Below are positions 1-64,000 of a DNA stretch of 64,000 nucleotides, piece by piece. Each line of letters starts with the position of its first letter. The stretch's first letter is position 1. The notes under the pieces are model-generated. The model was not told the origin of the DNA. It saw nothing but the letters and a program-made list of their open reading frames with translations, and ran no database searches. Source of the stretch: an uncultured Alphaproteobacteria bacterium (GTDB taxonomy: Bacteria > Pseudomonadota > Alphaproteobacteria > SP197); contig CALSLK010000008.1 of the NCBI GenBank assembly GCA_943787175.1, positions 62,001-126,000 on the forward strand, read 5' to 3'. Both the position numbers and the translations under genes were made by a program.

Positions 1-2334
1 GTCGCGGCTGAACACCATGGGTGGGCGGATCTTGAAGACGTTGCCGTTATGGCCCTCGCGTCCGGTCAGAACGCCCAGTTCGCGCATCCGGTTCATGACA
101 GCGACCATGGTGTCGGCGTCGGGCGTTCGGGCTTCGCGGTCGCTCACGATCTCGACACCCGTGACAAAACCATGGCCACGGACATCGCCAATGCATTCAT
201 GACGGTCCATCAGTTCGGTGAGGCCTGCTTTCATGTGTTCGCTGGTGACACGGCAGTTTTCCAGAAGATCCTCATTCTCGATCACATCCAGCACGGCCAG
301 ACCTGCAGCGCAGGCAACTGGGTTGCCGCCAAAGGTGCTGAAGAGCCCGGTTTCCTCGGTGAAGGCATTGAGGATTTCGCGGCTTGTTACGACAACACCC
401 AGCGGGAAACCATCACCAACCGGTTTGCCAATCGTGACGATGTCAGCCTTTGTGTTGTGGTACTCAAAACCCCACATGTGTGTGCCGGGACGGCCAAAGC
501 CGTACTGCACCTCATCGGCAATGATCATGCCGCCGGCGCTGCGGACCTTCGCCGCGACCTTCTTGAGGTATCCTTTGGGCACGTCGGGAATGCCGTTGCT
601 GCAGAACGACGTGTCGATCATCAGGCTGGCTGTGCCGAACCCGGCCTCGTCGAGTTCTACAATCGCGCGATCGGCATCGGCGGCGTATCTGTCGGCCAGG
701 CCTTTTTCGCCGGTACGCCATGGGCCGCGATAAACCTCAGGCGCAACAAGGGTGCGGACATGGGAGGCCACGCGGTCCCGGTTGTCGGCGGCATTTGCAT
801 CAACACCTTCAGGCGACAGGGCGACAATGGCCTCTGTGATGCCATGGTATGCGTGTTCCATGACAATACCGCCACGCTTGCCCGTCAGCATGGTGCTCAT
901 CTGCCAGGCAATGTCGTTGGCTTCACTACCGGAGTTCACCAGAACGCAGGCATTGAGGTGTGAGGGCATGGTGCCCTGAAGCCGCTCGGCATATTCGGCC
1001 AGGATGGAATAGACGTAACGCGTGTTGGTGCCCAGTGCAGAGGCCTGGCGCGTGATTGCGTTGACGACATGGGGATGACAATGGCCCACGCTGGTGACGT
1101 TGTTGTAGGCATCGACAAAGGCGCGACCATTGGCGTCGTAAAGGATTGCGCCCTCACCACGTTCGACATGAAGCGGCTTCTTGTAAAAGAGGCTGAGATG
1201 TTTGCCGAGATACTTGTTGCGCCGTTTGAGCTGCGCTTTCAGGTCTGTGGCTTCGGGTGTGCTGACCGTTCCCTTGGCACCACGTGCTGGAAAACGCAGG
1301 GCGTCACGGAACATCGCGGTGCCGGTCTCACGCCCAACAGTGAGCATCTTGTCGAGTGCGTCGACGGAGGTTTTCTCCAGTTCTGGCATGTATTCGGGTG
1401 AGCCCGTGCGTGCGACAGCACGGCGCGCCACGATGGTCGCGGTCAGGGCAAAGCGTGCCGCAATCATGTCGAACAAAACCTCGACCTCGTCCTCCATCAG
1501 CGGCAGGACGGAATCAAAGCCCAGTGCGACATCAATGAATCCACGCATGGGGTCATCGACCTCGAAGCCGAAACCGTCGGCCGCCATAGCGACCTCGGCA
1601 GCGATGGGGCCATAGATCATGTCTCCGAAGTCGATCACGCCAACAGCAGTATCGGGCCTGGCGGGGTCGACCACGACATTGGCCATGTTGGCATCGTTGT
1701 GGATGACCTGGCTGCGCAAATGCGTCCAGCGCGGAAGGACATGGTCGATGAATTGATCCAATGCCTTCTCGCACGACCTGCGTCTTCCGCGGTTCTTGAT
1801 GTCGCCGGTGTGGATGCGCAGGGCTGGCGACTGCTTGATGTCCCAGACCAGCGTGTGGATCGCGCTGGGGTGGTGGAACCCCTGAAGTGCCCGGTCAAGA
1901 CGGGCCACCAGCGCGCCGGTGCTGTGGCGCAGGTTGCGGGTATCGGGAACCAGATGCAGATCGGTGCCCGGTACCCAACCCAACAGGCGCACGATGCTGG
2001 TGCGCCCATCCGGAGCCTTGGCCTTGCCGAACGGCAGGCCGCGTTTGGTTGGTGTCACCCAGGGAACCAGAAGGTCAGGGTCCGTTTCAGCAATATGGAG
2101 CAGGGCGTGCGTCTGGAAATCGATTACGCCGGCGTCTTCTTCTGGATGGAAGAACTTCAGGACCCATGTGCCGTCATCGTTGCGCAGGCGGAAATTGAGG
2201 TCGCGGTCGGAGTCCAGGAACTTCAGGTCACCGTCAATGCCGAACAATCTGCGCGCGATCGCGTGCACCTGATCTTCGGGAAAATCAGGCGTGTCGCTGA
2301 TCAGAAATTTGATGTCGCCGCTGGTGTCGTTCAT
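1..2334 (-). CDS. APH kinase-class III aminotransferase fusion (5' complete, C-terminus beyond window)
   Basis: Predicted two-domain enzyme. Residues about 1-330 form an aminoglycoside phosphotransferase/hydroxylysine-kinase-like domain with the catalytic HNDANMAN loop (H212, D214) and the metal-binding DFGD at 235-238. Residues about 370-778 form a PLP class III aminotransferase with the Schiff-base lysine in GKPVGNG (K637). The frame is open through base 1, so only the last part is missing. The start is set by AAGGAGAGAGCC just before the ATG. Related fusions pair a hydroxylysine-kinase-like domain with a phospholyase of the AGXT2L type, which phosphorylates an amino alcohol and then eliminates phosphate and ammonia. 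It follows livF by 37 nt and is probably the last gene of the transporter operon, so its substrate is probably what the transporter imports. A plain transaminase role is the alternative. Confidence 0.85.
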   Translation of the reverse strand, partial: MNDTSGDIKFLISDTPDFPEDQVHAIARRLFGIDGDLKFLDSDRDLNFRLRNDDGTWVLKFFHPEEDAGVIDFQTHALLHIAETDPDLLVPWVTPTKRGLPFGKAKAPDGRTSIVRLLGWVPGTDLHLVPDTRNLRHSTGALVARLDRALQGFHHPSAIHTLVWDIKQSPALRIHTGDIKNRGRRRSCEKALDQFIDHVLPRWTHLRSQVIHNDANMANVVVDPARPDTAVGVIDFGDMIYGPIAAEVAMAADGFGFEVDDPMRGFIDVALGFDSVLPLMEDEVEVLFDMIAARFALTATIVARRAVARTGSPEYMPELEKTSVDALDKMLTVGRETGTAMFRDALRFPARGAKGTVSTPEATDLKAQLKRRNKYLGKHLSLFYKKPLHVERGEGAILYDANGRAFVDAYNNVTSVGHCHPHVVNAITRQASALGTNTRYVYSILAEYAERLQGTMPSHLNACVLVNSGSEANDIAWQMSTMLTGKRGGIVMEHAYHGITEAIVALSPEGVDANAADNRDRVASHVRTLVAPEVYRGPWRTGEKGLADRYAADADRAIVELDEAGFGTASLMIDTSFCSNGIPDVPKGYLKKVAAKVRSAGGMIIADEVQYGFGRPGTHMWGFEYHNTKADIVTIGKPVGDGFPLGVVVTSREILNAFTEETGLFSTFGGNPVACAAGLAVLDVIENEDLLENCRVTSEHMKAGLTELMDRHECIGDVRGHGFVTGVEIVSDREARTPDADTMVAVMNRMRELGVLTGREGHNGNVFKIRPPMVFSRD

Positions 2335-2371
2335 GGCTCTCTCCTTGTTCGCGCCGGAGTGTGCCTCAGGC

Positions 2372-3232
2372 TCAGCCGCCAAGAAAGAGCCTACCGACAT
2401 CATCATCGTTCAGCAGATCGTTTCCGAGCCCGGCCTTGGCGAGTTGACCCGAGACCAGTACGTATCCGATATCGGCAAACTCCAAGCCTTTCTTGGCGTT
2501 CTGCTCGACCATGATGATGGTCTTTCCGTCACCCTGTTGCAGGTCGCCCAGAATCTCGAACACCATGTCGATGAAGCGTGGTTCCAGGCCGATGGAAGGT
2601 TCGTCCACCAACAGGACCTGGGGATCCATGATGAGGGCACGCGAGATTTCAAGCAGGCGTCGTTCGCCCCCTGAAAGTGTTCCAGCCTTCTGTTTTCGCC
2701 GATCAGCAAGGCGCGAATACTTCTCGAAGACACGGTCCGCAGCCTGCCTGGCTTCAGCCGGTCGGTTCTTCAGAAACCCGCCCATCAAAAGGTTCTCTTC
2801 GACCGTCATGTCGGGGAAGACCGAATTGTCCTGGAGAATGTAGGCAACGCCGGCGGCAGAGAGCTTTTCGTTGGAGGTGAGGCGGGTCACGTCACGCTCG
2901 CCCACAGTGATGCTGCCGCCCATGACATCGCAGAACCCGAAGATCGCGTGCAGCACAGTCGACTTGCCCGCACCGTTGGGCCCGATGAGACAGAGCGACT
3001 GACCCTTGCCCACCAGCATGTCGAGACCGTGCAGGATCTCCATGCGCCCATACCCTGCCTTGAGCCCGTTGAGGTCGACAGCGGTTTCTCGATCACCGGT
3101 CAGAGCTATGAGGTCGTCGCGGGAAGGGCCGCCACCTTCGAGGTCGCGCGCGGCCTGTTCAACGGCGTCAACCGACATGACGGTGTCGACACTGCCAAGT
3201 CCGTAGCCGCTGATCTGTTTGTCATCGGCCAT
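2372..3232 (-). CDS. livF: Branched-chain amino acid-type ABC transporter ATP-binding protein LivF
   Basis: Cytoplasmic ATPase subunit of a LIV-type importer. Walker A GPNGAGKS lies at residues 84-91, the signature LSGGE at 186-190 and Walker B VLLVDE at 206-211. At 286 residues it is longer than the usual ~235 because of an N-terminal extension of about 50 residues, rich in Asp/Glu/Gly, ahead of the ABC domain. Its ATG shares one base with the TGA of livG (TGATG), so translation is coupled. Substrate cannot be read from the ATPase; the neighbouring kinase-aminotransferase suggests an amino alcohol or amino acid derivative. Confidence 0.93.
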   Translation of the reverse strand: MADDKQISGYGLGSVDTVMSVDAVEQAARDLEGGGPSRDDLIALTGDRETAVDLNGLKAGYGRMEILHGLDMLVGKGQSLCLIGPNGAGKSTVLHAIFGFCDVMGGSITVGERDVTRLTSNEKLSAAGVAYILQDNSVFPDMTVEENLLMGGFLKNRPAEARQAADRVFEKYSRLADRRKQKAGTLSGGERRLLEISRALIMDPQVLLVDEPSIGLEPRFIDMVFEILGDLQQGDGKTIIMVEQNAKKGLEFADIGYVLVSGQLAKAGLGNDLLNDDDVGRLFLGG

Positions 3233-3975
3233 CAGTGTCCACCCAGATAGGCGTCGATCACGCGCTCATCGTTGCGGATGTCGTCGGGCGTTCCGCTGGC
3301 CAGCAGCTTGCCGTAGGCCAGGCAATGGATGTTTTCAGCCAGATTCATGATGACGCGCATGTTGTGCTCGATCACGAACAGGGTGATGCCCAGATCCTGA
3401 TTGACCCGTATCAGGCGTTCGATCAGGCCGTTGATCAGCGTCGGGTTGATTCCTGCCGTTGGTTCGTCCAGGAGCAACATGCGCGGGCGGATCATCAACG
3501 CCATAGCGAACTCCAGCAGCTTTTGCTGACCGAAGGAAAGATCACCGGCAAGCAGATGGCGTTTGCTGTGCAGGCCGCAGAAATCGAGCAGCGCTTCCGA
3601 GCGATCCCTGGTTTCGCCCGAAATCGGCTTCAGCAAGGCGGCCAGACCATATCCATGATCGGCATCGCTGATTGCCATGTTCTGCATGCAGGTCATCTTG
3701 CCGAAGATACGGGTCTGCTGGAACGTGCGGATCATGCCCAGGCGCGCGATCTGGGGTACGCGCAGGCGTGTGATCTCGCGTCCCTCAAACGTGATGGAGC
3801 CGCCATCCACGGGATGATGACCGACAATCGAATTGAACAGGGTGGTTTTGCCGGACCCGTTGGGTCCGATCATGCCGGTAATCGAACCTTGCGGCACGGA
3901 AAGCGAAATACTCTCGTTGGCGACGATGCCGCCAAAGCGTTTTGAGACCCCGGTGATGACAAGTTGCTCGGTCAT
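3232..3975 (-). CDS. livG: Branched-chain amino acid-type ABC transporter ATP-binding protein LivG
   Basis: Second ATPase of the LIV-type importer, 247 residues as usual for LivG. Walker A GPNGSGKT is at residues 37-44, the signature region reads LSFGQQKLLEFA and Walker B MLLLDEPTAGINP, the last with the Asn-Pro typical of LivG. It overlaps livM by 4 nt (ATGA) and livF by 1 nt, giving a tightly coupled H-M-G-F order. It would work with LivF on the cytoplasmic face of LivHM. Confidence 0.94.
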   Translation of the reverse strand: MTEQLVITGVSKRFGGIVANESISLSVPQGSITGMIGPNGSGKTTLFNSIVGHHPVDGGSITFEGREITRLRVPQIARLGMIRTFQQTRIFGKMTCMQNMAISDADHGYGLAALLKPISGETRDRSEALLDFCGLHSKRHLLAGDLSFGQQKLLEFAMALMIRPRMLLLDEPTAGINPTLINGLIERLIRVNQDLGITLFVIEHNMRVIMNLAENIHCLAYGKLLASGTPDDIRNDERVIDAYLGGH

Positions 3976-4937
3976 GGTGTTTCGACCCGGTGGCCGAATC
4001 GCTCAGGCCAGCGCGTCCGCGCCCAACCCAGAATTCCCTGGGGAAAGAACACCACGATACCGACGATGATCAAACCCAGGGCGACACGCTGCCAACCCAG
4101 CAGGTGGGTCCACAGGATCTCCTGGGTGACGTGGAAGACAAAAGCCCCAAGCACAGGCCCCCAAAGGGTTCCCTTGCCGCCCAGGATCGCCATCAGGACC
4201 ATCCACACACCGAAGGTCGCGCCGGCAAAGGCTGTGTCACGCGGATCGATGAAGCCCAGCATGTTGCCCGCTGCGCCTCCGCACAGGCCTAAGAAAAGCG
4301 CGGCCAGCATCCACGCTGCAATTTTATAGGTGTCTGTCTTCAGGCCCATCGCTTCGGCCTTGTCTTCGTTGTCACGGATCGCGTTCAGTGCCAGGCCAAA
4401 GCGGGTGCGGTAGACCCAGGCCAGAATCAGGAACGTGATGAGCGCAAGGCCGAAGAAGAGGTAACCAAAGAAGATATAGGAGACACCCGGTGCGCCGGGA
4501 AACAGGGGCGGGGACATGCCTGAACCTGCACCAATGAAATTCCAGCCACTGGCGATTTCACCAGCAGCAATGCCCAGCCCCAGGGTCGCGATGGCAAAGT
4601 AGTGTCCGCGCATACGCAGGATCATGGATCCCAGCACGGCTGCAAGAACAACACTGATGACGGCACCCAGACCCATGCCGATGAACAGCCCGGGGAAATA
4701 GTCGAAACCGCCGTCGCGCTGGAACACGGCAGCAGCATACATGCCTGTGCCAAAGAAGATGATGTTGCCAAAGGTGTTATAGCCGGTCTGGCCGCCTAGG
4801 ATGTCCCAGGTCAGCGCGAACAGAACCATGATCCAGAGCATGGCAATCTGGGCACGGAATGCCGGAAAGACCAGCGGCGCAGCAAGTGCGGCTGCAACAA
4901 TCACAATGCCCAGGATGATCTGACCGCGCCCGTTCAT
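3972..4937 (-). CDS. livM: Branched-chain amino acid-type ABC transporter permease LivM
   Basis: Inner-membrane permease of 321 residues with about 8-10 hydrophobic segments and the LivM landmark EAMGLKTDTYKIAAW loop, which contacts the ATPase. A longer in-frame reading upstream exists, but the first ~91 residues of it are an out-of-frame shadow of livH. The start at 4937 overlaps the livH stop as ATGA and begins MNGRGQIILG followed directly by the first membrane segment. Confidence 0.93.
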   Translation of the reverse strand: MNGRGQIILGIVIVAAALAAPLVFPAFRAQIAMLWIMVLFALTWDILGGQTGYNTFGNIIFFGTGMYAAAVFQRDGGFDYFPGLFIGMGLGAVISVVLAAVLGSMILRMRGHYFAIATLGLGIAAGEIASGWNFIGAGSGMSPPLFPGAPGVSYIFFGYLFFGLALITFLILAWVYRTRFGLALNAIRDNEDKAEAMGLKTDTYKIAAWMLAALFLGLCGGAAGNMLGFIDPRDTAFAGATFGVWMVLMAILGGKGTLWGPVLGAFVFHVTQEILWTHLLGWQRVALGLIIVGIVVFFPQGILGWARTRWPERFGHRVETP

Positions 4938-5836
4938 TTCAGGTACTTGCGTTTGTGCCGCAGCAGGGTGTTGCGCACGACCAGAATGACGACGAGCAGG
5001 CAGAAGACAAAGGCAACCTGGAACTGGGCACCCAGAATGAAGGCTGCGAAGTTCTCGGCTGCTCCCAGACCCAGCCCCGCCAGAATCACACCAGGCAGAT
5101 TGCCCAGGCCTGCCACAATCACGATCATGAACGAGCGCACGGTGTAGGGCAGGCCGATATAGGGATGGACCGAATAGGCCATCACGACCAGGGCACCGGC
5201 AGCACCACACAGTGCGGCGTTGATGCCGTAGGTGGCAGCAAAAACCTTGTCTGTGTTGATGCCAAGGACGCGAGCGGCGCGTGGGTTCTGTGCCGTGGCA
5301 CGGATCGCCTGGCCCAGCCGGCTCTTCTTCAGGAACAGGATCAGGATCAGGCCCAGGATCAGGGCGCCGGCACAGGCGACGACCTTGATCTGACCGATCG
5401 TCACCGTGTAGTCGAACAGGAACCAGGTCCCGAGGCCCGACTGTGCTGTGCGCACGTCACCGCCCCAGATCTGGTTCATCAGCTGTTGCAGCAGGATCGA
5501 GAGGCCGAAGGTTGCCAGCAGCGAGATGAACATGTCCTTGTCGACCACGCGCCGGATCACGCCGTAGTAGAGGCCGATGCCGATGACAAACAGAACGGCG
5601 GCGGCAACGGGAATGCCGAACAGGGGATGAATTCCCCAAAGGGTAAGTTGGAACGTGATGAAGCCGCCCAGCATGACAAACTCGCCCTGAACGATGTTGA
5701 TCACGTTCATGACGCCCCACACCAGCGCCATGCCGTAGGCCGCAATCGCAAAGATTGCACCAAACAGGATACCGTCCAGCAGGACCTGGATCAGCAGGAA
5801 CGGCGCATCAACGAAGAGCTGGAGATTGTCGAGCAT
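4934..5836 (-). CDS. livH: Branched-chain amino acid-type ABC transporter permease LivH
   Basis: Inner-membrane permease of 300 residues, the LivM partner. It has about eight hydrophobic helices and the LivH motifs GVMNVINIVQGEFVMLGGF near the N-terminus and the cytoplasmic loop IRATAQNPRAARVLGINTD. It lies 117 nt downstream of the binding-protein gene; a strong hairpin sits in that gap. Its stop overlaps livM by 4 nt. Confidence 0.94.
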   Translation of the reverse strand: MLDNLQLFVDAPFLLIQVLLDGILFGAIFAIAAYGMALVWGVMNVINIVQGEFVMLGGFITFQLTLWGIHPLFGIPVAAAVLFVIGIGLYYGVIRRVVDKDMFISLLATFGLSILLQQLMNQIWGGDVRTAQSGLGTWFLFDYTVTIGQIKVVACAGALILGLILILFLKKSRLGQAIRATAQNPRAARVLGINTDKVFAATYGINAALCGAAGALVVMAYSVHPYIGLPYTVRSFMIVIVAGLGNLPGVILAGLGLGAAENFAAFILGAQFQVAFVFCLLVVILVVRNTLLRHKRKYLK

Positions 5837-5881
5837 CAGAAGGGCGTTTCATCCCGGATAAGGAAGCGTATCTACTGCGAC

Positions 5882-5923
5882 CCGGGACCTCGATCGATCA
5901 ACGCTGAACAATCGAGGTCCCGG
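5882..5923 (-). promoter_or_regulatory. Perfect stem-loop between binding-protein gene and livH
   Basis: A 13-bp perfect inverted repeat (5882-5894 and 5911-5923, left arm CCGGGACCTCGAT) encloses a 16-nt loop. No T-run follows on the minus strand, so it is unlikely to be a full intrinsic terminator. By analogy with other binding-protein operons it may cause partial attenuation or shield the upstream mRNA from 3' exonucleases, so that the periplasmic protein is made in excess over the membrane subunits. Confidence 0.7.
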
Positions 5924-5953
5924 CTCACAACGTGTTCAGCCGGGAAGGAACGT

Positions 5954-7195
5954 TTACTCCAGACGCTCAGCCCAGGGGGGAGTCGGCCAGCGAACTTCCG
6001 AAGCAGCCCACGCGGTCGGGGCAACCACGACATATTCACCGTCCTGGACCTGGTAGAGCACCATGGGTTTGGCGATGTTCTTGCCGGTCTCATCGAATTC
6101 GATGTTGCCGTAAAACGTCTCCATCACGGTCGCCGAAAGGGCGTCGCGCACGGCAGCCTTGTCAAAGGTTCCTGCACGTTCGAAGGCATCGGCAAAGACC
6201 ATCACGGCAGCAGCTGATTCAGCGGCCTGGTAGGGCGGCGCATAACCGTACTCGGCCTCGAAAGTGGCTGCGAAATCGGCAGCGGAGCCAAACAGATCGT
6301 CGCTATAGGAAAGACTCGGTGCCCATTGGCTGGCGCACAGGGTGTATTCTGCTGCGCCGGCAAAATTGCCGATGATGTCGGCCGAGTCACAATGGGTCAG
6401 AGCCAGCATCGGCACGTCTACGCGCATTTCTTCCATCTGACGGATGGCAAGGGTCGCGCCCTTGGCATGGCCGGACACCACCAGGATATCGGGCTTCAGG
6501 GCCTTCACCTTGGCCAGCGTTGCGGCCATGTCGTTGAGCTCCGGTGGAAGCTGATCGTCGATCACGACCTTGATTCCCAGGGCTTCGGCATCGGCCAGCA
6601 CGCCCGTGCGAATGTCCTGGCTGAAAGGATCGTTTTCAAAGGCGGCAGCCAGTGTCAGAGTCGAGGGATCACGCCCTTCGGCCACTGCAATTTCAGCGGC
6701 CAGTGCGACCGCGCTGGCCAGATACTGTTCCGTGGTGGAAAGCACGGCAAAGAGATACTGATAACCCTCCGTAAAGAGCGAAAGCGATGCACCGTTGGCT
6801 TCGACCATGGGCACACCGTATTGCTCCGTGACGGGCGCAATGGCCTTGGTCAGGCCAGAGCTGTACGGGCCAAGCATGTATTCGACGCCGTCCTGGTTGA
6901 TCAACCGTTCGGCAAGCTGCGCGCCGCGCGCAGGGGTCGACTCATCATCGTAGTAAATGATGTCGAGCATATAGCTCTGGCCATCGACCGTAATGCCGCC
7001 GGCTTCGTTGATCAGCTTGACGGCAAGATCATAACCACGCTGGGTATGCTCGCCGTTGGTGGAGTATTTCCCGGTCAGCGAGATCGCTGATCCCAGATAG
7101 ACGGTATCGCCTTCTACTTTGGCATCGGCTGTTCCCGCGAGAACAAGACCGAGCGCTGCCGTGGCAAGGCTGAGCTGCTTAAGCTTACGAATCAT
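5954..7195 (-). CDS. LIV-type ABC transporter periplasmic substrate-binding protein
   Basis: Periplasmic type I binding protein (Peripla_BP_6 class), 413 residues. It starts MIRKLKQLSLATAALGL, a Sec signal peptide probably cleaved after ADA. The mature part begins VEGDTVYLGSAISLTGKYS, the typical ligand-binding edge of LivJ/K-like proteins. The frame is open far upstream, but the start at 7195 is chosen from the signal peptide and the GGGGG stretch about 6 nt upstream. First gene of the livHMGF/kinase-aminotransferase operon, so it defines substrate specificity. Ligand not determinable from sequence. Confidence 0.92.
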   Translation of the reverse strand: MIRKLKQLSLATAALGLVLAGTADAKVEGDTVYLGSAISLTGKYSTNGEHTQRGYDLAVKLINEAGGITVDGQSYMLDIIYYDDESTPARGAQLAERLINQDGVEYMLGPYSSGLTKAIAPVTEQYGVPMVEANGASLSLFTEGYQYLFAVLSTTEQYLASAVALAAEIAVAEGRDPSTLTLAAAFENDPFSQDIRTGVLADAEALGIKVVIDDQLPPELNDMAATLAKVKALKPDILVVSGHAKGATLAIRQMEEMRVDVPMLALTHCDSADIIGNFAGAAEYTLCASQWAPSLSYSDDLFGSAADFAATFEAEYGYAPPYQAAESAAAVMVFADAFERAGTFDKAAVRDALSATVMETFYGNIEFDETGKNIAKPMVLYQVQDGEYVVVAPTAWAASEVRWPTPPWAERLE

Positions 7196-7357
7196 GATGA
7201 CCCCCAGGTTCAATTGTTGTTCTTGCTGCCATGGTGTCTCAAGTGCCCTTGGGAGTCCACGATTCGGGTCCCTGATCAGAGTCCATACACAGGTGCAGGA
7301 TTCCGCTCTGCGCGTCTCTGCAGTAGGCTCGCGCACCAGAGAGACAGGTTGGAATCC

Positions 7358-8482
7358 ATGAACATTGATGCGGCGTTCGACGGCGGAAATATTGAGATCG
7401 AAAAGGCAGACAGCTCTGCCGACATCCGGCTGTTGCTCCGGAAGGACACCAACGCGGAATTCCTGCAATGGTTTAACTTCCGGCTGAGTGGCGTGGCAGG
7501 TGAGGATTGCGTCATCTCGATCACGAATGCCGGAAAGTCGAGCTACACAAAGGGATGGGAGAGTTATCAGGCGGTCGCCAGCTACGACCTGGAAACCTGG
7601 TTCCGTGTTCCAACGTCTTATGACGGAACCTCCCTGACCATCCGTCACAAGCCTCTGCACGATGCCGTGGAGTACGCCTATTTCGCGACCTATCCTCACA
7701 GCCGCCACCGGGCACTGATCGCTGCGATGCAGAGCAGGCCCGGCGTAGGCACGCGGGTGATTGGGGAAACCCTGCAGAACAGGGCCATGGATCTGCTCGA
7801 GATCGGGCAGGGGCCGCTTTCTCTCTGGTTCATCGCGCGCCAGCATCCAGGTGAAACCCAGGCATCGTGGTGGATGGAGGGTTTTCTGCATCGCCTGTGC
7901 GATCCCGATGACGCCCTGGCACGGAAGCTCAGAGATCTGGGAACCTTCCGGGTCGTCCCGCACATGAACCCCGATGGCGGGGTATTGGGCAATCTGCGGA
8001 CCAATGCGGCCGGTACCAATCTCAATCGCATGTGGAAGGAGCCGTCCCTGGAGAACAGCCCCGAAGTGTTCTGCGTCCGCGCCGAAATGGAAAGAACCGG
8101 CGTTGATTTCCTACTCGATGTGCACGGTGACGAGGGCCTGCCCTATAACTTCATTGCCGGGCCGTACGGCATTACCGGGCTTGCCCCGCATGTTCTTGAG
8201 CTCAACGACCGGTTTTGCGAAGCCCTGGAGATTGCAAACCCAGACTTCCAGAACGAACACGGCTATCCCACCGTGCCGGATGGCAAGGCCGACACACGCA
8301 TTTGTACAAAGTACGTTGCCAGCACCTTTGATTGCCTTGCCATGACCCTTGAACAGCCCTTCAAGGACAGCGCAATCACACCCGATCCGGTACATGGATG
8401 GTCACCGGAGCGTTGCCGCAAGCTTGGCGCATCAGCGCTCGACGCGCTTGCCGTTGTTATTGGTGATCTGCGCCATGAATGA
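7358..8482 (+). CDS. M14 family zinc carboxypeptidase, cytosolic-carboxypeptidase type
   Basis: 374 residues, no signal peptide. The first ~110 residues match the beta-rich domain that precedes bacterial cytosolic-carboxypeptidase-like M14 enzymes. Zinc ligands are visible as HPGE (H163, E166) and H256 in DVHGDE; substrate motifs NPDG (204-207) and TNLNR (220-224) follow, and E332 in TLEQP is the likely catalytic glutamate. It should remove C-terminal residues from peptides or amidated compounds in the cytoplasm. It is transcribed divergently from the LIV operon (162 nt apart), and its stop overlaps the next gene by 8 nt. Confidence 0.88.
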   Translation: MNIDAAFDGGNIEIEKADSSADIRLLLRKDTNAEFLQWFNFRLSGVAGEDCVISITNAGKSSYTKGWESYQAVASYDLETWFRVPTSYDGTSLTIRHKPLHDAVEYAYFATYPHSRHRALIAAMQSRPGVGTRVIGETLQNRAMDLLEIGQGPLSLWFIARQHPGETQASWWMEGFLHRLCDPDDALARKLRDLGTFRVVPHMNPDGGVLGNLRTNAAGTNLNRMWKEPSLENSPEVFCVRAEMERTGVDFLLDVHGDEGLPYNFIAGPYGITGLAPHVLELNDRFCEALEIANPDFQNEHGYPTVPDGKADTRICTKYVASTFDCLAMTLEQPFKDSAITPDPVHGWSPERCRKLGASALDALAVVIGDLRHE

Positions 8483-8870
8483 TCAGGAAGCCGTTCTTGA
8501 AGCCAACAATGCGTTCTACGAAGCCTTTGCCAGCGGTGACATGAAGTCCATGGAGGCTATCTGGTCCACGGAAGAGGACCTGGCCTGTATCCATCCCGGC
8601 TGGCAGGCGCTGGTGGACCGAACTGCCGTGATGGAAAGCTGGCGCACTATCCTGGCCAGCCCGCCTCCTGTGCGTTGTATCGGTGCCCGCGCATTTGTGA
8701 ACGCGACATCTGCCCATGTGATCTGTTATGAAGGGTTCGGAGAGGGTATGCTTGTTGCAACCAACATTTTCCGTAAGGAAAAGGTGGGCTGGCGCGTGAT
8801 TCACCATCAAGCCGGTCCTGCAAGAACGGTACAGGAAGCCGCACCACCCAGTGATTCCAGGGTCCATTGA
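8475..8870 (+). CDS. SnoaL/NTF2-like domain protein
   Basis: 131 residues with the pattern of the SnoaL_3/NTF2-like fold: an N-terminal helix pair (ANNAFYEAFASGDMKSMEAI), the DLACIHPGW strand with Trp/His in the cavity, and a C-terminal GWRVIHHQAGP strand. Members range from enzymes to ligand-binding accessory proteins, so no reaction is claimed. It overlaps the carboxypeptidase by 8 nt, indicating translational coupling. The ATG at 8475 is chosen because the longer reading is antisense to family length. Confidence 0.8.
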   Translation: MNDQEAVLEANNAFYEAFASGDMKSMEAIWSTEEDLACIHPGWQALVDRTAVMESWRTILASPPPVRCIGARAFVNATSAHVICYEGFGEGMLVATNIFRKEKVGWRVIHHQAGPARTVQEAAPPSDSRVH

Positions 8871-8881
8871 GACTCTGACAG

Positions 8882-9595
8882 ATGGAGATGATGACCTTGA
8901 AACGTTTTGCTCTTGCCGCATTTGCCGTGTTGTTGACAGCCACCACCGCGGTTGCAGACGAGAATGCATCGTATTCCGATGGCCTCGCGGCATTCAGCCA
9001 GAAACAGTACACCGTTGCCGTCCAGATCTGGGAGCCGTTGGCTCAGGGCGGTCATGTCGGCGCGCAGTTCAACATGGGTCGCATGTACGACGAGGGCGTT
9101 GGCGTGGTTGAGAACGATGTCACGGCCGTCTACTGGTACAAGCTGGCTGCCCAGAGCGACTTCGCACCTGCCATGGTGCAGTACGGCCTGGCAATGATCG
9201 ATGGGCGCACGGGTACAGTCGACTACGTCGAAGGCTTTGCAGTGATGCAGAGGGCCGCCGAAACCGGTGATGCTGAAGCACAGTTCCAGATGGGCAAATT
9301 CTATCGCGACGGTGTTGTCGTCGAGAAAGACTATTTCGAGGCTGTGCGCTGGTATCAGGCTGCTGCCGACCAGGGACATACGCGCGGTCAGTACCGTCTG
9401 GGCTTCATGTATGGCTCAGGCTATGGCGTGCACCAGGACATGGTTCAGGCTTACTACTATTACGGTCTGGCTGCTGAACGCATGCCGATCAGTGCTTCTG
9501 CACAGAGCCACCTGACGGAATACATGACGGTTGAGGAAATCACCCTTGCCGAGGCTTTGATTAATGGTACGGCCACGGTTGCTACAACAGACTGA
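8882..9595 (+). CDS. Secreted Sel1-repeat (TPR-like) protein
   Basis: About 237 residues: a Sec signal peptide (FALAAFAVLLTATTAVADE), then roughly four Sel1-like repeats recognisable by GAQFNMGRMYDEGVGV, AQFQMGKFYRDG and GQYRLGFMYGSGYGV followed by AYYYYGLAA. Such alpha-solenoids bind proteins or peptidoglycan in the periplasm. Three ATGs are clustered (8882, 8888, 8891) without a clear ribosome site; the first is used. It is probably the last gene of the run starting at 7358, ending at a hairpin. Confidence 0.85.
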   Translation: MEMMTLKRFALAAFAVLLTATTAVADENASYSDGLAAFSQKQYTVAVQIWEPLAQGGHVGAQFNMGRMYDEGVGVVENDVTAVYWYKLAAQSDFAPAMVQYGLAMIDGRTGTVDYVEGFAVMQRAAETGDAEAQFQMGKFYRDGVVVEKDYFEAVRWYQAAADQGHTRGQYRLGFMYGSGYGVHQDMVQAYYYYGLAAERMPISASAQSHLTEYMTVEEITLAEALINGTATVATTD

Positions 9596-9615
9596 TTTCT
9601 GGTTGTTCTAACGGC

Positions 9616-9641
9616 CCAGGCGACCTGCTCAGGTCGTCTGG
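9616..9641. terminator. Hairpin between convergent genes (bidirectional terminator candidate)
   Basis: An 11-bp stem with one mismatch (CCAGGCGACCT / AGGTCGTCTGG) and a GCTC loop lies between the Sel1 gene and benE, which converge here. No clear T-run on either side. Confidence 0.5.
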
Positions 9642-9649
9642 TTCCGCGT

Positions 9650-10816
9650 TTACTGGGTTGATGACCGCTTCCAGCGCGTCAGTGCCAGGATCAGTCCGCC
9701 AACAAGCAGGCCCCAGAACGCTCCGCCAATCCCCATGATTGTGACGCCCGATGCCGTGACCAGGAACGTCACGGCAGCAGCTTCCCTGTCGCTGGTGTCC
9801 GACAATGCTGACGAGAGCGATCCGCCAAATGCACCCAGCAGGGCCAGGCCCGCAACAGCCTCGATCAGGATGGGTGGGGAAGCCTCCATGAATCCGGCCG
9901 CCGCGCCTGCAATCAGCCCCAGCAGAATGTAACAGGCGCCGGCTGTCGCCGCGGCCCAATAACGTCGAGCGCGGTCGGGGTGGGCTTCTTCACCGGCGCA
10001 CATGGCTGCAGTGATGGCGGCCAGGTTGACGCCATGTCCGCCAAAGGGCGCGGCAAGCAGGCTGAAGATACCGGTCACCGTGAACATGCGGCCGGGATTG
10101 GGGTGGTAATCGTAGGTCTTGAGGACCGCGATGCCGGTAATGTTCTGTGATGCCATGGTGACAATGAACAGGGGCAGGGCAATGCCCATCATCGCTGCCA
10201 GATTGAAGGTTGGCGTGACCCATATCGGCTCGGGGGTTACCGGAGTTAGGCTGCCCGGTGGCAGGTCCGTCGTGACCGCAATCAGCACGGCGGCCACGGC
10301 AACAGCGGCTGGGATGGCATAGAGCCGTTTGAATCGCGCCACCAGGGCCCAGACCACGATGATGGTGATGGCCATGGCCGGCAGTTCGATCACCGCGAAC
10401 ACGGGCGCCATACACAGCTGAAACAGCACGCCTGCAAGCATGGCATTGGCGATGGGTGCGGGAATGGCCGCAACCCAGCGGCTGAGCGGCTTCCACAAAC
10501 CTGCCACAACGATCATCGCTCCGGTGACCAGAAAGGCGCCCACGGCAGCGGAAAACCCACCTTCAACCAGCCCGGCTGAAGCAAGCAGTGCGGCACCGGG
10601 GGTCGACCAGGCAATGCTGATCGGCATGCGCGTCATCAGGCTCATCAACACGCCGCACACGCCCATGGCGATCGAAAGCGCCATCAGGCCCGATGCCGCC
10701 TGTGCCGGGCTTGCACCCACTGCCAAGAGCCCCGGCACCACCACGGTTGCGCTGGCAAAGCCGACCAGTGAAGCCAGGATTCCGGCAGTCAGAGCCTGAA
10801 GCGAGAAGCCTTTCAT
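9650..10816 (-). CDS. benE: BenE family benzoate/H+ symporter-like permease
   Basis: 388-residue inner-membrane protein with about 11-12 hydrophobic helices. Family landmarks are the N-terminal VGFASATVVVPGLLAVGASPAQAASGL, the segment RMPISIAWSTPGAALL and the C-terminal GGHGVNLAAITAAMCAG loop. BenE proteins import benzoate and related aromatics with protons. Its ATG overlaps the acyl-CoA dehydrogenase stop (ATGA), so an organic acid fed to acyl-CoA metabolism is a plausible substrate. No benzoate dioxygenase genes are near, so benzoate itself is unproven. Confidence 0.88.
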   Translation of the reverse strand: MKGFSLQALTAGILASLVGFASATVVVPGLLAVGASPAQAASGLMALSIAMGVCGVLMSLMTRMPISIAWSTPGAALLASAGLVEGGFSAAVGAFLVTGAMIVVAGLWKPLSRWVAAIPAPIANAMLAGVLFQLCMAPVFAVIELPAMAITIIVVWALVARFKRLYAIPAAVAVAAVLIAVTTDLPPGSLTPVTPEPIWVTPTFNLAAMMGIALPLFIVTMASQNITGIAVLKTYDYHPNPGRMFTVTGIFSLLAAPFGGHGVNLAAITAAMCAGEEAHPDRARRYWAAATAGACYILLGLIAGAAAGFMEASPPILIEAVAGLALLGAFGGSLSSALSDTSDREAAAVTFLVTASGVTIMGIGGAFWGLLVGGLILALTRWKRSSTQ

Positions 10817-12195
10817 TCAGCCAGCAGGCGCTCTGCCAGTTCACGTTTCTGTTCTGGCGTCATCTTCTTGACCTCGTTGTCGATGCTGCGCTGATCGACA
10901 TTCTGGTTCCAGAGGTCAAGCGCCTCGAAACCCATCAGACCGGCACGACCCAGGAAGTTGCGGATGACTTCGTTGGTTGGCGCCATGACCCAACCTGCCT
11001 TGCCGTCGCGCAACAGGCGTTCCATGCCCAGCCCGGCCTTGTAGGCCGTGCCGCCACAGGCATGGAGCATCTTGTCGGAGACTTCCGTCACATTGCTGGA
11101 GGCGGTGTACTTGGCCGACCAGCTCCATGGCACCAGTTCCGAGCGCGGCAGGGCCTCTGGGTCGCTATGGATCGTCCAGTCACAGTTGTTGGTCGTATCG
11201 TCCATCTGGCGACAGGTCGAAAGCGTGAGCATGCGGCTGGCATTGGTCGTGATCAGTGCCTTGCCGATGTAATCCTGAATGGTCGGGTAGTCGCAGACAC
11301 GCAGGCCGACATCGACGTGTTTCTTGCGCGTTGTGTGACGCCGCGCAATGTCGATCATGCCCATGGCAATGCCGTTCCAGCAGGACGCAGTCCCGAACAG
11401 GAAGAAGGGATCCGTGGCTTCGTCGTTGCTGGTCGCGCCATCGCCCACAGGCCCGATCAGGCGGTCGGCAGGGGCTTTCAGATCCTTGATCTCGATGGGG
11501 CCTGACTGATTGCCGCGCAGACCCATGCCGTCCCATGAGCCGGGATTGGCCGCAACCTCGTCGCCCATCACCAGCCAGGTCGAGAAGTTGGCATAGTCGC
11601 CATTGAAATCCGGGCTGGTCGTCTGGGCCACATACCAGTCGGCATACCCGCCCGAGGTCGTCCAGGACGCCTTCTTGTTGAGCAGATATCCCTCACCATC
11701 GCGTTCTGCCGACGATGACATCAGGAACCAGACATGGCTGCCTGTCGCGGGGTCCGAGAGGGAGAGGGTGCCCACCAGGCATTCCTTATCCAGCCGTCCC
11801 ATCAGGTCACACAGCGTCTGGTTTCCCTGATGGCGCAGCATGGCCGCAGCAACCGCGGCGGTATGCATGACGTAACACATCGCCGTACTGGGGCAGCCGT
11901 AACGCGCGATGGTCTCTACGACCATGGAAGTCGCGACATGGTTTTCGCCCATGCCACCCAGGCTTTCGGGAACATTGAGGCCCAGGATGCCCAGTTCGGC
12001 CAGCGCCTGAAAATTCTTGCGCGGGAAGAGATACTCCTCGTCACTCTCAATCGCGTTGGGGCGCAGGGTTGTGCGTGCCAGCTCGATCAGATCGGCCTGC
12101 AGCGCCTTCTGTCGGTCGGTAAACATGAACTCAGGCTCGAACTCCGGTCCGACCCCGCCAAAGCTGCCATCTTCATTCCATAGATCAATTGCCAT
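10813..12195 (-). CDS. Acyl-CoA dehydrogenase family flavoprotein
   Basis: 460 residues, acyl-CoA dehydrogenase fold: N-terminal helical domain (about 25-130), middle beta domain with LSLSDPATGS and KKASWTTSGGYADWYV, and a C-terminal helical domain ending DEVKK-like. It is longer than common ACADs (~380), with insertions around NCDWTIHSDPEAL. The start at 12195 follows GGGAGGGCGTG; part of that site pairs in a small hairpin (12204-12216), a possible translation control. It oxidises an acyl thioester or acts as a flavin monooxygenase of the same fold; substrate unknown. Coupled to benE downstream. Confidence 0.82.
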   Translation of the reverse strand: MAIDLWNEDGSFGGVGPEFEPEFMFTDRQKALQADLIELARTTLRPNAIESDEEYLFPRKNFQALAELGILGLNVPESLGGMGENHVATSMVVETIARYGCPSTAMCYVMHTAAVAAAMLRHQGNQTLCDLMGRLDKECLVGTLSLSDPATGSHVWFLMSSSAERDGEGYLLNKKASWTTSGGYADWYVAQTTSPDFNGDYANFSTWLVMGDEVAANPGSWDGMGLRGNQSGPIEIKDLKAPADRLIGPVGDGATSNDEATDPFFLFGTASCWNGIAMGMIDIARRHTTRKKHVDVGLRVCDYPTIQDYIGKALITTNASRMLTLSTCRQMDDTTNNCDWTIHSDPEALPRSELVPWSWSAKYTASSNVTEVSDKMLHACGGTAYKAGLGMERLLRDGKAGWVMAPTNEVIRNFLGRAGLMGFEALDLWNQNVDQRSIDNEVKKMTPEQKRELAERLLAE

Positions 12196-12257
12196 CACGC
12201 CCTCCCGAATGTCGGGCAAGGTGATACCGGCTCATGCGCGATGAAGGAAGTGCTGTC

Positions 12258-12749
12258 TCAGTTCGCGATCGGTGGCGGCAGAGCCTCGCCGGTGCAGTGG
12301 CTGAACTCGACCCCTTGGCCGCCCGGCTGTGTATGCACTTCATAGGTACAGTCAGCTGTGAACTCCGACCATTTGCCGGTTCCGCCTGTGTAGGAATAAA
12401 CGCCCTGACCCGGCGGCATGTCTGAATCTCTACCGCGCGTGACCTCCGAAAAGACCATATCGCCGTCGGTGTCGGTGGTTGCACACGAAAGGCTCAAGGT
12501 CATGCCATCTGGACCGGCATCAATCATGCCTGCGCATTCGAAGGAGCCGCCCGGAGCCATCTTATCACCCGCGATCAACGCTATGCCGCCAGTCGCGTAA
12601 TAGGTCATGACCTGGCGGCCATTCTCCATGGCGACGGCATTGATGTCGCCGGTCGTCACCAGCACCTCAGTCCACTCAGCAGCCTGGGCCGAGACGGGCA
12701 GCCAGCAAAGGGCGCCTGCCGCTAGTACATGTTTGATGCGCAGGTTCAT
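12258..12749 (-). CDS. Secreted cysteine-containing protein of unknown function
   Basis: 163 residues. Starts MNLRIKHVLAAGALCWLPV with a Sec signal peptide ending AQA; GGAGGAAACG precedes this ATG, favouring it over one 15 nt upstream. The mature protein is beta-rich and has four cysteines (ECAG, LSCATT, DCTYEV, SHCTGE) spaced for two disulfides. No family recognised. It lies 62 nt upstream of the acyl-CoA dehydrogenase on the same strand and could share its transcript. Confidence 0.75.
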   Translation of the reverse strand: MNLRIKHVLAAGALCWLPVSAQAAEWTEVLVTTGDINAVAMENGRQVMTYYATGGIALIAGDKMAPGGSFECAGMIDAGPDGMTLSLSCATTDTDGDMVFSEVTRGRDSDMPPGQGVYSYTGGTGKWSEFTADCTYEVHTQPGGQGVEFSHCTGEALPPPIAN

Positions 12750-12802
12750 GGTCGTTTCCTCCAATCAGGTTGACCGAGTCTAGCGCAAACCCGCAGAAAC
12801 TC

Positions 12803-13672
12803 TTAGCTGCCATCGATATGCGGCGGTAACCCGGTCAACACGATCCGGCGCAGCAGACGTTTCGTGCTTTCGTCGACGGCAGGACCAATGGGCTCGGCAG
12901 CGTGCATGGTTTGGGTATTGTCCCAGAACACCAGGTCGCCCTTGCGATAGCGGTGGCTGATAACAAATTCAGGTTTCGTCGCGTGATGTTTCAGGCTGCG
13001 CATCAGGTCGCTGGCCTCTTCATGAGCAAATCCCTCAACCTCGTGCCAGGTCCCTGCTACGGAATAGAGGCTTGTTTTGCCGGTTACGCTGTGGCGGCGC
13101 ACGAGCGGGTGCCGACCTATGGGAAGTGTTTCGGCCTGACCTTCGACCATGGGGTGCACGTCATGTTCCCATTCGTCGCGATCACCACCGCCATAACGGT
13201 GTTCAACTTGGATGTCTTTGATGCGGGCTCTGGTCGCGTCATCCAATGCTTCATAGGCAGCAACCAGGTCACAGAAATGAGTTTCGCCACCTTCCGCAGG
13301 GGCATGGATGCACAAGAGCATGGTTACGGCGTTGCAGTCCTGGGCATAGGCGCGATCGGTGTGCCAGAAAGCGGCGCCGTTCCGGTAATCTGCGGTTTCC
13401 AGTACGCCGCCGACATTGCCGACCTCCATGATTGCGGGATGACCGGGCAGGGCCATGTTGTCGTAGCTTTCGACATACGGCTCGCCCCAGTTGCGGGCGA
13501 AGGCCTCATAGGCCTCCATCGTGAGGTCCTGATCGCGGATGATCAGCAGCTTGTGCTCGTAATAGGCGCTTGCCAGTTCCTGCAGGCTGGTGCCAGCCAG
13601 GGGTGTGCTCAGGTCCAGGCCAAGGACCTCTGCACCAAGTGCGCCGTCCAGGGGTTTGATGTCGATCGTCAT
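12803..13672 (-). CDS. TauD/TfdA family Fe(II)/2-oxoglutarate dioxygenase
   Basis: 289 residues. The iron facial triad is visible as H104 and D106 in FWHTDRAY and H257 in TMHAAEP; the 2-oxoglutarate-binding arginine is probably in KRLLRRIVL (R275/R276). These enzymes hydroxylate or cleave small organic substrates with O2. It is divergent from a ureohydrolase and its LysR regulator (90 nt between starts), which hints at a guanidino- or amino-acid-type substrate. Start at 13672 chosen from family length; the frame is open further upstream. Confidence 0.88.
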   Translation of the reverse strand: MTIDIKPLDGALGAEVLGLDLSTPLAGTSLQELASAYYEHKLLIIRDQDLTMEAYEAFARNWGEPYVESYDNMALPGHPAIMEVGNVGGVLETADYRNGAAFWHTDRAYAQDCNAVTMLLCIHAPAEGGETHFCDLVAAYEALDDATRARIKDIQVEHRYGGGDRDEWEHDVHPMVEGQAETLPIGRHPLVRRHSVTGKTSLYSVAGTWHEVEGFAHEEASDLMRSLKHHATKPEFVISHRYRKGDLVFWDNTQTMHAAEPIGPAVDESTKRLLRRIVLTGLPPHIDGS

Positions 13673-13711
13673 CGTTTTCACCGTGCTGGTGGTTTGTGCT
13701 GATTGAAAGCA

Positions 13712-13731
13712 TTGCGGCAACGCCTGCGCAA
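13712..13731. promoter_or_regulatory. Candidate LysR operator in divergent promoter
   Basis: Inverted repeat TTGCG-N10-CGCAA in the 90-nt gap between the dioxygenase and the ureohydrolase. Size and placement fit a LysR-type site, and a LysR gene lies two genes away. Inference from symmetry and context only. Confidence 0.4.
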
Positions 13732-13762
13732 AGGCAAGGTTGCGCGTCTTCGGGAGAGCCAC

Positions 13763-14731
13763 ATGGCCAACAAGAGTAATTTCAATCAGCCTGTCGATGC
13801 TGCGGTTGTTCCGCGTTTCGGTGATATCCCCACCTTCATGCGCCTGCCGCACACGCGTGATCCGGCCAATGTTGATATCGCGCTGATCGGTGTGCCCTGG
13901 GACGGCGGTACGACGAACCGGGCGGGCGCACGCCATGGCCCGCGCGAAATCCGCAACCAGTCAAGCATGATGCGGAAGGTGCACCATGTCAGCCGGCTGG
14001 CACCTTATGAGCTGGCCCAAGTCGCTGATCTCGGAGATTGCCCGGTCAACCCCATCGATCTGATGGACACACTGGGCCGCGTCGAAACGTTCTACACCAA
14101 GCTGCATGATGCTGGCGCAGTGCCGCTTTCGGCTGGTGGAGACCATCTGATCACGCTGCCGATCATGCGCGCCATCGCCAGGGAGCGCCCCCTCGGCATG
14201 GTCCACTTTGATGCCCACAGCGACACCAATGACCGTTACTTCGGAAACAACAAGTTCACCCATGGCACACCGTTCCGCCGCGCCGTGGAGGAGGGGTTAC
14301 TCGACCCCAAACGCACGATCCAGATCGGAATTCGTGGCTCGATCTATTATCCCGACGACATGGCCTTTGCCGAAGAAAGCGGCATGCGCGTGGTCTACAT
14401 GGAAGAGTTCACCGAGATGGGTCCCGAAGCGGTGATCGCCGAAGCTCGCCGCGTCGTCGGCGATGGCCCGACCTATATCAGCTTTGACGTCGATGGCCTG
14501 GACCCTGTCTTCGCGCCAGGCACCGGAACGCCCGAGATTGGCGGCATGACGACACGCGAAGCCCAACAGGTTGTGCGCGGACTTCAGGGTCTTGACCTTG
14601 TCGGCGGCGATGTTGTCGAGGTTTCTCCACCCTTTGATCCCAGCGGAAACACAGCACTGGTCGGCGCGACCTTCATGTTCGAGATTCTATGTGTTCTTGC
14701 CGACGCATTTGCACGGCGCAGGGCCAGCTAG
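13763..14731 (+). CDS. Ureohydrolase family (agmatinase/guanidino-acid hydrolase-like)
   Basis: 322 residues of the arginase/agmatinase superfamily, which hydrolyses a guanidino group to urea and an amine at a binuclear Mn or Ni centre. Metal ligands seen: H128 in GGDH, D150/H152/D154 in HFDAHSD, D242/D244 in SFDVDGLDP. The N-terminal stretch with IPTFMRLPH and GVPWDGGTTNRAGARHGPR resembles guanidinobutyrase/guanidinopropionase more than arginase. Followed after 9 nt by a LysR regulator. Exact substrate (agmatine, guanidinobutyrate, others) not resolvable. Confidence 0.9.
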   Translation: MANKSNFNQPVDAAVVPRFGDIPTFMRLPHTRDPANVDIALIGVPWDGGTTNRAGARHGPREIRNQSSMMRKVHHVSRLAPYELAQVADLGDCPVNPIDLMDTLGRVETFYTKLHDAGAVPLSAGGDHLITLPIMRAIARERPLGMVHFDAHSDTNDRYFGNNKFTHGTPFRRAVEEGLLDPKRTIQIGIRGSIYYPDDMAFAEESGMRVVYMEEFTEMGPEAVIAEARRVVGDGPTYISFDVDGLDPVFAPGTGTPEIGGMTTREAQQVVRGLQGLDLVGGDVVEVSPPFDPSGNTALVGATFMFEILCVLADAFARRRAS

Positions 14732-14740
14732 GGTAAAGGC

Positions 14741-15691
14741 GTGAAGCGTCGCCTGCCAACGCTGAGTTCCCTGCGTGCGTTCGAGGCTGCAGCACGATGG
14801 GGCAGTTTCAAGGATGCGGCGGGTGAACTCTCCGTAACGCCGACATCCATCAGTCATCAGGTTCGCTCTCTCGAAGATCAGTTGGGCGTGCAATTGTTCG
14901 AACGGTTCAACCGGCGGGTCGAGCTGACACCAGAAGGCCGTGTTTATGCCGCAACGCTTAGTCGGGCTTTTGATGAGATCGACGACGCCACGGGACGGCT
15001 TCGCCATGAGCCCAGAGATGATGACGCGCCGCGCAGGCTGGTGATTGTCGGCAACCCCGGTTTCATCGATTGCTGGCTGCATGCCCGCCTGATCCGTTTC
15101 CGACAGAGAAACCCGGATATCTCGCTCGAGCTGATTCCAGATGATGCGTCGGAACACCACCTGCGCAACCGGGCCGATATCGCCATCCATTATGGCTTTG
15201 CACCACCCCAGGCTTTCGCCAGCGAACACCTGTCGGCAACCGCACTTTTCCCCGTATGTAGTCCAGGTCTCTTGCGTGGCTCTGATGCACCAATGAAGCC
15301 GTCGGACCTTGGCCGCCAAACTCTCCTGCATGAAGGCTCAACCCAGTCCTGGACACGATGGCTCATGGAGGCCGGTTGTGGGCAGACGGTGAACGGCAAG
15401 GCGGGGCCTGTGTTCCATACCTCTGCGCTGGTCATGGAATCGGCACTGGCAGGCGAAGGCTTTGCTCTCGCTGACGGCTTGATTGGAGGCGATCACCTCC
15501 TTGCCGGGCGTCTGGTGAAACCTTTTGCCTATGTCAGCGAGACAGCGTTTGGTTGCTATTTTGTTGTCAGCCCGGAAATGCAGGGGCAGCCGGATGTCGG
15601 TGCCTTTCGGGGCTGGCTGATTGATGAAATCTCTGATTTCACGCCTTCGATGGATCGCTTCGCTGCATCGGAACCTATGATTATCAGGTAA
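14741..15691 (+). CDS. LysR family transcriptional regulator (GcvA-like)
   Basis: 316 residues: N-terminal winged helix-turn-helix (LSSLRAFEAAARWGSFKDAAGELSVT..SISHQVRSLE in two blocks, about residues 8-50) and a C-terminal effector domain. GTG start preceded by AAAGGC. Placed 9 nt after the ureohydrolase, it probably senses that pathway's substrate and controls the divergent dioxygenase/ureohydrolase pair. Confidence 0.9.
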   Translation: MKRRLPTLSSLRAFEAAARWGSFKDAAGELSVTPTSISHQVRSLEDQLGVQLFERFNRRVELTPEGRVYAATLSRAFDEIDDATGRLRHEPRDDDAPRRLVIVGNPGFIDCWLHARLIRFRQRNPDISLELIPDDASEHHLRNRADIAIHYGFAPPQAFASEHLSATALFPVCSPGLLRGSDAPMKPSDLGRQTLLHEGSTQSWTRWLMEAGCGQTVNGKAGPVFHTSALVMESALAGEGFALADGLIGGDHLLAGRLVKPFAYVSETAFGCYFVVSPEMQGQPDVGAFRGWLIDEISDFTPSMDRFAASEPMIIR

Positions 15692-15783
15692 GTTTGATTC
15701 ATCTGACCGGCTGTGTTTTCTTCGTTTGATGAATGTGTGGCCCCCAATTAGCTTACGCTCCATGCGATATCAGGAGTTCGGCA

Positions 15784-16749
15784 ATGGATGAAGTTTTTGC
15801 GGCAGGTGACAAGGCGCGAGTGGATCCTCAGGTTCTGCGCGGGCTGATGAAGAAGTCAGACCTTGCCGGTGCTATCCAGCTTGGAAGCCATCTTCTGGCA
15901 CTTATCGTGACGGGGACGTTGCTCTGGATGACCTGGGGAAGCTGGTGGGGCGTTCCGGTATTCATGGCGCACGGGATGCTGATCAATTGGCTTTATGCGG
16001 CTCAGCATGAATCGAGTCATGACACCGTCTTTCGCACACGCTGGATGAACGAGGCATTGGGCCGTTTTACCGGCTTTGTGCTGATGTATCCCCGCGACTA
16101 CGATCGTTGGCAGCATTTCTGCCATCATCGCCATACTCAGGACCCCGAGAAGGATGGCGAACTGGTTTATGTCAGCCTGTTTAACGGGCGTGTGGCCGAG
16201 TTGCTGGGTCTGATGGGCTTGACGATCTGGTTCGGACTGGGCGCAACCATGATCCGCCATGCGGTGACGGGCAAACGTGTTCCCGGGTCAGAATATTATC
16301 TGAGCGATGAGCAGGAGAAGAAGGTGGTGGCCGAAGCACGCTGGCACCTGGTTCTTTATGGATTGATCGCCCTTGTTTCGGTCCTCCTGCAGACCTGGGC
16401 AGCCGTCATCCTGTGGGTTGCTCCTGTGGTCCTGATGGCCTGGACCCATCAGATTCAGAACTATGTCGAGCATGGCGGCATGCCCTTTGTGTCCGATACC
16501 TGGCGCAACACGCGCACGATCAAGACCAACCCCCTCATGCGATGGCTGACCTGGCAGATGGTCCATCACACGGCCCATCACACCTATCCCGGTGTGCCAT
16601 TCCACAACCTCGGCAAACTGCATGCAGCAATCGTGGAAGTCCGTGGCGAGCAGCCCGTGATTGCAACCTATTTCGGGCACGCTGCCCATGAGTTGCGCGC
16701 GATCTTTGCGTCAAAGGCGCAGGAGCCCACGGCCGATACCGCAGCATGA
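15784..16749 (+). CDS. Membrane fatty acid desaturase/hydroxylase family protein
   Basis: 321 residues, integral membrane di-iron enzyme. Three histidine boxes are visible: HESSHD, HFCHHRHTQ and HHTAHHTYP, plus NYVEHGG between boxes 2 and 3, with four or so hydrophobic helices. Start chosen at the ATG with AGGAG 7 nt upstream, which removes 17 residues of an upstream reading. Family members insert double bonds or hydroxyls in acyl chains or related lipids; regiospecificity unknown. Confidence 0.86.
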   Translation: MDEVFAAGDKARVDPQVLRGLMKKSDLAGAIQLGSHLLALIVTGTLLWMTWGSWWGVPVFMAHGMLINWLYAAQHESSHDTVFRTRWMNEALGRFTGFVLMYPRDYDRWQHFCHHRHTQDPEKDGELVYVSLFNGRVAELLGLMGLTIWFGLGATMIRHAVTGKRVPGSEYYLSDEQEKKVVAEARWHLVLYGLIALVSVLLQTWAAVILWVAPVVLMAWTHQIQNYVEHGGMPFVSDTWRNTRTIKTNPLMRWLTWQMVHHTAHHTYPGVPFHNLGKLHAAIVEVRGEQPVIATYFGHAAHELRAIFASKAQEPTADTAA

Positions 16750-16771
16750 CCAAACGACTAACCCTACTCCG

Positions 16772-18196
16772 TTAACCCTGTCGTTCGCGCCGCTGTCGAA
16801 CCAGCAGAATGGCGGGCCACAGAAGCAATACGGAGATCACGAACTCCACGATGAATTCGCTCTTGAAAGCTCGCAGAATTGCCGTCTGTTTTTCAATGCC
16901 TGCGTGAATGAAGTAGGCATCAAACGCGACCAGAACCTCGTCCAGCACACCGGCCCCCAGTGAGGCACCCAGATAGGTTGCCAGAATGAAGCAGGTTGCG
17001 ACGTGGGCGGCGTGCGTTTCGCTGATCGAGCGGTAGGCAAGGACAGCGGTAACACCAATAACCATGCCAAAACTCATGCCGTTAAAGACCACCGGCCAGA
17101 TAGCCTCCAGCGCATCGCTGTCATTGGAATAGAGCAGAAAGCCGGTTTTTGCGACATAGGTCAGACCTAATCCGATCAGAAGGCTCAGGGCATAATGTCC
17201 CTTTTTGCAACACCACCCGGCGATTGTGAATCCAACCAGCAAGGTTGCTGCAGCGATCGAGCTGCGCAGCCCGATAATTTCGGGCGTCATCAACGCGTCT
17301 TTCCCGAGGTACTCGACCTGGAACAACCCGGTCGAGACCATGTTGAAGACAAAAACGATCAGCAGTGACAGCGCGGTATCGCGGTTTCTGATACAGCCCA
17401 GGTGGAACGCCGGTTGATCGTGCCTTCGGTAGCTCCAGATATAGAGTGGACCCGCAAAGGCCAGGCCCAACGCGCATGCCACGACCAGCGGGGATGCGAA
17501 CCATGAAAGGCTCGGTCCCAACGATGCTGTGCCGACCAGAAGTAACATGGCAACGGGAGCAATGATCATCGATACGGCATCAGGGCGCACTGCTTTGTCG
17601 CGTCTCGTCTTGATCGCGGCCAGGATCAGCGGAATGACCAGAAGTGCAAAGGGCAAGGGGATCAGAAACAACGACCGCCAGCCGAATACGGTAATCATGA
17701 CGCCGGCCAACAAGGGGCCGATCAGCCCGCCCGCGTAGTTTCCTGCGCCCCAGACCGCCATGCCGACACCCAGATCGCGGTCATGGAGGGTCTCCTTAAC
17801 TGCAGCCTGTGTGGCTGGCGAAAGCGGCGCACAGAACAGCCCGTGCACGAACAAGACGACAATAAGCTGCCAGAAGGTCTGACAAAGCGAAGCAAGAACC
17901 GTCGTGACACACAGGCCGACAATCGCAAGAATCAGCATCCGCCGCGCGCCCAGTCGTCGCAGCAGATAAGGCGTCATCGGCGCCGCGAACGCGATTGCAG
18001 CATAAAGCGATGTTGGCAATTGCAGGATCAGGCTTTCAGGCGCATCCAGTGCCGTGCCGATCTGAACCATGGCCACAAAGACCGAGGAAAAATTGAGAAA
18101 CGCCAACAGGTTGATTGTGAAGATCGTTGCCAGGAATCCCATGGGCAACGTCTCACGGCTTGGCTGTTTGCCAATGGCTGTCGTCTGAAAAACCAT
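16772..18196 (-). CDS. MFS transporter, DHA2-like (14-helix) exporter
   Basis: 474 residues with about 14 hydrophobic helices. After a ~18-residue N-terminus comes LATIFTINLLAFLNFSSVF; the A motif between helices 2 and 3 is degenerate (YLLRRLGARR) and motif C-like GNYAGGLIGPLLAGV lies in helix 5. Resembles EmrB/QacA-type drug-proton antiporters. Converges on the desaturase gene with only 22 nt between them. Substrate unknown. Confidence 0.85.
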   Translation of the reverse strand: MVFQTTAIGKQPSRETLPMGFLATIFTINLLAFLNFSSVFVAMVQIGTALDAPESLILQLPTSLYAAIAFAAPMTPYLLRRLGARRMLILAIVGLCVTTVLASLCQTFWQLIVVLFVHGLFCAPLSPATQAAVKETLHDRDLGVGMAVWGAGNYAGGLIGPLLAGVMITVFGWRSLFLIPLPFALLVIPLILAAIKTRRDKAVRPDAVSMIIAPVAMLLLVGTASLGPSLSWFASPLVVACALGLAFAGPLYIWSYRRHDQPAFHLGCIRNRDTALSLLIVFVFNMVSTGLFQVEYLGKDALMTPEIIGLRSSIAAATLLVGFTIAGWCCKKGHYALSLLIGLGLTYVAKTGFLLYSNDSDALEAIWPVVFNGMSFGMVIGVTAVLAYRSISETHAAHVATCFILATYLGASLGAGVLDEVLVAFDAYFIHAGIEKQTAILRAFKSEFIVEFVISVLLLWPAILLVRQRRERQG

Positions 18197-18278
18197 TATC
18201 GAACAATAGGGCTGAACTGGCGGGTGTCCATAGGTCCTGGTGACTTTGCCTCGTTCGGGCTTAACGCGTAGATCGGGT

Positions 18279-18338
18279 CTAGACCCAGGTCATCGCCAGA
18301 ACCAGCACAATGGCTGTGAACGTGAAGAACTGGTTCAT
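18279..18338 (-). CDS. Putative 19-residue membrane micropeptide
   Basis: MNQFFTFTAIVLVLAMTWV: an almost wholly hydrophobic single-helix peptide, with AAAGGGG 8 nt before the ATG. It lies in a 242-nt gap between the divergent MFS and cyclophilin genes, just outside a GCCCC..GGGGC hairpin (18343-18361). Too short to support by composition; offered because of the ribosome site and the clean membrane segment. Confidence 0.3.
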   Translation of the reverse strand: MNQFFTFTAIVLVLAMTWV

Positions 18339-18438
18339 GACAGAAGCCCCTTTTTCTTTGGGGCGGAAACCCCTAGGTTCGCGCCCAAGATTGCACCCTG
18401 ATCTTGAAGACAAACCAAAATCCCAGACCGGAGTTCCC

Positions 18439-18987
18439 ATGACACGTCGCTTCCTGCTTTTCCCTATGGTCTTTGCTGTCATGCTTTCACTGGTTTCGGC
18501 ATCGCAGGCAGAGGACCTTGAAAACATGCTCTACATGAATCTCGAATCTGGTCGTGTGACCATCAAGCTGCGCCCCGATCTGGCGCCCAACCACGTTAAG
18601 CGCATCAAGGAGTTGGCGCGTGAGGGATTTTATGATGGCGTGGTGTTCCACCGTGTCATTCCCGGTTTCATGGCCCAGACCGGTGATCCCACGGGGACTG
18701 GCAGCGGCGGATCCGGCCAGAACCTGAAAGCCGAATTCACGCTGACACCCCATGTGCGCGGCACGGTTTCAATGGCCCGGGCGCAGAGCCCCGACAGTGC
18801 TGACAGCCAGTTCTTCTTTGTCTACGACACGGCTCCCCATCTCGACGGCCAGTACACCGTCTGGGGTGAGGTAACCGAAGGCATGGAGCTGATTGATGGT
18901 CTGAAAATGGGCACGGCTGCGGGTAATGGCCTTGTTGATGACCCCGACCGTATCGTCAGCATGGAAGTTGCTGCTGACGCCGAGTAA
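18439..18987 (+). CDS. Exported cyclophilin-type peptidyl-prolyl isomerase
   Basis: 182 residues: Sec signal peptide (FLLFPMVFAVMLSLVSASQA) then a short bacterial cyclophilin domain with the family motifs FHRVIPGFMAQTGDPTGTGSGG and DSQFFFVYDTAPHLDGQYTVWG split across about residues 70-150. Catalyses proline cis-trans isomerisation in the periplasm. Start at 18439 gives the signal peptide; GGAG lies upstream. Confidence 0.93.
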   Translation: MTRRFLLFPMVFAVMLSLVSASQAEDLENMLYMNLESGRVTIKLRPDLAPNHVKRIKELAREGFYDGVVFHRVIPGFMAQTGDPTGTGSGGSGQNLKAEFTLTPHVRGTVSMARAQSPDSADSQFFFVYDTAPHLDGQYTVWGEVTEGMELIDGLKMGTAAGNGLVDDPDRIVSMEVAADAE

Positions 18988-19095
18988 GTCCGCGGCGCGG
19001 GTTTCGTCATTGAGAGTTTGACGTTACCTTTGCTGGAATTTCCTGGGCCACACGGGAGTAACCGTGTGGCCCTTAACTTTTCCGGAGAAGACGAT

Positions 19096-19521
19096 ATGAC
19101 GACGGCGAAGACTGGCGACAAGGTCCGCATTCACTATACCGGCAGCCTTGATGACGGGCATGTTTTTGACAGTTCTGAGGGTCGCGACCCTCTGGAATTT
19201 ACCTTGGGTTCGCGCCAGGTGATTGCCGGTTTTGATTCTGGTGTGGAAGGTATGGCAGTCGGCGAGAAGAAGACCGTCGCAATTGAACCTGAGGATGCTT
19301 ATGGCAACCACAACCCCGACATGGTTCAGAAGGTCCAGCGCACTCAGTTTCCTGAAGATGCCGACATCAAGGTCGGAACCCAGTTTCAGGCGTCAACCGA
19401 TGGTGGACCCGTCGTTGTGACGGTTGTTGCGATGGATAATGACGAAGTCACCATCGACGCCAATCATGCCCTTGCCGGCAAACGTCTGAACTTCGCATTG
19501 GAACTGGTCGAAATCGTCTGA
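19096..19521 (+). CDS. FKBP-type peptidyl-prolyl isomerase, SlyD-like
   Basis: 141 residues. FKBP core VRIHYTGSLDDGHVFDSS and DPLEFTLGSRQVIAGFDSGV, then the insert-in-flap region with EPEDAYGNHNPDMVQKV, as in SlyD/FkpB. It lacks the metal-binding His/Cys-rich tail of E. coli SlyD. GGAGAAGACGAT precedes the ATG. Cytoplasmic folding helper; follows the periplasmic cyclophilin on the same strand by 108 nt. Confidence 0.93.
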   Translation: MTTAKTGDKVRIHYTGSLDDGHVFDSSEGRDPLEFTLGSRQVIAGFDSGVEGMAVGEKKTVAIEPEDAYGNHNPDMVQKVQRTQFPEDADIKVGTQFQASTDGGPVVVTVVAMDNDEVTIDANHALAGKRLNFALELVEIV

Positions 19522-19536
19522 CGCTGATCAGTTGAA

Positions 19537-21369
19537 TCAACCGATGTTGAGGCGCCCTGCGGCAGCAAGGTTTTCAGCATCGGCGGCTTCAAGGCCCGGC
19601 GCGAACAGAAAACCCTGTGCATAGTCGCAACCTGCCTTTCGGATCATGGCCAACTGATCGTGGCGTTCGATACCTTCGGCAACGACACGCATACCCATGC
19701 GGTGGGCCATCTCGGTGATGGTCTCCACGATCACCCTGCTTCTGGGGCTGGTGTCGAGTGTGCTGATGAAGCTTCGGTCGATCTTCAAAACGTCATAGGG
19801 CATCGCCTGGAGCAGATGGAGGGAAGAATACCCCGTTCCGAAATCGTCAATGCAGATACGCACGCCCAGGCGTTTGATGTCAGCCAGTGCTTCGGCGACT
19901 TTTTCGGGGTACTCGACAACGGTGGATTCGGTGATCTCAAGGTGGAGCGCCTCACGCGGCAAATCATAGGTGTCGATGGCTGATTTCAGGTCACGGGCGA
20001 GATCATGCTCGCCAAGTTGCCGGGCAGAGACATTGACGGTAACGAACAGGCTTGGATCGTGTTGCAGCCAGGAAGAAAGCTCCTTTGCAGCCATATCGAG
20101 TGCCAGCCTGCCAAGCGGCACGATCAGGTTGGAGTCCTCGGCTACCTTGATGAAGATTTCAGGCTCAACGGCATCCAGGCCATCCTGACCCCAGCGGACC
20201 AGGCCTTCGAATCCGACCAGACGGAAGGTCTCGATATCGATGATGGGTTGATAGGCCAGACGCAGTTCCTTGCGCCGGATGGCTTGGCGAAGTTGGGCAT
20301 CCATCTGATAGCGCGTCTGCGCTGTTGAGCGCATGACATCGTCAAAGATGGCTGCCCGCATGCCCGGTTCATCCTTGGCACGTGCCAGTGCGGTCATGGC
20401 GTCGCGCACCAGGTCACCGCCAGTCGCAACGGTGCGATTGCCCAGTGCGATGCCCATGCCAACCTTGACTTCAATGTCGAGTCCGTCGATCTGGATCGGA
20501 GGAGACAGGGCTGCTTCCACACGGGCGGCAAAGTCCGTGGCATCTTCATGCGAAGAAAGATCTTCGATCACGCAGCCGAATGTCCCGCCGTCCAGATGAC
20601 CCACCGTGTCGGAAGGTCGCACAACGCCCTCCAGACGGCGCGCGACGGCGGCCAGCACGGCCGTAGCACGTTCGTGGCCGAGTTCTTCGCTGATCATGCG
20701 GATGCGATCGATTTCAATCAGCGTGATGCCGAATGTCCGGTCACGGTCTCGCGCGCAACGGCGCAATTCCTGGGCAAGCCGGTCCATGAACAGCGTGCGA
20801 TTGGGCAGCCCTGTTGAAGGGTCATGAAGAACCGTGTGCTCAAGCTGCAATTCACGGGCCTTCCAGTGCGTGATGTCACTGTGGACGATGGTCTTGCCAC
20901 CGCCCGGCACCAACCTGGTCGAAACATGCAGCCATTTTCCATGGGCCGAGAGTTCTTCGTAGTCACACGGTGCGATCGCATGCAGGGCCATACGCCGAAC
21001 GGTCAGATCAGATTGCGTCCCGGTCTGATCGTGGGGCATGGGAAGGGCGATACGCTGGCGCGTGCCTTCACGCAGGATTTCGGCGCTTTCAGGCAGTTGC
21101 CCGTAGCGTTGGCGCGAGGCTGCCAATGCGTTGACCAGCTCTTCAAAGGATTTACCGAGGTCCAGGTGACAGGCTGCGTCACCATAAAGCGTCACCAGGG
21201 CAGAGTTGTAGTGGCTGATACGGTCGTTGGCATCGAGCACCAGAATGGCGTCGGACAGGCTGTCGAGCGCGGGCAGGATAGATGCGGCGCCACGCCTGTG
21301 TTTCCCCGAATCCTGCGATTCGGACACGTCTTGCGTCTTCACGCGGCTGCTTTTGTCGCTGTGAGCCAT
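19537..21369 (-). CDS. PAS-GGDEF-EAL protein, probable c-di-GMP phosphodiesterase
   Basis: About 610 residues from the ATG at 21369. A PAS-like sensor (LSDAILVLDANDRISHYN, ~37-60) and a second PAS-like segment precede a GGDEF domain whose signature is degenerate (DGGTF at 260-264 instead of GGDEF), so cyclase activity is unlikely. The EAL domain keeps EGLVR (388-392), NVSARQ, LEITES, DDFGTGYSSL, LKIDRSF and VAEGIE, i.e. the metal and catalytic residues. Predicted to hydrolyse c-di-GMP, with the dead GGDEF perhaps serving as a GTP sensor. No membrane segments. Confidence 0.88.
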   Translation of the reverse strand: MAHSDKSSRVKTQDVSESQDSGKHRRGAASILPALDSLSDAILVLDANDRISHYNSALVTLYGDAACHLDLGKSFEELVNALAASRQRYGQLPESAEILREGTRQRIALPMPHDQTGTQSDLTVRRMALHAIAPCDYEELSAHGKWLHVSTRLVPGGGKTIVHSDITHWKARELQLEHTVLHDPSTGLPNRTLFMDRLAQELRRCARDRDRTFGITLIEIDRIRMISEELGHERATAVLAAVARRLEGVVRPSDTVGHLDGGTFGCVIEDLSSHEDATDFAARVEAALSPPIQIDGLDIEVKVGMGIALGNRTVATGGDLVRDAMTALARAKDEPGMRAAIFDDVMRSTAQTRYQMDAQLRQAIRRKELRLAYQPIIDIETFRLVGFEGLVRWGQDGLDAVEPEIFIKVAEDSNLIVPLGRLALDMAAKELSSWLQHDPSLFVTVNVSARQLGEHDLARDLKSAIDTYDLPREALHLEITESTVVEYPEKVAEALADIKRLGVRICIDDFGTGYSSLHLLQAMPYDVLKIDRSFISTLDTSPRSRVIVETITEMAHRMGMRVVAEGIERHDQLAMIRKAGCDYAQGFLFAPGLEAADAENLAAAGRLNIG

Positions 21370-21598
21370 CAAATTGCCCCGACTTTGTCGTACCCCAAAT
21401 GCGACAGGTCGTGTCAGCCAACACGGCGCCCTGTGGGGCAATCATAAACACTTTCACTGGGTTAGGAAGCTTTCTTCATCAAATCAATGACGGTGGCATG
21501 AATGCTGCAGAGAAGAGGCCGTTGCTTATGGTGCCCGATCATGGGTAAAGATAGTGTGTCAATTCAGCACGCAAGCGCCGCTCCAAAGGATCACGACT

Positions 21599-21874
21599 AT
21601 GGCCATGATGCAGTCCAACGGCATGAAGTCGACGCCCAAGATCAAGGCGGAAGTGGAAATGATGACCCATGACGGTGTGATGCTGAAAGGCAAGTTCTTC
21701 ACCGTCCCGTCCCAGCGCGTTCTCGACGTCCTGAATGACGAACGGGCGTTCCTCCCGTTCGAGACCGAAGATGGTGATATCTACATCATCAACAAGCAGT
21801 TCGTGGCGCGGATTCAGCCCATCGGGCAGCAGGTTCAGTCGGCCAAGGCAGCACCGACCTGGTTGGGCCAATAG
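21599..21874 (+). CDS. Small conserved-looking protein of unknown function
   Basis: 91 residues from the ATG at 21599 (AAAGGA upstream). Basic N-terminus, then a compact beta-type pattern with MTHDGVMLKGKFFTVPSQR and LPFETEDGDIYIINKQFVA, resembling small ligand- or RNA-binding barrels. No signal peptide, no cysteine. Family not recognised with certainty. Confidence 0.65.
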   Translation: MAMMQSNGMKSTPKIKAEVEMMTHDGVMLKGKFFTVPSQRVLDVLNDERAFLPFETEDGDIYIINKQFVARIQPIGQQVQSAKAAPTWLGQ

Positions 21875-21980
21875 AGGCCTTTGTCGATTTGGTGCTGGAC
21901 AGGGGGCCATGACTCTCCGCTAACATGATCGCGTCCACGGGGGGCAGGGCCTCTCGTTTCAGCGACCAGGGAGGTCAGAC

Positions 21981-23561
21981 ATGTCCAACGAAAAGTTTCC
22001 GGTATCACGCCGGCGTTTCATGGAAGGTACCGCTGCAGGCGCAGCGGTCGCGGCTGCCACGACGACTGGGCCGGCCTTTGCAGAATCCAGCGATACACTT
22101 CGCGTGCGCAACTATTCCGATATTCAGATTCTTGACCCGGCATACATTCTCTCGGCGCCGGAAACCGATGTGAACCTGTGTACCATGCACGGGCTGGTGA
22201 CGCTCAAATCCGGCGATGATTGGGATTGGCAGCTTGATGCCGCTTCCGAGATCGACCAGGTAGACGAGACGCATATCAACTTCACCATGCGCGATGACAT
22301 TGGCTGGACCAACGGGTTCGGCGAAATGACGGCGCACGATGTGAAGTTCTCCTATGAACGTGTTGCAGACCCCGAAATGGCTTCGCCCTATTCGGAAGAC
22401 TGGATCGCGCTTGATCGCGTTGAAGTGCATGATGACCGCACAGGTACGATTGTGCTGACAGAGCCCTATGCGCCGCTCTGGACAACAACGATGCCCTCTG
22501 GCCGTGGCATGATCGTCTGCAAGGATGCAGTCGAAGCGCTTGATGGCAAACGTTATGAAGCTGAGCCGCCGGCTGTTTCGGGCCCCTATGAAATTACCAA
22601 ATGGAGTCCTTCGCAAAGGCTGACGCTGTCGGCGATCGAGGGTTACACGGGCCCCAACGCCAATCCTGACTTCAAGACAATCGAGATTTACCCCATCGTG
22701 GACGAGCAGGCAGCCGAGGTTGGTTTCCTGGCCGGTGACCTCGACATCACAACCGTTCCGGTGACATCGCTGCTGACACTGCGTGATGCGATGCCTGAAG
22801 GGGCCAGCCTGCTGGAGCATCCCTCACTCAAGTATGTCTGGATGGGCATTAACCAGGACAACGAGCTCTTCTCGGACATCCGCCTGCGCCGCGCTGCGCA
22901 GTATGCTGTCAACGTGAACCAGATTCTCGAGGCGGCTTACTTTGGCGTCGCCCAGCCGGCAACCGGGATCATTCCTCCGGGACTGGTGGGGCATCGCAAC
23001 AAACCCATCGTCCCCTATGAGGGCGATCCGGAGTTTGCCCGTCAGCTGATGGAAGAGGCCGGTGTGGGCGGTGGATTCTCCTGCCGCATCGATACCCTGA
23101 ACAAGTCGTCCTATACGGCGGCCTGCCAAGTGATCCAGTCCAACCTGGCAGATGTCGGCATCGATGCCGAGATCAATGTGCATGACCCAGGCGTGTGGTG
23201 GACCATGGGTGATGAATCGGCCGGTGATGACTGGAAGGAACTCCAGATCATGTATTCGCGCTTCTCCTCGAACCCTGATCCGGGCTGGTACAGCATGTGG
23301 TTCACGCCACAGCAGGTCGGTATCTGGAACTGGGAGCGTTTCAACAACGTCGATTTCGGCATGCTGCATGCCGAGGCGCTTGTCACCATGGACCCGGCGG
23401 CACGTAACGAGATGTACATCGAAATGCAGGACCTGATGGAAGAATCAGGCTGCTATCGTTTCATCACGCATGAACTCACGCCGACGCTCTATCGCGACAC
23501 GATTGTTCCGGCCCTGGGCCCGGATGGTCGCTATCTGCTGAAGGAATTCAAGATGGCCTGA
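21981..23561 (+). CDS. Family 5 ABC transporter solute-binding protein (Dpp/Opp-like), Tat-exported
   Basis: 526 residues. Tat signal SRRRFMEGTAAGAAVAAA with the twin arginines at residues 10-11, then an SBP_bac_5 domain (DIQILDPAYILS, then FTMRDDIGWTNGFGEMTAHDVKFSYER and the YAVNVNQIL region). Binds peptides or other oligomeric solutes in the periplasm. No permease or ATPase genes adjoin, so it is an orphan binding protein relying on a transporter elsewhere or on sensing. Strong terminator follows. Confidence 0.93.
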   Translation: MSNEKFPVSRRRFMEGTAAGAAVAAATTTGPAFAESSDTLRVRNYSDIQILDPAYILSAPETDVNLCTMHGLVTLKSGDDWDWQLDAASEIDQVDETHINFTMRDDIGWTNGFGEMTAHDVKFSYERVADPEMASPYSEDWIALDRVEVHDDRTGTIVLTEPYAPLWTTTMPSGRGMIVCKDAVEALDGKRYEAEPPAVSGPYEITKWSPSQRLTLSAIEGYTGPNANPDFKTIEIYPIVDEQAAEVGFLAGDLDITTVPVTSLLTLRDAMPEGASLLEHPSLKYVWMGINQDNELFSDIRLRRAAQYAVNVNQILEAAYFGVAQPATGIIPPGLVGHRNKPIVPYEGDPEFARQLMEEAGVGGGFSCRIDTLNKSSYTAACQVIQSNLADVGIDAEINVHDPGVWWTMGDESAGDDWKELQIMYSRFSSNPDPGWYSMWFTPQQVGIWNWERFNNVDFGMLHAEALVTMDPAARNEMYIEMQDLMEESGCYRFITHELTPTLYRDTIVPALGPDGRYLLKEFKMA

Positions 23562-23584
23562 TTGGCCCTCTTGTCTGACTAAGG

Positions 23585-23623
23585 AAAGGGCTGCCCTCTG
23601 TTCGAGAGCAGCCCTTTCTCTTT
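23585..23623 (+). terminator. Rho-independent terminator after the binding-protein gene
   Basis: Perfect 9-bp outer stem AAAGGGCTG / CAGCCCTTT (23585-23593, 23609-23617) plus an inner CTCT/AGAG stem, then a T-rich tract TCTCTTT. Placed 24 nt after the stop at 23561; the reverse orientation would serve the convergent BKACE gene. Confidence 0.85.
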
Positions 23624-23654
23624 GGCTGTGTTTCAAGGCTGCATTCTTGCGGCC

Positions 23655-24593
23655 CTAGAAATCCACCATGTCTCCGCCCTTGAGGTCCAGCATCTCGCGG
23701 GCCTCGGCAGGGGTGGCTACTTCCATGGAGAGGTCTTCCATGATGCGGCGGATCTTGGTGACCTGGGCGGCATTGCTTTCGGCCAGTTCGCCCTTGGAGA
23801 TGTAAAGGCTGTCCTCCAGCCCGACACGCACATTGGCTCCCATGATGGCGGCCATGGTGCACAGCGGCATCTGGTGGCGCCCGCCTGCCAGAACAGACCA
23901 GTGATAAGCATCACCGAACAGCCGGTCTGCTGTGTCCTTCATGAAGATGACGTTCTGATGATCGGCACCAATACCCCCAAGAATGCCGAAGATCGTCTGC
24001 ACAAAGATCGGCGGCTTGACGAGGCCGCGATCCAGCAGGTTCGCCATATTGTAGAGGTGGCCAACATCATAGCACTCGAACTCGAATTTCGTACCGTGCG
24101 TCTCTCCTAATTCCTTAAGAATATACTCCATATCATTGTAAGTATTGCGGAATATGAAGTCCTTGGAGTTCTCAATATGTTTGCGTTCCCAATCGTATTT
24201 GAACTCCTTGTAGCGCTCCAGCATGGGGAACAGGCCGAAGTTCATGGAGCCCATATTGAAGCTGCACATCTCCGGTTTGGCGCGCAGCGGGGCGGCCAGG
24301 CGTTCCTGGGGCGACATACCGTGACCACCGCCCGTGGTGATGTTGATGACGGCATCGCAGTTCTGTTTGATACGCGGCAGGAATTCCATGAAGACGTCAG
24401 GATCGGGGGTAGGGCTGCCGTCCTCGGGGTTGCGTGCATGCAGATGAATGATCGACGCGCCGGCCTCGGCCGCGGCAATCGACTGCTCAGCGATCTCGTC
24501 GGGCGTGATCGGCAGATGTGGTGACATGCTGGGTGTGTGGATCGAGCCCGTCACGGCACAGGTGATGATGACTTTCTTCTGTTTGCGAGCCAT
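23655..24593 (-). CDS. 3-keto-5-aminohexanoate cleavage enzyme family (BKACE, DUF849)
   Basis: 312-residue TIM-barrel of the beta-keto acid cleavage enzyme family, which condenses a beta-keto acid with acetyl-CoA, releasing acetoacetate and a new acyl-CoA. Zn ligands H50 and H52 in IIHLHARN are visible; NITTGGG and GGRHQMPLC and the GLEDSLY strand fit the family. Bases about 24103-24215 use AT-rich codons very unlike the rest of the gene (residues ~127-164). Stands alone, downstream of a HicA-like gene on the same strand (66 nt). Confidence 0.92.
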   Translation of the reverse strand: MARKQKKVIITCAVTGSIHTPSMSPHLPITPDEIAEQSIAAAEAGASIIHLHARNPEDGSPTPDPDVFMEFLPRIKQNCDAVINITTGGGHGMSPQERLAAPLRAKPEMCSFNMGSMNFGLFPMLERYKEFKYDWERKHIENSKDFIFRNTYNDMEYILKELGETHGTKFEFECYDVGHLYNMANLLDRGLVKPPIFVQTIFGILGGIGADHQNVIFMKDTADRLFGDAYHWSVLAGGRHQMPLCTMAAIMGANVRVGLEDSLYISKGELAESNAAQVTKIRRIMEDLSMEVATPAEAREMLDLKGGDMVDF

Positions 24594-24659
24594 GGCGCGC
24601 CTCCCTCTGATTATGTCTGTTGGTATCCTAACGTCAGGAGGCGACGCTACAATGATTCC

Positions 24660-24932
24660 CTACAGAGGATAGTCGCGTTCCGGATCAATGCCGCAGTCTT
24701 CCAGGAACTTGCGAATCTTCTGGACCTCTTCCTTTGGCACAGCATGTCCGGCCTCATGAAAGACCGCGCTGTGACCGTTCAGCTTGAAACCGACGCGGGC
24801 GCCCTGATGGTGTTTGGTATCGACCTCGCCTCCCAGCTCACCCACAACGGACTCAATATCCTTCATGGACATGTTTGCGCTGACAGGATGGGCGAAGATC
24901 CCGTGCAGGACTTTGCGATGACGGTGATTCAT
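24660..24932 (-). CDS. HicA-like small protein (dsRNA-binding-fold), no partner
   Basis: 90 residues resembling the HicA-like family found as solitary genes in Proteobacteria (N-terminal NHRHRKVLHGIFAHPVSANM, then a DIESVVGELGGEV helix, a short basic strand pair ARVGFKLNG, and C-terminal VPKEEVQKIRKFLEDCGI). Classical HicA has a catalytic His in a GSHH turn; here that turn reads HHQGARVGF, so the position is shifted. No HicB antitoxin gene adjoins. May be an RNA-binding protein rather than a toxin. Confidence 0.65.
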   Translation of the reverse strand: MNHRHRKVLHGIFAHPVSANMSMKDIESVVGELGGEVDTKHHQGARVGFKLNGHSAVFHEAGHAVPKEEVQKIRKFLEDCGIDPERDYPL

Positions 24933-25037
24933 GCTCGTGACTCCTTGTCTGTATGGGCTCAGACTTGCACGCGCGGGGAGAGCACGGTTTGACGTGTATC
25001 AAGCACCGTCGGGTATTGCCGATGAGGAGAGAAGATC

Positions 25038-25445
25038 ATGGATGAGTCAGGTGTGAACGTGATTGCTGTTCTGGTGGCCGGCGTGGCGAGCTTTGCGTTT
25101 GGTGCGGCGTATTACATGAGCCTGTCAAAACCGTGGATGGCAGCCGTTGGCAAGACCGAGGCCGAGGTCAAGGCCAACAACAATCCCATGGTCTTTGTTG
25201 TCGCCATCGTCGCTCAATTGGTCATGGCCTACACCATGGCCCGGGTCATGGCCTGGCAGGGTGACATGAACATCGGTGCCGGCATCAGCATTGCCATCAC
25301 CCTTTGGGTTGGCTTCATCGTCGCATCAATGGCCGTCAATCACGGCTTCCAGGGTGCCAAACGCTCGCTGACCATCATCGACAGCGGCCACTGGCTCGGC
25401 GTGTTGCTGGTGCAGAGCGTGGTCATCGCGCTTTTTGGCGTCTGA
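25038..25445 (+). CDS. DUF1761 membrane protein
   Basis: 135 residues with four hydrophobic helices and the DUF1761 hallmarks FAFGAAYYMSLSKPW near the N-terminus and HGFQGAKRSLTIIDSGHWLG near the C-terminus. Function of the family unknown. Followed 28 nt later by a LysE family exporter on the same strand. Confidence 0.88.
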   Translation: MDESGVNVIAVLVAGVASFAFGAAYYMSLSKPWMAAVGKTEAEVKANNNPMVFVVAIVAQLVMAYTMARVMAWQGDMNIGAGISIAITLWVGFIVASMAVNHGFQGAKRSLTIIDSGHWLGVLLVQSVVIALFGV

Positions 25446-25473
25446 AGCACGACGCAGAGTTCAGGAGAGATCG

Positions 25474-26109
25474 TTGTTCTCGTACGATCTGGCGCATTGG
25501 GTTACCTTTGTCGCCGCAGTCATCCTGCTGGAGATTTCCCCTGGCCCCGACATGGCCTTTTATCTGGGGCACACCGTCAGGGGCGGTATTCGCAATGGTA
25601 TGACAGCCCTGTCAGGGGTCTGGTTCGGCGTCTTTGGCCACATTCTGCTCGCGGTTTCAGGCCTTTCGGCGATCCTGGCTGCTTCTGCAATGGCGTTTTC
25701 CGTCGTGAAATGGGCCGGCGTTCTCTATCTGGTCTGGCTCGGCATCCAGAGTTTGCGCAGCACCGGCGGATCGTTGGACGAGGATGCCGCAATCCCGCAG
25801 GCAAGCCGGTGGCGGATTTTTCGCCAGGGTGCGCTGATCGATCTGCTCAACCCCAAGGTCGCGCTGTTCTTCCTGGCCTTCCTGCCACAGTTCGTTGTTC
25901 CCGGATCGGGCCCCATATGGGCGCAGCTTCTGTTCCACGGCATCGTTCTGATGGTCGTGTCGGTCATCATCCAGCCGCCCATCGTGTTGCTGAGTGGCCT
26001 GGTCACCAGAAAACTCCGGTCAAGCAACGCCTTTGCCAAGTGGCTGGATCGCAGCCTCGGCGCGCTGCTACTCGCCCTTGCCGCCAAACTGGCACTGACG
26101 GAACGCTAG
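25474..26109 (+). CDS. LysE/RhtB family exporter
   Basis: 211 residues, about six membrane helices, with the family motif EISPGPDMAFYLGHTVRGG near the N-terminus and the LLNPKVALFFLAFLPQFV segment near the middle. Exports amino acids or related compounds. The start is taken as TTG at 25474 because AGGAGAG lies 5-10 nt before it; the frame is also open upstream into the DUF1761 stop. Confidence 0.9.
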   Translation: MFSYDLAHWVTFVAAVILLEISPGPDMAFYLGHTVRGGIRNGMTALSGVWFGVFGHILLAVSGLSAILAASAMAFSVVKWAGVLYLVWLGIQSLRSTGGSLDEDAAIPQASRWRIFRQGALIDLLNPKVALFFLAFLPQFVVPGSGPIWAQLLFHGIVLMVVSVIIQPPIVLLSGLVTRKLRSSNAFAKWLDRSLGALLLALAAKLALTER

Positions 26110-26198
26110 GTTGCACTAGAGACGAAGCTGCTCCTTACGGTGCCGCCTTCGAGGGCAGCTTGGCGTCTGGTCACGCACAACCCACGCCAGGAATCGTA

Positions 26199-27695
26199 TC
26201 ACCCGTAATTCGGACGCTCCGGGCAGTCGGGGTCCAGCGGATAGACCGGGCGACGGACCTTGGAGAACTTGAAGAGGCTGTTGTCGCTGGAGGTCACACC
26301 CACGCCGTTGCAGGGGATTTCGGCCGTGGCAATGGCCTGGAAACCGGCGCGGAAATGGATGCGTGATTTCAGGATCAGGTAACGTTTGTTGGTCGGCTCG
26401 ATTCCGACACTGCGGAAGCACCCGAGATCGTAGGGTTCGGTGTGTTGCGAGATCACCACGACCTGCACGTTGCCGATTTCCAGCACGCCTGATTTGCCCA
26501 TCGACATCGTTGTGCCGCGACCCATAGGCACGGTGACGACAAAGTCGCCATCGGTGAGGGAGCGCACCTTGCCGGTCACGCGCAGCGGCTCGCCTGTTTT
26601 GCCGATCTCGGGCATATCGACCTTGCCGCCCAGATCGACGGTAATCTCAGCGCCAACGCCGGCTTTCTCCATGGCATTGACCACATCGGGATCGCAGATG
26701 CCAAACATGGCGACATCTTCCAGGCCCTGATCCAGCACTTCCTTGAGCACCGCAGTGGTGTCCTGGGTGCCGCCTGAGGCCGAGTTGTCGGCGTGGTCCA
26801 ATAGAACGATGGGGCCTTCGGTCATCGCCTTAGCGTTCGCAATCGTCTCCTCGAGCGGATCGGAGTGGAACATCCACTCTTGCCGTTCCTTCCAGGCCTC
26901 GACCAGCATGCGTTCTGCTGATTCCTGGGCGTCTGCGCGATTGCCGTCCGATACCGTCACGACCGAAAGCCCGGCATTGTGAATATCGGCCAGAGGGAAT
27001 CCACCAAACACGCTGGCAGCCAACAAACCATTGGCCTCGGCTTCGCGCGCCATGGCCAGCATCGGCTTCATGGGGTGGTCCTGATGGCCCATACGCAGGG
27101 TCTGGGCCAGGATCGGGCGCTGACCCCAGGCCATTACGGGTTTTACCTCGCCCTTGAGCGCACGCACCATGATGCGGCCGGCATGTTCGCCGGCTTCGTA
27201 CATGTCGATATGGGGGTAGGTCTTGTAGCCCACCAGAACGTCGCAGTTGTCGACGATCTCGTTGGTGATGTTGGCGTGCAGATCCAGGCTGATGGCAATG
27301 GGCAGGTCGGGCGCCATCTCGCGGATGCGCTTCAGCAGCGTACCTTCGCCGTCCTCGGTCGTTTCCACAACCATGGCGCCGTGCAGATCCAGAAAGCAGA
27401 CATCGCAACCCGCGGCAATGGCCTCGCAGATCGCATCGCACATGGTGTTGTAAGCGCCCGCCTCGACATAGGTACTGGGCGCGGCATTGCCGGCGATGGG
27501 CGTGGAGATTTCCATGCCCTCTGCATCGGCAATATCCAGGAACGCGCCAATGCCCGTACCGGTGCCCTTGAAGCGGCGATAGACCTCAGGCCCGACCGGG
27601 ACTTCCGGTGAGCCAAAGCGCGAAAGGGGTGTAGGCACGGGCGAAAACGTATTCGTCTCGTGCTCCATCATGGCAACGACGGCGCGCAAGGTCAT
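26199..27695 (-). CDS. M81 family metallopeptidase (MlrC-like)
   Basis: 498 residues. N-terminal DUF1485-type domain beginning MTLRAVVAMMEHETNTFSP, with zinc motifs FLDLHGAM and SLDLHAN (H from each) and D/H in GGFPLADIHNAG; C-terminal MlrC domain from about residue 300 (DHADNSASGGTQDTT). MlrC hydrolyses linear microcystin fragments; family members are broader amidohydrolases/peptidases. It starts 19 nt after the lipoprotein gene of the Mla-type operon, with GGGGAAT upstream, so may share its transcript although functionally unrelated. Confidence 0.9.
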   Translation of the reverse strand: MTLRAVVAMMEHETNTFSPVPTPLSRFGSPEVPVGPEVYRRFKGTGTGIGAFLDIADAEGMEISTPIAGNAAPSTYVEAGAYNTMCDAICEAIAAGCDVCFLDLHGAMVVETTEDGEGTLLKRIREMAPDLPIAISLDLHANITNEIVDNCDVLVGYKTYPHIDMYEAGEHAGRIMVRALKGEVKPVMAWGQRPILAQTLRMGHQDHPMKPMLAMAREAEANGLLAASVFGGFPLADIHNAGLSVVTVSDGNRADAQESAERMLVEAWKERQEWMFHSDPLEETIANAKAMTEGPIVLLDHADNSASGGTQDTTAVLKEVLDQGLEDVAMFGICDPDVVNAMEKAGVGAEITVDLGGKVDMPEIGKTGEPLRVTGKVRSLTDGDFVVTVPMGRGTTMSMGKSGVLEIGNVQVVVISQHTEPYDLGCFRSVGIEPTNKRYLILKSRIHFRAGFQAIATAEIPCNGVGVTSSDNSLFKFSKVRRPVYPLDPDCPERPNYG

Positions 27696-27714
27696 GGTCT
27701 ATTCCCCAAAGTGA

Positions 27715-28344
27715 TCAGTCGTAGATTTCGCCAACCGTGAGCGTCCAACGCACCAGGTTTTTCAGTACCTTGCCCAGCGCCAGGTCGAATGCCTTAACGA
27801 TATCGTCCATGGTTTCAGAATCGGCCAGTACGCTGGCTTCAAAGCTCTCGTTCGCGATAATCGAACGATCAGGCATCTTGATGAGCTTCACGTTGATGCG
27901 CACATGCGCCGTCGGAATGGCAGCACCATCGAAGTACTCGGCCTGGAACTCACGCACTTCGGGCAGAAGGATGAACGTGCTTCGCAGGCCCGAAGACTGG
28001 CGGCCAACTGAAGAGATCATGCCTGAATTCTCGAAGGATTCGACAATCAGTCCCTGGACCATATCGGGAACCCGATCGGTCCAGTTGGCACGAGCATAGT
28101 ACTGAACCTGTATTGGCGAGTTCATCAGGGCAATGCGCTGATTGTTCAGTGCTGCAGGTGCATAGGGCTGATCCACGGCGAGCTGAAAAGACACCGGCAG
28201 AAGGTCGTCACCAAACGTGCTCTTGGGCGTGAGCCAGAAGAGGTTGGGCGGGTTATCGGCCTGTGCAATCAGCTGCGCGCAGCCACCCAGAAGCGATGTT
28301 GCTGCGACACCTGCGCAGCTTTTTAGAAACAAACGTCGTGTCAT
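27715..28344 (-). CDS. ABC-type transport auxiliary lipoprotein (PqiC/LetC-like)
   Basis: 209 residues from the ATG at 28344. Lipobox LLGGC with C22 after MTRRLFLKSCAGVAAT, a twin-arginine-like n-region. The remainder fits the ABC_trans_aux domain (VQYYARANWTDRVPDMVQG, then SSGLRSTFILLPEVREF). An outer-membrane or inner-membrane anchored partner of MCE proteins, placed 13 nt after the MCE gene as in other MCE operons. Confidence 0.87.
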   Translation of the reverse strand: MTRRLFLKSCAGVAATSLLGGCAQLIAQADNPPNLFWLTPKSTFGDDLLPVSFQLAVDQPYAPAALNNQRIALMNSPIQVQYYARANWTDRVPDMVQGLIVESFENSGMISSVGRQSSGLRSTFILLPEVREFQAEYFDGAAIPTAHVRINVKLIKMPDRSIIANESFEASVLADSETMDDIVKAFDLALGKVLKNLVRWTLTVGEIYD

Positions 28345-28357
28345 GATGATCTCTGCC

Positions 28358-29386
28358 TCACTGGGCCTGATAGCCGGACTGGTTGCCACCGAACAGGAAG
28401 GCGGCTGGATCACGTTCCAGCTGCACGGCGATCTGGGTTAGGGATGCGACCAGAGAACGGGCATCCGTGACAAGCTGAGTAATTTCATAGAGCCCATTCT
28501 GCGCGAACTCGTTGATCGGCTCTTCGTTGTTCTGAAGGATCTGCTGGGCAGCCGTTGCGGCCCCCTTGATCGACGCCGCAGCAGACCTGAGGTCTGCCAG
28601 CGTCGCCTGAATGTTGGGCTCTGCATTGGTGATCGTCGTGTTGGCGCTATCGAGCGTCGTGCGCAGCGATTCCAGAGTCTTGCTGGCATCAGCGATCAAC
28701 GGAGCGATGTTGTCGCTCAGCTCAGTCGTCGCCTTGCTGATGTCGGCTGTGGTTTTCTGTACGTTCGCCAGGGTTAACTGGGCATCGGTGATCAGCGCGC
28801 CGATAGCGTCCTTGTGCAGTGCGATTTCACCTGTGACGGTGCTGACATTGGCCAGAATATTGGTGACCGAAGCCCGGTTGTCGTCGCTCAGCATGGCAGA
28901 GGCGCGGTTCATCAGGGTGATCGCGGAATTGACCATTTCCGGCGCAGTAGCAAAGACTTCAGCCAGAGCAGAGTTTTCTGCTGTGATTACGGCAAACTCC
29001 TGTCCAGCCTTTGGTTTAAGCGCAGGCGCTGACTCACTGCCTCCGGTCAACTGAACATAGGCAACACCGGTGATGCCCTGCATTTCGATCGAAGCCACCG
29101 TGTCGGTGCGCACCGGTGTTGTGGAATCGACCTGGATCGTGATCAGGATCTTGTCGATATCGTCGGGCGAAATCTCGATTTTGGTGACGTTACCTACAGG
29201 AATGCCACGGTAACTCACGGTCGCATCGGAACTCAGTCCTGTGACCGATCCGGCAAACAGGATGTGGTAATCGTCATACTTCACGTCACTGGAGAATTTG
29301 GCCAACCAGATCACGAACCCTGCAAGGGCAAGCATCATGATCAGGACAAAAGTGCCGACGAGGGTGTAGCTAGCGCGTGTTTCCAT
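28358..29386 (-). CDS. mlaD: MCE/MlaD family substrate-binding protein
   Basis: 342 residues from METRASYTLVGTFVLI. One N-terminal membrane anchor (~8-30), one MCE domain (~36-115; YRGIPVGNVTKIEISPDD), then a long helical, Ala/Thr-rich region (~150-310) predicted to form coiled coils bridging the periplasm. Longer than E. coli MlaD (183), nearer to PqiB/YebT-like bridging forms with one domain. Binds phospholipid between membranes. Four nt after the ATPase stop. Confidence 0.9.
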   Translation of the reverse strand: METRASYTLVGTFVLIMMLALAGFVIWLAKFSSDVKYDDYHILFAGSVTGLSSDATVSYRGIPVGNVTKIEISPDDIDKILITIQVDSTTPVRTDTVASIEMQGITGVAYVQLTGGSESAPALKPKAGQEFAVITAENSALAEVFATAPEMVNSAITLMNRASAMLSDDNRASVTNILANVSTVTGEIALHKDAIGALITDAQLTLANVQKTTADISKATTELSDNIAPLIADASKTLESLRTTLDSANTTITNAEPNIQATLADLRSAAASIKGAATAAQQILQNNEEPINEFAQNGLYEITQLVTDARSLVASLTQIAVQLERDPAAFLFGGNQSGYQAQ

Positions 29387-29390
29387 GATT

Positions 29391-30194
29391 TCAGCTGCCA
29401 AAGGCGGCGCGCGCACGCGGTCCGCGGAAATATTCCTGAATCCAGGGATGATCCAGTTTCAGGAGTTCGGGAATAGTACCAACCACGACCTTCTTGTCGA
29501 TAAGCACGGCGATACGGTCGCAAATCGCGATCAGGGAGTCCAGATCATGTGTCACCATGACCACGGTCAGTCCCAGGCTTTGCTGAAGGCTGCGAATGAG
29601 CTGGTCAAAGTTTGCCGCACCAATCGGATCGAGCCCCGCAGTCGGTTCATCAAGAAAGACAATGGCTGGATCCAGCGCCAGAGCGCGGGCCAGACCAGCG
29701 CGTTTGCGCATGCCGCCCGAAAGCTGACCAGGATACTTTGATCCGGCTTCCACCGGCAGGCCGACCATGGTCACCTTGACCTTGGTGACCTCTTCCATCA
29801 GTCGGGGCGAGAGGTTGGTGTACTCCTTGAGCGGCACCATGATGTTTTCGGCCACAGTCAGCGAACTGAACAGCGCGCCATCCTGGAACAGCACACCCCA
29901 ATGGCTGCGTAACTCCTTGGACTGGGCGTTATCAAGCGCGCGGGTATCGCGCCCCAGCACCTCGATTGTGCCGGCTTGCGGCTCGCGCAGGCCGATGATG
30001 GTTCGCATCAGAACCGATTTTCCGGTTCCCGACCCGCCCACAACGCCCAGCACCTCGCCACGACGCACATCCAGATCTACACCATCGTGGACAGTCTGGG
30101 GGCCAAATCGGTTCACGACACCGCGCAACCGGATGACCGCATCATCTTCGACACGCGCCTCCAGGGTTGGTTCCAGTCGTGCGGGTTGCGCCAT
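29391..30194 (-). CDS. mlaF: MlaF-type ABC transporter ATP-binding protein
   Basis: 267 residues from MAQPARLEPTLE. Walker A GGSGTGKS, signature LSGGMRKRAGLARAL (with the Mla-typical Arg-rich tail), Walker B IVFLDEPTAGLDPI and switch VTHD. Powers lipid movement by MlaE/MlaD. Five nt after the MlaE stop. The C-terminal tail YFRGPRARAAFGS resembles MlaF tails that contact the partner subunit. Confidence 0.93.
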   Translation of the reverse strand: MAQPARLEPTLEARVEDDAVIRLRGVVNRFGPQTVHDGVDLDVRRGEVLGVVGGSGTGKSVLMRTIIGLREPQAGTIEVLGRDTRALDNAQSKELRSHWGVLFQDGALFSSLTVAENIMVPLKEYTNLSPRLMEEVTKVKVTMVGLPVEAGSKYPGQLSGGMRKRAGLARALALDPAIVFLDEPTAGLDPIGAANFDQLIRSLQQSLGLTVVMVTHDLDSLIAICDRIAVLIDKKVVVGTIPELLKLDHPWIQEYFRGPRARAAFGS

Positions 30195-30199
30195 GATTG

Positions 30200-31330
30200 T
30201 CAGATTCCGATGAACGAGAAGATGACCGAAAAGACGGCGTCGATCACGATGACAAGAAAGATCGACTGCACGACTGCGCGGGTTGTCATACGACCCACGC
30301 TTTCCGCGCTGCCTTCTACCTTCAAACCGTTGTAACAACCCACCAGGGCAATGGCGAACGCGAAGACGGGCGCCTTGATGATGCCGACCCAGAACGACCA
30401 CATTGGCACGGCGCTCTGCAACTGGGTCAGGAACTGCCCGATGGAGAGGTCGAGAGAGATAACAGCCATCAGCGCGCCGCCCACCAGACCCGCCATGTCG
30501 GCATAAAAACCCAGCAGCGGCATGACCAGGATCAGGGCGATGGTTCGTGGCAGGACCAGCAGTTCGATCGGGTTGATGCCCAGCGCGCGCATGGCGTCGA
30601 CTTCTTCGTTGACCTTCATGGTGCCGATCTGTGCGGCAAAGGCGCTGCCGGACCGGCCTGCGATGATGATTGCGGTCATCAGGATACCGGTTTCACGCAG
30701 GAACGAGATACCCAGCAGGTTAACCGTAAAGATCTCCGCGCCGAAACGACGAAGCTGATCAGCACCCTGAAACGTCAGGACGACACCCACCAGGAAGGTT
30801 AGCAGGCCGACGATTGGCATGGCATTGATGCCGACCTGTTCCATGTGACTGACGATCGATGTGAATTTTAGCCTGCGTGGTCGCAGCAGTGCTCCCGCTG
30901 CGGTCAGCATCATCTCGCCAAAGAAGGCGAGCATGGCTTTGGTCTCCAGCCACATCTGGTAGCTTTGATAGCCGGTTCTGTCGGTCAGCCTTCGGAAGGG
31001 GTGGAACTTCTGAAGGTTCATTGGCGGCTGCTCTTCACATTCGACAATGTGATGGAACAGGCCTTCATGGCTGTCGCCGACATGGGAGAATTCTGCCTGG
31101 AAGCCTTCGCCCTTCAGGCGCTCACGAAGGCGGAACAGCACCCATGCACCTGCGGTATCAAGCAGGCCGACATTCCTAAGGTCGATGGAAACCGATTGGC
31201 CCGAGGACGGCGCAATGGCACGAACCTGCTTATCAAGACCCGATATGGTGGCAAGCGTCCATGTGCCGCTGGCATCAACAATCAGATTGCTGCCATCGGG
31301 CCGCGTTTCTATGTTCCCGGCAAGACTCAT
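30200..31330 (-). CDS. mlaE: MlaE-type permease with N-terminal STAS domain
   Basis: 376 residues from the ATG at 31330 (GGGAAG upstream; a TTG 18 nt before is less likely). Residues ~1-100 are a STAS domain (VSIDLRNVGLLDTAGAWVLF), normally the separate MlaB protein in E. coli; residues ~120-376 are the MlaE permease with GVVLTFQGADQLRRFGAE and AFAAQIGTMKVNEEVDAM. The fused STAS should regulate the ATPase in cis. First gene of the mlaE-F-D-lipoprotein operon. No mlaC is in the window. Confidence 0.92.
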   Translation of the reverse strand: MSLAGNIETRPDGSNLIVDASGTWTLATISGLDKQVRAIAPSSGQSVSIDLRNVGLLDTAGAWVLFRLRERLKGEGFQAEFSHVGDSHEGLFHHIVECEEQPPMNLQKFHPFRRLTDRTGYQSYQMWLETKAMLAFFGEMMLTAAGALLRPRRLKFTSIVSHMEQVGINAMPIVGLLTFLVGVVLTFQGADQLRRFGAEIFTVNLLGISFLRETGILMTAIIIAGRSGSAFAAQIGTMKVNEEVDAMRALGINPIELLVLPRTIALILVMPLLGFYADMAGLVGGALMAVISLDLSIGQFLTQLQSAVPMWSFWVGIIKAPVFAFAIALVGCYNGLKVEGSAESVGRMTTRAVVQSIFLVIVIDAVFSVIFSFIGI

Positions 31331-31417
31331 GAATGCAAAACTTCCCAACGCTTGAATTCGCGCGACACCTTAGAACGATGCGCGGGTCGTTTGCGAGCCC
31401 CAATCTGCCTGCCGGGA

Positions 31418-32632
31418 TCAATCATAGAGACTCCGGTAATGCGAACTGGGAGCTTGGCTGACCGCCTCGCGCAACCAGACCTCATCACAGGCACGCGTGG
31501 CAAATCTGTCAGGCGCATAGGGTGCTGGATCGAATTTGGGCGTTGGAGATTCGAGGATGGCATCTGTGATGACGTGTCCGGCCAGCGCAGAATAGGTCAC
31601 ACCGCCTGAATTCATGGCGCTGGCTACATGAAGGCCCTCGATGTTGCCGTAAGCGCCCAGTAGAGGCTCACCATCGGGTGTAAAGGTTTCGGGTCCGTTG
31701 ACGAAACGTCGGATTTCGGCTGTCTGCAGGCTTGGGAAAAGCCAGGCAGCCTGTTCGGCATAGGGTGCAAACTGGTTCCAGTTATCATCCAGCAGGGAAA
31801 ACGAAAAATCGTCTGGCGGCGCACCGTGCGGTCCGGTGAGTGTGATGGCGTTGTCATCAAAACATCCAAACAACAGGTCGCCGACTTCTTCACGGCCATA
31901 GACCGCGGCATCGGGTGAAACAAAGGACGGTGTCGAACGGTCCAGCCGTTTGTTGGTGCGTGCGATGACATAAAAATGCTCACACCCCCATTGCGGCAAA
32001 AGCAATCCCAGCTTGGAAAGCAGCCGACGTGACCAAAGCCCGCAACACACCACCATGGTATCGACTGCGAGGTCTCCGTTGGTTGTCTTGAGACCGGCAA
32101 CACGACCATTTCGCAATTCAATATCCGTGACGGAACATCCCTCACTGATGGTCACGCCGCGTCGACGTGCTGCCTTGGCATAAGCAGCCGTGATGTCGGC
32201 AGGATTGAGGCGACCGGACATGCCGTTGAACCATGCACCAGCCAGCGCATCTGCATCCAGAAGAGGGTGACGACCGGCTGCTTCTTGGGGATCAAGCATG
32301 GCATGCACGAAGCGTCGGGCTTCGGCCGCCGCCGCCATCGGGCGAAAGGAATCCAGGGTCGCATCCTTGCTGGCAAGGAACAGACGTCCCGTCTGAAGCC
32401 AGCCAACTTCCTGATCTGACTCTTTCTCGACCTCGGGAATGGTTTCGATCATGGTTAGAATAGCGTCGTGGCCAGGAATCCAATTGATGTTTCCAGCCGA
32501 ATGCCAGGTCGTTCCCGATCCCAGCTGATCGCGTTCCAGAAGCACGATCTCTCCAGCATCGCGCTGTGCCAGATGCCAGGCCACGCTGGTTCCAACGACA
32601 CCGCCACCAATAACCGCAATCTTGCGTTTCAT
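31418..32632 (-). CDS. FAD-dependent amino acid/sarcosine-type oxidoreductase (DAO family)
   Basis: 404 residues. N-terminal FAD-binding fold with GGGVVGTSVAWHLA (residues ~9-22) and LLERDQLGSGTTWHSAGNI; C-terminal VASAMNSGGVTYSALAG closes the flavin pocket. Matches the dimethylglycine/sarcosine dehydrogenase-like branch, which oxidises N-methyl amines, but without the C-terminal folate domain. AAGGAGATCTAC precedes the ATG. Upstream of the Mla operon on the same strand (87 nt). Confidence 0.87.
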   Translation of the reverse strand: MKRKIAVIGGGVVGTSVAWHLAQRDAGEIVLLERDQLGSGTTWHSAGNINWIPGHDAILTMIETIPEVEKESDQEVGWLQTGRLFLASKDATLDSFRPMAAAAEARRFVHAMLDPQEAAGRHPLLDADALAGAWFNGMSGRLNPADITAAYAKAARRRGVTISEGCSVTDIELRNGRVAGLKTTNGDLAVDTMVVCCGLWSRRLLSKLGLLLPQWGCEHFYVIARTNKRLDRSTPSFVSPDAAVYGREEVGDLLFGCFDDNAITLTGPHGAPPDDFSFSLLDDNWNQFAPYAEQAAWLFPSLQTAEIRRFVNGPETFTPDGEPLLGAYGNIEGLHVASAMNSGGVTYSALAGHVITDAILESPTPKFDPAPYAPDRFATRACDEVWLREAVSQAPSSHYRSLYD

Positions 32633-32743
32633 GTAGATCTCCTTCCCCACAACAAGAATCAACATTTCCGTGCGCGGTGCAATCCTCCTTGCAGACAGGC
32701 TGCAGCTTGTGCAGCATCGCCGCCGTTGGTCAGGGAGCCTGAA

Positions 32744-33163
32744 GTGCGGGAACGAAGCGAGCGACGTGGGCGCAGCCTGCCGGCAACCTTGCGCATCTGC
32801 GTGACCTGCCGATGGCAGGGTCAGGATGTCATGGATGACGAACGGACCCGTCCGGGCCAGCGCCTTCATGATCTGGTCAAGGCAGAGGCCGGGCCTGAGA
32901 AGGCCGCCAGGGTCCAGGAGATTGTTTGCCTGACCCATTGCATGAACGCCTGCAACGCGGTGGCCATGCAGCGCGGCAAGACTCCCATGCTGATGACACG
33001 AATGGCTCCGACCCCAGAAACCGCGCGTGCCATGCTGGAGATGCTTGATCTGTTCGACGCTTCTGAAGATGGCACTGTTTCTGAAGACCAGGTACCAGAT
33101 GCAATCCCGCAGGCCCGTCCACTGATTCCTGCCGGCGCCATGCGTTCCAGGAACCGTTCATGA
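32744..33163 (+). CDS. DUF1636 family metal-binding-like protein
   Basis: 139 residues from a GTG with GGGAG 7 nt upstream; a TTG at 32789 is an alternative. Family landmarks: CVTCRWQG near the N-terminus, CLTHCMNACNAVAM in the middle, and an acidic C-terminus with PDAIPQARPLIPAG. The four to five cysteines suggest a thioredoxin-like ferredoxin or metal site. Its stop overlaps the CoxL-like gene (ATGA), so it is probably an accessory to that molybdo-enzyme. Confidence 0.75.
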   Translation: MRERSERRGRSLPATLRICVTCRWQGQDVMDDERTRPGQRLHDLVKAEAGPEKAARVQEIVCLTHCMNACNAVAMQRGKTPMLMTRMAPTPETARAMLEMLDLFDASEDGTVSEDQVPDAIPQARPLIPAGAMRSRNRS

Positions 33164-35508
33164 CCGGACAGGGGCCAGGTACCCGGGCATTGCGCAAGGA
33201 AGACAGGCGGTTTCTCACCGGTCAGGGAAACTATGTCGGAGATCTTGCCGTTCCCGGCATGCTGCACATGGTGATCGTGCGGTCCGACCACGCTCATGGT
33301 CACCTGCGTGGCGTTGATCTTTCCCAGGCACGCGATGCACCCGGCGTTGTTGCGGTGCACGATGGACCTTCGCTCAAGGCCATGGGGATCGGTGATCTTG
33401 CCTGCCTGCGCATGATCAAGGGACGCGGTGGCGAATTGCCTGCAGCTTTGCCGCGTGCGCCGCTGGCTGTTGACCGTGTGCGTTACGTTGGCGAACCCAT
33501 TGCAGTGGTTGTTGCCCGGTCGCTGGATGATGCCGAAAGTGCAGCAGATCTGATCACGGCCGATATTGACCCTATGCCTGCTGTCACAGGTCTGCGAGCG
33601 GCGCTCGAAGATGATGCGCCGGTTCTGTGGGGTGAACTCGAATCGAACAGCTACTTCACCTTCGACTGGGGCAATGCCGAAGAAACCGGACGTGCCTTTT
33701 CCAGGGCTGAGCATGTTGTCAGTCTGGACCTCGTGAATTCGCGGGTCATTCCCAATCCCATCGAACCGCGTGTCTGTGTCGCATTGCCTGAAGGCAACCG
33801 GCTGACCCTTCATGCCAGCCATCAGAAGCCCCACGATCTGGTCAAGATGATGGCGCCGGTGATTGGCCTCGATCCCGCAGCCATGCGGGTTGTTTCACCC
33901 GATGTCGGTGGCGGGTTCGGCGCTAAGCTGTTCCTTTATCCCGAGGAGACCGTTGCCTCGTTCCTGGCAATGAACCTGCAGCAACCGGTTCGCTGGGCTG
34001 GTAGCCGCAGTGACGCGATGCTGGGCGACGCCCATGCCCGCGACCACGAAACCCATGCCGAGCTGGCGCTGGACAAGGATGGCCGCTTTCTGGCCATGCG
34101 CGCTGACGTGCTTGCTGCCATGGGTGGAGCCGTGAGCTCGTTTGCACCAGCCATTCCAACGTGGTACTTCGCGCCAGCCTGTACAGGCGTTTACAAGATT
34201 CCTGCGATGGCCGTCACGGTCCAAGGCGTGTTCTCCAATACCGCGCCGGTTGACGCCTATCGTGGTGCCGGACGACCAGAAGCGGCCTATGTCATCGAGC
34301 GTCTGGTCGATATCGCTGCAAGCAGGCTGGGTCTGGATCGTGCAGAAATTCGCCGACGCAACATGATCGGGCCCGGGGACATGCCGTTCATCACGGCGGG
34401 GCGACTCAAACTCGATACCGGTGACTTTCCTCATGCTCTGGAATCTGCGCTTGAACATGGCGACTTCATTTCGTTCAGCGAACGTAAGTCGGCCAGCCTG
34501 AGCCGAGGCAAGCTGCGCGGCCTGGGCATTGCTTCCTGGTTTGAACCCAGTGCCGGTGGTCGTCCGGTCAACCCGGATGGGTCCGGTGGCGGGCAGGGCG
34601 GTCATGAATATGCCCGCCTGCGCGTGCACCCTGATGGCACGGCAACGCTGCAGGTTGGCACCCACAATCATGGCCAGGGGCACGAGACGACCTATGCCCA
34701 GATCGTTGCCGCGCGGCTTGGCGTGCCGCTTGACGCAATCAATGTGCGAAATGGTGATACCGAAGAGGTGAGCTATGGCGAAGGCTCCTTTGGATCGCGC
34801 GGCATTCATCTTGCCGGCAACGCCGCCGCAGCCGCTGCCGACAAGGTTATCGTAAAGGGGCGCAAGATCGCTGCGCAGATGCTCGAAGCCTCCTTTGAGG
34901 ATATCGAACTGGTCGATGGCACCTTCAGCGTTGTCGGTACGGACCGCAGCCTCTCGTTCCCGCAGGTCGCGCGGTCGGCCTATGGCGGCTTCTCGGCGCC
35001 CGAAGAGGGTCTTGAGCCGGGACTGGATGAGCACGCCTTTTATGTCGGCCACGGCTCGACCTTTCCTGGCGGCTGTCATCTTGCCGAGATCGAGATCGAT
35101 CCCGAAACCGGGGTCCTGAAACTGGAACGTTATGTCGTTGCCGATGATGTAGGCGTTGCCGTCAATCCCACCGTTGTTGAAGGCCAGATCCATGGCGGTG
35201 TGACCCAGGGCCTGGGTCAGGTGATGCTGGAGGCAACGCATTACGACGAAAGCGGCCAGCTGCTGACGGCTTCGTTCATGGATTACACCATGCCGCGGGC
35301 CGACGACCTGCCGGCCTTTGATCTCAAACTCTTCGAGACGCCGTGCACGACAAACCCCTTGGGCGTGAAAGGCGCGGGTGAGGCGGGCTGTGTTCCCGCT
35401 CCATGCGTGATCATCAGCGCTGTGGCCGACGCATTGGGGGTCGAACACATCGACATGCCGGTGACATCTCAGACACTCTGGCGCGCGCTGCGCCGCGCTG
35501 CGGCATAG
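33160..35508 (+). CDS. Xanthine dehydrogenase/CoxL family molybdopterin subunit
   Basis: 782-residue molybdenum-hydroxylase large subunit. N-terminal a/b-hammerhead (GTRALRKEDRRFLTGQGNYV) then two Mo-cofactor-binding domains. DVGGGFGAK, the loop AYRGAGRPEA (~365-374) and KGAGEAG with the catalytic E741 are visible. The AYRGAGR loop is the form II (non-CO) type, so it is not a CO dehydrogenase proper. The usual FAD and 2Fe-2S subunit genes are absent here, leaving it a solitary large subunit coupled to a DUF1636 gene. Confidence 0.9.
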   Translation: MTGQGPGTRALRKEDRRFLTGQGNYVGDLAVPGMLHMVIVRSDHAHGHLRGVDLSQARDAPGVVAVHDGPSLKAMGIGDLACLRMIKGRGGELPAALPRAPLAVDRVRYVGEPIAVVVARSLDDAESAADLITADIDPMPAVTGLRAALEDDAPVLWGELESNSYFTFDWGNAEETGRAFSRAEHVVSLDLVNSRVIPNPIEPRVCVALPEGNRLTLHASHQKPHDLVKMMAPVIGLDPAAMRVVSPDVGGGFGAKLFLYPEETVASFLAMNLQQPVRWAGSRSDAMLGDAHARDHETHAELALDKDGRFLAMRADVLAAMGGAVSSFAPAIPTWYFAPACTGVYKIPAMAVTVQGVFSNTAPVDAYRGAGRPEAAYVIERLVDIAASRLGLDRAEIRRRNMIGPGDMPFITAGRLKLDTGDFPHALESALEHGDFISFSERKSASLSRGKLRGLGIASWFEPSAGGRPVNPDGSGGGQGGHEYARLRVHPDGTATLQVGTHNHGQGHETTYAQIVAARLGVPLDAINVRNGDTEEVSYGEGSFGSRGIHLAGNAAAAAADKVIVKGRKIAAQMLEASFEDIELVDGTFSVVGTDRSLSFPQVARSAYGGFSAPEEGLEPGLDEHAFYVGHGSTFPGGCHLAEIEIDPETGVLKLERYVVADDVGVAVNPTVVEGQIHGGVTQGLGQVMLEATHYDESGQLLTASFMDYTMPRADDLPAFDLKLFETPCTTNPLGVKGAGEAGCVPAPCVIISAVADALGVEHIDMPVTSQTLWRALRRAAA

Positions 35509-35514
35509 GCAGAA

Positions 35515-36357
35515 ATGGGTCCGCTCGCCGCCGCGCTAGCGCTCTCGGCGGCAGTCCTTCACGCGTCCTGGAACACGCTGCTCAAGGCCAACCCTGACCG
35601 TTTCGCCACCTTGGCGATGATCGGCGCGTTTGGGCTGATCGGTGGTCCGATCCTGATTGCTATCGGCGGCCATCCATCGGCCGACGCGATCCCGTTTCTG
35701 GCGCTCTCCTTTGTCGTCCACATTGGCTACAACACGTTTCTGTTGTTTGCCTACCGCGTGGCCGATCTCAGTCATGCCTATCCGTTGGCACGCGGTTCCG
35801 CACCTCTGTTGGCGACTCTTGGTGGTGTCTTCCTGGCGGGTGATCACATCAGCGCCATGTCGGCAGCAGGCATCCTGGTAATTTGTCTTGGTATCGTCGC
35901 AATCTCTATGCAGTTCAACGTGCGGGAACTGGGCTGGAGCGGTCTTGGCTGGCCGCTGGCTACGGGGCTGATGATCTCTGGCTACACTGTTGTCGACGGC
36001 ATGGGCGTTCGCGTGGCGGGAAGCCCGTTGGGTTACATCGGCTGGCTTTTCATCATTGACGGTTTGCCCTTCGTGATCTGGTGCCTGGTGCGCGAACGCG
36101 GCTTGGGCGTGCGGCGGCTGGCCAGGGTCTGGAAAGTCGGGTTCCTGGGTGGATTCATGGGCCTGGCGGCCTATGGCATGGTCATCTATGCCATGAGCTT
36201 TGCAGCTATCGGCGCCGTCGCGGCCATGCGCGAGACCAGCGTGATCCTGGCGGCCCTGTTTGGTACCTATCTGCTTAAGGAACCGTTTGGTGGAAGACGG
36301 ATCGCGGCTTCGGTTGTGGTCGTTGGTGGTGTGGCCTTGCTCTACTTGGGACGATAG
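35515..36357 (+). CDS. DMT superfamily (EamA) transporter
   Basis: 280 residues, ten hydrophobic helices in two EamA repeats (first with AAVLHASWNTLLKANPDRFA, second from LATGLMISGYTVVDG). Exporter of amino acids or metabolites. Starts 6 nt after the CoxL-like stop, so likely the third gene of that transcript. Confidence 0.88.
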   Translation: MGPLAAALALSAAVLHASWNTLLKANPDRFATLAMIGAFGLIGGPILIAIGGHPSADAIPFLALSFVVHIGYNTFLLFAYRVADLSHAYPLARGSAPLLATLGGVFLAGDHISAMSAAGILVICLGIVAISMQFNVRELGWSGLGWPLATGLMISGYTVVDGMGVRVAGSPLGYIGWLFIIDGLPFVIWCLVRERGLGVRRLARVWKVGFLGGFMGLAAYGMVIYAMSFAAIGAVAAMRETSVILAALFGTYLLKEPFGGRRIAASVVVVGGVALLYLGR

Positions 36358-36376
36358 CTGATTTACAGAATGCAAT

Positions 36377-36400
36377 TGCGAAGTATTCGCACTAATACTT
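36377..36400. promoter_or_regulatory. Overlapping palindromes upstream of the AOR operon
   Basis: Two mutually exclusive perfect inverted repeats: TGCGAA-GTA-TTCGCA (36377-36391) and AAGTATT-CGCACT-AATACTT (36381-36400). They lie 85-108 nt before the ferredoxin start in an otherwise plain AT-richer gap, so they are a candidate operator for the tungsten enzyme operon. Confidence 0.45.
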
Positions 36401-36484
36401 GATGGATTGACCTCTACCAATTTCCGAACCTTGTCACTATCATGTCCTTCAACCGCAAGATCAGCGGAAAAGGGGAGGGCAATC

Positions 36485-36958
36485 ATGCACAAGTCACTAT
36501 CCATCGATCCGGGCAAATGCACCGGGTGCCTGCAATGCGAGCTTGCGTGCTCGCTTGATAACGAAGGGATGTTCAATCCTTCGAAATCGCGCATCAAGAT
36601 TTTCAACTTCGAGGACAAGGGACGTTTCGTTCCCTACACCTGCACACAGTGCGCGGAAGCCTGGTGCCTGGAGGCATGCCCGACGCATGCCATCACTATC
36701 GACCGGGCGACCGGCGCCAAGGTTGTGAGCGATGCGCTTTGTGTCGGCTGCAAGGTCTGCACGATCGCCTGCCCCTTCGGCACGATCAATTTCAACCAGG
36801 ACACCGGCAAGGTCGTTAAATGCGACCTGTGCGAGGGCGACCCCGAATGCGCTAAGGCGTGTCCGACGGAAGCCATCACCTATGTCGATGCCGACTGGAC
36901 TGGCCTCGAAAAAATGCGCGCCTCGGCTGGTTCTGCCGACGCCGCCGCGCAAGCGTAA
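36485..36958 (+). CDS. 4Fe-4S ferredoxin subunit of the aldehyde oxidoreductase
   Basis: 157 residues, HycB/AorA-type polyferredoxin. Cysteine motifs: CTGCLQCELAC (12-22), CTQCAEAWCLEACP, CVGCKVCTIACP and CDLCEGDPECAKACP, enough for four [4Fe-4S] clusters. GGGAGGGCAATC precedes the ATG. Twelve nt before the AOR gene; carries electrons from the tungsten centre to an acceptor. Confidence 0.93.
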   Translation: MHKSLSIDPGKCTGCLQCELACSLDNEGMFNPSKSRIKIFNFEDKGRFVPYTCTQCAEAWCLEACPTHAITIDRATGAKVVSDALCVGCKVCTIACPFGTINFNQDTGKVVKCDLCEGDPECAKACPTEAITYVDADWTGLEKMRASAGSADAAAQA

Positions 36959-36970
36959 GGGAGAGAAAAC

Positions 36971-38815
36971 ATGGCATGGGCTGGAAAAATGCTGCGGGTC
37001 AACCTCACTGAGGGCACCTGCAAATCTGAACCGCTGAACATGGAGTGGGCACACGCCTATCTGGGACAGCGTGGTCTGGCGACCAAGTATCTGACCGAGG
37101 AAATCGACCCCAAGGTCGATCCCCTGTCGCCCGAGAACAAGATGATCATGACGACCGGTCCGCTGACCGGAACCTGCGCCTCGACGGCCGGCCGCTATTC
37201 GGTCGTGACCAAGGGTGCGCTGACCGGCGCGATCGCCTGTTCGAATTCCGGTGGTTACTTCGGCAACGAAATGAAGAATGCTGGTTGGGACCAGATCATC
37301 TTCGAGGGCAAATCGCCCAAGCCGGTCTATCTCTACATCGAAAACGACAAGGCCGAGCTTCTGGACGCGTCCGCGCACTGGGGCACATCGGTCTGGGATA
37401 CCGAAGAAGGCATCAAGCACAATCATGGCGACCCGCAGATTCGCGTCGCATCGATCGGCGTCTCTGGCGAGCAGGGCGTAAAGTACGCCTGTGTCGTCAA
37501 CGACATGCACCGCGCTGCCGGCCGTTCGGGCGTCGGCACGGTGATGGGTTCCAAGAACCTGAAAGCCGTTGCTATCCGCGGCACGCTGGGCGTCAGCGTC
37601 AAGGACCCCAAGCGCTTCGTGCAAGCCACCAACGATGGCAAGAAGGTGTTGGCCGACAATGCCGTCACCGGCCAGGGCCTGCCCGCCATGGGCACCCAAG
37701 TGCTGATGAACGTGATCAACGAAACCGGTGCTCTGCCGACGCGCAATCACAGGGACAACCAGTTCGAAAGCGCCAACGACATCGGCGCCGAGGCAATGGC
37801 CAAGGTTCGAGAGACCGATGGCAAGGCCAATCTGATCACCAACGCGGCCTGCTTTGGCTGCACGATTGCCTGTGGCCGTATCTCGCAGATCGATCGCACG
37901 CATTTTTCGGTGGCCGAACGGCCGCAGTACCACAAGGCTTCCGGCGGTCTGGAGTATGAGGCGGCATGGGCTCTTGGTGCAGCGACGGGTGTCGGTGATC
38001 TCGAAGCACTCACCTTCGCCAACTTTGTATGTAACGAGCAGGGCATTGATCCGATCACCTTCGGCGCAACGCTTGGCGCTGCTATGGAGTTGTTCGAGGA
38101 CGGCGTGCTCACCGAAGAGCAGACCGGCATGTCGCTGAAGTTCGGCGATGCCAAGGCTCTGTGCGAAATGGCCCTGCTGACCGGCAAGGGCGAAGGCTTT
38201 GGTGCTGAGCTCGGACTGGGTTCCAAGTTGCTGACTGAAAAGTATGGTCGCCCGGAGCTTTCCATGGGCGTCAAGGGCCAGGAGTTTCCTGCCTATGACG
38301 GTCGCGGAATTCAGGGTATCGGCCTGGCCTATGCCACCTCGAATCGTGGTGCCTGCCATCTGCGCGGCTACACGATCGCTTCGGAGGTCTTCGGTATTCC
38401 TGTCAAGACCGACCCGCTGGACTCCGACGGCAAGCCGGCTTTGGTCAAGGCCTTCCAGGACGCAACGGCTGCGGTTGACTCCAGTGGTCTGTGCGTCTTC
38501 ACGACCTTTGCCTGGACGCTGGAGGACTTTGCTCCTCAGATCGATGCGGCCTGCGAGGGTGACTGGACGGCCGAACGTCTGCTCGAGATCGGCGAGCGGA
38601 TCTGGAACCTGGAGCGCAACTTCAACAACGCTGCAGGCTTCACGGCTGCTGACGACAACCTGCCTGAGCGCCTGCTCAAGGATGCTGCCAAAACCGGCCC
38701 GTCCGAAGGTAAGGTCAACGAACTCAGCAAGATGTTGCCTGAATACTATGAACTCCGTGGCTGGTCGCATGCCGGTGTGCCAACCAACGAGACCCTGTCG
38801 CGTTTGGGTCTCTAG
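36971..38815 (+). CDS. aor: Tungsten-type aldehyde:ferredoxin oxidoreductase
   Basis: 614 residues, AOR family: oxidises aldehydes to acids (or reduces acids) using a tungsto-bispterin and one [4Fe-4S] cluster. Cluster ligands C294, C297, C301 (CFGCTIACGR) and C508 match the CxxCxxxC...C arrangement of archaeal AOR. N-terminal domain GKMLRVNLTEGTC and TTGPLTGT; pterin-binding GSKNLKAVAIRG. With the adjacent ferredoxin it resembles the bacterial AorAB pair; the AorC-type FAD subunit is not here. Unusual in a seemingly aerobic alphaproteobacterium. Confidence 0.94.
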   Translation: MAWAGKMLRVNLTEGTCKSEPLNMEWAHAYLGQRGLATKYLTEEIDPKVDPLSPENKMIMTTGPLTGTCASTAGRYSVVTKGALTGAIACSNSGGYFGNEMKNAGWDQIIFEGKSPKPVYLYIENDKAELLDASAHWGTSVWDTEEGIKHNHGDPQIRVASIGVSGEQGVKYACVVNDMHRAAGRSGVGTVMGSKNLKAVAIRGTLGVSVKDPKRFVQATNDGKKVLADNAVTGQGLPAMGTQVLMNVINETGALPTRNHRDNQFESANDIGAEAMAKVRETDGKANLITNAACFGCTIACGRISQIDRTHFSVAERPQYHKASGGLEYEAAWALGAATGVGDLEALTFANFVCNEQGIDPITFGATLGAAMELFEDGVLTEEQTGMSLKFGDAKALCEMALLTGKGEGFGAELGLGSKLLTEKYGRPELSMGVKGQEFPAYDGRGIQGIGLAYATSNRGACHLRGYTIASEVFGIPVKTDPLDSDGKPALVKAFQDATAAVDSSGLCVFTTFAWTLEDFAPQIDAACEGDWTAERLLEIGERIWNLERNFNNAAGFTAADDNLPERLLKDAAKTGPSEGKVNELSKMLPEYYELRGWSHAGVPTNETLSRLGL

Positions 38816-38876
38816 AGCAGATCCCGTTCTGATCGGATCGCGTTGCGATACGAACAGAATGGGTGAATCCGCTCGA
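38816..38876. repeat. Intergenic palindromic repeat, AGAGCAGATC family, copy 1
   Basis: Imperfect hairpin directly after the AOR stop, starting AGAGCAGATCCCG and centred on GATCGC-GTT-GCGAT, with TTCTG/CAGAA outer pairing. A diverged copy in the opposite orientation occurs at 40989-41052. Such AGAGCA-starting palindromes recur between genes in many alphaproteobacteria. Confidence 0.6.
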
Positions 38877-38899
38877 GAAACGGAAACGTGAAGTGAAGG

Positions 38900-38939
38900 G
38901 GCGGTCGTCGGGCTTGCGTGCCACGGCGGCCGCCTTTTT
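38900..38939 (+). terminator. Rho-independent terminator after aor
   Basis: 8-bp stem GGCGGTCG / CGGCCGCC (one G-U pair) followed directly by TTTTT. It sits between the AOR gene and the MoaD-like gene, so the latter pair may need its own promoter or read-through. Confidence 0.75.
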
Positions 38940-38972
38940 CATGTCTGCGACACGGAAAACATCACGGATCCC

Positions 38973-39224
38973 ATGCAGATCATCCTGAAGCTTTATGCCG
39001 GCCTGACTCCTTTCCTGCCTGCCGGTGCGCAAAACAACCAGATTGCCATCGAGGTCGATGAGGGCACGACGATCAACGCCGTGCTTGATGCCCACAATTG
39101 TCCACGCAAGTTGTGCCATCTGGTGATGCACAACGGTTTTCACATTCCACCTGGAGAACGCGATGCGCGTGTACTCCGCGAGGGCGATGCGCTGGCCGCC
39201 TGGCCACCGATTGCCGGAGGATGA
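38973..39224 (+). CDS. MoaD/ThiS-like sulfur carrier protein
   Basis: 83 residues, beta-grasp fold, ending PPIAGG: the C-terminal Gly-Gly that is adenylated and thiocarboxylated in MoaD. NCPRKLCHLVMHNG and GDALAAWPPIAGG fit. Located after AOR, it probably serves pterin-cofactor sulfuration dedicated to the tungsten enzyme. The next ORF overlaps or abuts its stop. Confidence 0.88.
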   Translation: MQIILKLYAGLTPFLPAGAQNNQIAIEVDEGTTINAVLDAHNCPRKLCHLVMHNGFHIPPGERDARVLREGDALAAWPPIAGG

Positions 39225-39226
39225 GC

Positions 39227-39526
39227 ATGAGTATGAGCACATCCGAATCTGTCGTGCGGGACACGGCGATCACCGTCCCTGATTTCTTCCGCTTGCTGCC
39301 GCGGGCCCTTGACGGCGAACGTTATACGACGACGGATGGCAGTGTGGCGGTAGGCGATGCAGACCATGGCGTTAGCATTACCATCCGTCCTCTGGAACCC
39401 CGCCGCATCGCGCTGCTGAAGATCGATCGTTGCGAGGTGGTGTTGACCTTCACCGGGTACACAAGCGAAGAACGCGAAGCCTTCTTCATCCGCTTCGACC
39501 GCGCCTATCAGCGTGGTGGAGGCTGA
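39227..39526 (+). CDS. Unknown protein, likely AOR-cluster accessory
   Basis: About 99 residues; no family recognised. Start at 39227 is chosen because GGAGG lies 6 nt upstream; ATGs at 39221 and 39233 are alternatives. Contains ITVPDFFRLLPRAL, a beta-rich middle and a C-terminal YTSEEREAFFIRFDRAYQR helix; one Cys (RCEVV). No membrane segment. Follows the MoaD-like gene at once, so probably works in cofactor maturation or as a small subunit. Confidence 0.65.
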   Translation: MSMSTSESVVRDTAITVPDFFRLLPRALDGERYTTTDGSVAVGDADHGVSITIRPLEPRRIALLKIDRCEVVLTFTGYTSEEREAFFIRFDRAYQRGGG

Positions 39527-39539
39527 CTAACGAACGATG

Positions 39540-39626
39540 TCATCCCGGCCTTGAGCCGGGATCTCGGTCCGCACTTGGCCTTTGAAACCCGTCATGACGA
39601 GATCCCGGCTCAAGGCCGGGATGACA
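39540..39626. repeat. BIME-like inverted pair of GTCATCCCGG palindromes
   Basis: Two palindromes in opposite orientation (39540-39567 and 39599-39626), each GTCATC + CCGGC-CTTGA-GCCGG + GATC, separated by a spacer containing GAAACCCGTCATGACGAG. The same pair with nearly the same spacer occurs at 46888-46983. Lies 25 nt beyond the end of the GIY-YIG pseudogene. Confidence 0.9.
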
Positions 39627-39651
39627 CCGTTTGGGTTGGGCTGGGGTTGGA

Positions 39652-39950
39652 TTAGCCCATTGCAATATCTTCGTAGAGGTCTCTCCAGGTTGGATTGAAG
39701 TTGGATATGAGATCGTCTTTTCAGTCGCGGCGCCAGCGTTTCAGACGTTTCTCGCGAGTGATGGCTTCGTGCACGTCTTCGAACGGTTCGTAGTAGACGA
39801 GCTTCTTGAGTGCATAGCGTTTGTGTAGCCTTGGATGGTTCCTTCGCGATGTTCCCAGGTGCGTTTGCCCAGATTGCTGGTGACACCAATGTAGATCGGA
39901 CCGTTCTCCCGCGACGTCATGATGTAGACGAAGTAGGATTTGGTGAGCAT
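39652..39950 (-). pseudogene. GIY-YIG nuclease (YhbQ-like), frameshifted and with an internal stop
   Basis: Would encode ~100 residues: N-terminal SYFVYIMTSRENGPIYIGVT (GIY-YIG-type YIM..YIG), EHREG, then after a 1-nt shift in an A-run near 39820, KRYALKKLVYYEPFEDVHEA and REKRLKRW. An in-frame TGA at 39721-39723 stands where the intact paralogue at 55205 has Trp; a further conserved NPTWRDLYEDI segment follows to TAA at 39652. Bracketed by GTCATCC palindromes on both sides. Confidence 0.88.
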
Positions 39951-39977
39951 CGTTGTGCCTCAACCTTATCTCTCAAG

Positions 39978-40004
39978 TGTCATCCCGGCCCAATGCGGGG
40001 GTGA
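39978..40004. repeat. Single GTCATCCCGG palindrome
   Basis: GTCATCCCGGCC...GGGGGTGAC, a diverged copy 27 nt upstream of the GIY-YIG pseudogene and abutting the stop of the next gene. Forms the second bracket of the GIY-YIG unit. Confidence 0.85.
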
Positions 40005-40964
40005 CTAGACGATGCGACCCAAACGCACCGCCGTTTTGCCTTTCAGGGGGTCGCGGGCGGGCATGATCATGACGCAGTTGTCGTAGGGGGTGTGGACCGC
40101 CTTGTCGTCGTCGTGGCCGATCAGGGTGCCTTTTTCGGGCACGACTTCGAAGCCTTCAAAGGTGCGGTCAAAGACGAAGTTGTCGGTTTCGATGGTGATG
40201 GGGCCTGAGACTTCGATGAACATCTGATCGACGTTCTCGGGGTCTTTGAGATGCTCGGCCAGAAACGCGGGATCGATGGCGTCGAAGTGGCGCAGGAAAC
40301 GCAGGCTGGTTTCGATGGCAATGTCGGCGGCTTCTTCAAAGAAGTGATAGCCGCATTCCACCAGACAGGCAGAACTGTCGCGGGCGGGATCATCAAACTG
40401 AGCGTAGTCGCGGATGCGTTTGCCTGCGGCATGGCCGGCGTCGATCACGACATGGCGTGGTTTGCCGATGGCGGCAGAAAGCGCACGGCCCTTGGCCTTG
40501 GGACCGGCAAGCAGCATGGGTGGCTGGGGCAGTTCGACCGAATGGATGTCGAGCATGTGGTCGATCTGGTCAACCACCGGGCGCATGGCGCGGGCACGGC
40601 TGATCTCCTGGCTCTGGCGCGGGCCGTCCAGGGTTTCCTCGTTCCAGACGCGGTTGAAATCCTCGTCCACGAAACGCGACTCATAGGGCGCTGCTTCCTC
40701 GAAGCTTTCATAGGCCGCGACATTGGCAAACGAAAGCGTGAGCTTGCCGCGTGTCGGGCGCAAGTCATGCTCGAACAGGAACCGCAGGGCGTGGGCACCA
40801 CAGACCTCGTTGCCGTGCGTGACGGCGTTGATCATCAGATGCGGGCCTGCGACGCCACTGTCATGGGTGGTGATGTAATCGACCCCGGTGTTGCCGGCCT
40901 TGTAAGCACTGATGTCGATAGGAAAAAGGTGGACGCCGTCAGAGGCGGGCGCGCGTTCGGTCAT
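40005..40964 (-). CDS. Succinylglutamate desuccinylase/aspartoacylase family protein
   Basis: 319 residues, M14-related zinc hydrolase of the AstE/ASPA family. Zinc ligands appear in NAVTHGNEVCG (H50, E53) and DIHSVELP (H ~141); EDFNRVW is the substrate-binding segment. Removes an acyl group from an N-acyl amino acid or similar. The stop abuts a palindrome. No arginine-succinyltransferase genes nearby, so not clearly the AST pathway. Confidence 0.88.
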   Translation of the reverse strand: MTERAPASDGVHLFPIDISAYKAGNTGVDYITTHDSGVAGPHLMINAVTHGNEVCGAHALRFLFEHDLRPTRGKLTLSFANVAAYESFEEAAPYESRFVDEDFNRVWNEETLDGPRQSQEISRARAMRPVVDQIDHMLDIHSVELPQPPMLLAGPKAKGRALSAAIGKPRHVVIDAGHAAGKRIRDYAQFDDPARDSSACLVECGYHFFEEAADIAIETSLRFLRHFDAIDPAFLAEHLKDPENVDQMFIEVSGPITIETDNFVFDRTFEGFEVVPEKGTLIGHDDDKAVHTPYDNCVMIMPARDPLKGKTAVRLGRIV

Positions 40965-40988
40965 GGTATCTCCGGGATGGATTGGGTG

Positions 40989-41052
40989 AGAGCATCTTCA
41001 CGCGACAAATCCGAATCGCAAGCGATTCGTGTTTATCGCGATCTGCTCTGTC
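40989..41052. repeat. Intergenic palindromic repeat, AGAGCAGATC family, copy 2
   Basis: Long imperfect hairpin: 19-nt arms around AA (CGAATCGC-AA-GCGATTCG core, 16 of 19 pairs) with GAGCAT/ATCTGCTC outer ends, on the minus strand starting AGAGCAGATCGCG. Lies just after the nadK stop and may also end its transcript. Confidence 0.7.
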
Positions 41053-41060
41053 AGGTCAGG

Positions 41061-41828
41061 TCAGGTTGCGAACTGCTCCTTGAGGATGCGTTCCTCAAGA
41101 TCGTGCTCGCGGGCGAACAACAGGTTTACGGCACAGCATTCATCGGCGCAGATCGAGACGTGGACAACGTCGCGGATCTCGGTGGAATCGGCCACCGCAC
41201 TGACAGGGCGCTTGGCAGCATCGAGCACGTCGAAGATGACCTTGGCGCCCTCTGGCAGCAGGGCACCGCGCCAGCGGCGGGGGCGAAACGCGCTGATCGG
41301 TGTCAGGGCCATGACGTTGGAACCGATGGGCAGGATGGGGCCATGGGCCGACAGGTTGTAGGCCGTGCTGCCGGCAGCCGTGGCACAGAGCACGCCGTCA
41401 CACATCAGCTCCTTCATGCGCACGACGCCATCGACGCTGATACGGACCTTTGCGGTCTGACGGGTCTGGCGCAGAAGTGAGACTTCGTTAATGGCAACGG
41501 CCTCGTGCGCCTTGCCCGCCTGGTCGGTGGCGGTCATGCGCAGGGGATTGAGCGTGGTGACCTGGGCCGTGGCGATACGGCGCGGCAGGTCTTCGATCTC
41601 GAAATCGTTCATCAGGAAGCCAACCGAACCCCGGTTCATGCCGTAGACCGCGACATCGCGGCCCAGGCATTGATGCAGGGTTTCCAGCATGAAGCCGTCA
41701 CCGCCCAGGGCAACGATCACATTGGCCTTGGAAGGCTCGCGTGCGCCGTAAAGCGCTTCGAGCTTCTTCTTGGCATTGCGCGCCTTGGGGGCGCTGCTGG
41801 CGACAAAGGCGATACGCGGTTTGGCCAC
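41061..41828 (-). CDS. nadK: NAD kinase
   Basis: 255 residues. [11 protein letters not shown] (GGDG at 42-45) is the family's active-site motif; [12 protein letters not shown] and [18 protein letters not shown] (the conserved glycine-rich NAD site) follow. Phosphorylates NAD to NADP in the cytoplasm. Short form typical of alphaproteobacteria. Confidence 0.96.
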
Positions 41829-42181
41829 GGGCCGGCTCCTGGTGAAGGTGGCGCACTATAGAGGCGAAGCGGTGCGGGCGGAAACGATGAAGGTTGCGGG
41901 ACGTGATGTGTTCGGGGAGGGGGGTTGGGCGGAATTACGGGTTCAACCCCATGCACAGTAGGATTGGTCCTTTGAAATGGTGTGGCTGCGCCAGGTTCCG
42001 TGATGCCAATGTGGCCTGTGCGGTCGTGTGAGAGCAGGAGGCATTTTTGTCGCTTCCGGATGCGGGGCTGATTGTTGTTGTATGTGGAAACAAAAATAGA
42101 ACGGAATGGCGGCAACAGCAAGCATGGGCGCGTTTCCTGTGGGGCTGAGGTGAGCCTGGAGAGCCGGGCAGGAAGGGGATT

Positions 42182-42621
42182 CACGCAGAGACGCAGAGGC
42201 GCAGAGAAACAAGGGAACAGGGTTCTTCACGCGGAGCCGCGGAGGACGCGGAGGGGTTCGTCGCTGCCTTTCTGGTTCAGCGCCCACTGTTTGGGTTGTT
42301 ATGGATCGGCTTTACCGCTCAAGTGACACCGACCCGGATAACAAACAGCCGTGTCATCCCGGCTCTGCGGTGCTGCGCACCTTGTCCGGGATGACACATT
42401 TGTTTGTGTTCTCGTGGCCTTGCTTACTTGAGCGGCAGAGCCGCTCGATGACAACCTGCAGGGTAAGCGCTGAGCCGTGACGACAGCGCAGAAACGCTCC
42501 GCGTCCTCCGCGACTCCGCTTGAATCATCTTGTCGTGCACTCTGCCACGGCCCACGCAACAGAAGCGCTGGCGGACGGATCAGCGCCTTCTTGTTTCTCT
42601 GCGCCTCTGCGTCTCTGCGTG
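42182..42621. repeat. Nested inverted repeat with CGCAGAG- and CGCGGAG-type units
   Basis: Outer pair: 32-nt perfect inverted repeat 42182-42213 / 42590-42621 (CACGCAGAGACGCAGAGGCG at its left end). Inner pair: 23-nt repeat 42231-42253 / 42497-42519 with one mismatch (GCGGAGCCGCGGAGGACG). The arms are in mirror order, so the whole 440 nt can form one large cruciform around the central GTCATCCCGG palindrome. Confidence 0.9.
42351..42397. repeat. GTGTCATCCCGG palindrome in the centre of the nested repeat
   Basis: Perfect 12-nt arms GTGTCATCCCGG / CCGGGATGACAC with a second hairpin (GGTGC-TGC-GCACC) in the loop. Confidence 0.9.
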
Positions 42622-42699
42622 CCCACGTTTCCTTGTTGTTTGTTGATGGCGCGCCGCGGCGGGGTGCGGCACACTCAGGCTCACATTTATTGGGGTTTG

Positions 42700-43215
42700 A
42701 TGATGCTCAGGAAATCAGGTTTCGGCTGGCTCGTGGTGCTGGCACTGGCGGTGTTCGTGCAGTCAGGTGCAATGGCGCAGGACGACGCGGCTGACGAGGA
42801 CGGCGGCGACCGGCATATCGGCTACTACTATCCCGAGCCCAGCAGCGAGGAGACCTATCACGCCCGCGCGCAGACGCTGCCTGATGCCAGCCGTACAGGC
42901 CGCCTGGCCTTCGTGACGGTGCTGGCGACGCAACAGCTTGCGGCGCCGTATTCGCCAGGGCTGGCGGTGTTCGCCAAGGGCGATGATGCTGAAAAGCTGA
43001 TCATGGTGGCGCTGAAGGACGAGCTCTTCGACAGCGTCTACCGGATGCGTGGCGTGCTCGCCATGATGACGGCCTCGGCACGGACCTCTGAATTGTTCCG
43101 CGCTTATCAGGTTCAGGACATCTTCACCTTCTTCGACCTGTTGAAGCTGTTGGGATTCGAGAAGGTGACCCTGACCAATGGGCGTGATCTGGCCCACGTC
43201 GTCTATCTGGAGTAG
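42700..43215 (+). CDS. Secreted protein of unknown function
   Basis: 171 residues from the ATG at 42700. Sec signal peptide (GFGWLVVLALAVFVQSGAMAQ), then an acidic linker and a mixed alpha/beta domain with LAFVTVLATQQLAAP, RMRGVLAMMTASARTSELF and FTFFDLLKLLGFEKVTLTNG. No family recognised. Ends 4 nt before hyi; likely co-transcribed with it. The upstream in-frame extension runs through repeat sequence and is discarded. Confidence 0.75.
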   Translation: MMLRKSGFGWLVVLALAVFVQSGAMAQDDAADEDGGDRHIGYYYPEPSSEETYHARAQTLPDASRTGRLAFVTVLATQQLAAPYSPGLAVFAKGDDAEKLIMVALKDELFDSVYRMRGVLAMMTASARTSELFRAYQVQDIFTFFDLLKLLGFEKVTLTNGRDLAHVVYLE

Positions 43216-43219
43216 TTCG

Positions 43220-43999
43220 ATGCCGCGTTTTGCCGCCAATATCTCCACCATGTTCGGGGAACTTTATTTTCTGGATCGCTTCGCTGCCGCCGCAGAGGCG
43301 GGGTTCCGCGCTGTGGAGATGCAGGAGCCCTATGACTTCCCCGCCGATCAGGTCCGCGCGCGCCTGGACAAGCATGATCTGGAAATTGTTCTGACCAACG
43401 TGCCCAGCGGCAACAAGGCCGCGGGCGATGGCGGACTTGCCGCCATGCCGGGACGTGAGCGGGACTTTGCCGTGACCATGGAAACGGCACTTGCCTATGC
43501 CGCCGTGACAGGCTGCCCGCGTCTGCACGTGATGTCAGGCGTGATGCCCTCGGGGTCCGTCATCAACGATTGCGAGGACGTGCTGATCGCCAACCTGGCG
43601 ATGGCCGCACGGATGGCGGCCGGGCAGGGCGTGATGCTTCTGATCGAACCGATCAATACGCTCGATGTGCCGGGCTATGTGATGAGCCGCCAGAGCCAGG
43701 CGCGCCGTATCGTCGAGGCCGTGGATGCCGAAAACGTGCGCATCCAGTTCGATTTCTACCATTGCCAGATCATGGAAGGCGATCTGGTGCGCAACTTCGA
43801 GCGCCAACTGCCCCTGATCGGTCACGTCCAGATCTCCGACAACCCCGGCCGCCATGAACCGGGCACGGGGGAGATCAACTATGACCACATCTTCGAGGTA
43901 ATTGACGCCAGCGCCTATGGCGGCTGGGTCGGCGCAGAATATCGCCCGAAGGGGGATACGGTGGCTGGGTTGGGCTGGTTTGAGGCGGTGAATAGCTAA
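43220..43999 (+). CDS. hyi: Hydroxypyruvate isomerase family protein
   Basis: 259 residues, xylose-isomerase-like TIM barrel of the Hyi/OtnI group. MPRFAANISTMFGELYFLDR is the family N-terminus; LLIEPINTLDVPGY (E metal ligand), QFDFYHCQIMEGD and HVQISDNPGRHEPGTGEI carry the metal ligands. Interconverts hydroxypyruvate and tartronate semialdehyde or a related keto-sugar. Confidence 0.92.
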   Translation: MPRFAANISTMFGELYFLDRFAAAAEAGFRAVEMQEPYDFPADQVRARLDKHDLEIVLTNVPSGNKAAGDGGLAAMPGRERDFAVTMETALAYAAVTGCPRLHVMSGVMPSGSVINDCEDVLIANLAMAARMAAGQGVMLLIEPINTLDVPGYVMSRQSQARRIVEAVDAENVRIQFDFYHCQIMEGDLVRNFERQLPLIGHVQISDNPGRHEPGTGEINYDHIFEVIDASAYGGWVGAEYRPKGDTVAGLGWFEAVNS

Positions 44000-44068
44000 T
44001 GCTGAATATTCGTAAGTTAGGTCGTCAGAATTGGTTGAGCCAACCCAAAAGCCTCGACATAAAACATA

Positions 44069-44194
44069 TCACGGGTAACTGGCGGGCCGTCCCCCAGAGT
44101 TCCATTCGATCATGGCAGCTAGCAATTCAGCTGTTGGGTACTTTTGAATGTCCTCGTCGGAAAATCCTTCAAAGCGCTGCTTCTCATAGTGCCA
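44069..44194 (-). other. In-frame coding relic downstream of an amber stop
   Basis: Directly after the TAG at 44195-44197 the same frame continues for 41 sense codons (WHYEKQRFEGFSDEDIQ, then KYPTAELLAAMIEW) to TGA. The composition is protein-like and looks like the C-terminal end of the same TIR-like family, so the upstream gene may be truncated by the amber codon. Confidence 0.55.
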
Positions 44195-44707
44195 CTACTG
44201 AAAAGCTACATATGCACCGGTAATCCTGGCTGGTCCGTCTCTCTTCGTGCAGCCGTTTGCGACGAGCCAGTGACGAATCTCCTCTATTGCGACTTCGAAA
44301 TCACCTTCGTGCTTCCGAATGTCGAGGCCAGCTATGTCGGATAATGCAGCCTGATATCGATAGTCTTGTTCCTCAAGAATAAGAAACACTTTTGTAGATC
44401 GACCCTTTCCGAAGAATCGTCTGCAACCGAAGTCGATTCCCAATTCGAAAGGCATGTTAAGCCGAAAGTATTCGCCCTTCGTGGCGGCTTGGCACCGACT
44501 CAGATCGTGGACTGAAAGCTTAGAGTTTTCGATCAAGTTGATGATCTTCTCAAGCCGGTTGGTGCCGAAATCGATGTTTTCTGTTGCGATTCGTGGATGG
44601 TAGCCGAGGTAGATTATGCAAAAGAGAATCGCTTGTAGGATAGGTGCATAATCTTCGTCGAAAGGGCAGTTAACGAAGACGGATGTCTCGAATTTTCGAG
44701 AAGTCAA
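44195..44707 (-). CDS. TIR-like/nucleotide-binding defence-type protein (possibly truncated)
   Basis: 170 residues in AT-rich DNA. FETSVFVNCPFDEDYAPIL at the N-terminus, LEKIINLIENSKLSVHDLSR, and NMPFELGIDFG with a candidate catalytic Glu. This pattern belongs to a family seen near bacterial defence genes and resembles TIR/SLOG-type folds that bind NAD-like ligands. It follows a DUF2188 gene by 3 nt. An amber codon ends it early relative to the coding-like downstream frame (44069-44194). Fold assignment is by pattern only. Confidence 0.6.
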   Translation of the reverse strand: MTSRKFETSVFVNCPFDEDYAPILQAILFCIIYLGYHPRIATENIDFGTNRLEKIINLIENSKLSVHDLSRCQAATKGEYFRLNMPFELGIDFGCRRFFGKGRSTKVFLILEEQDYRYQAALSDIAGLDIRKHEGDFEVAIEEIRHWLVANGCTKRDGPARITGAYVAFQ

Positions 44708-44710
44708 ACT

Positions 44711-44935
44711 CTAGCCTTTCGGCGGATACGGATCATTTCCATAGGAATCGCGCTCTCTAATCCGACCGTCTCTACCATGAACATACAACTCGGTTTTTTG
44801 ATTTCGAGCGATTTCACGAGCTTTGTCGATTGCCTCTTTCTGAGTTCCATAGACCGCCGTAGCTCTCGACGAGCCAGATTTTCTAACACTCCAGCCATCT
44901 CGATTCGGCACAACATGTTGTCCCTTTTTGGACAT
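44711..44935 (-). CDS. DUF2188 protein
   Basis: 74 residues; the family pattern QHVVPNRDGWSVRKSGSSRA, then YGTQKEAIDKAREIARNQKTEL in two blocks and ELYVHGRDGRIRERDSYG. Small, basic, soluble; function of the family unknown. Lies 3 nt upstream of the TIR-like gene in one AT-rich transcript. Confidence 0.85.
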   Translation of the reverse strand: MSKKGQHVVPNRDGWSVRKSGSSRATAVYGTQKEAIDKAREIARNQKTELYVHGRDGRIRERDSYGNDPYPPKG

Positions 44936-45083
44936 ATCTCAAACCTCAGATGAACAGTTTATGTTGCTATGAATATGGTATGCTACGGACGCTCTGTCAC
45001 GATTTGATCAGAGTATCATCTAAATATTTCTCAAGCTGTCACTGTCGCATTCGGAAACGCGGGCCAGTGGTTTTCAACAGCGG

Positions 45084-45326
45084 TTAGTCGAGTGCCGGGT
45101 GTGCCGTGATACGATCACACAGACCTTGAATATGCGCATCGTCCGTAACGGTTTCGAGCGGTGATGCAGCACCATCAAGTAGGAGCTGGCGGAGGTTTTG
45201 GCGATCCTGCTCGCGCCGGATTAGATCGCGCATGTATTCGCTACTGGTGCTGTAGCCCTTGGCTTTGACCTGTTCGTCGATGAACGACTTCATGGTTTCC
45301 GGCAAGAAGATGTTCATGGAATTCAT
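45084..45326 (-). CDS. parD: ParD-family antitoxin, orphan
   Basis: 80 residues: ribbon-helix-helix N-terminus NIFLPETMKSFIDEQVKAKGYS and SSEYMRDLIRREQDR, then a toxin-binding tail. A ParE gene would be expected just downstream (below 45084) but the 148 nt there holds no ParE-like frame; no toxin is present on either side. May persist as a DNA-binding repressor or as a remnant. Confidence 0.87.
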   Translation of the reverse strand: MNSMNIFLPETMKSFIDEQVKAKGYSTSSEYMRDLIRREQDRQNLRQLLLDGAASPLETVTDDAHIQGLCDRITAHPALD

Positions 45327-45377
45327 GGGATCATCATGAACGCCTTGGCAAAATTTGCAAACCTATCGGCGTCAGAT

Positions 45378-45581
45378 TCAAAGCCGGGAGATGTCGTAGA
45401 AATTCTTTTCGTTCTTGGGGCACTCCTCACGCATGAGTGCCGCTGCTCTTTCGACAGACGATTCTTCGGTGCCAAACACCTCGACCTCATGCCCGCAGTT
45501 CGTACAAGTGGCGATAAGTCCGTCTACGGGACCATAGTCGCCATCTAATGTGACTTCTTCAAATGACAGATAGATCTTCAT
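45378..45581 (-). CDS. Small protein with a zinc-ribbon-like CxxC
   Basis: 67 residues. MKIYLSFEEVTLDGDYGPVDG leads to ATCTNCGHEVEVFG and a second Cys in REECPKNE. Three cysteines make a full zinc site uncertain. Family not recognised. No clear ribosome site; sits between moaA and parD on the same strand. Confidence 0.55.
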   Translation of the reverse strand: MKIYLSFEEVTLDGDYGPVDGLIATCTNCGHEVEVFGTEESSVERAAALMREECPKNEKNFYDISRL

Positions 45582-45639
45582 TGAGAGTCGACCCTAGCAA
45601 TGGCTTTGAACTGAAGAACCTCTGTTTGTTTCGGAAGAC

Positions 45640-46638
45640 CTACCCTCCCGTAACATTCATATGCCGCGAGACCGAAGGTTTGTTGCTGCGGCGATCAATC
45701 ACGAAGTCGTGGCCTTTGGGCTTGCGGCCGATCGCTTCATGGATCGAGGCGATCAGGAGGTCGTCGCCTTCGGATGCGCGCAGGGGGATCTTGAGGTCGG
45801 CGTTGTCGTCCTGGCCCAGGCACATGTAAAGCATGCCAGTACAGGTCAGACGCACGCGGTTGCAGGATTCACAGAAGTTGTGGGTCATGGGCGTGATGAA
45901 GCCCAGACGGCCGCCGGTTTCCTTCACACGCATGTAACGGGCGGGGCCGCCGGTCTTGTAGTCGATGTCTTCCAGGGACCAGCGTTCGCGCAGATTGGCG
46001 CGCACGACGGAAAGCGGCAGGTACTGGTCGGTGCGGTCACCGTCGATATCGCCCAGGGGCATGGTTTCGATGAAGGTGAGGTCGAAACCCTGATCGCCAC
46101 ACCACTGGATCATGGGATCGAAATCGATCTCGTTCACGCCCTTCATGGCGACGGCGTTGAGCTTGATCGCCATGCCGGCCTTCTTGGCGGTCTCGATGCC
46201 TTCCATGACCTTGTCGTAGTAACCCCAGCGCGTGATCGCCTTGAAGCGGTCGCGGTCGAGCGTGTCGATGGAGACGTTGATGCGACGCACACCGCAATCG
46301 TAGAGCTCATCGGCAAAACGCGAGAGCTGGCTGCCGTTGGTGGTGAGCGTGAGTTCCTTCAGATCGCCCGATTCCAGATGACGGCTCAGGCTGCGGAAAA
46401 GCTGCATGATGCCCTTGCGCACGAGCGGCTCGCCGCCGGAAATGCGGATCTTGTCGGTGCCCAGTTTGACGAAGGCGCTGCCCAGACGGTCCAGCTCCTC
46501 GAGCGTCAGGAGGTCTTTCTTGGGCAGGAACGTCATGTCTTCGGACATGCAGTAGACGCAGCGGAAATCGCACCGGTCCGTGACCGAGAGCCGGATGTAG
46601 CTGATCTCGCGGCCGAAGGGGTCAACGAGTGGAGCCAT
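45640..46638 (-). CDS. moaA: GTP 3',8-cyclase (molybdenum cofactor biosynthesis)
   Basis: 332 residues from the ATG at 46638. Radical-SAM cluster CDFRCVYC (C23, C27, C30), IRISGGEPL, and the C-terminal cluster [14 protein letters not shown] plus C in LYMCLG. Ends NVTGG, where the C-terminal Gly-Gly is essential in MoaA. Converts GTP to the cyclic precursor of pterin cofactor. Supports the Mo/W enzymes in this window. Confidence 0.96.
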
Positions 46639-46724
46639 GGCGCACCTGCATAGTTTGGAAAGCGATGACTTGAATATAGGGCGCGCGGGGTGAGGCGGCA
46701 ATGGCAGTGGAGCAGATGTGATTC

Positions 46725-46983
46725 ATGTTTGTTCCCTCAGGCGCCGGGCGCATGCTCCGCATGCTTGGCTTACGGGCCTGACCGGCCCGCCGGTGCGGTC
46801 GCACCGGTCGGCGGCCGCTTTGCTCTTGCCGCCGATTGTCAGGATGGGCGGCGGAGCAAGGCGCCCGGCACGGACAACCCAATATGTGTCATCCCGGCCG
46901 TAGCGAAGCGCAGAGCCGGGATCTCGGTCTGCACGTTGCTTTTGAAACCCGTCATGACGAGATCCCGGCTCAAGGCCGGGATG
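46725..46983. repeat. Composite repeat: TTCCCTCAGGCGCCGGGCG unit plus BIME-like pair
   Basis: 46728-46905 matches 48085-48240 in outline: TTTGTTCCCTCAGG..CGGGCG, a CTCCGC..CTTGGCTTACG block, a CGGAGCAA block and then GTCATCCCGG. It is followed by the inverted palindrome pair 46888-46983 with the same spacer as at 39567-39599. On the minus strand it ends GAGGGAACAAAC-ATG. No gene is supported in 46639-47010 otherwise. Confidence 0.8.
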
Positions 46984-47010
46984 GCACCGTAGAGGGGCGG
47001 ACGCGAGCGT

Positions 47011-48087
47011 TCAGGCGCCGGTCAGCCGATCATGTTCGGCGACGCGTTCGCGCAAGAGGGGGATGAGTTCGCGGCCGTAGTCTTGCGCATCGGGCAGGGG
47101 ATCCCAGCCGCGGATCAGCAGGCGGGTGGCGCCGAGTTTGTAATATTCCAGCAGGGCGTTGGCGACGGTCTCTGGTGTACCGACAAGGGCCATGCTGTTG
47201 CTGTGGCCGCCGATGGCTGCTGCAAGCGGAGTCCACAGGCAGGAATCGTGCAGTTCGCCGGCCTGCGCGGCATCAAGCAGACGGCGCGAACCCGCGTTTT
47301 CTGCGGTCCGGACCGCATCGTCCCGATTTGCATCCCGGACACGCTCCAGGATGGCATGAGCGCGCTCCCAGGCCAGGTCCTGGGTCGCGCCCAGGATGGG
47401 GCGGGTCGAGACACTAAAGCTGATGGGACTGGTGCGCTGGTCCCCGGTCGCGGCGCGGACACGTTCCATGAAGGCTGCGCAGTTGGCCAGGGGTTCACCC
47501 CAGAGCATGAAGACATCGACGCGTGGTGCCAGCACAGCGATGGAGGCGGGGGAGCCGCCGCCGCCAAAGAGCGGGATACGCGGGGACTGGAGGCAGGGAA
47601 TGCGGGAATGGGCGGCTTCGACACGATAGAACGCACCGTCAAAGTCGAAGGCTTCGCTCTGGGTCCAGGTGAGGTTCAGGAGGTCAATGTATTCGCCCAT
47701 GCGGTCGTAGCGACCGTCATGATCGACGTAGTCGCCGTCCATGGCCTGTTCTGCAGCGCTGGCGCCGGCAATGAAATGAACGGACGCGCGCCCGCCGGTG
47801 AGGTGATCAAGCGAAGCAAATTTGCGGGCTGCGACCGTGGGCGCAACAAAGCCCGGCCGGTGAGCGATGAGAAAGCGCAGGTTCTTTGTGACGCTGGCGG
47901 CCTGGGCGACAACCATGAAGCCATCGGGCGCGTCAGAGAAATAACCCACGAGTGCGGTGTCGAACCCGGCTTCCTCGTGGATGCGTGCGGTTGTGTTGAT
48001 GGCCTCGATATCGAAAGCAACATCGCGCCTGCCGATCAACTCGGACTCAACCTGGTGTGCGACCCATCCGATTAGCTCAAGCGGCAT
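47011..48087 (-). CDS. Luciferase-like (SsuD-type) flavin monooxygenase
   Basis: 358 residues, bacterial luciferase-like fold. FDTALVGYFSDAPDGFMVV and FLIAHRPGFVAPTVAARKFASLD (two parts), GRASVHFIAGASAAEQAMDGD with the SsuD-like signature. Uses FMNH2 and O2 to desulfonate or oxidise alkanes/sulfonates. Its start codon abuts a repeat that supplies the ribosome site GAGGGAAC. No ssuABC genes near. Confidence 0.9.
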   Translation of the reverse strand: MPLELIGWVAHQVESELIGRRDVAFDIEAINTTARIHEEAGFDTALVGYFSDAPDGFMVVAQAASVTKNLRFLIAHRPGFVAPTVAARKFASLDHLTGGRASVHFIAGASAAEQAMDGDYVDHDGRYDRMGEYIDLLNLTWTQSEAFDFDGAFYRVEAAHSRIPCLQSPRIPLFGGGGSPASIAVLAPRVDVFMLWGEPLANCAAFMERVRAATGDQRTSPISFSVSTRPILGATQDLAWERAHAILERVRDANRDDAVRTAENAGSRRLLDAAQAGELHDSCLWTPLAAAIGGHSNSMALVGTPETVANALLEYYKLGATRLLIRGWDPLPDAQDYGRELIPLLRERVAEHDRLTGA

Positions 48088-48265
48088 TTGTTTGTTCCCT
48101 CAGGCGCCGGGCGTTCGCTCCGCTCACTTGGCTTACGCGCCATTCGGCGTGGGCACGCGGTCGCATGCCTGTCGGCCCCTTTGGGCCTCCCTCTGGACGC
48201 GAGGGCGGAGCAAAGGAGATGTGTCATCCCGGCCTTGAGCCGGGATCTCGTCATGACGGGAGCGG
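48088..48265. repeat. Composite repeat, copy 2, providing the RBS of the monooxygenase
   Basis: Begins TTCCCTCAGGCGCCGGGCG as at 46725, then a diverged middle, a CGGAGCAAAGG block and a GTCATCCCGG palindrome (48222-48249) followed by CTCGTCATGACGGG. Confidence 0.8.
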
Positions 48266-48313
48266 GACGTAACGTGGTGGGCGTGAGGACAGTTGCGTTC
48301 ATGCGCTGTGTCC

Positions 48314-48949
48314 TTAAAGAACGCGCCAGACCCAGCAGCGGTGGCGGATATGGGGTTCGCTGGCGATCGACGGGAAGGGATCGCCGGCTTCGACCAGTTC
48401 CCATTTTCCGGCATCGACGAGTTCCTGCTGTTTAGCTGCGAAGTCGGCGGGCTCCTCGTCGCTGCGCAAGGTGTAGAGGATGAGGCCGCCTTTGCGGGTG
48501 ATGCGCAGAAGCTCATCAAGAGACGAAGCCGGGGCGTGGTTGGGGGTGAAGACGCCGCAGGCGGTCGTGGCGCCAAACACGCTGCTGGCGTAACCCAGCG
48601 GTTTGCCCAGTTCCATGACCTGGCAGTGGCTGTAAATGCGTTTGCGCCGTGCGACTTCCAGCATGCCTGGCGAAAGATCGTTGGCGCTCATGTCGCGGTA
48701 GCCGATTTTCGAGAGCAGTTCGCCTAGCATGCCTGTGCCGGCACCAGCATCGCAGATGCGGGTTCTGATTTCGACGTGGCGTTCCACGACCTTGGCGAGC
48801 TCGATATGGCCGGTCCAGCCGACATCATCGGACATGGCAGCGTCATAAACATCGGCAGCCTCGTCATAGCGATCGACCAACTGCTTCTGGTCCTCTGCGC
48901 CATAGAACCCCTTCGGGTCCGCCTTGCTGTGTTCGTCGCGGATCGACAT
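48314..48949 (-). CDS. Class I SAM-dependent methyltransferase
   Basis: 211 residues from the ATG at 48949 (GGGGGCGTC upstream). SAM motif I ICDAGAGTGMLGELL, motif II region MSANDLSPGMLEVARRK, then GVFTPNHAPASSLDELL. WWRVL-like C-terminus WVWRVL. Substrate unknown; resembles the Williams-Beuren-type (WBSCR27) branch. Divergent from the CoA ligase. Confidence 0.87.
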   Translation of the reverse strand: MSIRDEHSKADPKGFYGAEDQKQLVDRYDEAADVYDAAMSDDVGWTGHIELAKVVERHVEIRTRICDAGAGTGMLGELLSKIGYRDMSANDLSPGMLEVARRKRIYSHCQVMELGKPLGYASSVFGATTACGVFTPNHAPASSLDELLRITRKGGLILYTLRSDEEPADFAAKQQELVDAGKWELVEAGDPFPSIASEPHIRHRCWVWRVL

Positions 48950-49046
48950 GACGCCCCCTGTCTGTCTTGTCGATGACAGTGTGCAGCAGACGCAGGCATT
49001 TGGGAATTGCGTACTTGCGCGATCCCGGACCATAGTTTTCGCGAAC

Positions 49047-51179
49047 ATGGGGGCGGCGAAGGTGACAGAAGGAAACACATCCGGACATTGGCTGGCGCCG
49101 ATGCTGGCGCCACGCTCGATTGCGCTTGGTCGGGGCGTCCGAGCGCGAAGGTTCCGTCGGCCGCACTGATGGTCGAGGTCCTGCAGGCCGGTGGTTTTGG
49201 CGGCGCGGTCCATGCGGTCAACCCCAGGTATGAGAGCGGTTCTGGGGCTGCCCTGCGTGGCGGGCCTGGCGGATCTGCCCCAGGCGCCCGACCTTGCCGT
49301 GCTCTCGGTGGCGGCCCATCGCATGGAGCAGACCATGGCCGATGCCATTGCTTCAGGCGCGCGTTCCGCTGTGGTCTTCGATCCGTGTTTCTTTGAAGGC
49401 TGATGAAGCGCCCCTGTTGCTGGACCGGCTGAAGGGGCTGGCGCGCGAGGCCTGCCTTCCCCGTCTGCGGCGGCAACGGCATGGGGTTCATCAACCACGA
49501 CAGCAACGCACATGGGTCAGCTTCCAGGAGCCGCCGTTTGCCAAGGCCCGGCGGCATTGCCATGTTCTGCCATTCCGGCTCGGTCTTTGCCCTGATGCTG
49601 AACGGCGCGCGGCGTTACCGCTTCAACATGGTGGTGAGCCAGGGCCAGGAGATCGGGGCCACGGCGGCTGACTACATCGACTATGCGGTGGAGCAGCCCA
49701 CGACCCGGGTGATCGGTCTGTTCCTGGAGGCGGTGCGCGATCCGCAGGGCTTTGTTGCCGCGCTGGAGAAAGCCCAGGCCCATGGCGTGCCCGTGGTCAT
49801 CAACAAGATCGCGCGGACCGAACAGAGTGCCGCGCTGGCGATGACCCATTCGGGTGCGATTGCCGGCAGTGACAGTGCGTTCCGTGCGCTGTGCGACCGT
49901 TATGGCGTGCTGGTGTGTGACGAGATCGACACGATGATGTCGACGCTTCAGATCATGTCGCAGGAAAGGCGGCCCGGTCCCGGCGCGCTGGGTGCGGCGA
50001 CGGATTCCGGGGGGCTGCGGGAACATCTGATCGATGTGGCAGACGACATGGGATTCGCGTTTGCCGATCTGACGCCGGAGACGACCCAGGCGTTGCGCGA
50101 GACGCTGGCGTTCGGGCTGGAGCCGGTCAATCCGATGGATGCGGCAGGACCGCTCACGCCTGACTTCACCGATCGGCTCAACGAGTCTGCTAGGATTCTG
50201 GCGTGCGATCCCAATGTGGCGGTGATGGCCCACGAGCTGTTTCTTGACGATCACTACTGTTTCTATCCGGAATCGATCGACTACCTCTGCACCCTGCCTG
50301 AGATCACCGGCAAACCGCATCTGCTGGTTTCGTCGCTGGGCTCGGCCGATACCGGCATTTCGGCGGAACGGCTGGAGGATGCGGGCATTCCCCTGATCAA
50401 CGGCACCCGGCCCGATGCTGGCGGCCGTCAAGAATGCGCATTGGCCTGGCGCGACCACCAGGAACGCAGTTCCATCGAGAGCCCCGGCGAGGCCGATGAT
50501 GCGGTGGTCACACGCTGGCGCGACCGGCTTGGCGCCGGAGCGATCGACGAGACCGCAGGCGCTCGCCATGCTGGGCGACGTTCGGCGTGTCCCGTTGGTG
50601 CGCATTCGCTTGTCTGCGAGACCGGCGTGCAGCAGCGTTGCACGGGCCGCGGGCGAGGTCGGATTCTCCCGTCGTGCTCAAGACGGCCATGCCGGGGATT
50701 GCGCACAAGTCCGATGTCGGCGGCGTCTAGTTGTCGGTCTGGCCGATGAAGCGGCGCTGGTCGCGAAGCCTATGACGCGATGTCTGACGGCCCTGGGGCC
50801 GCGCGTGGCGGTCGCTGCCATGGCGCCCAGAGGCGTGGAAGTCGCCCTGGGCATGGTGCGTGATCCCCAGTTCGGCCCGATGGTCATGGTGGGCGCGGGC
50901 GGCGTGCTGGTGGAACTGCTGGATGACCGCGCCTTTGCGCTGGCGCCCTTTGGCGTCGACCATGCCCACCGCCTGCTGGACCGTCTTGAAGATCAAGCGC
51001 CTGCTCGACGGCATGCGTGGCGCGCCGCCTGCTGATCTGGAGAGCCTGGCACGCTGGCGATCTCGCGGTTTTCCGTGATGGCGGCGGCGCTGGGCGATGC
51101 CATTGCCGAGATGGATATCAACCCGGTCATCGCCGGGCCCCAGGGCGCCGTTGCCGTGGATGCCCTGGTGGTGACCTGA
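49047..51179 (+). pseudogene. NDP-forming acyl-CoA synthetase (fused alpha-beta), many frameshifts
   Basis: About 711 codons, matching fused ADP-forming acetate-CoA ligase-type proteins. Pieces in order: CoA-binding (PMLAPRSIAL, MVEVLQAGGFGGAVHAVNPRYE), MGFINHDSN and FCHSGSVFALM (ligase), ACDPNVAVMAHELFLDD, and an ATP-grasp tail (VAAMAPRGVEVALGMVRDPQ, DAIAEMDINPVIAG). Reading frame changes at about 49126, 49166, 49236, 49402, 49460, 49505, 49550, 50413 and several points to 51060, mostly single extra bases. Intact, it would interconvert an acyl-CoA and acid with ATP. Start near 49047 (ATG) or 49062 (GTG). Confidence 0.85.
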
Positions 51180-51240
51180 ATCGCGCCTGCTTTTGCCGCG
51201 CCGCCTTGGCGTCGGGCACCTGCATCCCCATACTCAGGGT

Positions 51241-52122
51241 ATGAGTGATTTTCTGGTTCAGCCTGACCCCGGCGATGCGCGCCTGACGCGCAGGGTTACG
51301 GGCGTTGATCATGAAGGCAAGGCGGTCGAGACATCGGTGACGATGGAGCGCCCGCTGACCTTGTTTCTGAACGGGCAGGAGATCGTCACGATGATGACGA
51401 TCGGGGATCACCCTGATTGCCTGGCCGTGGGGTACCTGCTGAACCAGGGCATGCTGCGCCCCGATGATGTGATCACCGGGATCGATCATGACGACGAGAT
51501 CGACACGGTCGTGGTGCGGACGCAGCGCAAGACCGATTACGAACAGAAGCTGAAGAAAAAGACGCTCACGTCGGGCTGTGCGCAGGGAACGGTGTTTGGC
51601 GATCTGATGGACGAGATCGAAGCGGTGCGTCTGGACCCCGATGCGGTCATCCGCACGAGCTGGCTTTATGCGCTGTCGCGGGAAATCAACACGACGCCAA
51701 GCCTGTATCTGGAAGCCGGCGCAATCCATGGCTGCGTGTTGTGCCAGGAAGACCGCGCGCTGATCTATATGGAGGATGTCGGGCGACACAACGCGGTCGA
51801 CAAGATCGCCGGCTACATGGCGCTCAACGGCATCGGGCCCGAAGGCAAGAGTTTCTATACGACGGGACGGCTGACCAGCGAGATGGTGATCAAGACCGCG
51901 CGCATGGGAATTCCGATCCTGGTTTCGCGCTCGGGCTTTACCGCCTGGGGTGTTGAGCTGGCCGGGCAGGTCGGCATGACGCTGATCGGGCGCATGAAGG
52001 GGAAGAGATTTCTGGTGCTGGCGGGCCAGGAACGGTTGCAATACGACGCCGATCTGTCGCATATCGCCGACGAAGACCAACGCCATCGGCGCAAGGGGAG
52101 CAGCAAAGATGACGCAGCCTGA
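51241..52122 (+). CDS. fdhD: Formate dehydrogenase accessory sulfurtransferase FdhD
   Basis: 293 residues from the ATG at 51241. Moves sulfur from a cysteine desulfurase to the pterin cofactor of formate dehydrogenase. FLNGQEIVTMMTIGDHPDCLAVGYLL is split family sequence; YMEDVGRHNAVDKIAGY and GRLTSEMV are highly conserved. The usual CxxC of E. coli FdhD is CAQG here (C113), while a CVLC pair occurs at 165-168. Overlaps mobA by 14 nt. Confidence 0.93.
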   Translation: MSDFLVQPDPGDARLTRRVTGVDHEGKAVETSVTMERPLTLFLNGQEIVTMMTIGDHPDCLAVGYLLNQGMLRPDDVITGIDHDDEIDTVVVRTQRKTDYEQKLKKKTLTSGCAQGTVFGDLMDEIEAVRLDPDAVIRTSWLYALSREINTTPSLYLEAGAIHGCVLCQEDRALIYMEDVGRHNAVDKIAGYMALNGIGPEGKSFYTTGRLTSEMVIKTARMGIPILVSRSGFTAWGVELAGQVGMTLIGRMKGKRFLVLAGQERLQYDADLSHIADEDQRHRRKGSSKDDAA

Positions 52123-52738
52123 AGAGATCACGACAAATGCCTCGGGTGTGGTCCTGGCCGGTGGCCTGGCGCGCCGTATGGGCGGAGGCGACAAGGGCCT
52201 GCTGGAACTCGACGGCAAACCGATCCTTGATCATGTGCTGGAACGACTGCGCCCCCAGGTGCGTCTGCTGGTGTTGAACGCCAATGGTGACCCCGAGCGG
52301 TTCAGCCGCTGGCCCTACACCGTGGCCGCCGATGTGCTGCCCGGCAACCCCGGCCCCCTGGTCGGCGTGCTGACGGGCATGGACTGGACCTTTGCGAATG
52401 TGCCCGGACTGGAATGGGTGGTCTCCGTGCCGACCGATGCGCCGTTCCTGCCCCATGACCTGGTCGCGCGCATGATGGCTGCGGTCGAGGAAGAGGGCGC
52501 GGACATGGCGTGCGCAACCTCGGGCGGACAACGCCATCCGGTGGTGGGTCTGTGGCCGGTCAGCCTGCGCAACGAACTGCGTCACGCGCTGATCGATGAA
52601 GGCGTGCGCAAGGTTGATGCCTGGACCGGACGCTACAAGGTCGCCGATGTCGACTTTGCCACCGATCCGGTCGACCCGTTCTTCAATGCCAACGATGAAG
52701 ATGACTTGGCCAAGGCCAAAGCCCTGATCTCGGGTTAG
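52109..52738 (+). CDS. mobA: Molybdenum cofactor guanylyltransferase
   Basis: 209 residues. N-terminal GVVLAGGLARRMGGGDKGLLE is the nucleotide-binding loop; PLVGVLTGMDW, VPTDAPFLPHDLVARM and RHPVVGLWP follow. Attaches GMP to Mo-molybdopterin for bis-MGD enzymes such as formate dehydrogenase. AAGGGGAGCAG precedes the ATG; overlaps fdhD, so expressed together. Confidence 0.95.
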   Translation: MTQPEEITTNASGVVLAGGLARRMGGGDKGLLELDGKPILDHVLERLRPQVRLLVLNANGDPERFSRWPYTVAADVLPGNPGPLVGVLTGMDWTFANVPGLEWVVSVPTDAPFLPHDLVARMMAAVEEEGADMACATSGGQRHPVVGLWPVSLRNELRHALIDEGVRKVDAWTGRYKVADVDFATDPVDPFFNANDEDDLAKAKALISG

Positions 52739-52799
52739 GGCCGCCGGGCCGCCTTGCGTCTGACCCAAAGCAGGCGTGATTTGCTCTAGACTTCGAGCC

Positions 52800-53207
52800 A
52801 TGGCCCGATTCGCCTGCAAAGAGATGCTCGGTGCGCTCGTTATCACAGCGCTTGTCTCTGCCTGTTCCACGCCTGCCGTCGAGCGGGGTGATGCCGGGTA
52901 CGATCACGCCAACTATGTGCTCGACCTTGGCATCTGCAACATGAACGATCTGGTTGTGAACACGTTCGAGGGAACCGGCGTTGTGCTGGCCACGACCGGA
53001 GTCGGGTTTGTTTACGGCGCCGGTCTTTCCGGTAACAGCCATGCCTATCACCACGATCCCTCGCTTGGGGTCCTGCTGGTTGGTGGCGCTGTGGGGGCGA
53101 CGTTTGGCGCAGGCGTTGGGGTCTACAAGGCTGTCGAAGACATCACGCTGGAAACCGACGCCTGCATGGATCGACAGGGTTATGTCGTTGTATCCAAAGC
53201 CGATTGA
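52800..53207 (+). CDS. Glycine-rich lipoprotein of unknown function
   Basis: 135 residues from the ATG at 52800; a GTG at 52776 is possible. Lipobox LVSAC with C22. The mature part has a hydrophobic glycine-zipper-like stretch (GVLLVGGAVGATFGAGVGVY) and two further cysteines (ICNMN, ACMDR). Such proteins often span or anchor in the outer membrane. Converges on the next gene with a 3-nt gap. Confidence 0.72.
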   Translation: MARFACKEMLGALVITALVSACSTPAVERGDAGYDHANYVLDLGICNMNDLVVNTFEGTGVVLATTGVGFVYGAGLSGNSHAYHHDPSLGVLLVGGAVGATFGAGVGVYKAVEDITLETDACMDRQGYVVVSKAD

Positions 53208-53210
53208 GAA

Positions 53211-54079
53211 TCAGCCGCCGGTATTGCCGGAACAGTCGGCAGGTACGTCACCAACGGCAATGTTGTTCATGGCAGCGAGCGTGTCCCAGTAGGGGCTTTG
53301 AGCCAACTGGCAGCGGAAGTTGGTCTTGAAGGTGTCCATGCCCGAACGGCCTTCTGGCCAGCCACCCTCAAGGAACACCCAGGCAAGGTCGGCGTGACCG
53401 CTATAGATAAGATCAAGCATCTCGCCCCACAGGCGCGAATACATGTCCGTTGCCGTCCACCAGTCACTGGTGACGATCTCTGCGGCTTCCTTGGCTAGCG
53501 CATCGGTTGAGGGGGCCGGTGCGGCCATCAGCTCGGGCGACATGACATAGGCCGTGCCATCCCAGGTGAGTTTCACGACAGGCGTGGGTGATCCCGAATA
53601 GGGCGCATACCAATAGGCAAAGGTGTTGTCCCCGGTCGTCATGACGAGGCCCGTGATGCCATCATGTTTTTCGAACTGGGCACCGGAACTGCCGGTATCG
53701 ATTTCGGCGAGCTGTCTGAAAGCGGGCTCCAGCGCATAGAGGTAGTAGCTAAAGCAGCAATGCGCCCCGCCCGAGAAGGATTCCACGATCATGTCGGGGT
53801 GACCGTCACCGGTTATGTCGTTCCCAGTTTTGGTTTCCGGGCCGAAATGATCCCCCAGAGTAAGCTCATAGCTATCGAGCGTGTCGGCCAGGACCCACTG
53901 ATCAATCACCATCATGATGTCGGTGCGCGGATTCTCAAAATGGGCAATGCCGATGGTCAGGGTGTCGCTGACGACGAGCGTTTCGAGATTGGAGTTATCC
54001 TCTGCACGGGATGAGCCAGGGGAGTGGCAAGCGTGGCTGCAAGGGCTAGCGTCAAAAGGGCTCCGCGTGTCATGGGCAT
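53211..54079 (-). pseudogene. Secreted FG-GAP/VCBS-like protein, frameshifted near the signal peptide
   Basis: Signal peptide MPMTRGALLTLALAATLATP starts at 54079 after GGAG; the frame is lost around 54005-54016 (one base missing) and the rest reads AEDNSNLETLVVSDTLTIG onward to 53211. Body includes DITGDGHPDMIVESFSGGAH and CCFSYYLYAL, a calcium-type DxxGDGxxD loop and a Cys pair. The downstream piece alone would start internally at MMVIDQW. Unknown function; exported beta-propeller-like protein. Confidence 0.75.
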
Positions 54080-54208
54080 GGTGGTCTCCGATCCGGTTTG
54101 GTTGATCCTGCCCTAATTCGTGGAGCTGCGCAGCCTTTGGGGTAGTTCGGCTGGCGACTCTGCCCGATGCCGTGCGAAGCTGACGCTGCGATCATCAACA
54201 AGGTATTC

Positions 54209-54958
54209 ATGGCTCCCTGGACCAACGAAACGCTGCTGCTGATTGCTTGTGCCTTTCTGCTCGCGGGGTTCGTGAAGGGCGTCGTGGGATTCGGACTGCC
54301 GACGGTTGGTCTGGTGGTGCTGGCGTTGTTCACGGGCGTGGTCGATGCCATGGCGCTGATTCTGGTGCCTGCTGCCGTGACCAATCTGTGGCAGGCCATG
54401 GTGGGGGGGCATCTTCTGGTGACTCTGCGACGGTTCTGGCCGTTGTTGCTGACGCTGTGCCTGGGAACGTGGATTTCAGCGGGATGGCTGGTCGGCGCGA
54501 ATGCGCTGGTGCTTTCAGCCGCGTTGGGGCTTCTGCTGGTGGTCTACGCCGGGATCAGTCTGGCCGGCTTGCAGATGCCTTCGCCGGGGAAACAAGAACG
54601 CTGGTGGACGCCTTTGGTGGGACTGGTAAATGGCCTGATTACAGGTCTGACCGGGACATTCGTTTTGCCCAGTGTGCTTTATCTCCAGGCGCTGGGGCTG
54701 CCTGCGGGCCAACTGATCCAGACCATGGGCGTGTTCTTCCTGACCGCAAGTCTGGCGCTCTCCTTTGCACTGGCCGACCACGGGCTGATTGCTGGCGGTG
54801 TGCCCATATTGTCCGCCGTTGGTGTGGTGCCGGCTTTGCTTGGGATGTTGCTGGGCGCACTGCTGCGACGCTGGATGAGTGCGGCAATTTTCCGCCGTGT
54901 GTTCTTTGTCGCGCTGCTTCTACTGGGCGCTTATCTGGCGGTGCGCGGTTTCGTTTGA
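54209..54958 (+). CDS. TauE/SafE family sulfite exporter-like permease
   Basis: 249 residues, about eight hydrophobic helices, with the family halves LLAGFVKGVVGFGLPTVGL and GLVNGLITGLTGTFVLPSVL. Exports sulfite, sulfoacetate or other small anions. AAGGTATTC precedes the ATG; an upstream ATG 42 nt earlier is less likely. Confidence 0.9.
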   Translation: MAPWTNETLLLIACAFLLAGFVKGVVGFGLPTVGLVVLALFTGVVDAMALILVPAAVTNLWQAMVGGHLLVTLRRFWPLLLTLCLGTWISAGWLVGANALVLSAALGLLLVVYAGISLAGLQMPSPGKQERWWTPLVGLVNGLITGLTGTFVLPSVLYLQALGLPAGQLIQTMGVFFLTASLALSFALADHGLIAGGVPILSAVGVVPALLGMLLGALLRRWMSAAIFRRVFFVALLLLGAYLAVRGFV

Positions 54959-55011
54959 TGCTGATTGGGTGTTGTGCCGGGATGTGGGGGCTGTGCTGGT
55001 TTATTCCGCCC

Positions 55012-55047
55012 GTGCATGGATCGTCGAATCAAGTTCGACGATGACTC
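55012..55047 (+). repeat. 36-nt palindromic repeat, copy 1
   Basis: GTGCATGGATCGTCGAATC... through ATGACTC; core arms TCGTCGAA / TTCGACGA around TCAAG. Identical over 36 nt to 55538-55573 and to the reverse complement of 55125-55160. Confidence 0.95.
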
Positions 55048-55124
55048 CAAAAGGGGGAATTGGCAGGATTGCATCTGACTAAGGCGTATCGTGAGTAGAT
55101 CGAAGCCCATCACCAAACCAAAGT

Positions 55125-55160
55125 GAGTCATCGTCGAACTTGATTCGACGATCCATGCAC
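55125..55160 (-). repeat. 36-nt palindromic repeat, copy 2 (inverted)
   Basis: Exact reverse complement of the copies at 55012 and 55538. Ends 44 nt before the GIY-YIG start codon. Confidence 0.95.
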
Positions 55161-55204
55161 GGACCGCGGAGCAAGTGCGAAACCTGATCGAGGTGTGGTT
55201 ATCG

Positions 55205-55492
55205 ATGTCGTACTACGTCTACATGCTGGCCAGTCAGACGCGCGGGACGCTCTACATCGGCGTGACGAACGATGTTGCGCGGCGGTCATGGGAGCATCGT
55301 GAGAGTGACCAGCCCGGATTTGCCAAGCGGTATGGCGTGAAGCGTGTGGTGATGGTCGAGGCCTATGAGGATGTGCGTGATGCCATCCGTCGGGAGAAAC
55401 AGCTTAAGGGCTGGAAGCGGGTCTGGAAGATTGCTCTGGTCGAGGAGAACAACCCGACCTGGTCGGATTTATACGATCATCTGCATTTCTGA
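55205..55492 (+). CDS. GIY-YIG nuclease domain protein (YhbQ-like), intact
   Basis: 95 residues, a single GIY-YIG domain: YYVYMLASQTRGTLYIGVT (GIY-YIG equivalents YVY and YIG), RRSWEHRES with the catalytic Arg/His region, EAYEDVRDAIRREKQLKGWKR with the metal-binding Glu, and NPTWSDLYDHL. No other domain. Start at 55205 (GAGGTG upstream). Intact paralogue of the broken gene at 39652-39950; both are bracketed by GTCATC palindromes. Confidence 0.9.
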   Translation: MSYYVYMLASQTRGTLYIGVTNDVARRSWEHRESDQPGFAKRYGVKRVVMVEAYEDVRDAIRREKQLKGWKRVWKIALVEENNPTWSDLYDHLHF

Positions 55493-55537
55493 GGTTAGGT
55501 GCTTCTGATGAGTAAAGTGTTTCTGAGGTTGAACTCC

Positions 55538-55573
55538 GTGCATGGATCGTCGAATCAAGTTCGACGATGACTC
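55538..55573 (+). repeat. 36-nt palindromic repeat, copy 3
   Basis: Identical to copy 1; begins 45 nt after the GIY-YIG stop. Confidence 0.95.
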
Positions 55574-55619
55574 GGGAGGGGAAGGTGTTTTCCCTCGGTT
55601 CGATGCCGTGGCTTGCGTT

Positions 55620-57263
55620 TTACGCGGCGGGCAGAGAGACGTCGGCTTTGGGGAGAGGAGGTTTGCCGAGGATCATGTCGGCGGCTTTTTCGCCGATCAT
55701 GATCGTGGTGGCGTTGGTGTTGGCGCTGACGATGCTGGGCATGACAGAGGCATCGACCACGCGCAGGCCTTCGATGCCGTGGAGGCGCAGCTGAGGGTCG
55801 ACGACGGCCATGCTGTCGTTACCCATCTTGCAGGTGCCGCAGAGGTGAAAATCGCCGTCGGTGTTGTTGCGTAGATACTCGTCGATTTCGGCTGGAGAGT
55901 TCACATCCTTGCCCGGGGCGGCCTCCTTCACCCCCAGGTAATCATGGGCCTTCTGCGAGGCGAGTTCGCGGCCAATGCGCAGGGCGTGACGCATCTGGTT
56001 GAGGTCATAATCGGTGGTGAGGAAGTTTGACCTGATGCGCGGTTCCCCGGCGGGGTTGTCGGCGTTGAGCTTGACCCAGCCGGTTGCTTCGACCCGGACA
56101 GGGCCGATGGCATAGGAGAAGCCGTGGAGGTCGTGACTGAGGCCATCGTCGTGATCCATCACGGCGGCAAGGAACTGAACCAGGATATCGGGGTGGGGCA
56201 CGCCGGGCTCTGTGCGCAACAGGGCGCAGGTCTCGACGTTGTTGGTGCTCCCGGGACCGGTATGGGTGGTGAGCCACTGTGCGCCGACCATCAGTTTGCG
56301 ATCCGTGCGCAGGTACTTGCTGACAGAAACCGGCTTGTCGATCTCGAACTTCATGTAGATCAACGGATGATCATGGAGGTTCTGACCAACGCCGGGCAGG
56401 TCGACCTTGCAGTCGATGCCGACTTCCTTGAGGTGGTCGGCCGGACCGATGCCTGAGAGCATGAGAAGCTGGGGCGAGTTGATAGCACCGCTGGAAAGAA
56501 TGACCTCACGCCGGGCTCTGGCCTGCTGTTCCACGCCGCCACGGGTGAACGAGAGGCCGGAGACGCGGTTGCCTTCGATGGTGAGGTTGTCGGCGTGGCA
56601 ACGGTCCATGACGGTGAGGTTTTCGCGGCCCTGGTTGGGACGGATATAGGCCTGTGCGGTAGAGGCACGCACGCCATTGTCGACATTCATCTGGAAAGCG
56701 CCGAAGCCTTCCTGATGTTCGCCGTTGATGTCGTCACTGGCCGGTGCGCCCATTTGTTCGCCGGCGCGCAGGAAGACGTCATAGAGTTCACAATCGTGAT
56801 CGCCCTTGCGGACATGCACCGGACCACTTCCGCCACGCCATTTGTTTTCGCCGCCCTGCCAGGTTTCCAGGCGTTTGAAATAGGGCAGAACTTCCTGCCA
56901 GGACCAGCCGTCTGCGCCTTCGGAGACCCAACGTTCGAAATCGAGTGCATGGCCGCGGATGAAACACATGCCGTTGATGGCTGATGAGCCACCCAGAACC
57001 TTGCCGCGCGGCTGGAAGACCCGTCGGTTGTTGAGAGCCGCTTCTTCTTCGCCGTGGTACATCCAATTGTACTTGGGATCGACCCAGGCCTTGTCGAAGG
57101 CCGCAGGCATGTCGATCTTCCAGAAGTCGAGGATGCCACCCTTGCTGGCGCCGGCCTCGATCAGAAGCACCGAGATGGAAGGATCTTCGGTGAGACGTGC
57201 GGCTACGGTACAGCCTGCCGAACCACCGCCGATGATGATGTAATCGTATTCGGTTGTGGCCAT
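55620..57263 (-). CDS. GMC family FAD oxidoreductase (choline dehydrogenase-like)
   Basis: 547 residues. FAD-binding YDYIIIGGGSAGCTVAARL at the N-terminus, GMC signatures RGKVLGGSSAINGM and GAINSPQLLMLSGIGP, C-terminal DFHLCGTCKMG and VVDASVMPSIVSANTNATT with the active-site His/Asn region. Oxidises an alcohol to an aldehyde. No betaine aldehyde dehydrogenase or BetI nearby, so choline is not proven. Confidence 0.92.
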   Translation of the reverse strand: MATTEYDYIIIGGGSAGCTVAARLTEDPSISVLLIEAGASKGGILDFWKIDMPAAFDKAWVDPKYNWMYHGEEEAALNNRRVFQPRGKVLGGSSAINGMCFIRGHALDFERWVSEGADGWSWQEVLPYFKRLETWQGGENKWRGGSGPVHVRKGDHDCELYDVFLRAGEQMGAPASDDINGEHQEGFGAFQMNVDNGVRASTAQAYIRPNQGRENLTVMDRCHADNLTIEGNRVSGLSFTRGGVEQQARARREVILSSGAINSPQLLMLSGIGPADHLKEVGIDCKVDLPGVGQNLHDHPLIYMKFEIDKPVSVSKYLRTDRKLMVGAQWLTTHTGPGSTNNVETCALLRTEPGVPHPDILVQFLAAVMDHDDGLSHDLHGFSYAIGPVRVEATGWVKLNADNPAGEPRIRSNFLTTDYDLNQMRHALRIGRELASQKAHDYLGVKEAAPGKDVNSPAEIDEYLRNNTDGDFHLCGTCKMGNDSMAVVDPQLRLHGIEGLRVVDASVMPSIVSANTNATTIMIGEKAADMILGKPPLPKADVSLPAA

Positions 57264-57350
57264 GGTCAGCGTGTTCCGTTCCGGGTCTTGTTCTGGAGCG
57301 GGTGACTATAAAGCGGACATTGGTACTGGCAAGAACCGGCCGTTGCCGGT

Positions 57351-58157
57351 TCAGCCGAAGCGGGCCGACGTCACGATGGTCTCATAGGGGACATGCAGGG
57401 TGCCGTCCTCTTGTGCGAGAGGCCCCAGGGCATTGGCATAGATGGTCAACATGTCTTCCTCGCTGCGCTCCAGGCAGGCAATCTTGTAGTGCGAGGTTGA
57501 GCGGACGTAGCCGATGAATTCTTCGAAGGTGAGCACCCAGTCCCAGACCTCACGGTCGACCAGCACATTGCTGGTGTCGGGCAGGCAGGAGAGTTCCATG
57601 GCAACGTCGAAGTCACGATATTCGCGGGTATACCCTGGACTGTACTTCGTGAGCACGCCTTCGTGGGCCTCATCGATTGGTTCGCCACGTATCCGGTTGT
57701 TGTAGAGGATGGCGAGCGTGCCGCCGGTCCGCAGGGTGCGTGTGCATTCCTCATAAAAGGCCGGGCGGTCGAACCAGTGGGCGGCTTGGGCAGCGGTCAT
57801 GAGGTCAAGACTGTCATTCGCCACGGCGAGTTGTTCAGCTCGGCAGTTAAGCCAGGCGATGTTGTTGGTGGTGTCGGATCTGGCCGCTTCATCAAGCATA
57901 TCCGAGCCCGGGTCCGCACCGATCACCGTTGCGCCATCAACCATGGGCGCCATGGCACGCGTAAGAATGCCGGTGCCGCAGCCCAGATCGAGAACACAGC
58001 GGACCGAACCTGTGCGTTTGAACATGCGATCGAGTGAGACCTGGGCATAGCGTGGCCGATAACGGTCATAGTCATCGGTGAGGCCATCGAAGATTTCACG
58101 GGGGTCGGACCAACGGTCGGACCAGATGTGCTTGGTGGTCACTTGGCGTGCTCCCAT
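57351..58157 (-). CDS. Class I SAM-dependent methyltransferase
   Basis: 268 residues from the ATG at 58157 (AGGGACGAGC upstream). FDGLTDDYDRYRPRYAQ, motif I VLDLGCGTGILTRAM, VIGADPGSDMLDEA and the Methyltransf_11 AQAAHWFDR segment. Resembles UbiE/trans-aconitate methyltransferase-like proteins; substrate unknown. Divergent from the MarR-controlled nitroreductase. Confidence 0.9.
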   Translation of the reverse strand: MGARQVTTKHIWSDRWSDPREIFDGLTDDYDRYRPRYAQVSLDRMFKRTGSVRCVLDLGCGTGILTRAMAPMVDGATVIGADPGSDMLDEAARSDTTNNIAWLNCRAEQLAVANDSLDLMTAAQAAHWFDRPAFYEECTRTLRTGGTLAILYNNRIRGEPIDEAHEGVLTKYSPGYTREYRDFDVAMELSCLPDTSNVLVDREVWDWVLTFEEFIGYVRSTSHYKIACLERSEEDMLTIYANALGPLAQEDGTLHVPYETIVTSARFG

Positions 58158-58234
58158 GCTCGTCCCTGGGGCGTGACCATAGCAGATAGCCAGAGACGGT
58201 TCAGGGGAAGCGTGGATGAAATGCATCTTGAAAT

Positions 58235-58270
58235 AGTTCGGGATCGAATTATATAGTTCGAAATCGAATT
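58235..58270. promoter_or_regulatory. Tandem MarR-type operators
   Basis: Two 16-nt copies AGTTCG-NNAT-CGAATT at 58235-58250 and 58255-58270, each with TTCG-N4-CGAA symmetry and spaced 20 nt (two helix turns). They lie 14 nt before the nitroreductase start, which is followed by a MarR gene, so autoregulation is likely. Confidence 0.7.
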
Positions 58271-58284
58271 AATGGAGTGATGTG

Positions 58285-59384
58285 ATGCCTTCCAAACGGA
58301 ACTTTCTGAAGATCATCGGCGGTGGCGTTGTGCTGGCCACTACGGGGGCAGGGACCTTTCTGGCGACCCGAACACCAGCCCGTGCGCTGGAGCCGTGGGA
58401 ACTTGCCGGGACCTATGAGGAGCCGCGCCGTAGAGCCTTATCCTATGCTATTCTTGCGCCCAATCCGCACAACCGTCAGCCCTGGGAAGTCGACCTGAGT
58501 GAGGATGGCGTGATCGTGGTATGGCGCGACAGGGAACGTAATCTGCCCGAAACCGATCCCTTTGAGCGTCAGCTCACCATTGGCATGGGGTGCTTTCTTG
58601 AACTCCTGGCGCTGGCCGCCGGAGAGACGGGGCATCGCACGCAGATGGAGCTTTTTCCGCAAGGAGACAAGGGTCCCGTTGCCGTTGTGCGCTTTCTTGA
58701 GGGAGGAGCGCCCGATCCGCTTTTGCGCAGGTATTGAACAGACGCTCGTGCAAGGAGCCGTTTGAGGAAACGCCCGTGCCGGACGGCCTTGCATCACGAA
58801 TGGCCGTTCTTGCCCATATCGAGCGCGACCCAGCCATGGTTGAGCAGATCAAGGCGATCACCTGGGAGGCATGGATGATCGAAGCAAGCACACCCAGAAC
58901 CATGAAGGAAAGCGTTGACCTCTTCCGGATGGGCAAGGCCGAAATCAATGCCAATCCCGATGGTATCGATCTGGGCGGGCCGTTTCTTGAAACCCTTATG
59001 CTGTTTGGCATGTTGACGCGTGAGGGCCAGCTTGACCCGACGTCGAGCGAGTTCGCCCAAGGTGTCGCGTTGTATGATGCCATGCTCTATGCAACCCCCG
59101 CCTATGCGTGGATCACGACGGAGAGCAACACGCGGCTTGATCAGATCGCTGCTGGTCGGCGCTGGCTGTTGTTGAATCTGATGGCCACAGATCTGGGGCT
59201 GGCGCTCCATCCCGTCTCTCAGGCTTTGCAGGAGTATGCAGAGATGGCTGCGATCCATGCAGAGATACATGGCCTGCTCGCTGCGCCCGGACAGACGGTA
59301 CAGATGCTGGGCCGGCTGGGTTATGGTCCGATGACACCGCCCACGCCACGCTGGCTTCTGGAGACCCGCCTGAGAGATGTCTGA
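58285..59384 (+). pseudogene. Exported nitroreductase-like protein with one frameshift
   Basis: About 366 residues if repaired. Tat-like N-terminus KRNFLKIIGGGVVLATTGAG, FMN-binding NPHNRQPWEV, then a -1 shift near 58730 (AGGTATTG where AGGGTATTG restores VLNRRSCKEPFEETPVPDG). The second part continues MAVLAHIERD to YGPMTPPTPRWLLETR. Fits the Acg/TM1586-type nitroreductases. Overlaps the MarR gene by 8 nt. A single missing G could be an assembly error. Confidence 0.82.
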
Positions 59385-59877
59385 AGACAAGTCTGTCGAA
59401 TCCGAGGCTGCACTGTTCTTTGCCTTCTTTACAGAGGTTGGCATTCTAGCACAGTTGAGCCGTGCCCTGCTGGAATCACGGCTGCCGGATGGGGTTTCGG
59501 TTGCCCACTATTCCGTGCTCAATCATCTGGTTCGGGTTTGCGACGGACAGACACCGCTGACCCTGGCGCGTGCTTTTCAGGTGCCCAAGAACAGCATGAC
59601 CCACACCCTTTCGGGTCTCGAGGCCCGCGGGCTCATCGCCATGCATGTGCATCCTGATGACGGCCGCTCCAAACAGGTCTGGATTACCCAGGACGGCCGG
59701 GACTTTCAGGCCGCAGCCGTGGGGCTTCTAAAGGAAGATGTTGCGCGGCTGATCCCCAAGCTCGACACCGAGCAGCTTGAAGAACTGACCACGGCGCTGG
59801 GAGGTATCCGCAAGGTTCTCGATGACGACAGATCGGTTGCCCAGAGCCATGCAGGCCCTGAAACGAAAACGCCCTGA
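59377..59877 (+). CDS. MarR family transcriptional regulator
   Basis: 166 residues. Winged helix-turn-helix about 55-115 (LTLARAFQVPKNSMTHTLSG, LEARGLIAMHVHPDDGRSKQ with the DDGR wing). Overlaps the nitroreductase frame by 8 nt; likely represses the pair via the TTCG-N4-CGAA sites at 58235-58270. Confidence 0.92.
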   Translation: MSEDKSVESEAALFFAFFTEVGILAQLSRALLESRLPDGVSVAHYSVLNHLVRVCDGQTPLTLARAFQVPKNSMTHTLSGLEARGLIAMHVHPDDGRSKQVWITQDGRDFQAAAVGLLKEDVARLIPKLDTEQLEELTTALGGIRKVLDDDRSVAQSHAGPETKTP

Positions 59878-59892
59878 GGGTCACTCAGGGCG
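59870..59892. terminator. Hairpin between convergent marR and fdsA
   Basis: Perfect 9-nt arms CGCCCTGAG / CTCAGGGCG with a GGTCA loop, overlapping the marR stop codon. No T-run, so possibly a bidirectional but weak terminator. Confidence 0.6.
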
Positions 59893-59919
59893 CTAACGCG
59901 GTCAGAAACAATCTGGCAG

Positions 59920-62691
59920 CTACTCGGCCGCGTCTGCCATCGCAGCGCGTTGCACGCGCACGGCGCAGAACTTGAACTCCGGGATCTTGCCGAAGGGATC
60001 CAGCGCGGCATTGGTGAGGCGGTTGGCCGAGGCTTCGGCATAGCAGAACGGCACGAAGATCATGCCGGGTTGGATGCCGGCATCGATGCGGGCCTTGGCT
60101 TCGATGGCACCGCGACGGGTTTCGATGCGGATGGCTTCGCCCGGAGCAATACCCAGACGTTCCATATCGACAGGGGCCATGGTGGCGATGGCTTCCGGCT
60201 CGAGCGAGTCGAGATAGGTTGCGCGCCGGGTCATGGAGCCGGTGTGCCAATGTTCGAGCTGACGGCCCGTGGTGAGCACCATGGGGTACTCGTCGTCGGG
60301 CAATTCGTCGGGCTTGATGATGTTGGCCGGCACCATCTTGCCGCGCTTGGAAGGGGTCGGGAATTCTTCGGCGAAGACGATGGGCTGGCCGGGGTCTTCT
60401 GCCGAGAGGCAGGGATAGGTCACGACGTCTGCTTCGCTGACACGATCCCAGGTAATGCCGGTGATCGAGGGAATAGCCTGGCGCATTTCCTCAAAGACTT
60501 CCGAGACATCGCCGTAGTTCCAGGAAAGTCCCAAGACCCTGTGCCAGCGACTGGATGATCTCCCAGTCCTGGCGGGCCTCGCCGGGCATCTCCACCGCCT
60601 TGCGACCGCGCTGCACCTGACGGTTGGTGTTGGTGACGGTGCCATTTTTCTCTGGCCAGGCGCTGGCGGGCAGCACGACATCGGCATACATGGCGGTTTC
60701 GGTAAGGAAAAGGTCCTGGACGACCAGATGGTCGAGCATGGCCAGAGCGTCGCGTGCATGGTTGGCATTGGGGTCCGACATGGCCGGATTTTCACCCATG
60801 ATGTACATGCCATGGAGGTTGCCGTGATGGATGGCATCCATGATCTCGACCACGGTGAGGCCCGGATTGCTGTCGAGCTCAGCGTCCCAGCAGTTCCTCG
60901 AAACGGGTCTTGTTGTCGGCATTGGCGACAGGCTTGTAATCGGGGAAGACCATGGGAATGAGGCCGGCGTCGGATGCGCCCTGAACGTTGTTCTGGCCGC
61001 GCAGGGGGTGCAGGCCGGTGCCGGGGCGGCCGGTGTGGCCGGTCATGAGCGACAGCGCGATCAGGCAACGGGAATTGTCGGTGCCGTGGATGTGCTGGCT
61101 GATGCCCATGCCCCAGAAGATCATGGCGCGTTCGGCTCCGGCATAAGCGGGCGACCTCACGCAGGGTGTCTGCGGGAGATGCCGCAGATCGGTCCATGGC
61201 TTCGGGTGTGAAGTCCTTGAGGTGGCTTTGAGTTCGTCAAAGCCTTCGGTCATGCGCCTGGATGTACTGCTTGTCGTAGAGCTCTTCCTCGACGATGACA
61301 TGCATCATGGCGTTCAGCATGGAGACATCGCCGCCGGGCTTGAACTGCAGCAGGTGCGTGGCGTGCTGCGCAGAGCCTGGCCGCGGGGTCCATGCACGAT
61401 CAGCTTGGCGCCGCGTTTGACCGCATTTTTGAAGAAGGTCGCAGCGACGGGATGGTTTTCGGTCGGGTTGGCACCGATGACGATGAAACAGTCGGAATTC
61501 ATCGCTTCGGTGAAGGGCGCGGTCACCGCGCCGGAGCCGATGGTTTCCATGCAGCGCCGCCACGGAACTGGCATGGCACAGACGGGTGCAGTGATCGACG
61601 TTGTTGGTGTGGAAAGCCGGTACGCACCAGCTTCTGGAAGAGATAGGCCTCTTCGTTGGAGCCCTTGGCCGAGCCAAACCGGCAAGGGCGTTGCCGCCCT
61701 TTTCGTCACGGATGGTCTTGAGGCCTGAAACCGGCGCGTTCCAGGGCCTCTTCCCAGGTCGCTTCGCGGAAATGGGTGAAGGGATCGCTGGGGTCGACCC
61801 AGGTGTCACCGCTCTTGGGCGCGTCGTCGCGGCGGATCAGCGGCTTGGTGAGGCGGTGTTTGTGGTTGATGTAATCAAAGCCGAAACGGCCCTTCACACA
61901 CAGACGAGCCATGATTGGACGGGCCTTCCTTGCCCTTGACCGCCACGATCGTGTTGTCCTTCGACCTGTAGGTGAGCTGGCAGCCGACGCCGCAATAGGG
62001 GCAGACGCTGTCGACTTCCTTGGACGGGGCGGTTTGCCGATGCCGTTTCGTCGATCAGGGTCTTTTCCATCAGTGCGCCGGTCGGGCAGGCCTGGACACA
62101 TTCGCCGCAGGCAACGCAGGTGGATTCACCCATGGGATCAGTCGAAGTCGAAAGACGATCTTGGCATGGTTGCCGCGATAGGCCATGCCGATGACATCGT
62201 TGACCTGGATCTCGCGGCAGGCGCGTACACAACGGTTGCAGTGGATGCAGGCATCCAGATTGACCGCCATGGCGGGATGGCTGAGATCTTCTGCTGCAGC
62301 ACCGTGGCGCGGGAACCGGGAGATATCGATGCCCATGGAGCCGGCCCAGGACCAGAGCTCCGACGTGGTGGTGTGGGCCTCCTCGACGACCGGCTGATCG
62401 GCGACGAGCAGTTCCAGCACCATATTGCGGGCGGATTCTGCGCGTTCGACTGGCGATCTTGACGACCATGCCGGGCGCAGGCTCGCGGATGCAAGAAGCG
62501 GCCAGCGTGCGCTCGCCCTCGATCTCGACCATGCAGATGCGGCAGTTGCCGTCTGCACGGTAGTCCTGCATCGGCGTGTAGCAGAGATGCGGGATGGTCT
62601 TGCCGTGGCGCTTGGCCACCTGCCAGATGGATTCACCTGCTTCGGCAGTGACTTCCTCACCATCGATGGTGAAAGTGATCGCTTCGCTCAC
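59920..62691 (-). pseudogene. fdsA: NAD-dependent formate dehydrogenase alpha subunit, at least 14 frameshifts
   Basis: About 924 codons if repaired. GTG start overlaps the fdsB stop (GTGA) after GGAGGACGTGTC. Pieces in order: 2Fe-2S domain (HLCYTPMQDYRADGNCRICM), ferredoxin-like CIHCNRCVRACRE and [15 protein letters not shown], active-site region DHCTRLCHASSVAAL, AMIFWGMGISQHIHG, GMYIMGENPAMSDPNANH, and the C-terminal GRQLEHWHTGSMTRR. Frame changes near 62450, 62140-62152 (two), 62028, 61908, 61733, 61677, 61613, 61551, 61390, 61252, 61215, 61148, 60891 and 60531; most are one extra base. No selenocysteine; Cys is used. Confidence 0.9.
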
Positions 62692-64000
62692 GACACGTCC
62701 TCCGGAAAATATCTCAATACGGTGAGAAGCGGGTTGGGAGCAGCCTGACCCAGGCCGCAGATCGAAGCATCGATCATGGTGGTCGAAAGTCTTGCCCAGC
62801 AGGTCTGCATCCCAGGGCCGTTCGACATCAGCTTCACGGCCTTTTCGCAGCCCACGCGGCAGGGCGTGCACTGACCACAGCTTTCATCCTCGAAGAACTT
62901 CATGAGGTTGACCGCCGCGTCCTTCATGCTGTCCTGATCGGACAACACAACAACGGCAGCCGAACCGATGAAGGCGCCGTGTGGCTGGAGGGTGTCAAAG
63001 TCGAGCGGCACATCACCCAGAGAGGCGGGCAGAATGCCGCCGGAGGCACCGCCGGGCAGGTAACCCTTGAAGCTGTGGCCATCGGCCATGCCGCCGCAGA
63101 ATTCCTCGATGAGTTCGTTGATGGTGATGCCGGCAGGCGCAAGCTTAACGCCAGGCTCTTTCACGCGGCCCGAAACCGAGAAGCTGCGCAGGCCCGTGCG
63201 GCCGTTGCGCCCGTGGCTGGTGAACCAGTCTGGGCCCTTGGTGAGGATCTCGGGCACCCAGTACAGCGTCTCGACATTGTGGACGAGCGTGGGCTGGCCG
63301 AAGATGCCGACCTTGGCGACAAAGGGCGGGCGATGACGCGGGATGCCGCGTTTGCCTTCAATCGATTCGATCATCGCGGATTCTTCACCGCAGATATAGG
63401 CACCGGCGCCGCGGCGGATGTGAATGGTCGTGGTGCTGTCGAAGCCTGCTTCGCGGACCCTGGCGATTTCGGTTTCCAGAGCCGTGCGAACACCGGGGTA
63501 TTCGTCGCGCAGATAGATATAGACGTCGGTTGCCTCAACGACCCAGGCAGCGATCAGCATGCCTTCGAGGAACTGATGGGGTTTGCGTTCGAGGTAATAG
63601 CGGTCCTTGAAGGTGCCGACCTCGCCTTCATCACCGTTGACGGCCATGACGCGAGGCTGGGTTTCCATGCGCACGAACTTCCACTTGCGCCCGGCAGGGA
63701 AGCCTGCGCCGCCAAGGCCGCGCAGGTTGGAGGCCTCCATGGTCTCGATCAGGGCTTCACGCTCGTGTTTGCCGGCCAGAACATCGGCAAGGAGGGTGTA
63801 ACCGCCCTCGGCCTTGTAGGCGTCGAAGTCCTGATAATCGGGGACGTGGGTTTCGATATCGCCGGCTTCGATGGCCTGGGCAACGTTTTCAGGCGTGGCG
63901 TGGTCAATGTCGTTGAGTCCGGCTTTGACGACCGGTGCACACTCACATCGGCCCATGCAGGGCGCGCGCACGACGCGGACGTCGGGGCCAAGCTTGCCGT
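62688..64000 (-). CDS. fdsB: NAD-dependent formate dehydrogenase beta subunit (N-terminus beyond window)
   Basis: Open to the right edge. Begins within the thioredoxin-like 2Fe-2S domain (VRAPCMGRCECAPVVKAG), then the NuoF-like flavin/NADH domain (GLGGAGFPAGRKW, GAGAYICGEESAMIESIEG) and the 4Fe-4S loop ESCGQCTPCRVGCEK. Residues encoded around 62788-62817 (GPGMQTCWARLSTT) differ from the family expectation of GPWDADLLGK; one missing and one extra base about 25 nt apart restore it, so the product has a short scrambled stretch. Transfers electrons from FdsA to NAD. fdsG probably lies just outside. Confidence 0.92.
   Translation of the reverse strand, partial: GKLGPDVRVVRAPCMGRCECAPVVKAGLNDIDHATPENVAQAIEAGDIETHVPDYQDFDAYKAEGGYTLLADVLAGKHEREALIETMEASNLRGLGGAGFPAGRKWKFVRMETQPRVMAVNGDEGEVGTFKDRYYLERKPHQFLEGMLIAAWVVEATDVYIYLRDEYPGVRTALETEIARVREAGFDSTTTIHIRRGAGAYICGEESAMIESIEGKRGIPRHRPPFVAKVGIFGQPTLVHNVETLYWVPEILTKGPDWFTSHGRNGRTGLRSFSVSGRVKEPGVKLAPAGITINELIEEFCGGMADGHSFKGYLPGGASGGILPASLGDVPLDFDTLQPHGAFIGSAAVVVLSDQDSMKDAAVNLMKFFEDESCGQCTPCRVGCEKAVKLMSNGPGMQTCWARLSTTMIDASICGLGQAAPNPLLTVLRYFPEDVS

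Follow-up and report, generated by a model that had tools for sequence, protein, structure and literature searches.

CGTC REPs occur across five phyla (Di Nocera et al. 2013, PMC3733652). According to that paper, they are dispersed in the genome, predominantly as head-to-head dimers, and consist of a head (CGTC, in many cases TGTC or CCTC), a stem of 8–9 bp starting from AT, a loop of 4–5 nt and a CCA tail. No dedicated transposase is assigned to them there, and a search for transposases beside them yielded just a few fortuitous associations. The repeats described here flank a small gene within the window, i.e. the whole 64,000-nt stretch of alphaproteobacterial DNA that was analysed. They share with CGTC REPs the GTC head, the AT-starting 9-bp stem, the 5-nt loop, the CCA tail and the arrangement in head-to-head dimers; they differ in that PMC3733652 reports no transposase gene accompanying the repeats, whereas a GIY-YIG gene and an AGTC head are found in the window. 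In the RAYT/REPtron systems, too, an enzyme gene is flanked by a REP variety dispersed in the genome, with dimers as the likely non-autonomous units. In contrast to RAYTs, the window protein has another fold and chemistry and shows no Y1 HUH domain in Pfam, and the tags are of CGTC type instead of the GTAG of RAYT systems.

GIY-YIG homing endonucleases (I-TevI group; Dunin-Horkawicz 2006, PMC1564403) resemble the window protein in their catalytic domain and in selfish spread, whereas the window gene bears its presumed target on both sides and does not interrupt it. The UPF0213 protein BH0048 (1zg2) matches the window protein in sequence and fold. A frame of Neisseria gonorrhoeae, whose 2.17-Mb record is classed as a plasmid, shares 52 % identity with the window protein over 90 aa; both contain PF01541, and the neisserial frame lies among dRS3-type REPs, of which the nearest are 108 nt (upstream) and 83 nt (downstream) away. 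The window gene is best read as a member of a GIY-YIG group that also has a relative in Neisseria. We take this neisserial frame and its group to be Ssn, a GIY-YIG nuclease of Neisseria that is reportedly single-strand specific, acts site-specifically on neisserial repeats and affects transformation. Ssn and the window gene have in common a small stand-alone GIY-YIG protein with repeats around its gene (window and N. gonorrhoeae); the bracketing cassette, its variation from site to site and a second family of repeats are results of the present analysis, whereas cleavage is a feature reported for Ssn. Since a GIY-YIG family tied to neisserial repeats has reportedly been described, the initial annotation, which had considered the unit not covered by known classes, was too strong on this point. 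A link between GIY-YIG nucleases and REPs is not described in the literature found, subscription journals being mostly outside the search, and the words CGTC, REP, transposase and GIY-YIG nowhere occur together in the mostly non-subscription literature searched; passages of PMC1564403 and PMC12306157 do not mention such a link either.

The repeat-bracketed gene and its genomic setting

The locus comprises the following features:

54167–54958, plus strand: TauE/SafE permease gene, left neighbour; host gene outside the unit
55010–55163, no strand: head-to-head REP dimer formed by copies 1 and 2, with 81 nt between the cores
55010–55047, plus strand: REP copy 1; hairpin core 55017–55045, tail TGG on the left, head GAC on the right
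55125–55163, minus strand: REP copy 2 (38-mer 55125–55162); core 55127–55155, inverted, CCA tail towards the gene
55205–55492, plus strand: stand-alone GIY-YIG nuclease gene; 95 aa, ATG at 55205, TGA at 55490–55492
55535–55573, plus strand: REP copy 3 (38-mer 55536–55573); core 55543–55571, TGG tail towards the gene
55620–57263, minus strand: GMC oxidoreductase gene, convergent right neighbour; host gene outside the unit

The three repeats around the gene are 100 % identical over 38 nt, slightly extending the three identical 36-nt copies originally claimed, and copies 2 and 3 agree across 39 nt. The gaps to the gene amount to 42 and 43 nt from the 38-mers; the 44 and 45 nt given by the initial annotation match a measurement from the 36-mers. 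Its 449-nt unit (55125–55573, from REP to REP) with an open 95-residue GIY-YIG gene was confirmed as well, and so was the hairpin nature of each copy: the 29-nt core forms a hairpin of its own with a 9-bp stem and a 5-nt loop (−9.0 kcal/mol as DNA; equalled by 0 of 200 shuffles), and the 39-nt copy 2 folds with −8.9 kcal/mol (equalled by 2 of 200 shuffles). The bracketing by inverted copies holds true, but the layout required correction, since the first two copies constitute a head-to-head dimer and the third stands alone; the order is REP dimer, gene, single REP. Over 141 nt, this dimer can fold into one extended hairpin (−40.9 kcal/mol, z −8.7). Its cores are 81 nt apart, as compared to 39–43 nt in the seven other head-to-head pairs of the genome.

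The repeats fit the CGTC REP grammar in their GTC, stem, loop and tail, the base preceding GTC being A in the window, whereas a number of other copies have C or T there; judged by these sequence features, they are CGTC-type REPs. A genome-wide search, as proposed initially, detected 12 sites with no more than 3 mismatches in the host genome of 3.9 Mb and, with a looser REP pattern (≤1 mismatch), 41 sites belonging to several varieties; the respective control patterns had no match. Copies without a gene also exist, frequently in pairs, and REPs are more numerous than GIY-YIG genes in this genome. The window variety forms 8 head-to-head pairs, while the 8 tail-to-tail pairs (spacing 50–54 or 93–104 nt) nearly all belong to other varieties. 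A second stand-alone GIY-YIG gene of the same genome (C18), the C-terminal third of which is shifted into a different frame, likewise has perfect REPs on its two flanks, with their tails inward, of a variety unlike that of the window. Four more exact copies of the C18 variety are present, and both varieties are also found elsewhere in the host genome.

Pfam assigned only the GIY-YIG domain to the window protein (PF01541, E 3e-14 with the 105-aa form that results from an alternative GTG start at 55175) and detected neither a Y1 HUH domain nor extra domains. An alignment of 22 sequences (the window protein and 21 picked from 79 relatives) contains 15 invariant columns, including Tyr6, Tyr17, Gly19, Arg27, His31, Glu64 and Asn83, and the window protein possesses the invariant residues. 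Its predicted fold is confident (pLDDT 90.6); the sole solved structure matched by fold at E ≤ 0.001 is 1zg2 (UPF0213), followed by 1ywl and Slx1 entries. At E ≤ 0.1, a sequence search among solved structures likewise retrieved only this entry, UPF0213 protein BH0048, titled hypothetical protein. A search of NCBIfam with the window protein yielded no family, one of PHROGs only weak matches to homing endonucleases, and a search for phage relatives a single record with 35 % identity. According to Pfam and the open reading frames, no intron or intein was seen at the gene, which is intergenic between the open TauE and GMC genes.

A third GIY-YIG relative is located at 39670–39948 (minus strand) of the window. 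Its frame is broken, and no CGTC REP occurs within the 3.1 kb read around it; an open-frame relative of this copy is present in genome G004 (C225).

Association of nuclease genes with REPs

Relatives of the GIY-YIG protein were found in 85 of 289 genomes of the class. The class survey read 110 loci, counting that of the window, which represent the best of 148 listed matches. A CGTC REP lies no more than 400 nt from the gene in 66 of them (on both sides in 43, only upstream in 9 and only downstream in 14), and 44 have none nearby. REP density near the genes is 1.89 per kb (166 REPs) versus 0.11 per kb at distances above 600 nt (29 in 262 kb), a 17-fold local excess that is somewhat inflated by the mostly coding background windows; scrambled-tag controls gave 0, 0 and 1 hits. 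The nearest REP is oriented with its tail towards the gene in 37 of the 52 upstream cases and in 39 of the 57 downstream ones. Moreover, inverted flank matches of at least 14 nt were detected at 101 of 206 loci (two of 208 being left out for short flanks) and in none of 176 control windows. At 38 of 65 loci, the upstream and the downstream REP are alike in the 9 letters directly behind the head; shuffles gave 2.3 such loci on average and 8 at most.

CGTC REPs are also present beside 19 of 79 loci in a cross-phylum sample (drawn from 126 relatives, with 46 left out and one of 80 merged) and in 10 of the 15 records read from a plasmid collection with 33 matching records. At the level of whole genomes, at least 5 REPs occur in 42 of 85 gene-bearing genomes versus 18 of 204 without protein hit; with one genome per family, the proportions are 23 of 41 and 8 of 96 (p 5e-9). 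The link between nuclease and repeat is firm, specific and widespread. Repeats occurring in quantity without relation to GIY-YIG genes, which the initial annotation had regarded as speaking against its proposal, were not the general picture. The link is nevertheless not without exceptions, namely the 44 loci lacking a CGTC REP and the 18 genomes that harbour at least 5 REPs although no protein hit was obtained at the cut-off used.

Two nuclease clades and two repeat families

A second nuclease clade (44 loci) is accompanied by GTCATCCTGAGCG repeats instead of CGTC REPs. Many of the 79 cross-phylum loci devoid of CGTC REPs have the likewise GTC-headed motif GTC[AG]T[CT]CTGAGCG, of which 102 sites were counted within 430 nt of the 208 genes versus 12 in 949 kb elsewhere. 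If a third, rarer repeat type is added, 66 of the 79 cross-phylum loci have a repeat of some type, as compared to just 68 of 110 in the class survey.

Mapped on a FastTree phylogeny of 208 proteins, the topology of which was used irrespective of branch supports, the repeat type changes only once among 143 labelled nucleases (99 CGTC and 44 GTCATCCTGAGCG; the 65 proteins without either label were omitted), whereas shuffled labels required 37.8 changes on average and at least 31. Since both types are present in Alphaproteobacteria, Bacteroidia and Dehalococcoidia, this match between repeat type and clade does not simply follow taxonomy. The presence of CGTC REPs is likewise clustered on the tree (31 changes versus a null mean of 69). 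For 84 of the 99 CGTC loci (15 of rarer stem/loop classes being omitted), the stem/loop class changes 9 times (null mean 28, minimum 20), while the stem letters show no correlation with the distance between the proteins (Mantel r 0.085; the null reached 0.163).

Repeats starting with GTCATCCTGAGCG adjoin GIY-YIG genes of Clostridia, Fibrobacter, Acidobacteria, Bacteroidia and Reyranella (L048, L060, L087, L030 and 40 further loci). Their translation, SEAKNL, presumably occurs in many annotated proteins; this string was not found in the literature searched, with subscription journals mostly outside.

Sites with and without the unit and possible routes of movement

Several sites differ between relatives by the presence of a unit. 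In genome G004, one site (C72) spans 904 bp, in which a unit and a gene-deleted REP pair are found, versus 4 bp in the genome of the window, and another (C201) carries a unit inside 649 bp versus 43 bp; the upstream REP of the latter is of the window variety (97 %) and the encoded protein is 76 % identical. Conversely, the C18 unit of the window's genome, with a REP-to-REP length of 435 nt, belongs to a stretch, otherwise consisting of other DNA, that measures 1009 bp in the comparison with G014 (40 bp there) and 1022 bp in the comparison with G005 (103 bp there). The lack of site variation between close relatives that the initial annotation had named as contrary evidence is thus not what was found.

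In Azospirillum lipoferum 4B, a dimer-gene-dimer unit of 617 nt is located between sufB and sufC, its REP heads pointing towards the gene, unlike in the window. The sufB–sufC gap contains no REP in A. ramasamyi (91 nt), strain B510 (129 nt), A. oryzae (87 nt) and A. thermophilum (55 nt), and REPs are also absent from the unannotated sufB–sufC stretches of A. argentinense and TSH58. At a site of Sinorhizobium meliloti Ak57, 775 nt separate the flanks versus 80 nt in Sinorhizobium K101. The latter lacks the gene and contains a hairpin in which the outer half of one REP of the remnant pair is joined to that of the other, in addition to another degenerate REP recognized by eye; its condition looks like a loss through deletion and not like a virgin site. 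Because K101 retains such REP-derived scars at a gene-less site, some of the absences are losses. Two REP pairs (L134, L288) enclose no more than a C-terminal remnant of the gene, as deletion derivatives should.

Gain or loss of whole units between relatives is well supported by these sequence comparisons. Of the precise empty sites suggested initially, sites with and without the unit were indeed recovered, but clean edges were not: the edges at the compared sites are blurred, without target-site duplication or sharp insertion edge, and one gene-less site is scarred. With respect to insertion-sequence features, inverted repeats are thus present and a clear target duplication is not evident at the compared sites. 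Two gene-less dimer sites of the window's genome, compared by length alone at 70–80 % identity, are not counted among the empty-site evidence: L142, where G014 has 99 bp for 321 bp and G005 a similar length (235 for 257 bp), and L144, where G005 has 23 bp for 515 bp. At the site of the window itself, REP copy 1 is cut after the loop by an IS-like end in G004 (C233; L132, 1–213), followed by the contig end; since G004 contigs end at this site, they have no bearing on the presence of the gene there.

The joint gain and loss suggest that gene and repeats travel together. On the whole, the unit is probably a small selfish cassette, i.e. a GIY-YIG gene bounded by its own target, the GTC-headed REP hairpin. 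In the window and in most REP-bearing loci read, the CCA tails of the nearest REPs are directed towards the gene and the GTC heads outward. The blurred edges without target duplication, the share of class-survey loci without CGTC REP, the non-uniform orientation, the missing correlation of stem letters, the 18 genomes rich in REPs but devoid of a protein hit, the K101 scars and the chemistry of GIY-YIG enzymes (see below) argue against a cassette.

It is rather unlikely that the nuclease instead serves its host by cutting single-stranded DNA at REPs and thereby tuning the uptake or recombination of incoming DNA, in which case the REPs beside the gene would be targets or regulators and the cassette would move passively by REP–REP recombination. 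The role reported for neisserial Ssn, the dRS3-type REPs near the homologous neisserial protein and the K101 hairpin, as the product of a REP–REP deletion, would agree with such a function; yet the bracketing of the gene by locus-specific matching repeats, the broken copies and the deletion derivatives have a selfish look, just 85 genomes of the class have a match, and the unit of A. lipoferum is absent from all six Azospirillum relatives read.

Composite hitch-hiking, i.e. movement of REPs by a Y1/RAYT or IS transposase with capture of a GIY-YIG gene between two of them, appears improbable. The surplus of REPs over GIY-YIG genes would be in line with it, as would the IS-like end that, in our reading of the sequence, interrupts a REP in G004, and an IS4-family transposase gene adjoining the Rhizobium unit. 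Capture is not expected, however, to yield one single switch of repeat family over all labelled nucleases, and the fortuitous transposase associations of CGTC REPs noted in PMC3733652 are few. That intergenic REPs are simply common and the gene merely lies among them is hardly credible: REPs and gene are both intergenic and the coding background inflates the contrast somewhat, but there are just 41 loose REPs in 3.9 Mb, and the local excess, the orientation bias, the matched REP pairs and the inverted flank matches all contradict it. Chance placement was rejected on the grounds of the class-survey excess, the flank matches and the single repeat-type change on the tree.

For the selfish cassette, we infer that the nuclease itself drives movement, which is the best explanation the sequences offer. 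It may recognise the REP hairpin while single-stranded or extruded (during replication or transformation) and then cut at or next to it, and host repair or template switching could copy the REP-bounded DNA to new intergenic sites. The non-autonomous offspring would be solo REPs, dimers and REP pairs that have lost the gene, in analogy to the REPs of RAYT genes, and hydrolytic nicking would take the place of Y1 strand transfer. GIY-YIG enzymes hydrolyse DNA without keeping a covalent link to it, and to our knowledge no strand-transfer step is part of their chemistry; the nuclease is therefore no step-for-step stand-in for a Y1 transposase. The initial annotation was right in linking gene and palindromes, and the transposase role that it gave to the nuclease is a putative one.

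One may tentatively speculate, with somewhat more doubt than conviction, that GTC-headed REPs and GIY-YIG nucleases constitute an extensive class of minimal mobile elements that spans several phyla, forms a counterpart to RAYT/REP and comprises at least two nuclease clades with one repeat family each. If so, CGTC REPs, among them dRS3, and a second widespread bacterial repeat would gain the enzyme they have been missing, and a hydrolytic nuclease route to REP mobility would be added alongside the Y1 route. The cassette may explain the spread of a common class of bacterial repeats, and the spread of CGTC REPs becomes testable with oligonucleotides and the purified 95-aa protein.

Further arrangements were observed at individual loci. 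At L134 (2148–3051), a gene-deleted REP pair stands in tandem with a full unit, and the spacer is a diverged copy (77 %) of the sequence following the insertion. In a Planktothrix plasmid (L300), a GIY-YIG relative without CGTC REPs has an MmeI-type restriction gene on one side and drmA, a DISARM gene, on the other. In Photobacterium (L299, 3450–5786), 15 dRS3-like REPs form a row 3′ of the GIY-YIG gene, mostly as tail-to-tail pairs with starts 148 nt apart.
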